A DNA stretch of 44,071 nucleotides from Clostridia bacterium (GTDB lineage Bacteria; Bacillota; Clostridia; UBA1381; UBA9506). Shown one piece after another: positions 1 through 44,071 of this stretch; position 1 is the first letter of the stretch; each line of letters begins with the position of its first letter. The notes under the pieces were generated by a model, which was not told where the DNA came from, searched no databases, and worked only from the letters and a program-made list of their open reading frames with translations. The position numbers and the translations under genes are program-made. Where the stretch lies: the NCBI GenBank assembly GCA_017396465.1, contig JAFQLU010000082.1:1-44071 (forward strand), read 5' to 3'.

Positions 1-24
1 AATCCTTTATATTGAATATCATTA

Positions 25-438
25 TCAAGACTCCTTTTCTTCCACAATAAAATATTTTGTTTCGTGAGGCTCAAAATAAAGATCTTTTCCTTTTTCGTCA
101 ACAAAATGACGCTCGCCCGTAAAGCAATCGGTAAGGAAGGATGCTCGCGGTCTGTATAGCCTTACCCTTCCGCCTTCGTCTCGGAATTTGAGCCCGCAAG
201 CAGGCTTTCTGTTTTCCTCAAAGCGTCCGAGAACGATATCAAGGTTGGTAGGTGAAAAAATCGGCGTGATAGGGTCGTCCCCATTATGATGCCAGATATC
301 ACCCTTTATGGTTTTGTTGGTGAAATCAAACGTCACATCCTCCGCACCGTCAAAGCAAAGCCTTACGGTGTTATCGCAAAGATCGCATCTTTCAAACTTT
401 ATACCAGGGGGACACAAGGGGACGTACCTTTTTGTCAA
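25..438 (-). CDS. C-terminal protein fragment of unknown function, possible gene remnant
   Basis: I do not recognise this 137-aa product. The frame stays open from the stop at 25 up to an in-frame TGA at 484-486, but has no ATG or GTG. The only start is a TTG at 438, with no well-placed ribosome binding site. The sequence upstream of that TTG still reads like protein (RNPWFAFRLSVNGK). It is soluble, rich in aromatic and charged residues, and has no signal peptide or membrane segment, so it could be the C-terminal beta-sandwich of a larger enzyme. The absence of an N-terminal part suggests a truncated gene. A translated gene using TTG cannot be excluded. Confidence 0.4.
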   Translation of the reverse strand: MTKRYVPLCPPGIKFERCDLCDNTVRLCFDGAEDVTFDFTNKTIKGDIWHHNGDDPITPIFSPTNLDIVLGRFEENRKPACGLKFRDEGGRVRLYRPRASFLTDCFTGERHFVDEKGKDLYFEPHETKYFIVEEKES

Positions 439-510
439 CTTTCCATTGACAGATAAGCGAAACGCAAACCACGGATTCCTATCTCATCTAACAACTAAAT
501 CTCAACACAA

Positions 511-540
511 AAGGGATGAGATTTTGCTATCTTATCCCTT
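511..540. other. Inverted repeat, possible weak terminator
   Basis: Arms at 511-522 (AAGGGATGAGAT) and 529-540 pair with one mismatch around a 6-nt loop. The T run on either side is short, so termination is uncertain. It lies in the 485-690 gap between the fragment at 25-438 and the promoter at 690. I see no gene in the rest of that gap. Confidence 0.35.
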
Positions 541-689
541 TATTGTGCTTTTATAAAAAAAACCACCGACCGAAAGCGGCCAATAGGCTTCAATTGCCGT
601 TGCACATGACGTTCCGGGATCCGGATATATGATATAACAAAGAAGGTAAAATGTCAAGCGAGAAATGATTGGAATTCCCGAAAGAAAGA

Positions 690-718
690 TTGACTTTTCA
701 TCATTTGTTCGATATAAT
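690..718 (+). promoter_or_regulatory. Sigma-A promoter of the AllA-like/phosphoesterase operon
   Basis: TTGACT at 690-695 and TATAAT at 713-718, with a 17-bp spacer. It lies 44 bp upstream of the ATG at 762 and is the only clear promoter for the two-gene unit that follows. Confidence 0.8.
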
Positions 719-761
719 AGATATGTATACCTATATAAAAGTGATATAAGGAGAGATAGAT

Positions 762-1253
762 ATGAGAATCGTAAAAGCAATTCCGATTACACAGGAAGCC
801 TTTGCCCCCTTTGGCTGGTTTTATCATATGGATAAGCCTTCCGGCTATCCTCTGTGCGGCGAAATTCATCAGTTTTTCCCGGACAGATTGCTTGCAGACA
901 GCAACCACAGAGTGGGGTATTCTCCCATTTTAGTGAAAAAGCCGGAGAAAATGGTGATTACCCAGCAAGAGTATCACACCACAACATGGGAGATGATCAT
1001 GCCTTTGGATGATGATATGATTCTGCATGTTGCACCGCCTTCTGCCGGAACGGTGATTCCGGATTATGTGCAGGCGTTTATTGTGCCGAAGCACACTTTG
1101 GTGAAAATGAATGCAGGCGTGTGGCATTTAGCGCCTCTTCCGTCCGAAAAAGAAATGCTGACGGCGATGATAATTCTGCCGGAATGTACCTATGCCAACG
1201 ATTGTACTGTGGTGGATTTAAAGGCAGAAGAGCAATTTGAAATTGTAAAATAA
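762..1253 (+). CDS. Ureidoglycolate lyase-like (AllA family) cupin protein
   Basis: A 163-aa soluble protein resembling the ureidoglycolate lyase/AllA cupin family. The start has the family's 'plTkeaFaPFG' style, and the C-terminal half contains HTTTWEMIMPLD, AFIVP and a GVWHLAPLP segment matching the conserved 'aFlvp...pGtWHhpl' end. AllA enzymes release urea from ureidoglycolate in allantoin breakdown, but no other purine or allantoin gene is nearby, so the substrate may differ. The start is preceded by AGGAGAG with good spacing. It is followed 29 bp later by the secreted phosphoesterase gene with no terminator between, so they are probably co-transcribed. Family placement is fairly secure; the reaction is not. 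Confidence 0.7.
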   Translation: MRIVKAIPITQEAFAPFGWFYHMDKPSGYPLCGEIHQFFPDRLLADSNHRVGYSPILVKKPEKMVITQQEYHTTTWEMIMPLDDDMILHVAPPSAGTVIPDYVQAFIVPKHTLVKMNAGVWHLAPLPSEKEMLTAMIILPECTYANDCTVVDLKAEEQFEIVK

Positions 1254-1282
1254 AAATTTTTATATAAAGGAGAGAGCGAGAA

Positions 1283-4200
1283 ATGAAAAAGGTATTTTCA
1301 TTGTGCTTAGTGCTTGCGATGATGTTTTCGGTTTGTGTACCGATGGCACAAGCGGAAGAAATCACGCAAAAGGTGGTTGTTGTGGACAACAACAGAACCA
1401 GAATTGAATTTGAAAGCCCGGTATCTGTTGCGGCGGGAGAATCTGTTTCTGTAGATTTTACCGTTCCCGTAGACGGTAACTACGCTTTCATGGCAAACAA
1501 AAACACGGATTATTACGGCTACCTCAACGCAGAACTCAAGAGCGACGAAACCACCGTGTGGTCTGTGACGAATGCACCTTGGGACGGAACCACCTCAGGC
1601 AAAAAGCCTTACGGCAGAGTGGGGAAAGGTACCACAGGAACTGTGGCACTGACAAAAGATACACCCTACACCTTAACCTTAACAGCCGTTGAAAAAACAC
1701 CGTTGCCGAACAACACCGTTTCCACATGGACCACATCTTATATTGATGTGCTTTGTACCGATATCGTGGCAGACGGCAAAAAACTGGTTCAGCCTTATTT
1801 CTATAAGACGACGGGACAGAACGGCGACCATTTCTTAAACAACGCCGACGCGCGGAATTATGTTCAGACTTATATTAACAACAATATGGCGGATTACACC
1901 ATCCCCGGCAAGCCTGCAGACGGTCAGCTTGCGGCAGGCTGGTCCTTTATTCAGGTAACACCTATGCCTGCAAGAACCAACCATATTGAATACGATATTA
2001 TTGCGCCGTCAGCCGGTAAGTATGTCTTCAAATTCGGCGGCGAGCAGTATACCTCCGGTAACGGTCCTATCGATGAAACTGTTTATATCAAGGTGGATGG
2101 CACACATGTGGGAAATGTTCTTTATGATGCTTCTTCTGAGGAGGACAAGTTCCAGGTGATGTCTATTGTTCTGGATTTGACAGCCGGTCATCACGTGGTT
2201 CGTATCCAGAGAAATACCACGGGAACTGCGACAGAGCCCGGTGGCACGCACACCTATATGTCCATCCCCTTTGTTTCCATTGAGCCTAAGGAAGCAGAAG
2301 TGATTCACGCAAGTGACAACTTAACCAGAATTGAAATGGCAAACACCGTTGTGATTCCCTCCGGTGAAACGAAATCTTTCGACTTTACCGTTCCAATGGA
2401 TGGTAACTACGCGCTGATGTCCGGTCATCCCACCACGCACAGACAGTTCTACGGTAACTTAAAAGCTGTTCTGACCAATGAAGATGACGGCACCGAGACC
2501 ATTATTTGCGAAAAAGCAGAATGGACGGGAACGGGAAGCGGTGCAAAATCCTACAGACGTATCGGCAACGGTGGTTCCGGCACTGTGGCACTGAAAGCCG
2601 GCGTGAACTATTCTGTAGCGCTTACACCTACAGCTATTGACAAAACCGGCAAGCAGACAGAAGTGGGTATTTCCTATATTGATGTACTGCGTACCGATAT
2701 CCCCGTTGCAGGTGACACACTTATCCCCACACAGTATTACACGAAATCCGCGCAGGGTAACGAGCATTTCTTAAGCAATACCGACTGTGCAACAGAAGCA
2801 AATACTTACGTTTTAAACAACTTACCCAAGCATACCATCGTTGGTAAACCGAAGAGCGGCGTATCGCTCAGCACAACATACACTCCCACGCAGATTTCTA
2901 CAATTCTCAGTCAAACAACATCTATGGAATATACCCTGGATGTGGAAAAAGCAGGGTACTATGAGCTGGCGACAAGAGTGTCCGTGCATAGCGGTTCCTC
3001 CGTTGCATCTCCCGATACGGTTTACTTCTCCGTAGACGGCGCAGAACCGGTTACTGCAGCTTACAATCCGCCTTCTTATGCAGAACGTGCCCAGACTCTG
3101 GGAACAGTTGCGTATCTGTCGGAAGGAACCCATACCTTAAAGGTATACAGAAAATATGTGGATGCAAACCAGAATTCTGTTATGTATTTTATGTTCTTCG
3201 CTCTGACACCCATCAAGCCGGAAGCGGCAATGTATCTTGGTGAAGTGGCAGAGGATAACCGCATTTATACTGTAGAAAACGGCAACATGATTGCGCAGAT
3301 TGATACCAAAGGCACCATGGCAGAAGGCGGCCCCGTGAACGCGTTCTTTGCGGTTTATGATGACGAAAAGCAGATGGTAGCGGTAGATGTTTGCACAAAG
3401 GTTCCCGAAGGCGGCATCATTACGCTGACCATTCCCAACTTTAAAAAAGTAACCGGAAAAACATACAAAGCAAAAGCATTCCTCTGGAACGAAAATTACT
3501 GGGGTGAAAGCTTCCTGCTGGCAGAAGGATTGGATGATCTGATTGACTTTACCGTAACCGTTCCCGAAGGCAGAGAAGCAGTTGTTCTGCAGCTGACAGA
3601 CACCCAGACCATCGACGCCGGTCAGCAGCGCAAAGCAGACCGTTTAGGTGCAGACCTTTCCGCGTACTGCGCAACCGAAAACCAGGAAGCGCGTATGTTT
3701 AAGTATTTAAGAGAAACCATCAACGCAACCAAGCCTGACCTGATTCTCTTAACCGGCGATATCGTATACGGTGAATTTGACGATAACGGAAGTGCGTTTT
3801 TAAATATCGTAAACTTTATGGAAAGCATGAAGATTCCGTGGGCGCCTGTTTTTGGTAACCACGAAAACGAAAGCGCCAAAGGTGCAGACTGGCAAAGTCA
3901 GCAACTGGAAAACGCAGAGTATTGCCTGTTTAAGCAAAGAACCTTAACCGGTAACGGTAACTACACCGTTGGTATTGAGCAGGGTGGAGAGCTGAAGCGA
4001 GTGTTCTTCATGATGGACTCCAACGGTTGCGGCGGCATGAGCGAAGCAACAGCGGCAAACGGACATTCCCAGAGAACTGCCGGCTTTGCAAATGATCAGG
4101 TTGCATGGTTTGAAGATGTGGGGAACAAAATTCAGGGTCATGTGCCCGGCGTGAAGGTTTCTTTTGGCTATCATATCCAGATGCAGAAATTCCAGGAAGC

Positions 4201-4615
4201 ATATACCAAATACGGTTATGTGCAGGTAGCATCCGGCGAAACCTTTACCCCCGTTGATATCGACACCCATCCCGACAAAGCGGATACCGACTTTGGCTAT
4301 CTCGGCGGCAGAATCGCCGACGGTTGGGATGCAGACGGTACCATCTACAACAAGATGAAAGCCATCGGCATGGACTCTATGTTTATCGGACATTTGCATG
4401 AGGAAAGCGCAAGTGCAATCTATGACGGCGTTCGGTTCCAGTTCGGAATGAAATCCTCCAGCTACGATAAGACAAATTATCGGAAGGATGACGGCTCTAT
4501 TGTAGCATCTTATCTGGATGAAGGTTTCCCCTTGGTTGGCGGAACGGTGCTGACCGTGTCTGAAGAAGACGGCTCCTTCTCCGATGCTTATATCTATCTC
4601 TGTAAAGAAGAATAA
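1283..4615 (+). CDS. Secreted multidomain calcineurin-like metallophosphoesterase
   Basis: An 1110-aa exported protein. Signal peptide at residues 1-24 (cleavage after AQA). Two homologous modules of about 310 residues follow (about 29-335 and 338-650). They share NxTRIE, 'DFTVPxDGNYA', 'SYIDVLxTDI' and 'HFLxNxD' segments and look like carbohydrate-binding-type beta-sandwiches. A module at about 683-743, ending in AFLWNENYW, also occurs in the two other large secreted proteins here. The C-terminal phosphoesterase has D773 in LTDTQ, GD826 in TGDIVYG, GNH860E, H964 and GH1037LH1039, the metal ligands of the calcineurin-like fold. Motif I is DxQ rather than the usual DxH. No cell-wall sorting signal is visible. 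The substrate is unknown; a secreted phosphatase or phosphodiesterase acting on sugar polymers is inference. Confidence 0.85.
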   Translation: MKKVFSLCLVLAMMFSVCVPMAQAEEITQKVVVVDNNRTRIEFESPVSVAAGESVSVDFTVPVDGNYAFMANKNTDYYGYLNAELKSDETTVWSVTNAPWDGTTSGKKPYGRVGKGTTGTVALTKDTPYTLTLTAVEKTPLPNNTVSTWTTSYIDVLCTDIVADGKKLVQPYFYKTTGQNGDHFLNNADARNYVQTYINNNMADYTIPGKPADGQLAAGWSFIQVTPMPARTNHIEYDIIAPSAGKYVFKFGGEQYTSGNGPIDETVYIKVDGTHVGNVLYDASSEEDKFQVMSIVLDLTAGHHVVRIQRNTTGTATEPGGTHTYMSIPFVSIEPKEAEVIHASDNLTRIEMANTVVIPSGETKSFDFTVPMDGNYALMSGHPTTHRQFYGNLKAVLTNEDDGTETIICEKAEWTGTGSGAKSYRRIGNGGSGTVALKAGVNYSVALTPTAIDKTGKQTEVGISYIDVLRTDIPVAGDTLIPTQYYTKSAQGNEHFLSNTDCATEANTYVLNNLPKHTIVGKPKSGVSLSTTYTPTQISTILSQTTSMEYTLDVEKAGYYELATRVSVHSGSSVASPDTVYFSVDGAEPVTAAYNPPSYAERAQTLGTVAYLSEGTHTLKVYRKYVDANQNSVMYFMFFALTPIKPEAAMYLGEVAEDNRIYTVENGNMIAQIDTKGTMAEGGPVNAFFAVYDDEKQMVAVDVCTKVPEGGIITLTIPNFKKVTGKTYKAKAFLWNENYWGESFLLAEGLDDLIDFTVTVPEGREAVVLQLTDTQTIDAGQQRKADRLGADLSAYCATENQEARMFKYLRETINATKPDLILLTGDIVYGEFDDNGSAFLNIVNFMESMKIPWAPVFGNHENESAKGADWQSQQLENAEYCLFKQRTLTGNGNYTVGIEQGGELKRVFFMMDSNGCGGMSEATAANGHSQRTAGFANDQVAWFEDVGNKIQGHVPGVKVSFGYHIQMQKFQEAYTKYGYVQVASGETFTPVDIDTHPDKADTDFGYLGGRIADGWDADGTIYNKMKAIGMDSMFIGHLHEESASAIYDGVRFQFGMKSSSYDKTNYRKDDGSIVASYLDEGFPLVGGTVLTVSEEDGSFSDAYIYLCKEE

Positions 4616-4626
4616 AGAATAAAACA

Positions 4627-4664
4627 AAGAAGCGAGAGAACTGAGGTTCTCTCGCTTCTTTTGT
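4627..4664. terminator. Bidirectional intrinsic terminator
   Basis: A perfect 15-bp stem (4627-4641 with 4646-4660) and a TGAG loop, with T-rich sequence on one side and A-rich on the other. It serves the convergent genes ending at 4615 (+) and 4676 (-). Confidence 0.9.
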
Positions 4665-4675
4665 ATCAATAAACA

Positions 4676-5818
4676 CTATTTGATTTCTGTTGTCCAATCC
4701 GCATCCCAGGGATAGCGCATGGTGAGCACCTCACCACCGCGTTTTGCGGATTCTTCGGCATAGATACCGGGGAGTGTCATGGCAAGACCTTCCTTTAGGG
4801 AAATAGGAGCAGGCTTTCCGTTTAACACGGCATCGTAGAAATGATCCAGCATTGCATAGTCCATACCGCCGTGCCCGGTTGCATTTATGTTGTTTTCATA
4901 TGCAGGGGGCATGAAGGAACCGTCCATTTCTTTCAAAGAGGTATCCAGCTCGCGGGTGGAATTGTAGCGAATCACCTGCTTACCCATGCGGTCCATGCGC
5001 TCCATGTAGCCTTCTGTGCCGAATACGCGGTAGTTGTGATGACCGATGTCTGCGCGGCATCTGCCGTTTCGCATCAGGCGGATGACAACGCCCGACTCCG
5101 TCTGGAATTGCGCGCACATCATATCGTCTTTTTTTCCTGAACCCAGATCACCACAAGAATCGTTTGCGTGCATTCCCGTACCGAAGCAGGAAACCTTGCG
5201 AAGCTCCTCTTCTAAAATGGTGAGCAAGGGTCCTAAGGAATGGGTACAATAGCGGATGGGGATTAAAAGCTTTCTCCAATCGCCGTTTTCATTGAGGTGA
5301 ATATGGTTTTCACTGCCGGGCAGGCTCCAATGAATGTATTCTGCCTCCATGCAGTAGGGGATACCCAGCAAGCCTTTTTCGTAGAATTCTTTGAGCAGAA
5401 TGGTAAATTTCTGCTCGTTGGGGTTTGCGCCCGTGGAAATCATGGCAGAAGAAGCTTTCGCCGCTTTCCACAACTCCTCGGCTTCCTGCAGGGTAGCCAC
5501 ATTGGGAATGTCGGAAAGCACGTTGATGTTCTTTTCCAGCGCTTTTACGCAAAAAGCCGCATGAATATCTGCGCCGGTTTCCACGATTACAACATCTAAA
5601 TTTGCTTTATCAAGCATGGTGTCGTAATCTTCATAAAACACCGTTTCGGGGAACATTTCCGCTAAAGCTTTGTCGGAAAGCCACTGCTTTTTAAACCAGT
5701 TGTCGGGACGGATATCACAAGCAGCAGCAAGCTCCACCGCTTCAAAGCTGGAGGACAGTTTAAACATCGCTCTGCCTCTGTGACCTAAGCCAACAACACC
5801 TACGCGAATTTTTTTCAT
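4676..5818 (-). CDS. Gfo/Idh/MocA family oxidoreductase
   Basis: A 380-aa NAD(P)-dependent oxidoreductase of the Gfo/Idh/MocA type. The N-terminal Rossmann motif is VGVVGLGHRG, followed by AACDI at the end of beta-2 and 'LDVVIVETGADIHAAFCVKAL', the usual cofactor-domain signature; a C-terminal substrate domain follows. I chose the ATG at 5818 because AAAGGTG lies 8 nt upstream; a GTG at 5827 would overlap that site. It lies 19 bp downstream of the transporter gene on the same strand, so the pair probably imports and oxidises a sugar or cyclitol derivative. The canonical EKP lysine motif is replaced by SDIPN, so the usual catalytic lysine may be missing or shifted. Substrate unknown. Confidence 0.85.
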   Translation of the reverse strand: MKKIRVGVVGLGHRGRAMFKLSSSFEAVELAAACDIRPDNWFKKQWLSDKALAEMFPETVFYEDYDTMLDKANLDVVIVETGADIHAAFCVKALEKNINVLSDIPNVATLQEAEELWKAAKASSAMISTGANPNEQKFTILLKEFYEKGLLGIPYCMEAEYIHWSLPGSENHIHLNENGDWRKLLIPIRYCTHSLGPLLTILEEELRKVSCFGTGMHANDSCGDLGSGKKDDMMCAQFQTESGVVIRLMRNGRCRADIGHHNYRVFGTEGYMERMDRMGKQVIRYNSTRELDTSLKEMDGSFMPPAYENNINATGHGGMDYAMLDHFYDAVLNGKPAPISLKEGLAMTLPGIYAEESAKRGGEVLTMRYPWDADWTTEIK

Positions 5819-5837
5819 AACAGACACACCTTTCTTT

Positions 5838-6707
5838 TTATAACGCGAACAGCACCAACGCTACCGCACCGATGGCAACGCTGGCAAGCTGCATTTTGGT
5901 CAGTTTTTCTTTGTATAATAATATGGATATGAGAAAACTCATAATCAAATCGATTCCGGTTCTGATGGGGGATGCAAGAGAAATAGGGATATAAAAGTAA
6001 ACCAGCATACCGATTAAGTTTTTGGAACCGTTTATGAGACCTGTGAGCAAACCATAAGGAGTGCCGTGCTTTAAAATGTATCCCATGCGGTCTCTTTCCT
6101 GCAAAAGGCTCAAAAGAAGCAGAAAGAGGAAGGAGCCACCGAAGGAAAGAATCATAAACTCATTGTCATAAGCACCGCCGAAATGAATTTGCTGCATACG
6201 GGTCAGAATCCCGATACCGCCGTTGGCAACGGAGGTGACTAAAACACATATCAGCCATTTTAAGGAAAATGCTTTTTTATCCTGGCTTGATTCGATTCCT
6301 TTTTTACTGTAGTTCATGAAAAACATGGAAAGGAACACAAGCACAATACCAAGGTATATGAAAAAATCGGCAGGCTCTTTTAAAAATGCGATGCCGTACA
6401 CTATCGGGAAAATGCCGGAAAAGGATGAAACCATTTTTGTTGCAACAAAAGAACCGGACTGAAGCGCCAGAAACATGGAATAAAATCCCGATGCAAAAAA
6501 CAGAGCATCGATTGAGCCGTATATCCACATTTCTTTCGGAAAATGAAGCCCGTTTTTATCTGTCAGAAAAAAGAAAACCATAGCGGCGAGGCTGATGATG
6601 GCGTTGAAAAACATGCCGCCTACCGAATGCTTTTTTCCGTATCTTCGCATTGTCATACCCTCTGCCTGCTGCAGAAGAGCGGAAATTGTTATGAAAAGTA
6701 CGCCCAT
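5838..6707 (-). CDS. DMT-superfamily (EamA-like) membrane transporter
   Basis: A 289-aa protein made almost entirely of hydrophobic helices, about ten, in the two-repeat arrangement of drug/metabolite transporters. A charged central loop (KKGIESSQDKKAF) separates the halves. The end 'PIRTGIDLIMSFLISILLYKEKLTKMQLASV' is typical of EamA proteins. The ATG at 6707 follows GGAGG with 5-nt spacing. It is the first gene of a minus-strand unit with the Gfo/Idh/MocA gene, so a sugar-derived or similar small solute is a reasonable guess. Its upstream region is the repeat-rich stretch 6735-7141, which would form its leader if transcription begins near 7020 or 7130. Confidence 0.8.
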   Translation of the reverse strand: MGVLFITISALLQQAEGMTMRRYGKKHSVGGMFFNAIISLAAMVFFFLTDKNGLHFPKEMWIYGSIDALFFASGFYSMFLALQSGSFVATKMVSSFSGIFPIVYGIAFLKEPADFFIYLGIVLVFLSMFFMNYSKKGIESSQDKKAFSLKWLICVLVTSVANGGIGILTRMQQIHFGGAYDNEFMILSFGGSFLFLLLLSLLQERDRMGYILKHGTPYGLLTGLINGSKNLIGMLVYFYIPISLASPIRTGIDLIMSFLISILLYKEKLTKMQLASVAIGAVALVLFAL

Positions 6708-6734
6708 ATGTATCCTCCGAGGTTTTATTTCGCA

Positions 6735-7141
6735 TCCTGAAAGGATGCATTTAATAAGGTAATGTTTATTTTACCATGAAGAGAAAATACTTGCTTGCAA
6801 GGGTATTTTCTCGAAGCCGTCAATATAGCAGTGTGCGCATTGCACACAGGTGGCGTTAGCCACAAAGACTTGCGCAGCAAGGATTTACTGCGTTTATTTT
6901 ACCATGAAGAGAAAATACTTGCTTGCAAGGGTATTTTCTCGAAGCCGTCAATAAAGCAGTGTGCGCATTGCACACAGGTGGCGTTAGCCACAAAGACTTG
7001 CGCAGCAAGGATTTACTGCGTTTATTATACCACAAATTTCATTTTAAAAAATGATTCGGATATTTGTGGTGCAATAAACATTTCCTTTTTTATTTTACAT
7101 TCTGAAGGAATGCATTTATTAAGGTAATGTTTATTATACCA
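6735..7141. repeat. Repeat-rich intergenic block with flanking direct repeats
   Basis: A non-coding block bounded by similar sequences at about 6735-6775 and 7099-7141. Both contain 'ATGCATTTA.TAAGGTAATG' followed by TTTATT.TACCA. Inside are two 128-bp tandem units (6764-7019) and an imperfect inverted repeat at 7021-7080. Read on the minus strand, the edges give GGTATAATAAAC or GGTAAAATAAAC, which look like extended -10 promoter elements. An apparent ORF across this block is an artefact of the repeat. Confidence 0.75.
6764..7019. repeat. Two tandem 128-bp units, each with several hairpins
   Basis: Units at 6764-6891 and 6892-7019 are nearly identical (6884-6900 and 7012-7028 begin the next period). 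Each contains GAGAAAATAC paired with GTATTTTCTC, GTGTGC/GCACAC, GTGGC/GCCAC and CTTGC/GCAAG hairpins. GCAGT and ACTGC close the last three into a cloverleaf-like fold. A third unit is only begun at 7020. Confidence 0.85.
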
Positions 7142-7183
7142 CATCCGAAAAGGAAAATAAATAGAAAAAAGTTATTTTTCATG

Positions 7184-7216
7184 GAAAAAGCGCATCTTTC
7201 GGTTCAAAAGATGCGC
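7184..7216 (-). terminator. Intrinsic terminator of the XRE gene
   Basis: A 10-bp stem (7190-7199 with 7207-7216), followed on the minus strand by CTTTTTCC. It lies just past the stop at 7225. Confidence 0.8.
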
Positions 7217-7224
7217 ATGGATTT

Positions 7225-7509
7225 TTATTCGTTTCTTTTAAATATACTATCGGGGAATACAGATGCCTGAATTAAATCTGCAGGGTCTACCTCTAATGCA
7301 TCGGCAATGTTAAAAAATACTTCTAAAGAAAAAGGATGTGCAAGATTGGGTGCCTCAATGGCGCTAATGTGTGAACGGCTGACATTTGCTTTTTCTGCTA
7401 ATTTTTCTTGCGATAATCCTCTCATTTTGCGAAGTGTCGCAATTGCAATTCCTAATTGTAGAAATCTGTCGCGATTTTTGAAACTTACTGTTCCGCTCAA
7501 TGCAATCAC
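7225..7509 (-). CDS. XRE/Cro-C1 family helix-turn-helix regulator
   Basis: A protein of about 91-94 aa made mostly of one HTH_3 domain: 'LGIAIATLRKMRGLSQEKLAEKANVSRSHISAIE', then 'FSLEVFFNIADALEVDPADLI'. This is the classical five-helix Cro/C1 fold, with the recognition helix around VSRSHISAIE. There are two possible starts: GTG at 7509, which overlaps AGGTAG, and TTG at 7500, which sits 7 nt after AGGTGA-like sequence and looks better served. It has no enzyme or sensor domain. A divergent promoter and a pair of TAGTGAGCA repeats lie upstream, so it may regulate itself and the short plus-strand transcript at 7600-7718. Confidence 0.85.
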   Translation of the reverse strand: MIALSGTVSFKNRDRFLQLGIAIATLRKMRGLSQEKLAEKANVSRSHISAIEAPNLAHPFSLEVFFNIADALEVDPADLIQASVFPDSIFKRNE

Positions 7510-7523
7510 CTACCTATACATAT

Positions 7524-7552
7524 ATTATATAACTTCTGTAAATATATGTCAG
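7524..7552 (-). promoter_or_regulatory. Promoter of the XRE gene
   Basis: On the minus strand, CTGACA (7552-7547) and TATAAT (7529-7524) are separated by 17 bp, about 15-25 bp upstream of the possible starts. Confidence 0.75.
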
Positions 7553-7559
7553 TATTTTA

Positions 7560-7588
7560 TAGTGAGCACTTGACTAAAATAGTGAGCA
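7560..7588 (+). promoter_or_regulatory. Direct repeat pair TAGTGAGCA, candidate operator
   Basis: Identical 9-mers at 7560-7568 and 7580-7588, exactly 20 bp apart, so two helical turns. One lies just upstream of the -35 at 7570 and the other within the spacer of the plus-strand promoter. The adjacent XRE protein is the obvious candidate binder; this is inference. Confidence 0.5.
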
Positions 7589-7598
7589 ATGGTATAAT
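7570..7598 (+). promoter_or_regulatory. Strong sigma-A promoter, divergent from XRE
   Basis: TTGACT at 7570-7575 and TATAAT at 7593-7598, with a 17-bp spacer. No credible ORF follows before the terminator at 7673-7718. Confidence 0.75.
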
Positions 7599-7604
7599 AT
7601 GAAA

Positions 7605-7718
7605 GAAAGATGCATAAACAGGAAAGCAAATACAGATATCATGGCGTAGAATGTAAAGGCGCCCGGATATAGAAACAGTCACAGGTCGCGACTCAGCTGT
7701 GGCTGTTTTTCTTTTTTT
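7605..7718 (+). ncRNA. Candidate small RNA, about 110 nt
   Basis: A short unit bounded by the promoter at 7570-7598 and an intrinsic terminator: stem 7673-7684 with 7697-7708 (one G-U pair), then a long T run to 7718. A smaller hairpin, GGCG...CGCC, lies around 7643-7663. The only ORF would begin inside the -10 region and encode 16 residues, so coding is unlikely. It matches no riboswitch class I recognise. The following gene has its own promoter at 7750, so this is more likely an independent RNA than a leader. Confidence 0.5.
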
Positions 7719-7749
7719 ATGTATTATATAGAAAAAACAGGAAAACCTA

Positions 7750-7778
7750 TTGCAATTTTTAGTGAAATCGGTTATAAT
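7750..7778 (+). promoter_or_regulatory. Promoter of the secreted SGNH protein gene
   Basis: TTGCAA at 7750-7755, a 17-bp spacer and TATAAT at 7773-7778. It is flanked by an inverted repeat, AAAACCTAT (7742-7750) and ATAGGTTTT (from 7788), which could be an operator. Confidence 0.75.
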
Positions 7779-7839
7779 ACATTATGTATAGGTTTTTTTA
7801 TAAGGCAAAATACACAAAATAAAGGAGAGGAGAAAGATT

Positions 7840-10800
7840 ATGAAAAAACTTATTTCTTTCGGTATTGTGCTCACAATGCTGATTAGTATGATGGCTTTCA
7901 CCATGCCGGCTCAGGCAATGGGCGAAAACCCCGGCTTTCCGATGCTGTATGAAACATTTGAATCGGAAGAAGCTTTAAAAAATGTTTCTACAGCAGGTCC
8001 CTGCTCGGCTACTCTGTCTATTTCAGACGACGGCTACAACGGATCTTCCGGTTCCCTTCATTTTCTGCAGACAGCAGGAACAGACTACGTAGACATCGGC
8101 TATACTGCAGGCGTAGGCGGCTTAAAAGTGCCGGACGGCGAAAAGCTGAAACTGAGAATGAAAATTAAGTCCAACGTAGAATTGGCAAATAACTACTTTA
8201 CCTTCATTTTCTACGGTAGCGGTACCATTTCCGATCCCGGCTCTACCGGTAAGCAGGTTGGCGAAAAGGCTCCCAGCGGTTGGCTGGAAATCGTGTTCTC
8301 CAACGTGATGAAGTACGGCGAATGGGTCGTAGTGGAAAAGGACATCGTTTGGGGCGAACAGACCTTAACCATTGGCTCCGGTTCCAAGCTGACCGATGTT
8401 ACTCTGGACAGATTAGCGATCCGTGTTGGTAACAGAAGCGGTATTAACACAGATGTAAAGGGCGAAAAGCTGGACTACCAGATTGACGATTTGTCCTTAG
8501 TGCTGGCTCCCAGCGATGATTTCACATCGGATTCTGTAGGCAGTATCTCCAGTCAGTCTTATACCGCAACAAACACACCTACTGCTCCTTCCAAATGGGG
8601 CAACCCCGATATGACGACCAATATCAATTTCAAACCCGGCCGTCTTTACAAAATCACCGGTAACTTCCGCTGTGACACCTTGCCGGATGACACAGAAGGC
8701 TACACAGACGACATGAAACCCACAAAAGCAAATCTGCGTATTTACTGGCTTGCAGGCTCCCGTCTGGATAACGGTCTGGCATCCTCCAGCTATCCTTCTA
8801 CCTATTTTTATGATCTGAAACTGAATGAGGATAACAACCTGACCATTTACTATATTGCAGACGGACAGACCTTCAGCTTCCCCGAAGGCTTTGCTTTAAA
8901 ATTCCGTATGTATACCGATGCAAAAGACCGCACATGGAAAGACGGTTCCCTGCAGGCAACCAGCCAGGGCGGTGCTAACGCAGGTACAGCAGGTAAATTT
9001 ACCTACAGCAATGTAACATACGAAGATTTAGGTATGGCGACCGGTATCAACCACGAAATCGAGCCCGGTGCATACTACGTTCGTAACTCCATGATTATGG
9101 ATGCAGAGGCATATCCTGTACCCGGTTTCGATGACAACGGTGCCTGCAATCTGGAGATTATGAACGAAGACGGCAACCGTTTCGTAAAAACAACCGGTAC
9201 CTCTGACTACGGTTCCTTAACCTCCGGTGGTGTGCAGATGAAAAATAAACACACTTACCGCATCAGCGTAAAAGCAAAAACAGAGGGATTGGCAGAAGGA
9301 GAAAGTAAACCCTTCACCGTAATATTAAACAGCGCAAACTCCGCACTGCAGGAGGATGCAGATTATCCTTACAAACATGATGCCAGCTATATATTCTTAA
9401 ACGGTAACCCGGAATACCCCAATGGTATCGGCGGTGAAAAACATAAGTGGTTCGTAACCAACGAATGGCAGACCTTTACCATGGATTATACCGTATCTTT
9501 AGGTCTGAAGGACGGCATGAGCGAAAGTGCTCAGGCAATGCCCATCACACCAAGACTTCAGTTCCGTTTAGGTGCTAATGCAGAGCAGATGGGCGCTGTT
9601 ACCTATCTGGACGATATCTCTGTAACAGACCTGGGTATTTTAGATGAATCCTTGATGGGGAACGGTAAATATGCAACCGTTTCCGACGTAACATTTGAAA
9701 AAGTCGGCAAGAGCGGTATTAAGGTGGATTATAACTACAATCCCTATGTAGATGAAAAAGAAGACCGCGCACAGTCCTTGATTCGTGCATTTATCGAAAC
9801 AGAAAACGGCGACAGAAACATCGGTACCTTCCAGGCAAACGAAGTGTTCCAGGTTCCTGCTTCCGCTCTGGGCGAAGAAATCAGCTATGAAGTTATCCCC
9901 GTATCCACAGAAGGCGTTGTGGGTAACGGTGCAATCGCAACCTGCGAATACATCTTTGATTTGCTGATTGGCAAGAGCCTCACAGTGAATACTGCAAAAA
10001 CAGAAGCAACCTGGAAAGTAGATGTGGATGCAGCGGATGCAAACGCAAACGGCTATTTGGTAGGTCTGGCGGCGTATGACACAAACAACCAGTTGGTTGC
10101 AAGCAACCTGGAAACCTGCGCAGTAAATGCAGGCTCCAACAGCTTCGGCGACACCTTCTCCGTTCCGGCAGAAGCTGTGAAACTGAAACTGTTTATCTGG
10201 GATGCTGTAACACTGGCTCCGCAGGATGAAGTTTTAGAAAAAGCTCTGCCTGCACCGATTGATGATCCCTTTGCAGGTGACGACGAAGTCAACATCGTAT
10301 TTGTCGGCGACTCCATTTATGCAAATGCAGGCGCAGGCAGCGAGCAGAATGGCTTTGTATATCAGGTTGGCGAATGGATGAAACAGAATTACGCAGCCGA
10401 GGGCAGAACCATCAACTGGTACAACACCAGCTACGGCGGTACTACAACAGACTATACCTTCGTTCGTTTCCAGCGTGATGTTATTGCGAAAGACCCCGAT
10501 ATGGTATTCTTCTGCATGACCTGTAATGACGGTAGCGGAACAGAAACCATCCGTAACGCAGAAAGCTGTATGCGTATGCTGGCTGAACTGGATAACAAGC
10601 CTTACGTTGTTCTGACACTGCTCACCAACAGAGGCTTTGGTAACAGCACAGTAAAAACAGAACAGGTTGCAAACTTCTACGGTCTGCCGTACTTTGATAA
10701 CTTCGAAGCACAGAGAAAAGCAGTGGAAGCAGGCACACCGGTTGAAGATTTGTATACCAACGACGGTGTACATCCCAACCCCGCAGGCTACAAAGTGATT

Positions 10801-11271
10801 GCAGATGCATTAAACGAATGGATTGGCACAAACAGAAACTTTGCCCGTCCGTTAAACCGTGAAGACAAGCTGGTTGAAAACAGCGGCACAATCGGCGCTA
10901 TGGAAGTATTCTCCGCAAAAGATTCCCGCGTGACCAGAACCGGTGACTGGGAGGAAGGCGGCAACTACTTAGTAACCAGAACAACAGGCTCTGTATTAGA
11001 GTTTGACTTTACCGGCGATATCTTATGCTTCGAAACAGCGTTGCATCAGTATGCAGGTAAAATCGAGGTGTATATCGATGACGAGTATGTATGGACAGAC
11101 AACCCGTACTACAATATGGCAGGTCACCAGATGACCGTTCGTAACGGTAACTTCAACTTCGACTTAGAACCCGGAGATCATCATGTGGTTCTGAAAGTGG
11201 TTGACGGTGACAACACCGCAGAACAGATGGAAACCAGAATATACAACATCTTTGCAGGTTCCTGGAAATAA
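7840..11271 (+). CDS. Secreted multidomain protein with SGNH/GDSL esterase domain
   Basis: An 1143-aa exported protein. Signal peptide at 1-26 (PAQA). The N-terminal two thirds is a series of beta-rich binding-type modules: about 30-225, about 230-400 and about 415-600, then an Ig-like stretch. At about 738-805 is the 'AAYDxNNQLV...KLFIWD' module also seen in its neighbours. The SGNH hydrolase lies at about 815-995: block I VFVGDS825I, glycine in SYGG (about 866), N896 in TCND, and D975GVH978PN. These supply the Ser, Gly, Asn and Asp-His residues of the family. A C-terminal beta-sandwich (about 1005-1143, ending GDHHVVLKVVDG) follows. Likely a secreted deacetylating esterase acting on polysaccharide, by inference. 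RBS AAGGAGAGGAG precedes the ATG. Confidence 0.85.
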   Translation: MKKLISFGIVLTMLISMMAFTMPAQAMGENPGFPMLYETFESEEALKNVSTAGPCSATLSISDDGYNGSSGSLHFLQTAGTDYVDIGYTAGVGGLKVPDGEKLKLRMKIKSNVELANNYFTFIFYGSGTISDPGSTGKQVGEKAPSGWLEIVFSNVMKYGEWVVVEKDIVWGEQTLTIGSGSKLTDVTLDRLAIRVGNRSGINTDVKGEKLDYQIDDLSLVLAPSDDFTSDSVGSISSQSYTATNTPTAPSKWGNPDMTTNINFKPGRLYKITGNFRCDTLPDDTEGYTDDMKPTKANLRIYWLAGSRLDNGLASSSYPSTYFYDLKLNEDNNLTIYYIADGQTFSFPEGFALKFRMYTDAKDRTWKDGSLQATSQGGANAGTAGKFTYSNVTYEDLGMATGINHEIEPGAYYVRNSMIMDAEAYPVPGFDDNGACNLEIMNEDGNRFVKTTGTSDYGSLTSGGVQMKNKHTYRISVKAKTEGLAEGESKPFTVILNSANSALQEDADYPYKHDASYIFLNGNPEYPNGIGGEKHKWFVTNEWQTFTMDYTVSLGLKDGMSESAQAMPITPRLQFRLGANAEQMGAVTYLDDISVTDLGILDESLMGNGKYATVSDVTFEKVGKSGIKVDYNYNPYVDEKEDRAQSLIRAFIETENGDRNIGTFQANEVFQVPASALGEEISYEVIPVSTEGVVGNGAIATCEYIFDLLIGKSLTVNTAKTEATWKVDVDAADANANGYLVGLAAYDTNNQLVASNLETCAVNAGSNSFGDTFSVPAEAVKLKLFIWDAVTLAPQDEVLEKALPAPIDDPFAGDDEVNIVFVGDSIYANAGAGSEQNGFVYQVGEWMKQNYAAEGRTINWYNTSYGGTTTDYTFVRFQRDVIAKDPDMVFFCMTCNDGSGTETIRNAESCMRMLAELDNKPYVVLTLLTNRGFGNSTVKTEQVANFYGLPYFDNFEAQRKAVEAGTPVEDLYTNDGVHPNPAGYKVIADALNEWIGTNRNFARPLNREDKLVENSGTIGAMEVFSAKDSRVTRTGDWEEGGNYLVTRTTGSVLEFDFTGDILCFETALHQYAGKIEVYIDDEYVWTDNPYYNMAGHQMTVRNGNFNFDLEPGDHHVVLKVVDGDNTAEQMETRIYNIFAGSWK

Positions 11272-11277
11272 GAATGT

Positions 11278-11415
11278 AAAAAAAGTTCAGACCGTCAAAA
11301 GGCATTTATAAGCCTTTTGACTACGAGCAAACTTCACCCTCGCTGTATCTGTATACAGCTTCGGGCACCCAATGCGCAGGCATTGGTTCTGTTTGCTCAT
11401 TCTGAAGCATTTTTT
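11278..11415. ncRNA. Structured intergenic element, copy A (unknown RNA family)
   Basis: It starts 7 nt after the stop at 11271. Stems: outer TTCAGA/TCTGAA (11286-11291, 11401-11406) flanked by A and T runs; a 10-bp hairpin (11294-11303 with 11312-11321); GAGCAAAC/GTTTGCTC (11325-11332, 11391-11398) enclosing CTGTAT/ATACAG (11343-11348, 11353-11358) and CCAATGC/GCATTGG (11369-11375, 11380-11386). The blocks AGACCGT, TCACC, TCGCTGTA, CAGCTTCGGG and TTCTGTT recur in copy B. Orientation is unclear. On the minus strand the internal loop is GAA/GA and the outer stem is followed by seven Ts, which slightly favours that strand. Confidence 0.6.
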
Positions 11416-11440
11416 CCTATTCTTACAGAATGTAATGTGG

Positions 11441-11478
11441 CAGTTCGGATTTCTTTTTGAAGTCCGAACTGTTTTTTT
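11441..11478 (+). terminator. Intrinsic terminator after the SGNH gene
   Basis: A 9-bp stem CAGTTCGGA/TCCGAACTG (11441-11449, 11463-11471) followed by TTTTTTT. Plus-strand transcripts from the SGNH gene would read through copy A before stopping here. Confidence 0.85.
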
Positions 11479-11489
11479 GGAAAAAACTC

Positions 11490-11518
11490 TTGCAATTTGC
11501 ACAAAAATTGGATATAAT
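11490..11518 (+). promoter_or_regulatory. Promoter of the 833-aa secreted protein gene
   Basis: TTGCAA at 11490-11495, 17 bp, TATAAT at 11513-11518. It uses the same TTGCAA -35 as the promoter at 7750. Confidence 0.75.
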
Positions 11519-11584
11519 ATAAATTAAGTATATATACATATATATTTTACTTATCATATATCATTTTGGAGAGGAGATAACACT

Positions 11585-14086
11585 ATGAAAAAAATTCTTT
11601 CATGCATGCTGGCTGTTGCTATGATGCTGTCGCTTTTATGCGCAGTTCCGGCGCAGGCAGTTCCCTTCGAGGAATATCCTTATGTGTTTGAGGATTATGA
11701 AGAAGGTATCGGAAAAACGTACACCAGCGGTCCTGCTGTTACCTGGGCAGAGGGTGAAGGTGCCAACGGAAGCAACGGTTCCTTGTATGTAAAGCTCACG
11801 GGTACCCAGAACCACGACATCGCTATTGGCTGCACAAAAGCACCGCAGAAAAATGCAAAGCTGAAATTTTCTGCATGGGTAAAAATGGACAACACAGAGG
11901 TAAAAAACCATACCGTAAGCTTTATTGTATACGGTCAGGTTCGCTTCCCCTTAACGGATGCAAGCCTAGCTGGTGAAAATGCTCCGGATCACGTTGTGAA
12001 AAGCGGTTGGTTCCAGGTGTTCGCAACAACCACAGGTCTTAAGAAAGGCGAATGGGTTTATGCAACCACCACAAACACCTGGAATGGTAAATTGACAGCG
12101 TTCCCCACAGCAGGTTACGGCGGTGCTACCGGAGGAGAAGTAAAAGAGTCTGATGACATCTTGTCTTTTGACAGACTGGCTCTGCGTGTTGCAGGCGGCG
12201 GAACAGATTACGCAGCGGAAGAAGGCGTAAAATCCGTAAACTACTATATTGACGATATCACCTATGAGCTGGTTCCCAATGATATGGCAGCCGAAGACAC
12301 CATCGGCACAAACATCGTGCAGGGCGGTGAAATGGACACAGCCTCCGACCTTTCTAAATTAGGCGTAGGCGGTGCTCCCGAAATCGTGACTGCAACAGAG
12401 GACGATCCCGCTCCCGATGGTTCTGCAGGTTACCTGAAAATGAAACCGAAGGACGGCGTTCAGTACTGGCCGCAGATTTCCCAGACGATGCACTGGCAGC
12501 CCAACCATCTGTATCACGTTTCGTATTACATGAGACTGGATACTCCCAGAGATGAAGGCAAAGAAACGGCAACCGTTATTTCCAGTAACGACGGCAAAAC
12601 TTCTTTAGAAATGACAACCGCAGGCTCCTGGCTCCTGCAGCTTTGCGGCGCAAGAATCCAAGACCCCAACGGTATGAACACCGAATACCCGGGTAAGATA
12701 TCCTACGAGGTAATGAACTTTGATAACGGCTGGCAGAAGGTGGAATATTATTTCACACATGAATATAAAACCACAGCAAACCAGCAATTTACCACATGGC
12801 TCCGCCTGTTCCCCAACAGAAATAAGGACGTGCAGACCAATGCTTCCTTCAGCATGGACGCTCTGCGCATCATTGATATGGGCGCCGTATCCAACGGTGA
12901 CTTTGAAAAAGAGCCCAACGGTATCGTAACCTTCAAAAACCAGCAAGATGTTCAGCAGACAGTGCTGGGCTGGAGCGGTCTTAACGCAACCGTTTCCTAT
13001 TCTGACGATGTAGCGGAAGACAGCGTTGGCACAAAGAGCATGAAGGTTTCCGTAACAGGTGGTGGCGGTTCTGCTGCACAGGGTCTGCAGATGAAGCAGG
13101 ACGGCTTATATAAGCTCACCTTCCGTGCAAAAGGCTTAAGCAACACAACGCCCGCACCTTTCGCTCTGGTTTTAGACAGAAATGTAACGAACAGATACAC
13201 CTATGACGTTTGGGATACACCCGCATACGAATATTACTACGGCACACACAAAATGGTAGAAGGTTCCTGGAATGGTGCTATCGAAGGTCAGGAATGGTAT
13301 CTTACCAACGAATGGCAGACCTATACCTGCTATATTGATACAAACTTTGGTCTCTTAGAAGGCAAAACATTGGAAGACGCAAAGGCATACCACACCAAAT
13401 CTGACGGCACACAGGCTTACGACGGTACAACAATGCCCAGACTTCCGGTTATGTACTGGAGCGTGAACGGTAACCCCGTCGGCACAGAATACCTGATTGA
13501 CGATGTTGCTTTAGAGGCTGTAAACGCATTCCCGGTAATCTCCAATGTCAAGGTAAACGGAAAACTCATCCCCGGAAAAGAAGTTTCTGTAAGCTATGAT
13601 TATGTAAGTGCAACCGGCGCAAAAGATGCATACACCACCGTGCGCGTATTCGCTGTTGAAAACGGTCAGCGCACAGCACTGGGCTCCTTTAAGGCAGACG
13701 AAAGCTTTACGGTTCCCGAAACCGCAATCGGCAAAACATTGGTATTCGATGTTCTGCCTATCGACGAAAACTTCACCTGCGGTCTCTCGGTAACAGCTTC
13801 TGCAACAGAAGATGCAGGCGCATGGGCAAAACTGTATGTGGAAGACGATTACAGCGTACGTGCATACTCCTCTTCCGATGCAACCGCAACAGTAATCTTT
13901 GCGGCTTATAACGGCAAGGAATTGGTTGATATGAAAGCAGTTCCCGGTGTTTCCTTTACAGCAAACACCAAAACAGACGTTCCCGTTCCTGCAGATTTTG
14001 TAGCAGACGGTGCAACATCCGTTAAGGTAATGCTCTGGAACAATGTAACAGCAGCAACACCTCTGTGTGAAGCAGTTACAAAATAA
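11585..14086 (+). CDS. Secreted non-catalytic multidomain protein (carbohydrate-binding-type modules)
   Basis: An 833-aa exported protein. Signal peptide at 1-25 (PAQA). I see three beta-rich modules (about 26-235, 245-435, 440-640), an Ig-like stretch (about 650-735) and a final module (about 768-833) ending 'VKVMLWNNVTAATPLCEA'. The first module is a paralogue of the N-terminus of the SGNH protein: both have an early FE.(Y/E)E motif, GS.GSL, and a W(F/L)..VF segment before the KxGEWV stretch. Module two has the 'HWQPNHLYHVSYYMRLDTP' style of CBM4/9-type domains. No catalytic motif of any hydrolase family was found. It probably binds polysaccharide or cell-wall glycan outside the cell. It has its own promoter and terminator. 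Confidence 0.75.
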   Translation: MKKILSCMLAVAMMLSLLCAVPAQAVPFEEYPYVFEDYEEGIGKTYTSGPAVTWAEGEGANGSNGSLYVKLTGTQNHDIAIGCTKAPQKNAKLKFSAWVKMDNTEVKNHTVSFIVYGQVRFPLTDASLAGENAPDHVVKSGWFQVFATTTGLKKGEWVYATTTNTWNGKLTAFPTAGYGGATGGEVKESDDILSFDRLALRVAGGGTDYAAEEGVKSVNYYIDDITYELVPNDMAAEDTIGTNIVQGGEMDTASDLSKLGVGGAPEIVTATEDDPAPDGSAGYLKMKPKDGVQYWPQISQTMHWQPNHLYHVSYYMRLDTPRDEGKETATVISSNDGKTSLEMTTAGSWLLQLCGARIQDPNGMNTEYPGKISYEVMNFDNGWQKVEYYFTHEYKTTANQQFTTWLRLFPNRNKDVQTNASFSMDALRIIDMGAVSNGDFEKEPNGIVTFKNQQDVQQTVLGWSGLNATVSYSDDVAEDSVGTKSMKVSVTGGGGSAAQGLQMKQDGLYKLTFRAKGLSNTTPAPFALVLDRNVTNRYTYDVWDTPAYEYYYGTHKMVEGSWNGAIEGQEWYLTNEWQTYTCYIDTNFGLLEGKTLEDAKAYHTKSDGTQAYDGTTMPRLPVMYWSVNGNPVGTEYLIDDVALEAVNAFPVISNVKVNGKLIPGKEVSVSYDYVSATGAKDAYTTVRVFAVENGQRTALGSFKADESFTVPETAIGKTLVFDVLPIDENFTCGLSVTASATEDAGAWAKLYVEDDYSVRAYSSSDATATVIFAAYNGKELVDMKAVPGVSFTANTKTDVPVPADFVADGATSVKVMLWNNVTAATPLCEAVTK

Positions 14087-14102
14087 TCAATTGATATAAC
14101 GA

Positions 14103-14138
14103 AAGCGACAGTTTCCTTTTCGGGAACTGCCGCTTTTT
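14103..14138 (+). terminator. Intrinsic terminator
   Basis: Stem AAGCGACAGTTTCC with GGGAACTGCCGCTT (14103-14134, two mismatches) followed by a T run. It lies 16 bp past the stop at 14086. Confidence 0.85.
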
Positions 14139-14152
14139 TGTTCTTTTGAGCC

Positions 14153-14181
14153 TATACAAACGGGAATTGTTGTGGTATAAT
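14153..14181 (+). promoter_or_regulatory. Extended -10 promoter of the glutaminase gene
   Basis: TATACA at 14153-14158, 17 bp, TATAAT at 14176-14181, with TG at 14173-14174. The leader (14193-14213) carries a 21-bp sequence that matches an inverted copy at 7062-7082 with one difference. Confidence 0.65.
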
Positions 14182-14275
14182 AAAAAAAAGAAAATGTTTA
14201 TTGCACCATAAATGACCGAATGATATTTTTATAGAATAGCTATAGAACAGTTTGCAAATGAAGGAGACAATATCG

Positions 14276-15193
14276 ATGGAAAATTTGCTGAAAGATATAT
14301 TAAAAACCTGCTATCCCTATACCGGGCAGGGGAAGGTTGCAAACTATATTCCCCAGCTTGCAAAAGCGGATGTCACCGAATTTGGTATCAGCGTGATGAC
14401 GGAGGATGGCGTGATACATAACGCCGGAGATTCGGATAAAAAATTCACCATGCAAAGCATCGTAAAACCCATGATTCTTCTGATGGCGCTTTTGGATCAA
14501 GGGGAGGAATGCGTGCGTAGGCTGGTGGGCGTTGAGGCAACGGGAAAGCCCTTCGATGCCTTTAACTACAGCGACCAGGCTTTAAAGAGCGAACATATCA
14601 ATCCCATGATTAACACCGGCTCCATTGCACTTTGCACACTCATCAAGGGCGAAACCTATTTAGAAAAATTTAACCGCCTTTTGGAGCTCACCAGAAAAAT
14701 GGCAGACAATCCGTCTTTGGAAATAGACCGTGACGTGTATCTTTCCGAAAAGGAGACCGGAAACAAAAACCGTGCGCTGGCGTATATGCTGAAGGCATAC
14801 GGGATGCTTCACGATGATGTGGAAGAGGTGCTGGACTGTTATTTTCGCGCTTGCTCTATTTCGGTTACAAGTGTGGACCTGGCAAAAATCGGTTTCACCC
14901 TGGCAAACCGGGGAAAGAATCTTCAGACGGGCGAGCAGATGTTCCCGGAAAAATACGCAAGAGACATTAATGCGGTGCTGATGACCTGCGGCATGTATGA
15001 CGGTTCCGGTGAGTTCGCCTTAAATGTAGGCGTTCCTGCAAAAAGTGGTGTTGGCGGCGGCATTATGGCAATTGTGCCGCACCGTATGGGCATCGGTATG
15101 TATTCCCCGGCACTGGATGGCAAAGGAAACAGCGTGGCAGGCATCAAGGCTTTGGAGATGTTGTCGGAGCATCTGGACCTCAGTATTTTCTGA
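14276..15193 (+). CDS. glsA: Glutaminase (serine-dependent, GlsA family)
   Basis: A 305-aa cytoplasmic glutaminase converting glutamine to glutamate and ammonia. It has the beta-lactamase-like catalytic S61-x-x-K64 in FTMQSIVKP, the family signature NPMINTGSI (about 110-118), 'ACSISVTSVDLAKIGFTLANRGKN', and GVPAKSGVGGGI near the C-terminus. The length matches the family (about 300-310). I set the start at ATG 14276, where AAGGAG is 8 nt upstream; the earlier TTG at 14252 lies before that site. It is expressed from an extended -10 promoter, and the deacetylase gene follows 90 bp later without an obvious terminator. This is one of the firmest assignments in the window. Confidence 0.95.
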   Translation: MENLLKDILKTCYPYTGQGKVANYIPQLAKADVTEFGISVMTEDGVIHNAGDSDKKFTMQSIVKPMILLMALLDQGEECVRRLVGVEATGKPFDAFNYSDQALKSEHINPMINTGSIALCTLIKGETYLEKFNRLLELTRKMADNPSLEIDRDVYLSEKETGNKNRALAYMLKAYGMLHDDVEEVLDCYFRACSISVTSVDLAKIGFTLANRGKNLQTGEQMFPEKYARDINAVLMTCGMYDGSGEFALNVGVPAKSGVGGGIMAIVPHRMGIGMYSPALDGKGNSVAGIKALEMLSEHLDLSIF

Positions 15194-15283
15194 TAGACTA
15201 TAAATTACGGAAAAACGCAGAAGCTACGCGTGGAAAGTGGCGTGCCTCTGCATGAAAAAGATATGATACAACAAGGAGGAAAA

Positions 15284-15988
15284 ATGATGTTTCAGGGAAA
15301 AATGAAGGCACTCACATTCAGCTATGACGACGGCGTGACACAGGATATCCGCCTGATTGAAATTTTTAATAAATACGGCTTAAAAGCAACCTTTAATTTA
15401 AACTCCGAGCTGTTAGGACAGCCGGGTGAACTGGTGTGCAACGATGTAACCGTTAACCACACCAAGGTTAACCCGGAAGATGTGAAGCACATCTACGAGG
15501 GACACGAAATTGCCGTACATACGTTAACCCATCCAAACCTGACAGAAATTGCAGATGATAAAGAGGTGCTCCGTCAGGTGGAACAGGACCGAATCAATCT
15601 GTCCGAGTTGGCAGGCTATGAGGTGCTGGGTATGGCATACCCCTGCGGTGGCGTGAACTGCAATGACCGTGTGGCAGACATCATCCGTACCAACACGCCC
15701 ATCAAATACGCCCGCACCATCACCACAACAGAAAGCTTCGATCCTTACCCGGATTTGTATCAGTATAAAGGCACCGTGTACCACAACGGTGGCTGGAACA
15801 AAATGTTCGAGCTGGGCAAGCAGTTTTTGGAGCTGAAAGCCGATACACCGCAAGTGTTCTATATCTGGGGACACGCCTATGAATTTGATATCTTCCCCGA
15901 ACGCTGGGAGCAATTTGATGCATTCTGCAAAATGATGAGCGGAAAAGATGATATTTTCTACGGCACGAATTTAGAGATTTTGGGATAA
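15284..15988 (+). CDS. Polysaccharide deacetylase (NodB-homology, CE4-like)
   Basis: A 234-aa protein with the NodB/CE4 metal site: D15D16 in TFSYDDG (motif 1) and H79-x3-H83 in VHTLTHPNL (motif 2). 'GMAYPCGG' stands where motif 3 (RxPY) normally lies. The RxPY arginine is absent, so it belongs to a divergent subgroup common in gut Clostridia and may not act on chitin-like substrates. 'VFYIWGHAYEFD' is the motif 5 region. No signal peptide, so the protein would be intracellular. The start is ATG 15284 after AAGGAGG; a longer frame from 15230 has no ribosome binding site. The substrate, an N- or O-acetylated sugar, is inferred from the family only. Confidence 0.85.
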   Translation: MMFQGKMKALTFSYDDGVTQDIRLIEIFNKYGLKATFNLNSELLGQPGELVCNDVTVNHTKVNPEDVKHIYEGHEIAVHTLTHPNLTEIADDKEVLRQVEQDRINLSELAGYEVLGMAYPCGGVNCNDRVADIIRTNTPIKYARTITTTESFDPYPDLYQYKGTVYHNGGWNKMFELGKQFLELKADTPQVFYIWGHAYEFDIFPERWEQFDAFCKMMSGKDDIFYGTNLEILG

Positions 15989-15995
15989 TAAAAAT

Positions 15996-16027
15996 GAACC
16001 TGACAGGATTTATTCCTTGTCGGGTTC
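15996..16027. terminator. Terminator overlapping the end of the AraC gene
   Basis: A 12-bp stem (15996-16007 with 16016-16027). On the minus strand it is followed by ATTTTTATTA. The hairpin overlaps the last codons of the AraC gene (stop at 16010) and may also slow plus-strand transcription from the deacetylase gene. Confidence 0.75.
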
Positions 16028-16819
16028 TTGGTTTTGAGAAGTTTTCTTCCGATAATCCTTCGGCGACATACCGAATGCTTTTTTGAATACATTGGAAAAA
16101 TACAACGGGTCGGAAAAGCCGGATAGGAATGCGATGTTTTTCACGGATTCAATGCCGTGATTTAAGAGCGATACGGCATACTTCAGCCGGATGTTGCGCA
16201 GATATTCCGTGTATCCCACGCCTATTTTCTCTTTGAAGAGATGGGACAGATATTTGGCGTTATAGGAAAGCTCTTCGGCAATGGTAGAGACGGAAAGCTC
16301 AGGATTGGGAAAATCCTGCTCGGTGATTTCCACCATCTGCTTGATTAAGTCATTCTGCTTATCAGATGAGCCGGAAAAACGGGAAAAAGCATAAAGGAGC
16401 ATGCTTTCTGCGGCAAGGTCGATGCTATCCTCTGCGGCACGGGTTAAGCTGTCCTGCCAGAAAGGAATCAAACCGTCAAACCCGGTGAAAATGCGGTTGT
16501 GCTTGTGAATGGAAAAACGGTGCAAAAGCTGGTCTGCACGGCTTCCGCTGAAGCTGATGTACATATACTCGCAGTCAGGCTCCGTAACAGCAAAAACCTC
16601 GTCGCAAAAACCAAATATCAGGCATCCTGCGGAAACGGAAAAAGCTGTTCCGTCAAACAGAAACTTTGCCGTTCCTTGTCGGATTAAAAAGGCACGGTGC
16701 TGGAGAAGTGGGGTTTCCTGCTGCATGGTTTCAAAGTCTGATTCTAATATGAAGTTTTGCGTTTCTAACGTGTCCTGCGCTATGGCAGGGGTGAATTTAC
16801 AGATATTTCTGGTGCGCAT
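16010..16819 (-). CDS. AraC-family transcriptional regulator
   Basis: A 269-aa regulator. The N-terminal half (about 35-110) is a cupin-like sensor of the type that binds sugars or similar ligands. The C-terminal double helix-turn-helix (about 165-262) shows 'LSVSTIAEELSYNAKYLSHLFKEKIGVGYTEYLRNIRLKYAVSLL' and 'IAFLSGFSDPLYFSNVFKKAFGMSPKDYRKK', the AraC/XylS signature. It is transcribed divergently from a Gfo/Idh/MocA gene with 159 bp between, a layout that usually means the regulator controls the neighbour in response to its substrate. AGGAGG lies 6 nt before the ATG at 16819. Confidence 0.92.
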   Translation of the reverse strand: MRTRNICKFTPAIAQDTLETQNFILESDFETMQQETPLLQHRAFLIRQGTAKFLFDGTAFSVSAGCLIFGFCDEVFAVTEPDCEYMYISFSGSRADQLLHRFSIHKHNRIFTGFDGLIPFWQDSLTRAAEDSIDLAAESMLLYAFSRFSGSSDKQNDLIKQMVEITEQDFPNPELSVSTIAEELSYNAKYLSHLFKEKIGVGYTEYLRNIRLKYAVSLLNHGIESVKNIAFLSGFSDPLYFSNVFKKAFGMSPKDYRKKTSQNQEPDKE

Positions 16820-16848
16820 ATGTGCCTCCTGCGATATGAGTTAGCTTC

Positions 16849-16877
16849 ATTATAGCAAACAAAAGAGGAAAGAACAA
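16849..16877 (-). promoter_or_regulatory. Promoter of the AraC gene
   Basis: On the minus strand, TTGTTC (16877-16872), a 17-bp spacer and TATAAT (16854-16849). Confidence 0.7.
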
Positions 16878-16919
16878 GCGGTATCAAACGAATTTATATA
16901 AAAATATAGAAATATTCCA

Positions 16920-16947
16920 TTGAAACGAATGAATAGCTTGATATAAT
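16920..16947 (+). promoter_or_regulatory. Promoter of the Gfo/Idh/MocA gene
   Basis: TTGAAA at 16920-16925, 16 bp, TATAAT at 16942-16947. The 42-bp gap to the AraC promoter could hold the activator's binding sites; I see no clear repeat there. Confidence 0.65.
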
Positions 16948-16978
16948 AAAAGTACAAACAAAAACGGAGGTGTTTTTT

Positions 16979-18226
16979 ATGAAACAATATAAAGTTGGTA
17001 TTTTCGGTGTTGGCAGAGGAATGCGCTTAGCAACCGATTTTATGAAGCTGAACTGTGACATTGTTGCTATCTGTGACTTTCACGAAGAAAGAAGAGAAAA
17101 AGCTGCAAAATCCTTAAACGGCACTGCGGCGGTATATGATAATTTCGACGCTTTCATTGAGCACGATATGGACATCGTGGTTCTGGCAAACTATTTCCAC
17201 GAGCATGCTCCCTATGCCATCGAGTGCTTTAAACGGGGGATTCATGTATATTCCGAATGCATCAGTAACGGTACCATGGCGGAAGGTGTGGAGCTGATTC
17301 GTGCGTACGAAAAAAGCAATTCCATCTACATGCTGGCGGAAAACTATCCCATGATGCAGTTTAACCGCGAAATGAAGCGGATCGTGGACACGGGGACGCT
17401 GGGGAAAATCCTGTATGCAGAAGGGGAGTATAACCACCCCGGTGATCCTATGGACATCGCATTTAAAAAAGAATATAACTACTATCCCGAGCATTGGAGA
17501 AATTTCCTGCCGAGAACATATTATATCACCCACTCGTTAGGTCCTGTTATGCGTGCCACGGGTGCGACACCCAAACGGGTTACGGCTTTTGCAACCTTTG
17601 CACCTGTTACAGGGGCCGTTCCTTCGGCAAGCTATGGCGGCGACCGTGCGGCGCTTGTGATGACGCAGAACGATGACGGCTCGGTGTTCCGCATCACGGG
17701 CTGTGCTGCTTTTGGTGCGCATCACAACGCATACCGCATCTGCGGAACAGAAGGGCAGATTGAAAACCTGCGCGGTATGGACGGCAAGGTGATGCTTCGT
17801 TATAATGATTGGAGCAAACCGGAAGGGGCAAATGAAACAACTCTTTATAACCCCGGTTGGAACGATAAGGACGAGGCAATCATCATGAGCAGTGGCCACG
17901 GCGGCGGTGATTATTTAACGGCAAGATTGTTTATAGAAGCATTAGAAGCCGGAAAAGAGCCGGAACATCCTTACGACATTTATTCGGCAATCAACATGTC
18001 CTCTGTTGCCATTCTTTCTCACCGTTCTATGCTGGAGGGCGGCATGCCTTACGATATCCCCGATTTTCACTTAGAGGAAAGCAGAGCAGCATACGAAAAC
18101 GACAGACAGACACCTTTCTACGGAACTGACGGTTCCAAGCCCAACATTCCTTGCTGTTCTCAAACTGATTATGCGCCTACGGAGGAGCAGATGAAGCTGT
18201 TCCGCGAGATGGTTATGGATGAATAA
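16979..18226 (+). CDS. Gfo/Idh/MocA family oxidoreductase
   Basis: A 415-aa NAD(P)-dependent oxidoreductase. Rossmann motif VGIFGVGRGMR near residues 6-16, 'IVAICDFHEERREKA' after it, and 'HAPYAIECFKRGIHVYSECISNGTMAEGVEL' in the place of the usual EKP helix. Here too the lysine of EKP is replaced (SECIS). The substrate domain includes 'EGEYNHPGDP' and 'ITHSLGPVMRATG'. The ATG at 16979 follows CGGAGG; a GTG at 16970 overlaps that site. It is divergent from the AraC regulator and probably controlled by it. It is closer in length and motifs to the 4676-5818 enzyme than to the one at 30902. Substrate unknown. Confidence 0.87.
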   Translation: MKQYKVGIFGVGRGMRLATDFMKLNCDIVAICDFHEERREKAAKSLNGTAAVYDNFDAFIEHDMDIVVLANYFHEHAPYAIECFKRGIHVYSECISNGTMAEGVELIRAYEKSNSIYMLAENYPMMQFNREMKRIVDTGTLGKILYAEGEYNHPGDPMDIAFKKEYNYYPEHWRNFLPRTYYITHSLGPVMRATGATPKRVTAFATFAPVTGAVPSASYGGDRAALVMTQNDDGSVFRITGCAAFGAHHNAYRICGTEGQIENLRGMDGKVMLRYNDWSKPEGANETTLYNPGWNDKDEAIIMSSGHGGGDYLTARLFIEALEAGKEPEHPYDIYSAINMSSVAILSHRSMLEGGMPYDIPDFHLEESRAAYENDRQTPFYGTDGSKPNIPCCSQTDYAPTEEQMKLFREMVMDE

Positions 18227-18230
18227 GAGA

Positions 18231-18266
18231 AAAGCATCTGATTTTGTAAAATCAGGTGCTTTTTTA
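18231..18266 (+). terminator. Intrinsic terminator
   Basis: A 14-bp stem (18231-18244 with 18249-18262, one G-U) followed by T's. The T run merges with the -35 of the next promoter. Confidence 0.88.
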
Positions 18267-18295
18267 TTTACAAACCAAGAAAAATCTGTTACAAT
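18267..18295 (+). promoter_or_regulatory. Promoter of the MATE gene
   Basis: TTTACA at 18267-18272, 17 bp, TACAAT at 18290-18295. Confidence 0.65.
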
Positions 18296-18328
18296 AATAG
18301 TAGTACATAAAGATAGAAGGGTTGCTTT

Positions 18329-19690
18329 GTGAAACGAAGACATGAAATTGATTTAACGGAAGGGAAAATGCCGGGGAAAATTATAGCATTTGCTCTTCCT
18401 GTTATATTTTCCGGCTTTTTTCAAACCTTGTTCAATGTGGTTGATATGATGGTCGTGGGAAAGTTTGTGGGTGACCAGGCTTTGGCGGCAGTTGGCTCCA
18501 CCAACTCCCTGATTAACCTGATGACACAGCTTTTCATCGGCCTTTCCACCGGGGCAACCATTATGATTTCCCGTTATTTTGGCGCAAGGGATAACGAGCG
18601 GATGAGCAAATCCTCTCATACGGCAATTATGCTCGGCATAGTGGGCGGTGTTTTCCTGGCGGTGTTTGGCTTCGTATTCGCAAGGATGTTTTTGGAAGCT
18701 ATGGGCTCGCCCGGTGATGTGATTGACCTTGCAACCACGTATATCCGGATTTATTTTGTGGGAATGCCTGCTGTTATGCTGTATAACTTTTCCAGTAGTG
18801 TGATGCGTGCATATGGCGACAACCAGCGGTCTTTATATTTTCTGATGCTGTCAGGCGTGCTGAACATTGTGCTGAATCTGGTGTTCGTGCTGGTATTTCA
18901 CATGAGCGTGGAGGGCGTTGCTATCGCAACGGTTGCTTCGCAAGGTGTTGCGGCGGTGTTAAACCTTGTGTGCCTGATGAAGGTAGACAACGGCTGCAGA
19001 ATCTCCCTGAAAAAACTCAAAATATGGAAAGATGAGCTTTTGCACATTTTAAGATTCGGGATTCCCACGGGGATTCAGTCGTCTGTGTTTTCCCTGTCCA
19101 ATGTGTTTATTCAATCGGCAATCAATTCTTTTGGTTCCACGGCTATGGCGGCGCACGGCGCGGTTACATATTTAGGCAACGTACTGGGAAATGTGTCCAA
19201 CGGTTTTGCCAACGCCGCAACCACGGTTTGCTCGCAAAACTTTGGTGCAGGCAAGAAAAAACGGATTTTAAGAGGTTGGCTGATTTGCCTGGGTTATGTG
19301 GTGGCAATAGAGGCAGTGCTTGGAATCGTCAGCCTCTTTGTGTCTTCCTATTTCATGCGGATATTTACCGATAATGCAGAAACGGTGGAAATCGGCGTGC
19401 GTGTTGCCAAAATGTATATTCCATTCTGGTTTATAGGCGGCGCTATGTCATCGACCAGCTCTGCTATGCGAGGAATGGGTGTTGCGGTGTCTCCTATGGT
19501 GGTTACGATTTTAGGAACCTGCGTTCTTCGTATCATCTGGATTTATACGATTTTTGCACAGTTCCATATTTTAGAAGTGCTGTATGCCTGCTATCCCGTT
19601 ACCTGGTTCATCACGGGTGCGGCGCAAATGGTGATGCTTTTGCACAGATACAAACACCTGAGCTTTCCTGTGGTAGAAACGCAAGGGTAG
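18329..19690 (+). CDS. MATE family efflux transporter
   Basis: A 453-aa inner-membrane protein with about 12 helices in two MatE halves. The first half opens 'IIAFALPVIFSGFFQTLFNVVDMMVVGKFVG' and continues 'LAAVGSTNSLINLMTQLFIGLSTGATIMISRYFGA', the diagnostic start of this family. The second half starts at about 235 (ILRFGIPTGIQSSVFSLSNVFIQ). MATE proteins export cationic drugs or metabolites using a sodium or proton gradient. The GTG start at 18329 has AGAAGGG 7 nt upstream. No regulator of its own is adjacent. A weak hairpin (ACCGT/ACGGT near 19736-19757) follows, so some read-through to the next gene is possible. Confidence 0.93.
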   Translation: MKRRHEIDLTEGKMPGKIIAFALPVIFSGFFQTLFNVVDMMVVGKFVGDQALAAVGSTNSLINLMTQLFIGLSTGATIMISRYFGARDNERMSKSSHTAIMLGIVGGVFLAVFGFVFARMFLEAMGSPGDVIDLATTYIRIYFVGMPAVMLYNFSSSVMRAYGDNQRSLYFLMLSGVLNIVLNLVFVLVFHMSVEGVAIATVASQGVAAVLNLVCLMKVDNGCRISLKKLKIWKDELLHILRFGIPTGIQSSVFSLSNVFIQSAINSFGSTAMAAHGAVTYLGNVLGNVSNGFANAATTVCSQNFGAGKKKRILRGWLICLGYVVAIEAVLGIVSLFVSSYFMRIFTDNAETVEIGVRVAKMYIPFWFIGGAMSSTSSAMRGMGVAVSPMVVTILGTCVLRIIWIYTIFAQFHILEVLYACYPVTWFITGAAQMVMLLHRYKHLSFPVVETQG

Positions 19691-19851
19691 ACATATGATT
19701 TGTAAATAAAAATGCGACATTAAAAGGAATAAAACCGTGAAGCTGTTTAACGGTGTTATAGGTGTGTTGTGCTGTGCATAACGGTCATATGACAGCGTTG
19801 AAACAACTTGAAGTAAAGATTGATTTTGATATATCAGAACGGAGGAATATT

Positions 19852-22242
19852 ATGGGAATAGAAGTATATATTTGCGCAGGAGCTGCCTTTTTGTTTTCGG
19901 TGCTTTATGTTGCACTCATTTTCTGGGGTGCGAAGGGAAACCTCAAGCTTTGGGGGAAGAAAAAACTGTTGGCGATTTCTGCTTGCCTGCTTTTGTCCAT
20001 TTGCTTATGGCGCATGGCGTATAGTGTATATGTAGGCTTTTCAGGGTGGAATACCTTTTTTACGAATCTGTCCGATTCGATTAAGACATTCCTGATGGAA
20101 GAAGGATATGAAAGCCTGGCACCAAAAATCAATGAGGTTGTTTCTCATATACCGGGAATGCCGAAAGAGATTCTCGGGATTGTGGCACTGTATTCGACCC
20201 TGCTGTTTTTTGCGGCACCAATTACCGGGGCGGTTGTGATTTTGGAATTTATCATACAGATTTTCTCCAAAGTAAAGCAATATGCCGCAAGCAAACGCGT
20301 CAAGCGAGAGGCTTTCTATTTCAGCGAATTGAACGAAAGCACTTATGCTATGGCAAAAAGCATCCTGGAAGCAAGGGAGAAATGCCAAAAAAACCAACCG
20401 ATTATGCTGTTTCTGAATACACATATGGAGCAGGAGGAAGAAAAAAATACAGAGCTTTCCTTGTCGGCAAAAGCTTTGGGTGCGATTTGCGTTGAGGATG
20501 ATATTTTGCATGCCGCTGTCCGTAAATGCGGAAAGAACACCATTGTGCTGGGCAGTATGGATGAAATGAAAAATGTGCAGACTCTTGTTTCACTTGCAGA
20601 GGAAAACTGCTGCCACTGCTTAAATGGTGCAGATGTGATTCTGTTTTCAAATGGTAGAAGTTTTTATAAAACGATAAATGATGTGGCAGAATCCTTGAAT
20701 GGAAAAGTAGGAAAAATGCCGCAAATTCGTGCTGTGAACGGCTATAACAACATGGTGAAAAATGTGCTGAAGGACATGCCTCTGTATGAGCCGCTTGTGG
20801 GACGGAAAATTCCCGAAGAAACGGACGAGCTACCCGAACTGAACCTGACAATTCTGGGCGCAGGGAATATCGGAACAGAAATGTTTTTATCTGCCTATTG
20901 GTACGGACAGATTTTGGGATATCAGCTTTGCATCAATGTGGTCTCTCAGGAATCGGAGGAAAGCTTTATTGACAGAATTGAGTTTATCAATTCTGAAATT
21001 TTCGGAACTTCCGAGCGTATTCCGGGTGTCTGCAAGACCTCGGAACAGGTGGAGCAGATGTTTTCTGAAAACGGTAGAACAAAGGAGTTTGCCGACCTGA
21101 TGAGGCTGTTTCCCGATAAAGAGGAAACGGCTGTGCCGTATATGAGATTCCGATATCTGCAAACTGATATCAAAGACGATGATTTTTCAAGAAAACTGAA
21201 TCTTCCTTTGTGGGAGGATGGCTTCTGCCTGCAGGATACCGATTATTTTGTGGTAGCTTTAGGAACGGATGCAGACAACCTGATGGTGGCAGAAAAGCTG
21301 AATAAATATATCAGCGAATACCATCTGAAACAGGGAAAAGGGGAAACCAAAAATACGGTTATCAGCTATGCTATTTATAATTCTGCTTTGTGCCGGATGC
21401 TGAACGCGTGTGCCAACACGGAAAAAGAAAAAGCAAATTGGCGGACCTATATGTATGCTTTCGGCTCTTTTGACGAGGTGTTTGCAGAAGAAAATATATA
21501 CATGAGCAGCGAAAAAGCACGAGAAGAAAATATTTATGCATCCTATAGTAGCGATAAAGTAAATGAAATCAGCTACGATGCAATGGTGTCTTTCAGCGAC
21601 AAGAAAGAAGAAAATCGCGGAAGAACGCAGTATGACTACTGGGCAAATATCACACGTGCGCTTCATTTGCGGTATAAGGTTTTTTCTGCGGGATACATCA
21701 ATGCATCGGTGTTCCTTTGCGACTCTGTTCAGAAACGAAATAAAATGTTGGAACAGGCACTTGTTACTTACCGCAAAGAATTGATTCCGTTTGTTGACGA
21801 TGATGAGGCATTAAAACATGCGAAAAAAACAGCAGACAAATATAAAAAGCTGACATGGCTGGAGCATCGCCGTTGGTGTGCGTTTATGCGTGTGAGCGGA
21901 TTTACGAAACCGGAAAATTTTGAAATGTATTACCGTTACACAAAATCACACAAAGAAATGAGCCTGAAACTGCATCCATGTCTGGTAGAGGCAACGGCAG
22001 AACGCGGAACGCAGATTTTCGAGACTGAAAGAAAGACTCCTGATGCGCTGGATTGTTTGGATACTTTTAGCCGGAACAAATATTATGTGTTCAAAAAGTG
22101 GAAAGAGGAAGAACCGGAAAAAACGGCAGAAATCACTGTGGAAATGACGGATTACAAATCCTATGATGCGCCCGGATATGCTTTTTACTGTAATGCGAAC
22201 GAGGAAATTGTTTCGGACAAGGATGAGATGAAAGAAAAATGA
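19852..22242 (+). CDS. Membrane-anchored nucleotide-binding protein with RyR-like C-terminus
   Basis: A 796-aa protein. Membrane helices at about 4-25, 37-58 and 107-135 anchor a large cytoplasmic part. Residues about 170-320 form an alpha/beta domain ('NTIVLGSMDEMKNVQTLVSLAEEN', 'GADVILFSNG') like a TrkA/RCK repeat. A second Rossmann domain starts with LTILGAGNIGTEMF (about 331-345). Near the C-terminus, LEHRRWCAFMRVSGF (about 669-683) and KLHPCLVE (about 704-711) resemble the RyR domain motifs seen in some bacterial nucleotide-signalling proteins. No potassium-channel selectivity filter is visible. The ATG at 19852 follows CGGAGG; an open frame from 19762 lacks a site. It begins a three-gene run with the acyltransferase and sialidase-like genes. 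Function unknown; the domain calls need a profile search. Confidence 0.7.
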   Translation: MGIEVYICAGAAFLFSVLYVALIFWGAKGNLKLWGKKKLLAISACLLLSICLWRMAYSVYVGFSGWNTFFTNLSDSIKTFLMEEGYESLAPKINEVVSHIPGMPKEILGIVALYSTLLFFAAPITGAVVILEFIIQIFSKVKQYAASKRVKREAFYFSELNESTYAMAKSILEAREKCQKNQPIMLFLNTHMEQEEEKNTELSLSAKALGAICVEDDILHAAVRKCGKNTIVLGSMDEMKNVQTLVSLAEENCCHCLNGADVILFSNGRSFYKTINDVAESLNGKVGKMPQIRAVNGYNNMVKNVLKDMPLYEPLVGRKIPEETDELPELNLTILGAGNIGTEMFLSAYWYGQILGYQLCINVVSQESEESFIDRIEFINSEIFGTSERIPGVCKTSEQVEQMFSENGRTKEFADLMRLFPDKEETAVPYMRFRYLQTDIKDDDFSRKLNLPLWEDGFCLQDTDYFVVALGTDADNLMVAEKLNKYISEYHLKQGKGETKNTVISYAIYNSALCRMLNACANTEKEKANWRTYMYAFGSFDEVFAEENIYMSSEKAREENIYASYSSDKVNEISYDAMVSFSDKKEENRGRTQYDYWANITRALHLRYKVFSAGYINASVFLCDSVQKRNKMLEQALVTYRKELIPFVDDDEALKHAKKTADKYKKLTWLEHRRWCAFMRVSGFTKPENFEMYYRYTKSHKEMSLKLHPCLVEATAERGTQIFETERKTPDALDCLDTFSRNKYYVFKKWKEEEPEKTAEITVEMTDYKSYDAPGYAFYCNANEEIVSDKDEMKEK

Positions 22243-22279
22243 TATTGCATGAAACGGTTAAATAGAAAGCGGAACGGAT

Positions 22280-23320
22280 GTGAAAAGAATGACGGCAACG
22301 CTGGAACGAAAAAGAAATATCTGTCTTGACCTTGCTAAGGTGCTTGCGGCTTGTGCTGTAGTATGTATTCATATCAAGTTTCCCGGATGGTTCGGGCAGG
22401 CTGTGGATGCCGTGGCGAGGTTTGCCGTTCCATTTTTCTTCATGGTCTCCGGATACTTTGCTTGCTACGATAAAGAAGATAAGCTGAAAAAGAAACTGAT
22501 TCATATCCTGAAAATTTATGTACTCAGTGCGGCTTTATATTTTGTGTATGGTTTCGCAAGAGCTTTGGTTTATGATGTGCAGTTTGCCATGACGCAATAT
22601 CTGGGGAAATATGCGGATGCAAGGTTCTGGCTTTCCTGGTTGTTTTTAAACAACTCACGTACACCGGGGCACCTATGGTTTCTACCGGCACTTGTATATA
22701 CCTACGGCATACAGATGCTTCTTCTGAAATGCAGATGGGGATACAAGAGATGCAGTATTTTGGGAATCGGTCTTTTGTGTGTGCAGTTTATGTCAGGGGA
22801 TATTTTGTCTGTCTTCGGCATTTTGATTCCGCACATATGGCTTCGCAATTTCTTCCTGACAGGTTATCCTTGCTTTGTTGTGGGCATGATGATAAAAAAG
22901 CACGAGGGAAATATGGACAAGCAGAAAAGCTTGCTTCCTATTGCCGGAATTACTTTGATTGGTGTGGCAGAATCCTGCTTGTCCCGATATTTTTTCGGCA
23001 GAAAAGAAATGTATATTGGTTCTGTTTTGATTGCGGTGGCATTGCTTGCCCTATGCATCAAATATCGGGATAAAAGCTATGGAAAGGTGCTTTCGGTAAT
23101 TTCCAAAACCAGCTTAAGTGTTTATATTCTGCACTTTATCGTAGACGAGGTTCTTTCCTTGTTTTTGCAAAAGGTGGGATTTCCGTATACGGCAGAGGCG
23201 TGGAGGTGGATACAGCCGATTGCTGTGTGTGCGGTTTCTGTTCTGGCGGGGGTTCTGATCCCTGTGTTGTTTAGTATATGCAGACAATATGCGAAAGGAA
23301 GGAAGATTAATGAAATTTGA
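22280..23320 (+). CDS. Acyltransferase-3 family membrane protein
   Basis: A 346-aa integral membrane protein with about ten helices. It has the acyltransferase-3 start 'RNICLDLAKVLAACAVVCIHI', then 'FAVPFFFMVSGYF', 'GHLWFLPALVY' and 'SLSVYILHFIV'. These proteins move acyl groups (often acetyl) onto sugars or lipids at the membrane. The conserved histidine of the first helix is present in CIHI. The GTG start at 22280 follows GGAACGGA, a modest ribosome binding site. The gene begins 37 bp after the RyR-like gene and overlaps the next gene by 11 bp, so the three are probably co-transcribed. Acceptor unknown. Confidence 0.88.
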   Translation: MKRMTATLERKRNICLDLAKVLAACAVVCIHIKFPGWFGQAVDAVARFAVPFFFMVSGYFACYDKEDKLKKKLIHILKIYVLSAALYFVYGFARALVYDVQFAMTQYLGKYADARFWLSWLFLNNSRTPGHLWFLPALVYTYGIQMLLLKCRWGYKRCSILGIGLLCVQFMSGDILSVFGILIPHIWLRNFFLTGYPCFVVGMMIKKHEGNMDKQKSLLPIAGITLIGVAESCLSRYFFGRKEMYIGSVLIAVALLALCIKYRDKSYGKVLSVISKTSLSVYILHFIVDEVLSLFLQKVGFPYTAEAWRWIQPIAVCAVSVLAGVLIPVLFSICRQYAKGRKINEI

Positions 23321-24383
23321 AACAAACACCATCCGAAGCGGATATGACAGAAAGAAATGCTTGGTGCATGCAAGGTGTTGTTTTGCGCCGGATATCGCGG
23401 TTGCAACGGCGCAGTATTTAAATGTGGCAGGCTCGGATTTGTTTGATGGACTTCTCATGAGCATCAGCCATGATAAAGGAAAGAGCTGGAGCGAATTTTC
23501 TGTGCAGGAGGGGCTTCGTCCCGTTGTGGAAGATGGCGTTACAACGGTTGGATGCGATGCAACGCCTATGTTTCATAAGAAAACAGAAAAAATCCTGCTT
23601 TTGGGACAAACCGCTTCTTACGGTGAAGGGGATATGCATCCCGTTTCCGGCAGAAGACAGTCCTTTTATAGTGTGTACGATAAAGAAAAAAATACCTTTT
23701 CCAAAATGAAATTTATTAAAATGCCGACAGGGTATGAGGTTTGCGGGAACGGCTCGGGGCAGAGCGTAGAGCTTGCAAACGGCGACCTTCTTATTCCGGT
23801 GTATTACTGTGTGCCCGGAAAGCGGAACATGTATTCTGCGGTGATGCGCTGCACATTCGACGGCACAGATGTAGAGTTTCGAGAAATTGGCAATTCCCTT
23901 ACGGTGGAAATTGAACGGGGTGCCTATGAGCCGTCTTTGGCGTATCATCACGGCGTATATTATATGACACTCAGGAGCGATGAATGTGGTCTGGTGGCAA
24001 AAAGTGAGGACGGACTTCATTACACCGACATGCACCTTTGGACATGGGACGACGGCGAGCTTCTTCAGAACTACAACACCCAGCAGCATTGGATGACGGT
24101 GGGGGAGAACCTATACCTTGTCTACACAAGACGCGGCGCAGGTAACGACCACGTGTTCCGCCACAGAGCACCACTTTTTACGGCAAAGGTGGAGAATATG
24201 CACCTGGTGCGCGGTACGGAGGTTGCCTTAACACCGGAGCGCGGCGCACGGTGCGGAAACTTCGGCGTAACGGCATACGGAGAAGGCAAAGCCGCTGTGA
24301 TGGTGGCAGAATGGATGCAACCGGCAGGCTGCGAAAAGTACGGAAGCGATAATACGATATTTTTGACGATAGCGGAAGAATGA
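23310..24383 (+). CDS. Sialidase-like (BNR/Asp-box) beta-propeller protein, cytoplasmic
   Basis: A 357-aa protein with the sialidase/BNR propeller look. There is an Asp box at SHDKGKSW (SxDxGxxW), a degenerate one at SEDGLHYT, an early arginine in RSGYDR/HARCC, and repeated beta strands. It lacks a signal peptide, so it would act inside the cell on imported oligosaccharides, or it may not be a true sialidase. 'GQSVELANGDLLIPVYY' is typical of the family. The ATG at 23310 lies inside the end of the acyltransferase gene (11-bp overlap) behind AAGGAAGG, so translation is likely coupled. The substrate cannot be told from sequence. Confidence 0.78.
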   Translation: MKFETNTIRSGYDRKKCLVHARCCFAPDIAVATAQYLNVAGSDLFDGLLMSISHDKGKSWSEFSVQEGLRPVVEDGVTTVGCDATPMFHKKTEKILLLGQTASYGEGDMHPVSGRRQSFYSVYDKEKNTFSKMKFIKMPTGYEVCGNGSGQSVELANGDLLIPVYYCVPGKRNMYSAVMRCTFDGTDVEFREIGNSLTVEIERGAYEPSLAYHHGVYYMTLRSDECGLVAKSEDGLHYTDMHLWTWDDGELLQNYNTQQHWMTVGENLYLVYTRRGAGNDHVFRHRAPLFTAKVENMHLVRGTEVALTPERGARCGNFGVTAYGEGKAAVMVAEWMQPAGCEKYGSDNTIFLTIAEE

Positions 24384-24386
24384 CTG

Positions 24387-24424
24387 AATGGTTCGGAACA
24401 TATATATTTTCCGGACCATTATTG
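24387..24424 (+). terminator. Hairpin after the sialidase-like gene, possible terminator
   Basis: A 10-bp stem (24387-24396 with 24411-24420, one G-U) followed by ATTGTTTT. The T run is imperfect. Confidence 0.6.
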
Positions 24425-24567
24425 TTTTAAAGTGGGATTCTGCTTGTCGGCAAATTTACAATATGTTCATAAAAATCAGATATTAAGGCAAAATATGTTT
24501 ACTGCCTGCGTCAGCAAGCATATAACCTTACGAAATTTTTGCTTTTTCACATTTTTTGCTTGATAAA

Positions 24568-24603
24568 ATTGCATAAAATTTGCAATAGTTAAAATTTACT
24601 ATT
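24568..24603 (+). promoter_or_regulatory. Overlapping inverted repeats upstream of the CofE-like gene
   Basis: ATTGC/GCAAT (24568-24586) and AATAGT/ACTATT (24584-24603) overlap, the second touching the -35 box at 24602. They could be an operator. The rest of 24425-24567 shows no gene. Confidence 0.35.
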
Positions 24604-24630
24604 GAATAATTGACAAAAAAGTGGTAAAAT
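24602..24630 (+). promoter_or_regulatory. Promoter of the CofE-like gene
   Basis: TTGAAT at 24602-24607, 17 bp, TAAAAT at 24625-24630. Confidence 0.65.
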
Positions 24631-24684
24631 ATATTTTGTGTTTTTGTGCTTGTTAAAAATTTTATTAAGATAGAAGGGATTTAT

Positions 24685-25881
24685 ATGACAAAAGAAAGAA
24701 GAGTAGGTACGGTATCCAGAGGTATCCGTTGTCCCATTATCCGCGAAGGTGATGACCTGGCGGCTATCGTTGCAACCAGCGTGCTGGAGGCGGCTGAATA
24801 TGAAGGATTTGAAATCCGGGACCGCGATGTTATCTCTATTACAGAATCCATCGTTGCCCGTGCACAGGGTAACTATGTCTCTGTTGACGATATCGCTGCT
24901 GACGTGAAAGCAAAGCTTGGCAGTGAAACCATTGGCGTTATCTTCCCCATTCTTTCCCGTAACCGTTTTGCAATTTGCTTAAGAGGTATTGCAAAAGCAG
25001 CAAAGAAAATAGTTCTGATGCTCAGCTATCCCTCCGATGAAGTAGGTAACGAGCTGATCAGTCTGGATAAAGTGGACGAAGCAGGCGTGAATCCCTATTC
25101 TGACGTTCTTTCTTTAGAACGTTACCGTGAACTGTTCGGTGTAAACAAGCACCAGTTCACCGGTGTGGATTATGTGGAATATTACGGCGACTTGGTTCGT
25201 GAATGCGGCGCAGAGGTTGAGTTTGTGTTTGCTAACCAGGCAAAGGCAATTTTAGACTACACCGATTGCATCATCAACTGCGATATTCACACAAGAGCAC
25301 GCACAAAGCGTATCTTAAAGGCGGCAGGCGCAAAAGTGGTTTGCGGTCTGGATGATATTATGACAGCACCCATAAACGGAAGCGGCTGCAACGAAAAATA
25401 CGGCTTGTTGGGCTCCAACAAATCTACAGAAGACAAAGTTAAGCTATTCCCCAGAGAATGTCAGGGTCTGGTTTTAGATATTCAGAAAAAGATTGCGGAT
25501 GCAACCGGCAAGCACGTTGAGGTTATGGTTTACGGCGACGGTGCGTTTAAAGATCCCCAGGGCAAAATCTGGGAGCTGGCAGACCCCGTTGTTTCTCCTG
25601 CGTTTACCGACGGCTTAATCGGTACACCCAACGAGCTGAAGCTGAAATATTTAGCAGACAACGATTTTAAGGATCTGTCCGGTGAAGAACTGAAAAAAGC
25701 AATCTCCGAAAGCATCAAAGCAAAAGACGGAGACTTAATCGGCAACATGGCATCCCAGGGTACCACACCCCGTCAGCTGACCGATCTGATTGGTTCTCTT
25801 TGCGACCTGACCAGCGGCTCCGGCGATAAGGGAACACCTGTTGTTCTGGTTCAGGGATATTTCGATAACTATACAAACTAA
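24685..25881 (+). CDS. Coenzyme F420-0:L-glutamate ligase-like (CofE family) protein
   Basis: A 398-aa protein whose N-terminal part follows the CofE/F420 ligase fold: 'GDDLAAIVATSVLEAAEYEGFEIRDRDVISITESIVARAQGN', then 'ICLRGIAKAAKKIVLMLSYPSDEVGN'. CofE adds glutamate to F420-0 using GTP in methanogens and actinobacteria. This protein is longer (CofE is about 250 aa) and carries an extra C-terminal region containing 'VMVYGDGAFKDPQGKIWELADPVVSPAFTDGL'. No other F420 gene is present in the window, so a different amide-forming ligase role is likely. The ATG at 24685 follows AGAAGGG; an upstream frame to 24646 has no ribosome binding site. It is a single-gene unit. Confidence 0.8.
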   Translation: MTKERRVGTVSRGIRCPIIREGDDLAAIVATSVLEAAEYEGFEIRDRDVISITESIVARAQGNYVSVDDIAADVKAKLGSETIGVIFPILSRNRFAICLRGIAKAAKKIVLMLSYPSDEVGNELISLDKVDEAGVNPYSDVLSLERYRELFGVNKHQFTGVDYVEYYGDLVRECGAEVEFVFANQAKAILDYTDCIINCDIHTRARTKRILKAAGAKVVCGLDDIMTAPINGSGCNEKYGLLGSNKSTEDKVKLFPRECQGLVLDIQKKIADATGKHVEVMVYGDGAFKDPQGKIWELADPVVSPAFTDGLIGTPNELKLKYLADNDFKDLSGEELKKAISESIKAKDGDLIGNMASQGTTPRQLTDLIGSLCDLTSGSGDKGTPVVLVQGYFDNYTN

Positions 25882-25889
25882 TTTTTATA

Positions 25890-25923
25890 AAAACCGTTTG
25901 CAGTAGGACAAACGGTTTTTTTT
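25890..25923 (+). terminator. Intrinsic terminator
   Basis: A perfect 11-bp stem (25890-25900 with 25909-25919) and a T run. Confidence 0.92.
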
Positions 25924-25924
25924 C

Positions 25925-25953
25925 TTTACTTGAGGAAGCGGGTGTGGTAAAAT
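25925..25953 (+). promoter_or_regulatory. Extended -10 promoter of the rhamnosidase-like gene
   Basis: TTTACT at 25925-25930, 17 bp, TAAAAT at 25948-25953, preceded by TGTGG. Confidence 0.65.
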
Positions 25954-25974
25954 AAAGGAAAAGGGAGTGAAAAT

Positions 25975-28095
25975 ATGTCTTATATCGAAAACTGGATATG
26001 GCTTCCCGGAACGCTTTATCCCGAAAAGCAGACAACCAAATACAGTGCATTTCTTCCCGGCATGGAGGAAAGCTATGCGGTGGCGGAGTTTCAAAGAACA
26101 TACCGCTTTGGCAAGGTCGTGGAAAAGGCGTTGCTTCGTTTCAGCGGAGATACGGAGTTCTGCCTGGAATTAAACGGTAAGGTAATAGCAACGGGCCCTG
26201 CAACGGTAGAAGGAGACTTTGTCGGAAACGAAAAGCCGCGCCCGAATTTTTACGCCACGGAGCTTTCGGTTGCGCCGAACAGGGATACGTTGGCGTTTTA
26301 TGCCTTGGTGAAGCAGATGCCCGTCCGCATTTGTGAATACTCCATGGGACATGGCGGATTTATGCTGACCGGCGAAATTGTTTTTTCGGACGGTACAAAA
26401 ACCGTTATCTGCACCGATGAATCGTGGCAGGTGCGGTTAAACGGCGCATATACAAAGCCGTTTTACTATGATGGAAGAATTAAACCGGATGCGTATGTTT
26501 CTGCGGAGGTGGTACGAAATATCTGGAAAACCACCACAGCACCGCTTGCGGTGCGCACGGAACAGGAGTTGATTCCCGAAGGGGAGTATTCCATCGTGCT
26601 TGCGTCAGGTGAAAAACGGGAAACAGAGTTAGAGCTTCCCATGATTTACGCCGGATTTCTTCATGTTGTAGCCGAAACCGAAGAAGAGCTGGAAGCAGAA
26701 ATCGTTTCCGTGGAAACTGTTCGAGAAAGAATCTGCGAAACCTTTGTTTTTTCGGGGTATACGGATTACCGTAGTCTTCAGCTTCACAGTGCAGGCAAGC
26801 TTATCGTGCGGGCGAAAAACAATGGAGAAAAGTCTGCAAAGCTTACGGTGACCTTTATCGAAACCCACTATCCCATTTTGCAAGAGGCAAAAACGGTGAC
26901 AAGCGATGAAGAGCTCAATCAGCTTCTTTCAGTGAGTGCCCATGCGTTAAAAATCTGCCGCCAGCTGCATCATTTAGACAGTCCGGCGCATGTGGAGCCT
27001 CTGGCTTGTACGGGAGATTATTATATCGAAACCTTAATGAATCTGTTTGCTTATGGTGACATGAGCCTTTCGGCGTTTGATGTGCAAAGAACGGCAGAAC
27101 TGCTTCGCCACAACGACGGACGGATGTTCCACACCACCTACAGTTTAATTTGGGTGCGGATGCTCTATGACGTATATATGATAACGGGAAACAAGTCTTT
27201 GCTGAAAAAATGCGAGGATGCGCTCGTGCTGCTTCTCAATCGGTTTGAAACCTATATCGGTGAAAACGGTCTCATCGAAACACCGCCTGATTTTATGTTT
27301 GTGGATTGGATTTATATAGACGGTCTTTCCATGCACCATCCGCCGAAAGCACTGGGGCAAACGGTTTTAAACCTGTTCTATTTTTCGGCACTGGGGTATG
27401 CGGCGAAGGTGTTTGAACAGTTAGGTGAGCCTGCAATGGCATCGGATTGTCTGGTAAAACAGAAAAAACTGCAGATGTCGGTGAATACGCTTCTGTACGA
27501 TGCGGAAAAAGGCTTGTATTTTGAAGGACTCAATACCAAAACGCCGGAAGACCTTTTATATGAATATATGCCGCAGAATGTGGAAAAACGGTATTATCTG
27601 CCTCAGTCTAATATCCTGGCGGCATATGTAGGAATCTGCGACCGGGATACAGCCTGCAAGCTGATTGATAAGGTGATGTCGGGGGCGTGCAATGGAGATT
27701 ATCAGCCTTATTTTGCTCACTTCCTCATGGAAGCTATTTTTGAAAACGGCATGCGGGAAACGTATACTTTAAAAGAACTGGAAAAGTGGAAACCGTCGAT
27801 AAAAGAATGCTCTAAAGGCTTGGTGGAAGGTTTCCATGCGCCGGAGCCTACCTACCAATTTGACCACAGCCACGCATGGGCAGGTACACCGCTTTATTCC
27901 TTGCCGCGCGCTCTTTTGGGGCTTCGCATTTTAAAGCCGGGTATGAAAGAGCTTTCTTTATCCCCGTCCCTTTTGGGATTGGAGTATGCAAAAGTAGAGC
28001 TTACCACGCCTTACGGTATGGTGGTATGCGAATGGGACGAGCAAGGTGCGCCGCATATTACCCATCCGGAAGAAATTAAAATACATATGAAATAA
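25975..28095 (+). CDS. Alpha-L-rhamnosidase-like glycoside hydrolase (GH78 type)
   Basis: A 706-aa cytoplasmic protein. N-terminal beta-sandwich domains (about 1-310) include 'AVAEFQRTYRFGK...ALLRFSGDTEFCLELNGKVI', typical of GH78 accessory domains. An (alpha/alpha)6 barrel (about 325-640) carries 'EPLACTGDYYIETLMNLFAYGD', 'LIWVRMLYDVYMITGN' and 'DHSHAWAGTPLYSLPRALLG'. A C-terminal sandwich ends 'LSPSLLGLEYAKVELTTPYGMVVCEW'. The catalytic glutamates cannot be assigned surely; E in DYYIET sits where GH78 acid residues often lie. No signal peptide, so it would cut imported rhamnosides or a similar sugar. Single-gene unit with its own promoter and a bidirectional terminator. Confidence 0.8.
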   Translation: MSYIENWIWLPGTLYPEKQTTKYSAFLPGMEESYAVAEFQRTYRFGKVVEKALLRFSGDTEFCLELNGKVIATGPATVEGDFVGNEKPRPNFYATELSVAPNRDTLAFYALVKQMPVRICEYSMGHGGFMLTGEIVFSDGTKTVICTDESWQVRLNGAYTKPFYYDGRIKPDAYVSAEVVRNIWKTTTAPLAVRTEQELIPEGEYSIVLASGEKRETELELPMIYAGFLHVVAETEEELEAEIVSVETVRERICETFVFSGYTDYRSLQLHSAGKLIVRAKNNGEKSAKLTVTFIETHYPILQEAKTVTSDEELNQLLSVSAHALKICRQLHHLDSPAHVEPLACTGDYYIETLMNLFAYGDMSLSAFDVQRTAELLRHNDGRMFHTTYSLIWVRMLYDVYMITGNKSLLKKCEDALVLLLNRFETYIGENGLIETPPDFMFVDWIYIDGLSMHHPPKALGQTVLNLFYFSALGYAAKVFEQLGEPAMASDCLVKQKKLQMSVNTLLYDAEKGLYFEGLNTKTPEDLLYEYMPQNVEKRYYLPQSNILAAYVGICDRDTACKLIDKVMSGACNGDYQPYFAHFLMEAIFENGMRETYTLKELEKWKPSIKECSKGLVEGFHAPEPTYQFDHSHAWAGTPLYSLPRALLGLRILKPGMKELSLSPSLLGLEYAKVELTTPYGMVVCEWDEQGAPHITHPEEIKIHMK

Positions 28096-28128
28096 CAAAA
28101 AGGTTGAGCAAAAAGCTCAACCTTTTTG
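28096..28128. terminator. Bidirectional intrinsic terminator
   Basis: A perfect 14-bp stem (28096-28109 with 28115-28128) with A and T runs at its base. It lies between genes ending at 28095 (+) and 28141 (-). Confidence 0.92.
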
Positions 28129-28140
28129 AGTTATATAAAT

Positions 28141-28995
28141 TTATCGGATGTCTTCCACCACAGTTTCTGGCGACTCTAACAGCTGCTCGGGATGCTCGCA
28201 GATGCGCTTAAGCATTTTAAAGGCAGTTGCGTAGTAATGACCGTCGCAAATGCGCTCGTCGCACATTAAGGTAAAGTCCATCACGCGCTTTTTTTCTACC
28301 TCGCCGTGTTTATTTACGCTGTATTCCGTCCGCTTGGCGCCGATGGCAACGAAGATGGGCAGGTTGCCGAAGTTATACAAATGATGATAGATGGGTGGAA
28401 TGCCTAAAGAGCCCATGTTGGTAAGAAACATGGAACCGTGGAACGGGCTGAGCTTGGTTAAAAAGCGGGGGAGCAGACCGAAATAGTCTAACAGCTTTAA
28501 AAACCAAACTACGAATTTTAATAACACATTGGGAAGCTTCATCAGGATTCTTGCGGCGGTGTCCATATTATTATGGTCGCCTTCCTGGCGATTCAGCTCA
28601 AGCTCTTTTGCCAGATTATTATAAATATCCTTTAAGGTGTCTTCCGGTTTGGCATAAAGCTTAACCACCGTTTCCGGTGCGTTCAAAGCCATTTCCTTTT
28701 TAATGGTCAAACAGATTTCAATACCGTTTCTGGCATACACGCGCTGACCACGGATGAATCGGTTCATACCCGGAAGACGGGAGACTACGCGAACGTAAGA
28801 CGCCATAATGATATGCATCATACCAAGACCTGCCATGCCTTCGTCGCGCATTTTGCGGATGAAAGGCTCGCATTTTCCAATATCAATAGTTGCAGTAAAG
28901 GAATTGGAGGAACCACTTCTTGTGGGCATAATAAAGGGGGCAACGGCATCCATGGGGCTGCCGGTTTTGATTTTTCTGCCTTCTTTTTGTCTCAT
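28141..28995 (-). CDS. 2-oxoacid dehydrogenase E2-like acyltransferase domain protein, atypical active site
   Basis: A 284-aa protein resembling only the catalytic domain of E2 acyltransferases (chloramphenicol-acetyltransferase fold). It has 'TATIDIGKCEPFIRKMRDEG', 'FHGSMFLTNMGSLGIPPIYHHLYNFGNLPIFVAIG', and the C-terminal block FTLMCDERICDGHYYATAF. That block normally reads DHRxxDG; here the catalytic histidine is glutamate (DERICDG) while the aspartate is kept. No lipoyl or E1/E3-binding domain and no dehydrogenase genes nearby. It is likely a divergent acyltransferase or a non-catalytic relative. The ATG at 28995 follows AGAGGT. It is a single-gene minus-strand unit. Confidence 0.75.
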   Translation of the reverse strand: MRQKEGRKIKTGSPMDAVAPFIMPTRSGSSNSFTATIDIGKCEPFIRKMRDEGMAGLGMMHIIMASYVRVVSRLPGMNRFIRGQRVYARNGIEICLTIKKEMALNAPETVVKLYAKPEDTLKDIYNNLAKELELNRQEGDHNNMDTAARILMKLPNVLLKFVVWFLKLLDYFGLLPRFLTKLSPFHGSMFLTNMGSLGIPPIYHHLYNFGNLPIFVAIGAKRTEYSVNKHGEVEKKRVMDFTLMCDERICDGHYYATAFKMLKRICEHPEQLLESPETVVEDIR

Positions 28996-29101
28996 CTGTG
29001 TACCTCTTGCTTTCTTTTTTTTACAATTATTTACATTTTATCATACTTTCCGACAAAAAACAAGAGGAAAAACCTGGAGAGTGCTTTTTTGACCCAAAAC
29101 G

Positions 29102-29140
29102 AAAGAATCGAAAGAAAATCGAAAGAAAATCGAAAGAAAA
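29102..29140 (+). repeat. Short tandem repeat CGAAAGAAAAT upstream of the aminotransferase promoter
   Basis: Four copies of CGAAAGAA-type units in about 39 bp with 9-11-bp periods, ending 4 bp before the -35 box. It may act as an UP element or a regulator site. Confidence 0.6.
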
Positions 29141-29143
29141 GTA

Positions 29144-29171
29144 TTGACTTTTTTGAAATTTGTTGTATAAT
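29144..29171 (+). promoter_or_regulatory. Promoter of the aminotransferase gene
   Basis: TTGACT at 29144-29149, 16 bp, TATAAT at 29166-29171, preceded by the repeat cluster. Confidence 0.8.
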
Positions 29172-29238
29172 GGTATTGTAAGAAATTGTGTGCCCAAAAA
29201 AGTGCACAAAAAATAAGATAAGAAATGAGGGTTTTACA

Positions 29239-30609
29239 ATGAGCAAAAACTGGGCAAGTGTAGATTTAAACACCGTTCCCAATATGGTATCCGCGACCGT
29301 TCCCGGTCCAAAATCCGTGGAATACCACGAAAGATGTGCAAAGTACATGAAAGGCTATTCCAGCCAGGTAAAGCTGTTCCCCGTAACATTTGAAAGCGGT
29401 TACGGTTATACATTAACCGACGTGGACGGCAACAAATACTTAGACTTTTCTTCCGGTATCTATGTAACCGGATTAGGTCATTGCCATCCGAAAATCAGTG
29501 AAGCTGTTGCAGAGCAGGCTAAAAAGCTGATGAACTGCCATGACTTTACCACAAAGGTAAAGATGGAATTGGTTGAAAAGCTGCATGAAATCACCGGCGG
29601 CAGATTCGGCGGTTTCCAGTTCTACGATTCCGGTACCACAGCTGTGGAAGCAGGTCTGCGTTGTGCAAGAGCTGCAACAGGCAAGCAGGAATTCATTTCC
29701 TTCTGGAGAGACTTCCACGGTAAGACTTACGGCGCAAATTCCTGTGCTGTTGTAGGCCCCGACACCCATATGAGAGCACCCGGCTTCATGCTGGCTCCCA
29801 GACCCAATCCGTATCGTGACTTCTTTGGCAGAACGCCTGAAGAAGCTTGGAAAGATTCTTCTCCCTACATCAGAATGATTGAGGGTATTTTAGATAATCA
29901 GTGCGCAAACGGCGGCAAAAATGTTGCGGCAATCGTATTAGAACCCGTTCAGGGTTGGGGCGGCTCCATCATTCCTCCCGACGATTTCCTGCCCGCACTG
30001 CGTGAACTGTGTGACAAACGCGATATTCTGTTGTTTGCTGACGAAGTTCTCAACTGTATGGCAAGAACCGGTTCCTGGCTTGCTATGGATCATTGGGATG
30101 TTACTGCTGATATTACCACACTGGGTAAGGGCTTTGGTAACGGTTTCACTGTAACCGCTCTGGCAGTTTCCGAGGAATTAGCTCCTGCAATCGAAAAGAT
30201 TTCCGCTTCCTCCAGCTACGGCGGCAACCCCATGGCTTGCGTTGCGGCGCTTGAATCCATTAAGGTTATCGAAGTAGAAAACCTGAACGAACGTTCCAAG
30301 CACTTAGGCGAAATCATGCTGAAGAGAATGCAGAAGATGATGGAAGCACATCCCATTATCGGCGATGTTCGTGCAATTGGCTGTCTGCAGGCGATCGAAG
30401 TCGTAAAAGACAGAGAAACCAAAGAACCTTTCGCAGAAGCAGGTACCATGATTTACCAGAAAGCTTTCGAAAAAGGTCTGGCTTGGGTTCCCTCCGGTCA
30501 CATCCTGCGTATGTCTCCTCCCATGATTTTAGACGATGAAGCGGCTCTGAAGGGTCTCGACATCATCGAAGAGGCAGTGGCAGAAACAGAAAAACATTTC
30601 GGTTATTAA
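29239..30609 (+). CDS. Class III PLP-dependent aminotransferase
   Basis: A 456-aa pyridoxal-phosphate enzyme of the class III (ornithine/4-aminobutyrate) type. PLP contacts: D268 in LLFADEV, the Schiff-base lysine K297 in TTLGKGFGNGF, and 'FYDSGTTAVEAGLRCARAATGK' upstream. 'YLDFSSGIYVTGLGHCHPKI' and 'SSYGGNPMACVAALESI' are also family motifs. The substrate could be ornithine, 4-aminobutyrate, beta-alanine or a similar omega-amino compound; sequence alone does not decide. The ATG at 29239 follows GAGGG; an upstream frame to 29188 has no site. The structured element, copy B, begins 12 nt after its stop. Confidence 0.92.
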   Translation: MSKNWASVDLNTVPNMVSATVPGPKSVEYHERCAKYMKGYSSQVKLFPVTFESGYGYTLTDVDGNKYLDFSSGIYVTGLGHCHPKISEAVAEQAKKLMNCHDFTTKVKMELVEKLHEITGGRFGGFQFYDSGTTAVEAGLRCARAATGKQEFISFWRDFHGKTYGANSCAVVGPDTHMRAPGFMLAPRPNPYRDFFGRTPEEAWKDSSPYIRMIEGILDNQCANGGKNVAAIVLEPVQGWGGSIIPPDDFLPALRELCDKRDILLFADEVLNCMARTGSWLAMDHWDVTADITTLGKGFGNGFTVTALAVSEELAPAIEKISASSSYGGNPMACVAALESIKVIEVENLNERSKHLGEIMLKRMQKMMEAHPIIGDVRAIGCLQAIEVVKDRETKEPFAEAGTMIYQKAFEKGLAWVPSGHILRMSPPMILDDEAALKGLDIIEEAVAETEKHFGY

Positions 30610-30620
30610 GATGCGGCGTC

Positions 30621-30817
30621 AAAAATAGCATAGACCGTGCAAAACAAAAAAAGCCAAAGCTTTTGTTTTGTGTGTAATACGAAGAAGAACATCTTTCGGT
30701 AGAAATTTGCTTTGCAAATTTCTTTAGATGAAGGTTTTGTACTTTGCGAGAACATCACCTCTCGCTGTACCGTATGTACAGCTTCGGGATTCTGTTCTCA
30801 CAATCTATACCTTTTTT
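30621..30817. ncRNA. Structured intergenic element, copy B (unknown RNA family)
   Basis: Same architecture as copy A at 11278-11415. Outer ATAGA/TCTAT (30630-30634, 30804-30808); hairpin CAAAACAAAA/TTTTGTTTTG (30640-30649, 30661-30670); GAGAACA/TGTTCTC (30748-30754, 30793-30799) enclosing CTGTAC/GTACAG (30765-30770, 30776-30781). An extra hairpin, AGAAATTTGC/GCAAATTTCT (30701-30710, 30714-30723), is inserted. Conserved blocks: AGACCGT 30632-30638, TCACC 30755-30759, TCGCTGTA 30762-30769, CTTCGGG 30782-30788 and TTCTGTT 30790-30796. Stem bases differ from copy A in a paired way. The strand is undecided. Confidence 0.6.
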
Positions 30818-30847
30818 ATCCGCCTTGTCCGGGTGAAACTATAAAAA

Positions 30848-30882
30848 GAAAGAGGGCTGTTGCTATGGCGGCAGCCCTTCTT
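30848..30882 (+). terminator. Hairpin upstream of the third Gfo/Idh/MocA gene
   Basis: GGGCTG (about 30854-30859) pairs with CAGCCC (about 30872-30877), with AAAGA/TCTTT around it. It lies just before the ribosome binding site of the gene at 30902, so it may be a weak terminator or a translation-control hairpin. No clear promoter was seen between it and the gene. Confidence 0.4.
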
Positions 30883-30901
30883 TGAAATGAAGGAGAACAT
30901 T

Positions 30902-32035
30902 ATGAAAACAGTAAGATTCGGTCTCATCGGCTGTGGCCTGATGGCAAGAGAATTTGCTTCTGCCGCTGCACGCTGGTGTCATTTAACAGACGATATTCCC
31001 AAGCCTGAAATCGTGGGTATTTGCTCCGTTGTTCCCAAGGAAATGGAATGGTTTCAGAAGAATTTTCCCGAAATCAAGTATGCGGTAGCTGATTATAAAG
31101 AACTTCTGGAAAAAGACGATATCGATGCCATTTACTGCGCGGTGCCTCACAATCTGCATGAGCAGTTCTATATTGATATCATCAAAAGCGGCAAAGCACT
31201 TCTGGGCGAAAAACCCTTTGGTATTGATAAAAAAGCCAACGAAAACATCTTAAAGGTATTAAAAGAAAACCCTGATGTGTTTGTTCGTTGCTGCAGTGAG
31301 TTCCCCTACTATCCTGCCATGCAGACCATGATTAACTGGTATAAAGAAGGCAAGTTCGGTAAAGTTTTAGAAATTCATTGCGGATTCAACCATTGCAGTG
31401 ATATGGATGTGAACAAGCCCATCAACTGGAAACGTATGGTGAAATTCAACGGTGAATACGGATGCTTAGGTGATTTAGGTATTCACACACAGCATGTTCC
31501 GTTCCGTTTAGGCTTTAAGCCGGAAACCGTTCGTGCTCACTTCAGCAACATCATCAAAGAACGTCCCGACGGCAAGGGCGGCACCGCAGTTTGCGATACA
31601 TTTGATAACTGCACCATCTTTTGTACCACACGCAATCAGGACGGGGACGAAATTCCCATGACCTTTGAAACCAAGCGTATGTGCCCCGGTTCTACAAACA
31701 GATGGTTCTTTGAAATTTACGGCATGGATTGCAGTGCAAGATTTTCCAGCGACGATGCCAACGCATTCTATTATACCTCTTCCTGGGGCAAAGAGCAGTC
31801 CTGGAACCGCATTATTATTGGTTACAAGCCTATGCTCCCCACCATCACAGGTCCTATTTTTGAGTTTGGCTTCGCCGATGCCATTCAGCAGCAGATTGCG
31901 GCATTTATGTTGGAATACTCCGGCGTAGAGGTTCCCTTTGGTCTCTTCACACCGGAAGAAACCGCTCTGTCTCACACATTGGCAACAGCGGCTCTTAAGT
32001 CGTTCTACAATAAAACAGTTGAAGTGATTGACTGA
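30902..32035 (+). CDS. Gfo/Idh/MocA family oxidoreductase (dihydrodiol dehydrogenase-like)
   Basis: A 377-aa enzyme with Rossmann motif FGLIGCGLMAREFA at the N-terminus and the canonical 'GKALLGEKPFGIDKKANENI' (EKP), so unlike the two other family members here its catalytic lysine motif is intact. 'IDAIYCAVPHNLHEQFYIDII' precedes it. The substrate domain has 'NWKRMVKFNGEYGCLGDLGIHTQHVPFRLG', with the DxGxH residues of this family. The likely role is NAD(P)-linked oxidation or reduction of a sugar or cyclitol. The start is ATG 30902 after AAGGAG. A strong terminator follows. Confidence 0.9.
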   Translation: MKTVRFGLIGCGLMAREFASAAARWCHLTDDIPKPEIVGICSVVPKEMEWFQKNFPEIKYAVADYKELLEKDDIDAIYCAVPHNLHEQFYIDIIKSGKALLGEKPFGIDKKANENILKVLKENPDVFVRCCSEFPYYPAMQTMINWYKEGKFGKVLEIHCGFNHCSDMDVNKPINWKRMVKFNGEYGCLGDLGIHTQHVPFRLGFKPETVRAHFSNIIKERPDGKGGTAVCDTFDNCTIFCTTRNQDGDEIPMTFETKRMCPGSTNRWFFEIYGMDCSARFSSDDANAFYYTSSWGKEQSWNRIIIGYKPMLPTITGPIFEFGFADAIQQQIAAFMLEYSGVEVPFGLFTPEETALSHTLATAALKSFYNKTVEVID

Positions 32036-32041
32036 TTCACT

Positions 32042-32077
32042 CAACCGCAAGGCGAAAGCTTTGCGGTTGTTTTTTTT
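32042..32077 (+). terminator. Intrinsic terminator
   Basis: Stem CAACCGCAA/TTGCGGTTG (32042-32050, 32061-32069) followed by TTTTTTTT. Confidence 0.92.
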
Positions 32078-32078
32078 G

Positions 32079-32107
32079 TTGCATAAAACAAAATTTTATG
32101 GTATACT
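32079..32107 (+). promoter_or_regulatory. Promoter of the histidine phosphatase gene
   Basis: TTGCAT at 32079-32084, 17 bp, TATACT at 32102-32107 (extended TATGG). Confidence 0.65.
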
Positions 32108-32134
32108 GTAAAAAAACGGAGAGGAGCAAAACAA

Positions 32135-32845
32135 ATGATTTTTTACTATATCAGACACGGAGATCCGATTTATGATCCTGACTCTTTGACGCCATTAGGA
32201 CGCCGCCAGGCAGAAGCCGCAGGAAAAAGGCTTTCTGTGTTCGGGGTGGACAAAATTTACGCATCGTCTTCCACACGCGCCATTCAGACATCGCAGCCCA
32301 CCTGCGAAATGCTGAAAAAAGAAGCGGAAATTTTAGACTTCTGCAATGAAGGACACGCATGGCAGGAGTTTTCGACGATTGATGAAGAAGGTAACCGTAC
32401 ATGGCTGTTTCACCACGGTGAAACCAGAAAGCTTTTTGCGGAAAAAGAAGTGCGGGATTTAGGACACAGATGGACTAAGCACCCGAAATTTACGGAGCAT
32501 CAGAAGGGAATCGACCGCATCCGCAAGGAATCGGATGCATTGTTTCTGTCTTTGGGCTATGAGCATATTCCCGAAACGGGAAAATATAAAGTGATAAACG
32601 GAAACGATCAGCGTGTGGCGTTGTTTGCCCATCAGGGATTCGGTCTGGCGTTTTTAAGCTGTGTATTAGATATTCCATATCCCCAGTTCACCCTGCATTT
32701 TGATATGTGCCATTCCGGCATCACGGCGATTGATTTTCACGAAGAGGACGGCTTTGCTTATCCGCGTGTGATGATGCTCTCATCTGATGCACATCTGTAT
32801 AAAGAAGGCTTACCTTTAAACTACAATCACGAAAAAAGAGTATAA
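32135..32845 (+). CDS. Histidine phosphatase family protein (phosphoglycerate mutase-like)
   Basis: A 236-aa cytoplasmic protein with the RHG active-site motif at residues 7-9 (IRHGDP, phospho-accepting H8), 'LTPLGRRQAEAAGKRL' and 'IYASSSTRAIQTSQPTCEML', which is the second conserved arginine region. The second catalytic histidine is in LFAHQGFG. This superfamily removes phosphate from sugar phosphates or other small molecules, or moves it in mutases. An insert of about 60 residues in the middle (FSTIDEEGNRTWLFHHGE...) is longer than in simple phosphatases. GGAGAGGAG precedes the ATG. Single-gene unit closed by a perfect palindromic terminator. Confidence 0.88.
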   Translation: MIFYYIRHGDPIYDPDSLTPLGRRQAEAAGKRLSVFGVDKIYASSSTRAIQTSQPTCEMLKKEAEILDFCNEGHAWQEFSTIDEEGNRTWLFHHGETRKLFAEKEVRDLGHRWTKHPKFTEHQKGIDRIRKESDALFLSLGYEHIPETGKYKVINGNDQRVALFAHQGFGLAFLSCVLDIPYPQFTLHFDMCHSGITAIDFHEEDGFAYPRVMMLSSDAHLYKEGLPLNYNHEKRV

Positions 32846-32850
32846 ACATG

Positions 32851-32882
32851 AAAGAACGCAGAAGATATCTTCTGCGTTCTTT
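32851..32882. terminator. Bidirectional terminator, perfect 32-nt palindrome
   Basis: Positions 32851-32866 are the exact reverse complement of 32867-32882, with A and T runs at the ends. It separates convergent genes ending at 32845 and 32891. Confidence 0.9.
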
Positions 32883-32890
32883 TGTTATGC

Positions 32891-34693
32891 TTATTGGAAC
32901 TGGGAGTTATAAAGCGTGCTGTAAAAACCGCCCTTTTGTATCAGCTCATCATGGGTTCCCGATTCAGTAATTCTGCCGTTTTGCAGGACTAAAATCCGGT
33001 CGGCATTTTTGATGGTGGAAAGTCTGTGAGCAATCACAAAGCAGGTTCGCCCCTTCATCAGCTCTGCCATGGCTTCCTGAATTTTGATTTCCGTTCTGGA
33101 ATCCACGTTGGAGGTGGCTTCGTCCAAAATCAGCATCCGGGAGTTGGCAATCATGGCACGTGCGATGGTAATAAGCTGGCGCTGACCTTTGGAAATGTTG
33201 ATGCCGTCATCGGTGAGAACAGTATTGTATCCATCGGGCAGGCTTTCGATGAAGGTATCGATTCTGGCGGCCTTTGCGGCGGCTTTCACTTCCTCTAAAG
33301 TGGCGTTTTCTCTGCCGTATGCAATGTTTTCAAATATGTTTCCGTGAAACAACCAGGTGTCCTGCAGAACCATGGTATAGGCGCGGCGCAGGGATTTCCG
33401 TGTGATATCTCTTGCGTCGGTGTCATCGGTGAAAATAGCACCGCCACACACATCATAAAACCGCATCAGCAGGCTGATGATGGTTGTTTTTCCTGCACCG
33501 GTGGGGCCAACAACCGCAATGGTTTTGCCCGGCTCGGCAAGAAAAGAAACATCCTGCAGGATGGTTTTGTCAGTTGTGTAGCCAAAGGTGACATCCTGAA
33601 AATCCACCTTACCGGTCGCGTCTGTTAAAACTACGGCGTTTTCCGCGTCCTCCGGCTCCGGTGCTTCGTCAATGATGCGGAACACACGGTCTGCGGCGGA
33701 AAGAGCAGACTGCAGTTCGTTTAAAATGTTGGCAAACTCGTTGATGGGGCCTGCAAACTTACGGGAATACTGCACAAACTGCGCAACACCGCCCAAGGTG
33801 ATAAAGAAAAGAGAACCCACCTTGGCAACACCGCTTTGTGACAGCATATAAAGAATACCGCCCAGAATCATCACCAAAGATATGGAGAGGTTGTTGATAA
33901 AATTCATGGAGGGCCCCATCAGACAACCGTGATAATCGGCTTCGTAGTAGGCATCCATAGAATCCGTATTGCGGAAATTGAACCGATTCCCGATTTCATC
34001 CTCTCTGGCATATGCCTGAATTGTTCGGCAACCGGAGAGCATTTCCTCGGCGTAACCGTTCAGCTCGCCCAGCTTTTTGGAGCGGCGCTGGAAAAGGGGT
34101 CTTACGCGCTTGGCACGATATCTGGTAAAGAGAATCGCGATAGGAACCGTAACCGCAAATACGGCAATCAAAGGCTTTGAGATGTTCCACATAAAGATAA
34201 GAGAGCCGATTACGGTGTAAAGACTGGTCATGATCTGCACGAAATCGTGAGAAAGGGAGCTGTTGATGGTGTCAATATCGTAAGAAATATGGCTGATGAT
34301 ATCGCCGGTGGGGTGGGTGTCGAAAAATCCTACGGGCAGCACAGTCAGCTTTTCAAAAAGCTGACGGCGCATGGTGTAGACTATTTTTTGGCTGAGCCTT
34401 AGCATCAGAACCGCCAAAAGATAGGAAAGTATGGCGGAAAGCACATAGCAAACCAGCATTTTGATAACGTTGCTCCAAACGGTGGCGTAATCCACGCCGC
34501 CGGGATTGGCGATGGCATCGATGGCGATGCCGGAGTATTTGGGTCCTAAGAGGGCAAACTGGTTGGAAAGAAGCGTCATCAGGATTGCCGGAATGAACAG
34601 ATACCATTCGTGCAGAATGTATCGGAGCAAGCGAAGGAGCGTGCCTTTGGATGCTTTTTTGTTTGGTTCCGGATTTGTGTTTTTCTTATTCAA
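32891..34693 (-). CDS. ABC exporter subunit B (permease-ATPase half transporter)
   Basis: About 600 aa: six membrane helices (about 20-310), then an ATPase domain. Walker A VVGPTGAGKTT (about 395), a degenerate signature ISKGQRQ (about 498), Walker B MLILDEATSNVD with the catalytic glutamate (about 519), and H-loop VIAHRLS. I place the start at TTG 34693, 8 nt after GGAGG; the gene then overlaps the end of the partner gene by 8 bp. Longer frames up to 34750 have no ribosome binding site. With the 573-aa partner it should form a heterodimeric exporter of drugs, lipids or peptides, by analogy to BmrCD-type pairs. Confidence 0.9.
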   Translation of the reverse strand: MNKKNTNPEPNKKASKGTLLRLLRYILHEWYLFIPAILMTLLSNQFALLGPKYSGIAIDAIANPGGVDYATVWSNVIKMLVCYVLSAILSYLLAVLMLRLSQKIVYTMRRQLFEKLTVLPVGFFDTHPTGDIISHISYDIDTINSSLSHDFVQIMTSLYTVIGSLIFMWNISKPLIAVFAVTVPIAILFTRYRAKRVRPLFQRRSKKLGELNGYAEEMLSGCRTIQAYAREDEIGNRFNFRNTDSMDAYYEADYHGCLMGPSMNFINNLSISLVMILGGILYMLSQSGVAKVGSLFFITLGGVAQFVQYSRKFAGPINEFANILNELQSALSAADRVFRIIDEAPEPEDAENAVVLTDATGKVDFQDVTFGYTTDKTILQDVSFLAEPGKTIAVVGPTGAGKTTIISLLMRFYDVCGGAIFTDDTDARDITRKSLRRAYTMVLQDTWLFHGNIFENIAYGRENATLEEVKAAAKAARIDTFIESLPDGYNTVLTDDGINISKGQRQLITIARAMIANSRMLILDEATSNVDSRTEIKIQEAMAELMKGRTCFVIAHRLSTIKNADRILVLQNGRITESGTHDELIQKGGFYSTLYNSQFQ

Positions 34694-36407
34694 CAAAAGC
34701 ACCTCCCATCTGGGAATCACTGATTTCACGGTATTCCGTGCAGGATGCAATCAGCTCGTCATGGGTGCCGATGCCGATAATGTGCCCTTCGTCCAGCACC
34801 AGAATCAGCCCACAGTCTTTTACGGAGCTGACGCGCTGTGCCACGGTGATCACCGTTGTGTTTGTTTTGTGCTCGCGAAGTGCTTTCCGAAGCGCCGCAT
34901 CGGTTTTATAATCCAGAGCCGAGGAACTGTCGTCCAGAATCAGGATTTCGGGACTGGCGGCAAGGGCACGGGAAATCAGAATGCGCTGCTTCTGACCGCC
35001 GGAAATATTGGTTCCGTGAGGGGAAAGCACGTGGTCGTAACCATCGGAAAAGGCTTCAATAAAATCCTCTGCCTGTGCAATTTTTGCAGCCTCTTTTACG
35101 GCTTCTTTCGATATATCCCGCCCAAAGCGGATGTTTTCTTCAATGGTATCAGCATAGAGAAAATCGTGCTGCAGCGCAGAGCCGAACATGGCATAAAGCT
35201 TGTCTTTTGGTATGGTGCGGATATTTTCGCCGTTTATGTAGATGCCGCCTTTGTCTGTATCGTAAAAACGGAGCAAAAGCTTCACCAAAGTGGATTTTCC
35301 CGATCCGGTTGCGCCGATGATGCCTAAATGTCCACCTCGGGGCAGGGCAAAACGGATGTTTTCTAAATTGTTTCGCTTTCCGTTATAGGAAAAAGTCACA
35401 TCGTCAAACAGAATATGCACTTTCGTTTCTTTGTCGGGGAAGTTATCCTTGCTGTCAACGGTGATATCCGGCTCTGTATTTAACACTTCGGCAATTCTCG
35501 TTGCAGAGGCGGCACATTTGGTATACATGGTGAACATACGGGTCACCGCCATCATTGCCATGGAAATCTGCGTGAAATACTGCATAAAGGCAATTACGGT
35601 TTCCGGCTGGGACAGACCGGCGGTTACGCGACCTGCGCTGATGGCGATAACAGCAACACTACCGATATTCATAAATAGAGTCATAATAGGATGCACGCTT
35701 CCCATAATCACGCCGGCGCGGGTTTCTTCTTTTACTAAATCGCGGTTCACACCGTCATAGCGATTGTGCTCATAGTCTGTTTTGGAAAGGGCTTTGATAA
35801 CGCGGATGCCCTGGGCGTTTTCACGCACAACGCGAATCATTCCGTCAACAGAGCGCTGAACCTTTGTGTATAGCGGAACGCCGTTTTTGGAAATGGTGTA
35901 AATCGTAAAGAACATCAAAGGAAGCACCGCAACCATCACCATAGAAAGATATGCATCCATACACATCGTGATTCCGATGCCGCCAATGAGCATAATCGGT
36001 GCGCGGATACCCATTCTCTGCATCATGTTGATAAAGCCGTGCACATGGTAGGTGTCGGTGGTGATGCGCGATTCCAAAGACGGAATGGTGAACCGGTCGG
36101 TTTGCGCGGCGGAAAGGTATAGTGTTTTCCGAAATAAATCCCGACGCATATGCTCGGCAAAATTGCGGGCAACCTTTGCCGCCATGCGGTTTGCCGTAAC
36201 ATTCAGCGCGCAGGCGAGAAAAGAGCACACAATCATCAGACATCCCCATAAAACGATATCGGTGATGGATTTTGAGATTACATTTTTTAAAATGTGGCTT
36301 AAAATATAAGGTAGCATCAGCTCGGATAAGGTCCCCAGAGTTTTCAGGGAAAAAATAAGCAACATCCGCCTATAGTAACCGTCCAGATATTTCAGAACCG
36401 TTTTCAA
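34686..36407 (-). CDS. ABC exporter subunit A (permease-ATPase half transporter, degenerate ATPase site)
   Basis: A 573-aa half transporter: six helices (about 15-300), then an ATPase domain with Walker A IGATGSGKST (about 365) and an intact signature NISGGQKQ. Walker B ILILDDSSSALD has D instead of the catalytic E, and the H-loop is VAQRVS, with Q instead of H. Together with the ISKGQ signature in the partner, this leaves one canonical and one degenerate ATP site. The start is TTG 36407, which overlaps the stop of the MarR gene in TTGA, with GGAGG 8 nt upstream inside the MarR gene. Translation of all three genes is probably coupled. Confidence 0.9.
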   Translation of the reverse strand: MKTVLKYLDGYYRRMLLIFSLKTLGTLSELMLPYILSHILKNVISKSITDIVLWGCLMIVCSFLACALNVTANRMAAKVARNFAEHMRRDLFRKTLYLSAAQTDRFTIPSLESRITTDTYHVHGFINMMQRMGIRAPIMLIGGIGITMCMDAYLSMVMVAVLPLMFFTIYTISKNGVPLYTKVQRSVDGMIRVVRENAQGIRVIKALSKTDYEHNRYDGVNRDLVKEETRAGVIMGSVHPIMTLFMNIGSVAVIAISAGRVTAGLSQPETVIAFMQYFTQISMAMMAVTRMFTMYTKCAASATRIAEVLNTEPDITVDSKDNFPDKETKVHILFDDVTFSYNGKRNNLENIRFALPRGGHLGIIGATGSGKSTLVKLLLRFYDTDKGGIYINGENIRTIPKDKLYAMFGSALQHDFLYADTIEENIRFGRDISKEAVKEAAKIAQAEDFIEAFSDGYDHVLSPHGTNISGGQKQRILISRALAASPEILILDDSSSALDYKTDAALRKALREHKTNTTVITVAQRVSSVKDCGLILVLDEGHIIGIGTHDELIASCTEYREISDSQMGGAFVE

Positions 36408-36841
36408 TCAGAGCCACCTCCTGCGTACACAATTTCCATAGACTTGTCAAACATCTTGTCCAGCATATTGTGAAACAGAAGCAGCTCTTCTTCCGTAAAA
36501 CTTTCTGCAAGGAGCGCATTCCACCTTTTTGTGATTGCCACAACGTCAGGATGGATATCCTGCATCTTCTGTGTGGGAAAAACAAGAAGCTCGCGCCTGT
36601 CCTCTTCGCCGGGGGTTCGGGTGATATATCCGTCCTTTTCCAAAACTGCCAGATGCCTTGCAACACTACTTTTGCTGATGCACAAAGTGTGTGCGAGGGC
36701 ATCCTGCGTCATACCCGGGTTTCTGCAGATGGCGAGAACATAGCTATGGTAAAGCCCCGGAAGCTGCTCGGAAGATTCCCGGGAGCGATACAGAGCTTCG
36801 CACCTGCTGATTACATTCATTTTTCTCATAATGGTTGCCAT
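36404..36841 (-). CDS. MarR-family transcriptional regulator
   Basis: A 145-aa winged-helix regulator. Helix-turn-helix 'GMTQDALAHTLCISKSSVARHLAVLEKDGYITR' (about 50-82), then the wing TPGEEDRRELLVFPT, with dimerisation helices at both ends. The start is ATG 36841, 7 nt after AGGAGG; the longer frame to 36919 crosses the promoter. It heads the ABC exporter operon, the usual layout for a MarR repressor that senses the exported compound. A perfect palindrome at 36876-36889, just downstream of the -10 box, is the likely operator, which implies autoregulation. Confidence 0.92.
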   Translation of the reverse strand: MATIMRKMNVISRCEALYRSRESSEQLPGLYHSYVLAICRNPGMTQDALAHTLCISKSSVARHLAVLEKDGYITRTPGEEDRRELLVFPTQKMQDIHPDVVAITKRWNALLAESFTEEELLLFHNMLDKMFDKSMEIVYAGGGSD

Positions 36842-36860
36842 AGGAAAGCCTCCTAAAATA

Positions 36861-36889
36861 GTTTCAAGTAAAACCGTTTCATATGAAAC
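36861..36889 (-). promoter_or_regulatory. Candidate MarR operator
   Basis: A perfect 14-bp palindrome, GTTTCATATGAAAC (36876-36889), lies between the -10 box and the start codon. A second, imperfect GTTTC...AAAC site lies at 36861-36874. Binding there would block the promoter at 36891-36919. Confidence 0.7.
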
Positions 36890-36890
36890 C

Positions 36891-36919
36891 ATTTTATCAT
36901 AAGGCACCATGAAAGTCAA
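36891..36919 (-). promoter_or_regulatory. Promoter of the marR-ABC exporter operon
   Basis: On the minus strand, TTGACT (36919-36914), a 17-bp spacer and TAAAAT (36896-36891). Confidence 0.8.
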
Positions 36920-36931
36920 GCACAGACGAAA

Positions 36932-36967
36932 AAAGAGCCGCAGGCTATGGGTAAGCCTGCGGCCCTT
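36932..36967. terminator. Intrinsic terminator of spoVG
   Basis: A 9-bp GC-rich stem (36937-36945 with 36955-36963), extended by A and T runs on both sides. The minus-strand side reads CTCTTTTTTCG, fitting spoVG, whose stop is at 36975. Confidence 0.9.
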
Positions 36968-36974
36968 TTTTTCG

Positions 36975-37253
36975 TTACGACAGAGGCTGTGCCTCGTCTA
37001 ACAGCGCCGTCTGATATTTTTCCAGAATGGAATTTTCTAAAGAATCCCGCATATCCGAGTTGATGGGGTGGGCGATATCCTTGTATTCTCCTTCCGGCGT
37101 TTTGCGGCTGGGCATTGCCACAAAGAGCTTATCGTTTCCCTCTATCACCTTGATGTCGTGCACCACCAAAGAATTGTCAAAGGTGACGGAAACGATGGCT
37201 TTCATTTTTGAATCTAAATTGATTTTGCGGATTCTGATATCTGTAATATCCAT
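36975..37253 (-). CDS. spoVG: SpoVG family regulatory protein
   Basis: A 92-aa SpoVG protein (usual length 85-100). It opens [11 protein letters not shown] and has the conserved '[35 protein letters not shown]' core and '[21 protein letters not shown]' end. SpoVG is a small nucleic-acid-binding regulator involved in sporulation septation, cell-envelope and virulence gene control in Firmicutes. AAGGAG lies 9 nt upstream of the ATG. It is divergent from murC, a neighbouring cell-wall gene. I did not find a convincing sigma-A -35/-10 pair on this strand; a sigma-H type promoter, as in Bacillus, is possible. Confidence 0.95.
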
Positions 37254-37421
37254 GTGTCAAACTCCTTTTGCTTTATGTTGCTACTATTTTTGGCAGGCTT
37301 TACCGAATTTATACATTACAATTTGATGAAATTTTTTTGAAAAGTCTTTTATTTTACAGGGAGATGGTATATAATATACTGGATTGAAGTATGTTTTTCG
37401 TAACCTGACAGGAAAGGCAGT

Positions 37422-38816
37422 ATGATTATGACAGATTTTGACTTAAAACAAATAGATAAATCAAAGCAAGTATTTTTCGTAGGCATCGGCGGTATCAGTA
37501 TGAGCGCTTTGGCGCATATCTTAAAAAACGATGGATACAGCGTTGCCGGCTCGGATTTTAAAGAGAGCGAAACCGTGCAGGCACTTCGGGAAATGGGAAT
37601 TCCCGTTTCTATCGGTCACGCAGGCGAAAATGTGAAGGATGCAGGCATTGTGGTTTACACCGCGGCGGTGAAAGCGGATAACCCGGAGCTGGTTGCGGCA
37701 AAAGAGAAGGGCATTTTAGCCATTGAACGCGCAACCCTTTTAGGCGCTATGATGAAAAACTATAAATTCCCCGTAGCTGTCAGCGGAACCCACGGGAAAA
37801 CCACCGCAACTTCCATGCTGGCACATGTTCTGTGCAGTGCGGAAATGGATCCGACGATTCTGGTTGGTGGCGTTCTGCCCTTAATCGGCGGCAACATGCG
37901 TGACGGAGGCAAGGATTATTTCGTAACCGAGGCTTGTGAATATTGTGCAAGCTTTTTGAAATTCTTCCCGCTTTACAGCATCATCCTGAATGTGGAAGAG
38001 GACCACCTGGACTTTTTTAAGGATTTAGAGGATATTATAAACTGCTTCCGTACCTTTGTGGCAAAAACGCCGGAAAACGGCGCAGTTATCGCAAATTTTG
38101 ACGATGAAAATGTCCGCAAAACTGTTGAAAACTCAGATAAACGCATCATTTCCTTTGGTACCGAATGGGAAAATGCGGATTATACCGCGAAATCCATTAT
38201 GTTTGGCAACGAAGGCTTTGCAGAATTTGATGTATATCGCAGAGGGGAGCAGTATCTGCACATTCAGCTGAACGTTCCCGGTATGCATAATGTGAAAAAT
38301 GCGTTGGCGGTGATTGCTGCTGCCGATTTGTTGGGAACAGACGGAGAAGCAATTCAAAGAGGCTTCTTATCCTTTAAAGGCACCAACCGTCGTTTTGAGA
38401 AAAAAGGGGAGATAAATGGCGCAATTGTTGTTGACGATTATGCCCATCATCCCACAGAAATCAAAGCAACACTGAAAGCGGCAAAGACTATGGTGGGAAG
38501 CGGAAAGGTTCGCTGCGTGTTCCAGCCACATACTTATACCCGTTCTCTGGCTTTAAAAGATGAGTTTGCAGTAGCTTTTTCCGATTGTGACGATTTGGTA
38601 CTGACAGACATCTATGCGGCAAGAGAAAAGGACACAGGCCTTGTTTCCTCCAAGAATTTAGTGGATGTTATCAACGAAAACAGCCACAATGCCGTATATA
38701 TCAAAGAATTTGACGATGTGGCAGAATACTTAAAAAAACGGGCACAACCCGGTGATATTATCATCACCATGGGTGCAGGCGATGTGTATAAAATCGGTGA
38801 AAATATGCTGAAATGA
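37422..38816 (+). CDS. murC: UDP-N-acetylmuramate--L-alanine ligase
   Basis: A 464-aa Mur ligase that joins L-alanine to UDP-N-acetylmuramic acid in peptidoglycan synthesis. N-terminal UDP-binding domain FFVGIGGISMSALAHIL, ATP-binding P-loop GTHGKTT with K126, 'NVEEDHLDFF' in the central domain, and the C-terminal 'VVDDYAHHPTEIKATLKAA' that is diagnostic for MurC. Length and domain order are normal. Two in-frame ATGs (37422 and 37428) follow AGGAAAGG; the first gives spacing of about 5 nt and the second about 11, so either is possible. A TATAAT at 37370-37375 probably belongs to its promoter, but the -35 is weak. Confidence 0.97.
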   Translation: MIMTDFDLKQIDKSKQVFFVGIGGISMSALAHILKNDGYSVAGSDFKESETVQALREMGIPVSIGHAGENVKDAGIVVYTAAVKADNPELVAAKEKGILAIERATLLGAMMKNYKFPVAVSGTHGKTTATSMLAHVLCSAEMDPTILVGGVLPLIGGNMRDGGKDYFVTEACEYCASFLKFFPLYSIILNVEEDHLDFFKDLEDIINCFRTFVAKTPENGAVIANFDDENVRKTVENSDKRIISFGTEWENADYTAKSIMFGNEGFAEFDVYRRGEQYLHIQLNVPGMHNVKNALAVIAAADLLGTDGEAIQRGFLSFKGTNRRFEKKGEINGAIVVDDYAHHPTEIKATLKAAKTMVGSGKVRCVFQPHTYTRSLALKDEFAVAFSDCDDLVLTDIYAAREKDTGLVSSKNLVDVINENSHNAVYIKEFDDVAEYLKKRAQPGDIIITMGAGDVYKIGENMLK

Positions 38817-38817
38817 T

Positions 38818-38846
38818 AGAAGGAGAAGGGAAACATTCTCCTTTTC
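38818..38846 (+). terminator. Possible terminator after murC
   Basis: AGAAGGAGAA (38818-38827) pairs with TTCTCCTTTTCT (38836-38846, one bulge). There is little T run beyond the stem. Confidence 0.5.
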
Positions 38847-38858
38847 TGTTAAAAGCTA

Positions 38859-38886
38859 TTGCAATTTTTGTGACATATGCTACAAT
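38859..38886 (+). promoter_or_regulatory. Promoter of the HAD phosphatase gene
   Basis: TTGCAA at 38859-38864, 16 bp, TACAAT at 38881-38886. Confidence 0.6.
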
Positions 38887-38913
38887 GACAGTAGCAAAAA
38901 AAGGACGAACAAG

Positions 38914-39576
38914 ATGAACATACAAGGCGCAATTTTTGATATGGACGGCACGCTGGTGGACTCTTTAAGCGGCTGGATTGATATATGGAAAGGCATTTCC
39001 GATCGGTTTTTAGGAGGAAAACCCTTCTTGCCGGAGCCGGAGGTGGATAAAAAAATCCGCACCATGCTTCTGTCGGATGCCATTTTATATATTCATGAGG
39101 TATACGGCATCGGAAACAGCGGCGCAGAGCTTTTGGATTACACCAACGAAATCTTAAGAGATTTTTATAAAAACCGTGTTCCTTTAAAACCGGGCGTGAT
39201 GGCGTATCTGGAATATTTAAAGGAGAAAAACATTAAAATGTGCATCGCATCGGCAACGGAGCTTCCGCTGATTCAGCTTGCAGTGGAAAGCTTGGGCATC
39301 GGTGGATTTTTGTCGGATATTATATCCTGCGCCGATGTGGGAAAAGGAAAAGAAGAACCGGATGTGTTCTTTGCGGCGCAAAAAAGTCTGGGAACCCCGC
39401 AGGAGCAAACCTGGGTGTTTGAAGATTCTTACACAGCGTTGAAAACGGCGCACGATGCAGGCTTTCGCATCGTGGGCGTATATGATGCGCTGTCTTATCA
39501 TCAGGAAGAAATCGCCGGAATGGCAGATATTTACATCGCCAAAGGCGAAACTATGGAAAAGCTGATCGCAGGATAA
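38914..39576 (+). CDS. HAD-superfamily hydrolase (beta-phosphoglucomutase-like)
   Basis: A 220-aa HAD phosphatase. Motif I is IFDMDGTLVDS, with nucleophile D9 and general acid D11. A helical cap at about 15-85 makes it subfamily I. Motif II is IASAT (about 111), motif III lysine falls in 'DVGKGKEEPDVFF', and motif IV is VFEDSYTAL. It resembles phosphoglycolate phosphatase or beta-phosphoglucomutase relatives, which act on sugar phosphates and similar small molecules. AAGGACG precedes the ATG. A sugar isomerase-like gene follows 76 bp later without a terminator, so the two may be co-transcribed and act on related sugars. Confidence 0.92.
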   Translation: MNIQGAIFDMDGTLVDSLSGWIDIWKGISDRFLGGKPFLPEPEVDKKIRTMLLSDAILYIHEVYGIGNSGAELLDYTNEILRDFYKNRVPLKPGVMAYLEYLKEKNIKMCIASATELPLIQLAVESLGIGGFLSDIISCADVGKGKEEPDVFFAAQKSLGTPQEQTWVFEDSYTALKTAHDAGFRIVGVYDALSYHQEEIAGMADIYIAKGETMEKLIAG

Positions 39577-39652
39577 GAAAGAATCATAAAAATAATCTGA
39601 ATCAAACAAAATGCTGATTCCTATCGGCGAAATAACATAAGGAGAAGAAAAT

Positions 39653-40522
39653 ATGAAAACATCAACAGAAATTCATTCTGCCGCAAACCATGTGGGAGAG
39701 CAAAAAGCAGTAGAAATGCTGGCAAAAGCCGGCTTTGACGCGTGGGATTTTTCTATGTTCAATATGTGTAAATATGATTGGGGCAGACGCGGTGACAATC
39801 TTTTGGAAAACGACCATTCTTTAGCGGGGACCAACTATCTTGCGTTTGCAAGAGAACTGAAGCATATCGGCGAGGAAAACGGCATCCATTGTAACCAGTC
39901 TCATGCTCCGTTTCCGTCCTCATGCAAGCCGATTCGCGACCATTTAAAGCGTGCCATTGAATGCACCGCAGAGGCAGGCGGCAAGATTTGCGTCATTCAT
40001 CCCTGCAACGACGGAACACCGGAAGAAAACGGGGAAATGTATTTAGAGCTGCTTCCTTTTGCCAAAGAGTGCGGCGTGAAGATTGCAACGGAAAATATGT
40101 GGAACTGGGACAGAGAAAAAGACCAGGCGGCTTTTGCGGCATGCATGACGCCGGAAAGCTTTAACGCGCATTTAGATGTAGTAAACGATGACTTTTTTGT
40201 TGCGTGCCTGGATATTGGTCATGCAGAAATGCGCGGCACAAACACCAATGCGGTGGAAATGATTCATGCGCTGGGCAACCGCCTGCAGGCATTGCATATT
40301 CACGATATTGACGGACACCACGACAACCATCAGATTCCTTTTTCTATGAATGTGGACTTTGATAAAGTGGTAAAAGCCTTAAAGGATATCGGCTATAACG
40401 GCTATTTCACACTGGAATCCAGCAACTTCCTGGCCGGATATACGGCGTCTGATGATATATTTGACGGCGTGAAAAAGCTGGCAGACGCCGCAAGAAAGCT
40501 TGCAAACATGTTTGAAGCATGA
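39653..40522 (+). CDS. Sugar phosphate isomerase/epimerase-like TIM-barrel protein
   Basis: A 289-aa protein of the xylose isomerase-like/AP endonuclease-2 TIM-barrel group. 'VEMLAKAGFDAWDFSMFN' forms the first beta-alpha unit. 'CNQSHAPFP', 'CVIHPCND', 'KIATENMWNW', 'ACLDIGHAEM', 'ALHIHDIDGHHDNHQIPF' and 'GYFTLESSNF' supply the usual metal ligands (Glu, Asp, His, Glu). Members interconvert ketoses or inositol-type sugars. AAGGAG lies 10 nt before the ATG. It follows the HAD phosphatase gene, which supports a sugar-phosphate or free-sugar pathway. The exact substrate is open. Confidence 0.88.
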   Translation: MKTSTEIHSAANHVGEQKAVEMLAKAGFDAWDFSMFNMCKYDWGRRGDNLLENDHSLAGTNYLAFARELKHIGEENGIHCNQSHAPFPSSCKPIRDHLKRAIECTAEAGGKICVIHPCNDGTPEENGEMYLELLPFAKECGVKIATENMWNWDREKDQAAFAACMTPESFNAHLDVVNDDFFVACLDIGHAEMRGTNTNAVEMIHALGNRLQALHIHDIDGHHDNHQIPFSMNVDFDKVVKALKDIGYNGYFTLESSNFLAGYTASDDIFDGVKKLADAARKLANMFEA

Positions 40523-40540
40523 TAAGAATATAAAACGGAA

Positions 40541-40570
40541 AAGCTATCGGAAAGCCGATGGCTTTTTCTT
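40541..40570 (+). terminator. Intrinsic terminator
   Basis: A 10-bp stem (40541-40550 with 40555-40564, one G-U) followed by TTTCTTTT. Confidence 0.85.
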
Positions 40571-40579
40571 TTGCAGGAC

Positions 40580-40608
40580 TTGCTTTTCTTGTCGGATTGT
40601 GGTACAAT
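40580..40608 (+). promoter_or_regulatory. Extended -10 promoter of the CLC gene
   Basis: TTGCTT at 40580-40585, 17 bp, TACAAT at 40603-40608, preceded by TGTGG. It places the start of transcription near 40614 and so rules out the ATG at 40607 as a start codon. Confidence 0.7.
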
Positions 40609-40645
40609 GAGCGATGGAAAATTAGAAGAAGTGAGGCAAAATACA

Positions 40646-41902
40646 TTGGATAAAGTGAAAAATCAACTAAAAATATCCGGAACTTACGCGCTCGTGTTTT
40701 TAAAATGGATTGCCATTTCGGTTCTTGTGGGAATCCTGGGCGGCGTGATAGGAAGTGTGTTCCATATTGCGGTGGATTATGTAACGGAATTTCGTATGCA
40801 TCACGGGTTTATGATTCTGCTTCTGCCCTTGGGCGGACTTGCCATTGCAGGAATGTATCACCTGTTTGCATCAAAAGGTAAAATCGACACCAACCGCGTT
40901 TTAGAATCAGTGAAGGAAAACGGAAAGGTGCCGCTTATCATGGTTCCGCTGATTTTCCTGGCAACGGTTATCACTCACGGACTGGGCGGTTCTGCCGGCA
41001 GAGAAGGTGCGGCACTCCAGCTGGGCGGCGGCATCGGATACAATGTGGGCAAGGCTTTGCGCCTGAAGGATAAAGGTATCCGTATCGTTGTGATGGCAGG
41101 CATGAGCAGCGTGTTTGCGGCGCTTTTCGGAACGCCATTGACCGCGGCGGTATTCTCTTTGGAAGTGACCTGTGTAGGTGCGTTTCATTATCTGGGACTT
41201 CTGCCTTGCGTGGTTGCATCCTTAACGGCTTTTCAGGTTTCACAGTTGTTCGGTATTCCTCCGGTGCGGTTTTCCGGTATCCTGATTGAGGCGGTTTCTC
41301 TTCCGTTGATGGCAAAGGTGATTGTGCTGGCGCTTCTGTGCGCAGTTGTCAGCATGCTGTTCTGTAAGTCCATTCACACCTGTGAGCACTTGATGGCTAA
41401 AAAAATTCCTAACCGTTATTTGCGCGCTGTTGCAGGTGCGGTGGTTATCATTTTTCTGACCATTCTGGTGGGCTCGCAGGACTATAACGGTGCAGGCATG
41501 AATATTATCACATACGCCATCTCCGGTCAGGCACGGCCGGAAGCCTTCCTTTTGAAAATTGTGTTCACGGCAATCACCATTTCTGCAGGCTTTAAGGGTG
41601 GCGAAATTGTTCCTGCCTTCTTTATCGGCTCAACCTTTGGGTGCGTTGTGGGCAGTCTTTTGGGGCTTGATGCCGGCTTCGCGGCGGCAATCGGCTTTGT
41701 GGCACTATTCTGCGGTGCGGTAAACTGTCCGTTGGCTTCTATATTTTTAGCTTTGGAAGTGTTCGGCGCAGAAGGCCTGGCATACTTTGCCGTTGTGTGC
41801 GCCGTAAGCTATCTGATGTCCGGAAACTTCGGTCTGTATCACAGCCAGGAAATCGTATTCTCCAAATTAGACGACGAAGAAGTGCACGCACATACGAATT
41901 AA
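40646..41902 (+). CDS. CLC-type chloride channel/antiporter
   Basis: A 418-aa integral membrane protein with about ten helices. CLC signature 'THGLGGSAGREGAALQLGGGIG' carries the gating glutamate (GREG), and 'SAGFKGGEIVPAFFIGSTFG' matches the second conserved block (GGxFxP). The first CLC motif, GSGIP, is not recognisable, and REGP is REGA, so this is a divergent branch that may prefer another anion such as fluoride or nitrate. I set the start at TTG 40646 (GTGAGG about 9 nt upstream); earlier frames from 40571 begin before or at the promoter. Single-gene unit. Confidence 0.87.
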   Translation: MDKVKNQLKISGTYALVFLKWIAISVLVGILGGVIGSVFHIAVDYVTEFRMHHGFMILLLPLGGLAIAGMYHLFASKGKIDTNRVLESVKENGKVPLIMVPLIFLATVITHGLGGSAGREGAALQLGGGIGYNVGKALRLKDKGIRIVVMAGMSSVFAALFGTPLTAAVFSLEVTCVGAFHYLGLLPCVVASLTAFQVSQLFGIPPVRFSGILIEAVSLPLMAKVIVLALLCAVVSMLFCKSIHTCEHLMAKKIPNRYLRAVAGAVVIIFLTILVGSQDYNGAGMNIITYAISGQARPEAFLLKIVFTAITISAGFKGGEIVPAFFIGSTFGCVVGSLLGLDAGFAAAIGFVALFCGAVNCPLASIFLALEVFGAEGLAYFAVVCAVSYLMSGNFGLYHSQEIVFSKLDDEEVHAHTN

Positions 41903-41907
41903 ATACA

Positions 41908-41943
41908 AAAAGGACTTGGAATCTTTCGTTTCCAAGTCCTTTT
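41908..41943. terminator. Bidirectional intrinsic terminator
   Basis: A perfect 14-bp stem (41908-41921 with 41930-41943) with A and T runs at its base. It lies between convergent genes ending at 41902 and 41983. Confidence 0.92.
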
Positions 41944-41982
41944 ATTATACCTTTTTTGCAACGAAACGAGCGTGGCGTTCTC

Positions 41983-43161
41983 TTAAAACTTCGTAAATAA
42001 TTTTGCCAACTTTGCGGCGGTTTTATATAAAGCTCCTTCCAGCTCTTTTTGTGCGTTTTTCAGTTCTTTCCGGATGGGGATAGCTTGCGGACAATGGGTT
42101 TCGCATTTGCCGCAACCGACACAACGGGATGCCGCCGTGGAGTTTTTCCGAAGGGCGGTGCACATCAGGTATTCTTTTAAACCGGTGAACCTGCCGTCGG
42201 AATATAATCGGTTATATGCCGCAAAGGTGCCGGGAATATCCACCTGCATGGGGCATGGCATACAGTAGCCGCAGCCGGTGCAGCCCACCGGGATTTTTGC
42301 ATTGATAATCGCGGTTACCTTTTGAAGCATTTCGGTGTCTTCTTCCGTAAACTCGCCGGCGGAAACATTCGATGCGGTGCGTAGGTTTTCGTCAATCATC
42401 TCTAATGAGTTCATGCCCGAAAGCACAACCGTAACCTCCGGCTGGTTCCACAGCCAACGGAATGCCCATTCGGCAGGGGTGCGGCGCACTTTATGGTTTT
42501 CCATCAGCTTTTCTGCCTCTTTGGGCAGATTATGCGCCAGCCGACCGCCGCGAAGCGGTTCCATAATAAATACGGGAAGCCCCTTTTGTGCGGCGTAATG
42601 AAGACCTCGTCTACCTGCCTGAGAATGCTCGTCCATGTAGTTATACTGTATCATGGAAAAATCCCAATCGTAAGCATCTAAAATAGCAATGTAACTGTCG
42701 GTGTTTCCGTGATAGGAAAAGCCAATCTGACGGATGGCACCGCTTTCTTTTTTCTCACGGATCCAGTCGCTGATGCCGAGAGAACATAGCCGTTCCCAGG
42801 TTTCTTTATCTGCCAGCATATGCATCAGGTAATAGTCAATGTGGTCTGTGCGAAGTCTCTTTAGCTGTTCTTCAAACAACTTGTCCATTGTCTCGCGGCT
42901 TTTGATCAGATAGTGGGGAAGCTTGGTGGCAATATATATCTTGTCGCGAAGTCCGTTTTTCTCTAACACTTCGCCTAAAAGTACCTCGCTTCCGGGATAA
43001 ATATAGGCAGAATCAAAATAATTCACGCCATGATTTATGGCGTGCAGGATTTCCTTTTCTGCTTTTTCATAGTCTATTTTTGCGCCTTTCCGCTTAAAAC
43101 GCATACAACCGAAGCCTAAAACGGAAAGCTTGTTTCCATAGCGGTCTGTTCTATAATTCAT
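41983..43161 (-). CDS. Aldo/keto reductase with C-terminal ferredoxin-like iron-sulfur domain
   Basis: A 392-aa protein. The N-terminal TIM barrel has 'LGFGCMRFKRKG', catalytic D50 and Y55 in FDSAYIY, a lysine in IATKLP, and a histidine in YYLMHML. The C-terminal part (about 285-375) carries cysteine clusters CTGCGYCMPCP and CVGCGKCETHCPQ, which should bind two 4Fe-4S clusters. Aldo/keto reductases of this fused type are common in anaerobic Clostridia and probably link NAD(P)H and ferredoxin chemistry. The ATG at 43161 follows GAGGTG; a GTG at 43170 overlaps it. It is divergent from the PHP gene, with 118 bp between. Confidence 0.93.
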   Translation of the reverse strand: MNYRTDRYGNKLSVLGFGCMRFKRKGAKIDYEKAEKEILHAINHGVNYFDSAYIYPGSEVLLGEVLEKNGLRDKIYIATKLPHYLIKSRETMDKLFEEQLKRLRTDHIDYYLMHMLADKETWERLCSLGISDWIREKKESGAIRQIGFSYHGNTDSYIAILDAYDWDFSMIQYNYMDEHSQAGRRGLHYAAQKGLPVFIMEPLRGGRLAHNLPKEAEKLMENHKVRRTPAEWAFRWLWNQPEVTVVLSGMNSLEMIDENLRTASNVSAGEFTEEDTEMLQKVTAIINAKIPVGCTGCGYCMPCPMQVDIPGTFAAYNRLYSDGRFTGLKEYLMCTALRKNSTAASRCVGCGKCETHCPQAIPIRKELKNAQKELEGALYKTAAKLAKLFTKF

Positions 43162-43179
43162 ATGAAACACCTCGTATTT

Positions 43180-43207
43180 ATTTTACCATAAAATTTAGGA
43201 ATTGCAA
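43180..43207 (-). promoter_or_regulatory. Promoter of the aldo/keto reductase gene
   Basis: On the minus strand, TTGCAA (43207-43202), a 16-bp spacer and TAAAAT (43185-43180). Confidence 0.7.
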
Positions 43208-43219
43208 TAGGGAAAAGGG

Positions 43220-43248
43220 TTTACAATTGAGGCTGTCTGTGATAAAAT
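43220..43248 (+). promoter_or_regulatory. Promoter of the PHP gene
   Basis: TTTACA at 43220-43225, 17 bp, TAAAAT at 43243-43248. The two divergent -35 boxes are 12 bp apart. Confidence 0.7.
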
Positions 43249-43279
43249 AAGTTGGAATAAAAATAAGGAGCAAACACAA

Positions 43280-44023
43280 ATGAAAGAAACCGCAAAAGAA
43301 CTCAAAGAACTTTTAAACAAAACCTACCCGTACCGCATCGAAATGCACGCCCATTCTCACCCGGTGAGTTACTGCGGAGAGGCGTCTCCCAAACAAGTGG
43401 TGCAGATTTATAAAGAATTAGGATACCACGGTCTGGTACTGTCGAACCACTTTGCCTATGGCTACGGTCTTTTGTCAGAGGAAGGCACCAAGGAAGAGCT
43501 TCTGGAAAAATATATCGGAGCTTTTGAAGAAGCAAAAGAGGAAGCGGAAAAGCACGGCATGCAGGTGTATTTTGTGGCGGAACTGCGTTTCGCGGAAAAT
43601 ACCAATGATTATCTACTGTACGGTTTGGATAAAGAAATTTTAAGCGAGGCTTACGACCTGCTCCCGGGAACGTTGGCAGAATATCGGGAAAAGGCAGACC
43701 TTTCTAAAAGTCTTCTGATTCAGGCACACCCTTTCCGTCCGGGAATGGAGTTGATGGATGCATCCCTTTTGGACGGTATTGAGACCTTTAACATGCATCC
43801 CGGGCACAACGGTGCCATCGGACTCTGCGTGAAATATGCAAAGGATAACGGCTTTGCCATCACCACGGCAGGCTCGGATTTTCACCATTTAAACAGAAGC
43901 CACGAGGGCGTATCGGCGCTAAGGTGCCGCACGCTTCCCAAGGATTCCTTTGAACTGGCGGAAATACTGAAAAAGGGCGATTATCTGTTTGAAATCGGCG
44001 GCGAAGCTATTGTGCTTCCTTAA
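43280..44023 (+). CDS. PHP-domain phosphoesterase
   Basis: A 247-aa protein with the PHP metal-binding pattern: H23-A-H25-S-H27 in EMHAHSHPVS, 'GYHGLVLSNHF', a conserved glutamate in YFVAELRF, a histidine in LIQAHPFRPG, and 'TTAGSDFHHLNR' (DxH) near the C-terminus. PHP proteins hydrolyse phosphate esters, for example histidinol phosphate or nucleotide substrates. Without another domain the substrate is open. AAGGAG lies 9 nt upstream of the ATG. Another open reading frame may start at 44061 just downstream. Confidence 0.9.
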   Translation: MKETAKELKELLNKTYPYRIEMHAHSHPVSYCGEASPKQVVQIYKELGYHGLVLSNHFAYGYGLLSEEGTKEELLEKYIGAFEEAKEEAEKHGMQVYFVAELRFAENTNDYLLYGLDKEILSEAYDLLPGTLAEYREKADLSKSLLIQAHPFRPGMELMDASLLDGIETFNMHPGHNGAIGLCVKYAKDNGFAITTAGSDFHHLNRSHEGVSALRCRTLPKDSFELAEILKKGDYLFEIGGEAIVLP

Positions 44024-44060
44024 AACGCGTATCCTTTGAAAGGAGCAAATATAAAAACAC

Positions 44061-44071
44061 ATGAAAACGAG
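44061..44071 (+). CDS. Possible start of a further gene, cut by the window edge
   Basis: ATG AAA ACG at 44061-44069, with AAAGGAG 14-15 nt upstream, which is long. Only three codons are visible, so this is weak. Confidence 0.25.

Follow-up and report, generated by a model that had tools for sequence, protein, structure and literature searches.

A dispersed intergenic element with a conserved branched fold at the ends of genes in ruminant-gut Clostridia

Two copies of a branched element in one contig

The window analyzed here covers positions 1 to 44,071 of contig JAFQLU010000082.1 of a Clostridia bacterium draft assembly (GCA_017396465.1), and it contains two copies of a structured intergenic element. 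Copy 1 lies 3' of a gene coding for a 1143-aa protein with a GDSL-lipase domain and copy 2 lies 3' of a class-III aminotransferase gene; both are located directly 3' of the stop codons (coordinates 11269–11271 and 30607–30609, respectively). The copies share five sequence blocks in identical order (AGACCGT, TCACC, TCGCTGTA, CAGCTTCGGG and TTCTGTT), and we confirm both these blocks and the compensatory changes proposed to distinguish the stems, in which CTGTAT/ATACAG is replaced by CTGTAC/GTACAG and CAGA/TCTG by TAGA/TCTA. The outer stem of the original prediction is real but was drawn too short, and it spans 11270 to 11424 in copy 1 and about 30615 to 30824 in copy 2.

Each copy folds better than all 200 of its dinucleotide shuffles on both strands, with z-scores of -8.6 (+) and -8.9 (-) for copy 1 and of -5.4 (+) and -6.8 (-) for copy 2. 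The architecture is that of a three-way junction: an outer stem (P1) leads to the branch point (GACC..), from which arise P2, a hairpin whose length differs greatly between copies, and a conserved core (P3). The most conserved part is enclosed by the outer stem of P3 and has the form TCRCC-N-CTC-(6 bp)-loop-(6 bp)-TTCGGG. The coordinates of these features in both copies are given in Table 1, where R1 denotes the covariance model described below.

Table 1. Features of the two element copies in the window.
Feature	Coordinates	Strand	Basis
Copy 1, entire element P1-P2-P3	11270–11424	- (upstream gene on +)	Folds; R1 match 11320–11407, 71.9 bits; strand inferred from family
Copy 1, P1 5' arm (AAGAAT, A-tract, TTCAGA)	11270–11291		Pairs with 11400–11424 in fold
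Copy 1, P2 hairpin, short form (GTCAAAAGGC / GCCTTTTGAC)	11294–11321		Fold
Copy 1, P3, outer stem GAGCAAAC/GTTTGCTC	11325–11398		R1 model work, P3 covariation, folds
Copy 1, P3 inner stem (GCTGTA / TACAGC)	11342–11347 / 11354–11359		R1 model work, P3 covariation, folds
Copy 1, P3 further features (conserved CTC and TTCGGG; extra hairpin)	11369–11386 (hairpin)
Copy 1, P1 3' arm (TTCTGAA, T-tract, ATTCTT)	11400–11424		Fold
Copy 1, direct repeat AGAATGTAA of P1 5' arm (11271–11279)	11427–11435	+	Read from sequence; 9 bases in one copy, weak
Ordinary terminator hairpin, directly 3' of the copy 1 direct repeat	11441–11478
Copy 2, entire element, longer P2 with additional hairpins	30615–30824	-	Folds; R1 match 30741–30810, 80.9 bits
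Copy 2, outer P1 (GGCG pairs with CGCC)	30615–30618 / 30821–30824		Fold
Copy 2, inner P1 (ATAGA pairs with TCTAT)	30630–30634 / 30804–30808		Fold
Copy 2, P3 (GAGAACA/TGTTCTC)	30748–30799		R1 model work, fold
Copy 2, P3 inner stem (GCTGTA / TACAGC)	30764–30769 / 30777–30782		R1 model work, fold
Copy 2, downstream hairpin AAGAGGGCTGTTGC..GGCGGCAGCCCTTCTTT, companion-terminator type as in relatives	30850–30884		Read from sequence

Family size and distribution

A covariance model of the P3 part (R1), built from 11 copies on the strand of the upstream gene, identifies 22 matches in the draft genome that contains the window (E<1e-8), some of them partial at contig ends and some perhaps a single locus split between contigs; the exact core TACAGCTTCGGG occurs eight times. 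The homologues expected from the original prediction are abundant here, and many more occur in the relatives. Far from the two-copy element first described, this is a dispersed family: copies at unrelated loci can be near-identical, some copies form tandem arrays, and some orthologous sites are empty. Several contigs of genome G000 (C6, C8, C20, C51, C55, C56, C89, C113 and C114) have copies at their ends, which suggests that the elements break the assembly.

Across the order, R1 finds the element in 58 of 95 genomes at 0 to 38 copies each. It is patchily distributed also among members of a single genus, whose genomes have 0, 0, 7, 9, 10, 12, 18, 25 and 25 matches. None of 397 other genomes from across the phylum has an R1 match at E≤1e-5, a search in which the model is narrow and the filters are strict. 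Named records that carry the element are mainly bins of Clostridia or Oscillospiraceae from the ruminant gut. The element is about 150–230 bases long, or 260–310 bases if the companion hairpin described below is included.

It had been suggested that this might be a known Rfam family, and Rfam 15 at its gathering threshold gives no match in the window, in the elements of the relatives, or in distant core-like copies; sub-threshold hits are confined to short alignments that look like chance and differ in family between copy 1 and copy 2. No description of the element was found in the open-access literature, and judged against these two sources the family is undescribed. Comparative screens of human microbiomes have reported thousands of unnamed candidate structured RNAs (PMC8040213). 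The element resembles those candidates in being intergenic and covarying; the comparison made here covers the families of Rfam 15.

A weaker core-like motif, which likewise follows stop codons and has the same orientation, is present in Fibrobacter bins, in one proteobacterial bin, and in Oscillospiraceae from chicken and rabbit. With about 30 bases behind it, the putative homology of this distant motif is a lead only. A CTC-stem-TTCGGG hairpin is found immediately 3' of stop codons at L421, L422, L425–L430, L432, L436 and L439; the host genes, judged by eye, are apparently rpsN in Oscillospiraceae and a pgk-like gene in Fibrobacter, and the proteobacterial bin has it too. This hairpin may represent a wider, old motif family, and in several Fibrobacter bins the core-like motif lies at the same gene ends and looks vertically kept. 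In a sheep-colon bin (L247:7305–7602), P3-like cores are part of another tandem repeat (CATCTTTTGGCGAAACCG..; about 230 bases), with an architecture unlike that of the main family.

Conservation of the fold and the constrained strand

Among 105 distinct aligned copies, the P3 partners pair in 94.8% of cells compared with 79.0% in shuffled controls. In 13 of the 15 P3 pairs both partners change, and such double changes account for 234 cells, against 67 after shuffling. The covariation score is 0.418, compared with 0.156 in shuffled controls and at most 0.089 when the partners are slid relative to one another. The P3 alignment was fitted to R1 and so leans towards structure, and yet this is an unlikely cause of the signal because both the slide control and an independent test of the P1 and P2 arms speak against it. 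In that test the arms pair better with their own partners than with those of other copies (28.2 versus 21.9 for P1 and 20.2 versus 15.9 for P2; 0 of 2000 permutations), differences that are somewhat inflated because the arms were located partly by their pairing. The preference also holds within a single genome. Two copies (C113 and L183) have swapped P1 tracts, with TTTT/AAAA in place of AAAA/TTTT.

The mismatches are not symmetrical between the strands. On the strand of the upstream gene, the 15 P3 pairs contain 45 A.C cells versus 15 G.T cells and P1 contains 155 versus 60, whereas P2 is neutral in the same count (47 versus 44). At one further covarying P3 position, 74 of 105 rows have A.C or C.A, and the alternatives are AT, GC, CG and TA. 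Read on the complementary strand, the A.C cells become G.U or G.T wobbles, pyrimidine mismatches become purine ones, and the conserved loops are purine-rich (CCCGAA / GAGNGG). The asymmetry in wobbles and mismatches therefore indicates that the constrained folded strand is the complement of that of the upstream gene, and since R1 was built on the upstream-gene strand, any bias from the model would oppose this result. The proposal of a conserved RNA holds for the fold, but it was made on the strand opposite to the constrained one. From these alignments we infer that the functional form is probably the folded complementary strand; RNA and single-stranded DNA are alike compatible with the strand test.

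Placement at gene ends and the companion hairpin

The gene to the left is co-directional with the element in 87 of 101 cases and the gene to the right is convergent in 60 of 105, counts that come from mechanical ORF calls in which tandem copies are counted singly and small false ORFs are included. The genes to the left are mostly unrelated to one another. In many copies P2 contains a hairpin with a T-run, resembling a terminator.

The 5' arm of P1 (for example, GGGGCTGTAGCAAAATGC) is repeated directly beyond the element, mostly within a terminator hairpin whose 5' arm it forms. With a local repeat score of at least 20, this arm repeat is present in 54% of copies compared with 1% when the flank is shuffled, and the score is higher with a copy's own flank (23.7) than with flanks taken from the other copies of that genome (19.0). 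Locus-specific variants of the arm are sometimes common to both arms, as at L111 and L152. The arm repeat, at 14–21 bases, could be a target-site duplication; a search for such duplications gave only short, A/T-rich matches, and the signal for insertion into a palindrome is weak.

The terminator hairpin beyond the element is near-identical at a number of loci, with the form GGGGCTGTAGC-AAAAT-GCTACAGCCCC or a longer GGAGCTGTAGCAAAATG..CATTTTGCTACAGCTCC (L442–L450, and genome-wide in G015 and G008). This companion hairpin is by itself an abundant dispersed repeat that mostly occurs where the structured element is absent; G015 has at least 82 matches to its arms. Seven gut-phage records of 4–9 kb (MT837245.1, MT838271.1 and five others) contain a hairpin up to 90% identical to it. 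A viral or plasmid origin of the element was considered and rejected, as two exact core patterns were not found in the viral collection and a plasmid search gave no match for copy 1 or for the companion hairpin.

Dispersal, occupied and empty sites, and arrays

The site 3' of rny has a plain terminator in most relatives, but two tandem copies in G016 and one each in G011 and G013; G019 is element-free at this site though its protein is 98% identical. The rpmB site carries the element in G016 and G019 but not in G013, and elsewhere G013 has the arm repeat once, with the element missing. Two pairs of copies from unrelated loci (L106/L108 and L060/L061) are 99% identical and have sharp ends, while copies at orthologous sites are as little as 61–75% alike, with one site shared by G018 and G011 at 97%. 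Near-identical copies at unrelated loci, arrays, and occupied and empty orthologous sites together point to recent dispersal; homogenization of old copies by gene conversion could be an alternative to recent movement. The original prediction had named a simple mobile repeat with no transcript as an outcome that would refute it, and the dispersal comes close to this, but the fold is strongly conserved.

In the near-identical pairs, identity begins at the P1 arm and stops 3' of the companion hairpin, and the units so defined have inverted-repeat ends. Since the companion hairpin is also abundant alone, these sharp ends may be due in part to its own spread rather than marking where a mobile unit ends. 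Terminal inverted repeats are likewise present in many copies if this independently occurring hairpin is counted, and they are not clear in the window copies.

Tandem arrays (L107, L105, L131, L112, L050, L164 and L183) have periods of about 110, 215 and 220–236 bases, and a truncated 5' arm often follows the last unit. In L310:1181–3160 (G013, 3' of rny), the P2 stem is a 52-base inverted repeat, 85% complementary, that encloses 1.75 kb with two genes, one for a four-helix-bundle protein (119 aa) of the 23S-IVP family (PF05635) and one for a putative lipoprotein (206 aa), and P2 can therefore hold cargo. In L441:355–900 (G015), the inner P3 hairpin is enlarged by about 170 bases.

Comparison with known systems and candidate movers

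Bacterial MITEs such as RU-1 and RU-2 are small non-autonomous elements (PMC2759123, PMC2229807). The element is similarly short, intergenic and dispersed, nearly all copies are without a gene of their own, several near-identical pairs have inverted-repeat ends, and dispersal of the MITE kind is seen in the near-identical copies at unrelated loci. It differs from MITEs in its conserved three-way junction, strong compensatory change and strand preference, in its single orientation 3' of stop codons, and in that no parent insertion sequence was found. REP/BIME sequences, which go with RAYT (Y1) transposases (PMC2817692), are also folded, dispersed, extragenic, close to gene 3' ends and sometimes arrayed, but the element is much larger and branched, and several copy-rich genomes have no detected Y1_Tnp domain.

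Two further systems share aspects of the placement. The attC sites of integrons fold on the bottom strand, lie 3' of stop codons and form arrays, as the element does, but GTTRRRY boxes are present in 0 of 137 copies and RYYYAAC boxes in 9, never both, and no cassette arrangement was seen. Group IIC introns are structured and target terminator hairpins; the element is also structured and at terminator hairpins, but it is far shorter, Rfam recognizes no intron domains in it, and in several copy-rich genomes RVT_1 was not detected. Membership of the REP/RAYT, attC, 23S rRNA intervening sequence (IVS) or retroelement classes fails in each case on a tested feature. In its spread the element works like a MITE or REP-type repeat, and in its constraint like a structured RNA.

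None of the candidate movers searched for tracks copy number, and Y1 transposase, reverse transcriptase and 23S-IVP were each rejected. Y1_Tnp at E≤1e-5 is missing from G000, G001, G002, G008, G011 and G015 (11–25 copies each), RVT_1 at E≤1e-8 from G011, G015, G016, G013 and G012, and 23S-IVP from the copy-rich G011 and G015; all of these genomes are drafts, and the absences are therefore only suggestive. A 23S-IVP protein as the element's own gene was also rejected, as the L310 insert is a single case. Neither the listed arm matches of five genomes nor about 0.8 Mb of G013 contained a recognized wider end pair with a gene, as would be expected of an autonomous parent.

Interpretation

The reading that we favor, with about an even chance of being correct, is that the element is non-autonomous, dispersed and MITE-like, that its folded single strand is the functional form, and that it is moved by a factor acting in trans. 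This reading brings together the covariation, the complementary-strand asymmetry, the co-directional placement 3' of stop codons, the arm repeat, the dispersal and the patchy counts (0–38 per genome). On this view, the conserved P3 core and the junction are what a trans-acting recombinase or transposase would recognize in the folded strand, and the enzyme would place the unit at terminator hairpins, one arm being duplicated; insertions may be tolerated because the P2 and companion hairpins could still terminate the host gene. Against movement, there is neither an autonomous copy nor a mover among the candidates searched, and the target-site duplication is not clean. The vertically kept look of the core-like motif in several Fibrobacter bins also speaks against it.

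The strong covariation, the purine-rich loops and the wobble asymmetry are also what a new family of structured non-coding RNAs would show if made from the complementary strand, either as an RNA of its own or as the 3' end of a convergent transcript, acting as RNA or by binding protein, with copies spread by duplication. We consider this unlikely: placement follows the upstream gene (87 of 101) and not the downstream one (60 of 105), visual inspection of the stretch from the element to the companion hairpin shows no evident promoter of its own for the complementary strand, copies shift sites, and their number per genome is erratic. The same placement, post-stop, oriented like the upstream gene and in place of a plain terminator, together with the terminator-like hairpin and T-run in P2 of many copies, would suit a structured terminator or 3'UTR element in the sense-strand mRNA that terminates or protects the transcript; however, the sense strand has fewer G.T pairs than A.C cells, a terminator in P2 would stop the transcript ahead of P3 synthesis, and the P1 arms are flipped to T-tract/A-tract in two copies, and we regard this explanation as improbable.

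Three more readings also involve movement. In one, which is decidedly improbable, the element would move as a folded single strand that finds its target by base pairing, the 3' arm pairing with an arm of the terminator hairpin, such that P1 would be the record of a guide-target duplex, P2 could serve as a cargo bay, and the mover would be of an unrecognized kind. An attC-like folded site for an integron-like tyrosine recombinase, with the bottom strand active, is consistent with the bottom-strand fold, the post-stop position, the direct arm repeats and the tandem arrays, and is nonetheless very unlikely given the box counts above (GTTRRRY in none of the copies, RYYYAAC in 9) and neighboring genes that are ordinary and have no cassette arrangement. 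A short retroelement, in which a reverse transcriptase copies complementary-strand RNA and primes at gene ends, would account for the folded complementary strand, the orientation and the direct target repeat, but RVT_1 was not found in the copy-rich G011 (96% complete, 24–25 copies), G015, G016 and G013, and we give this reading very little weight indeed.

Small dispersed repeats in bacteria are usually simple hairpins or inverted-repeat relics. The element described here is instead a branched, strand-specific fold under strong selection that repeatedly replaces terminators at the ends of unrelated genes, at sites that differ between close species and with no recognized mover. If it is mobile as we favor, it would be a lead to an unknown recombination system; if it acts as an RNA, it would be a new and abundant RNA family of ruminant-gut Clostridia.
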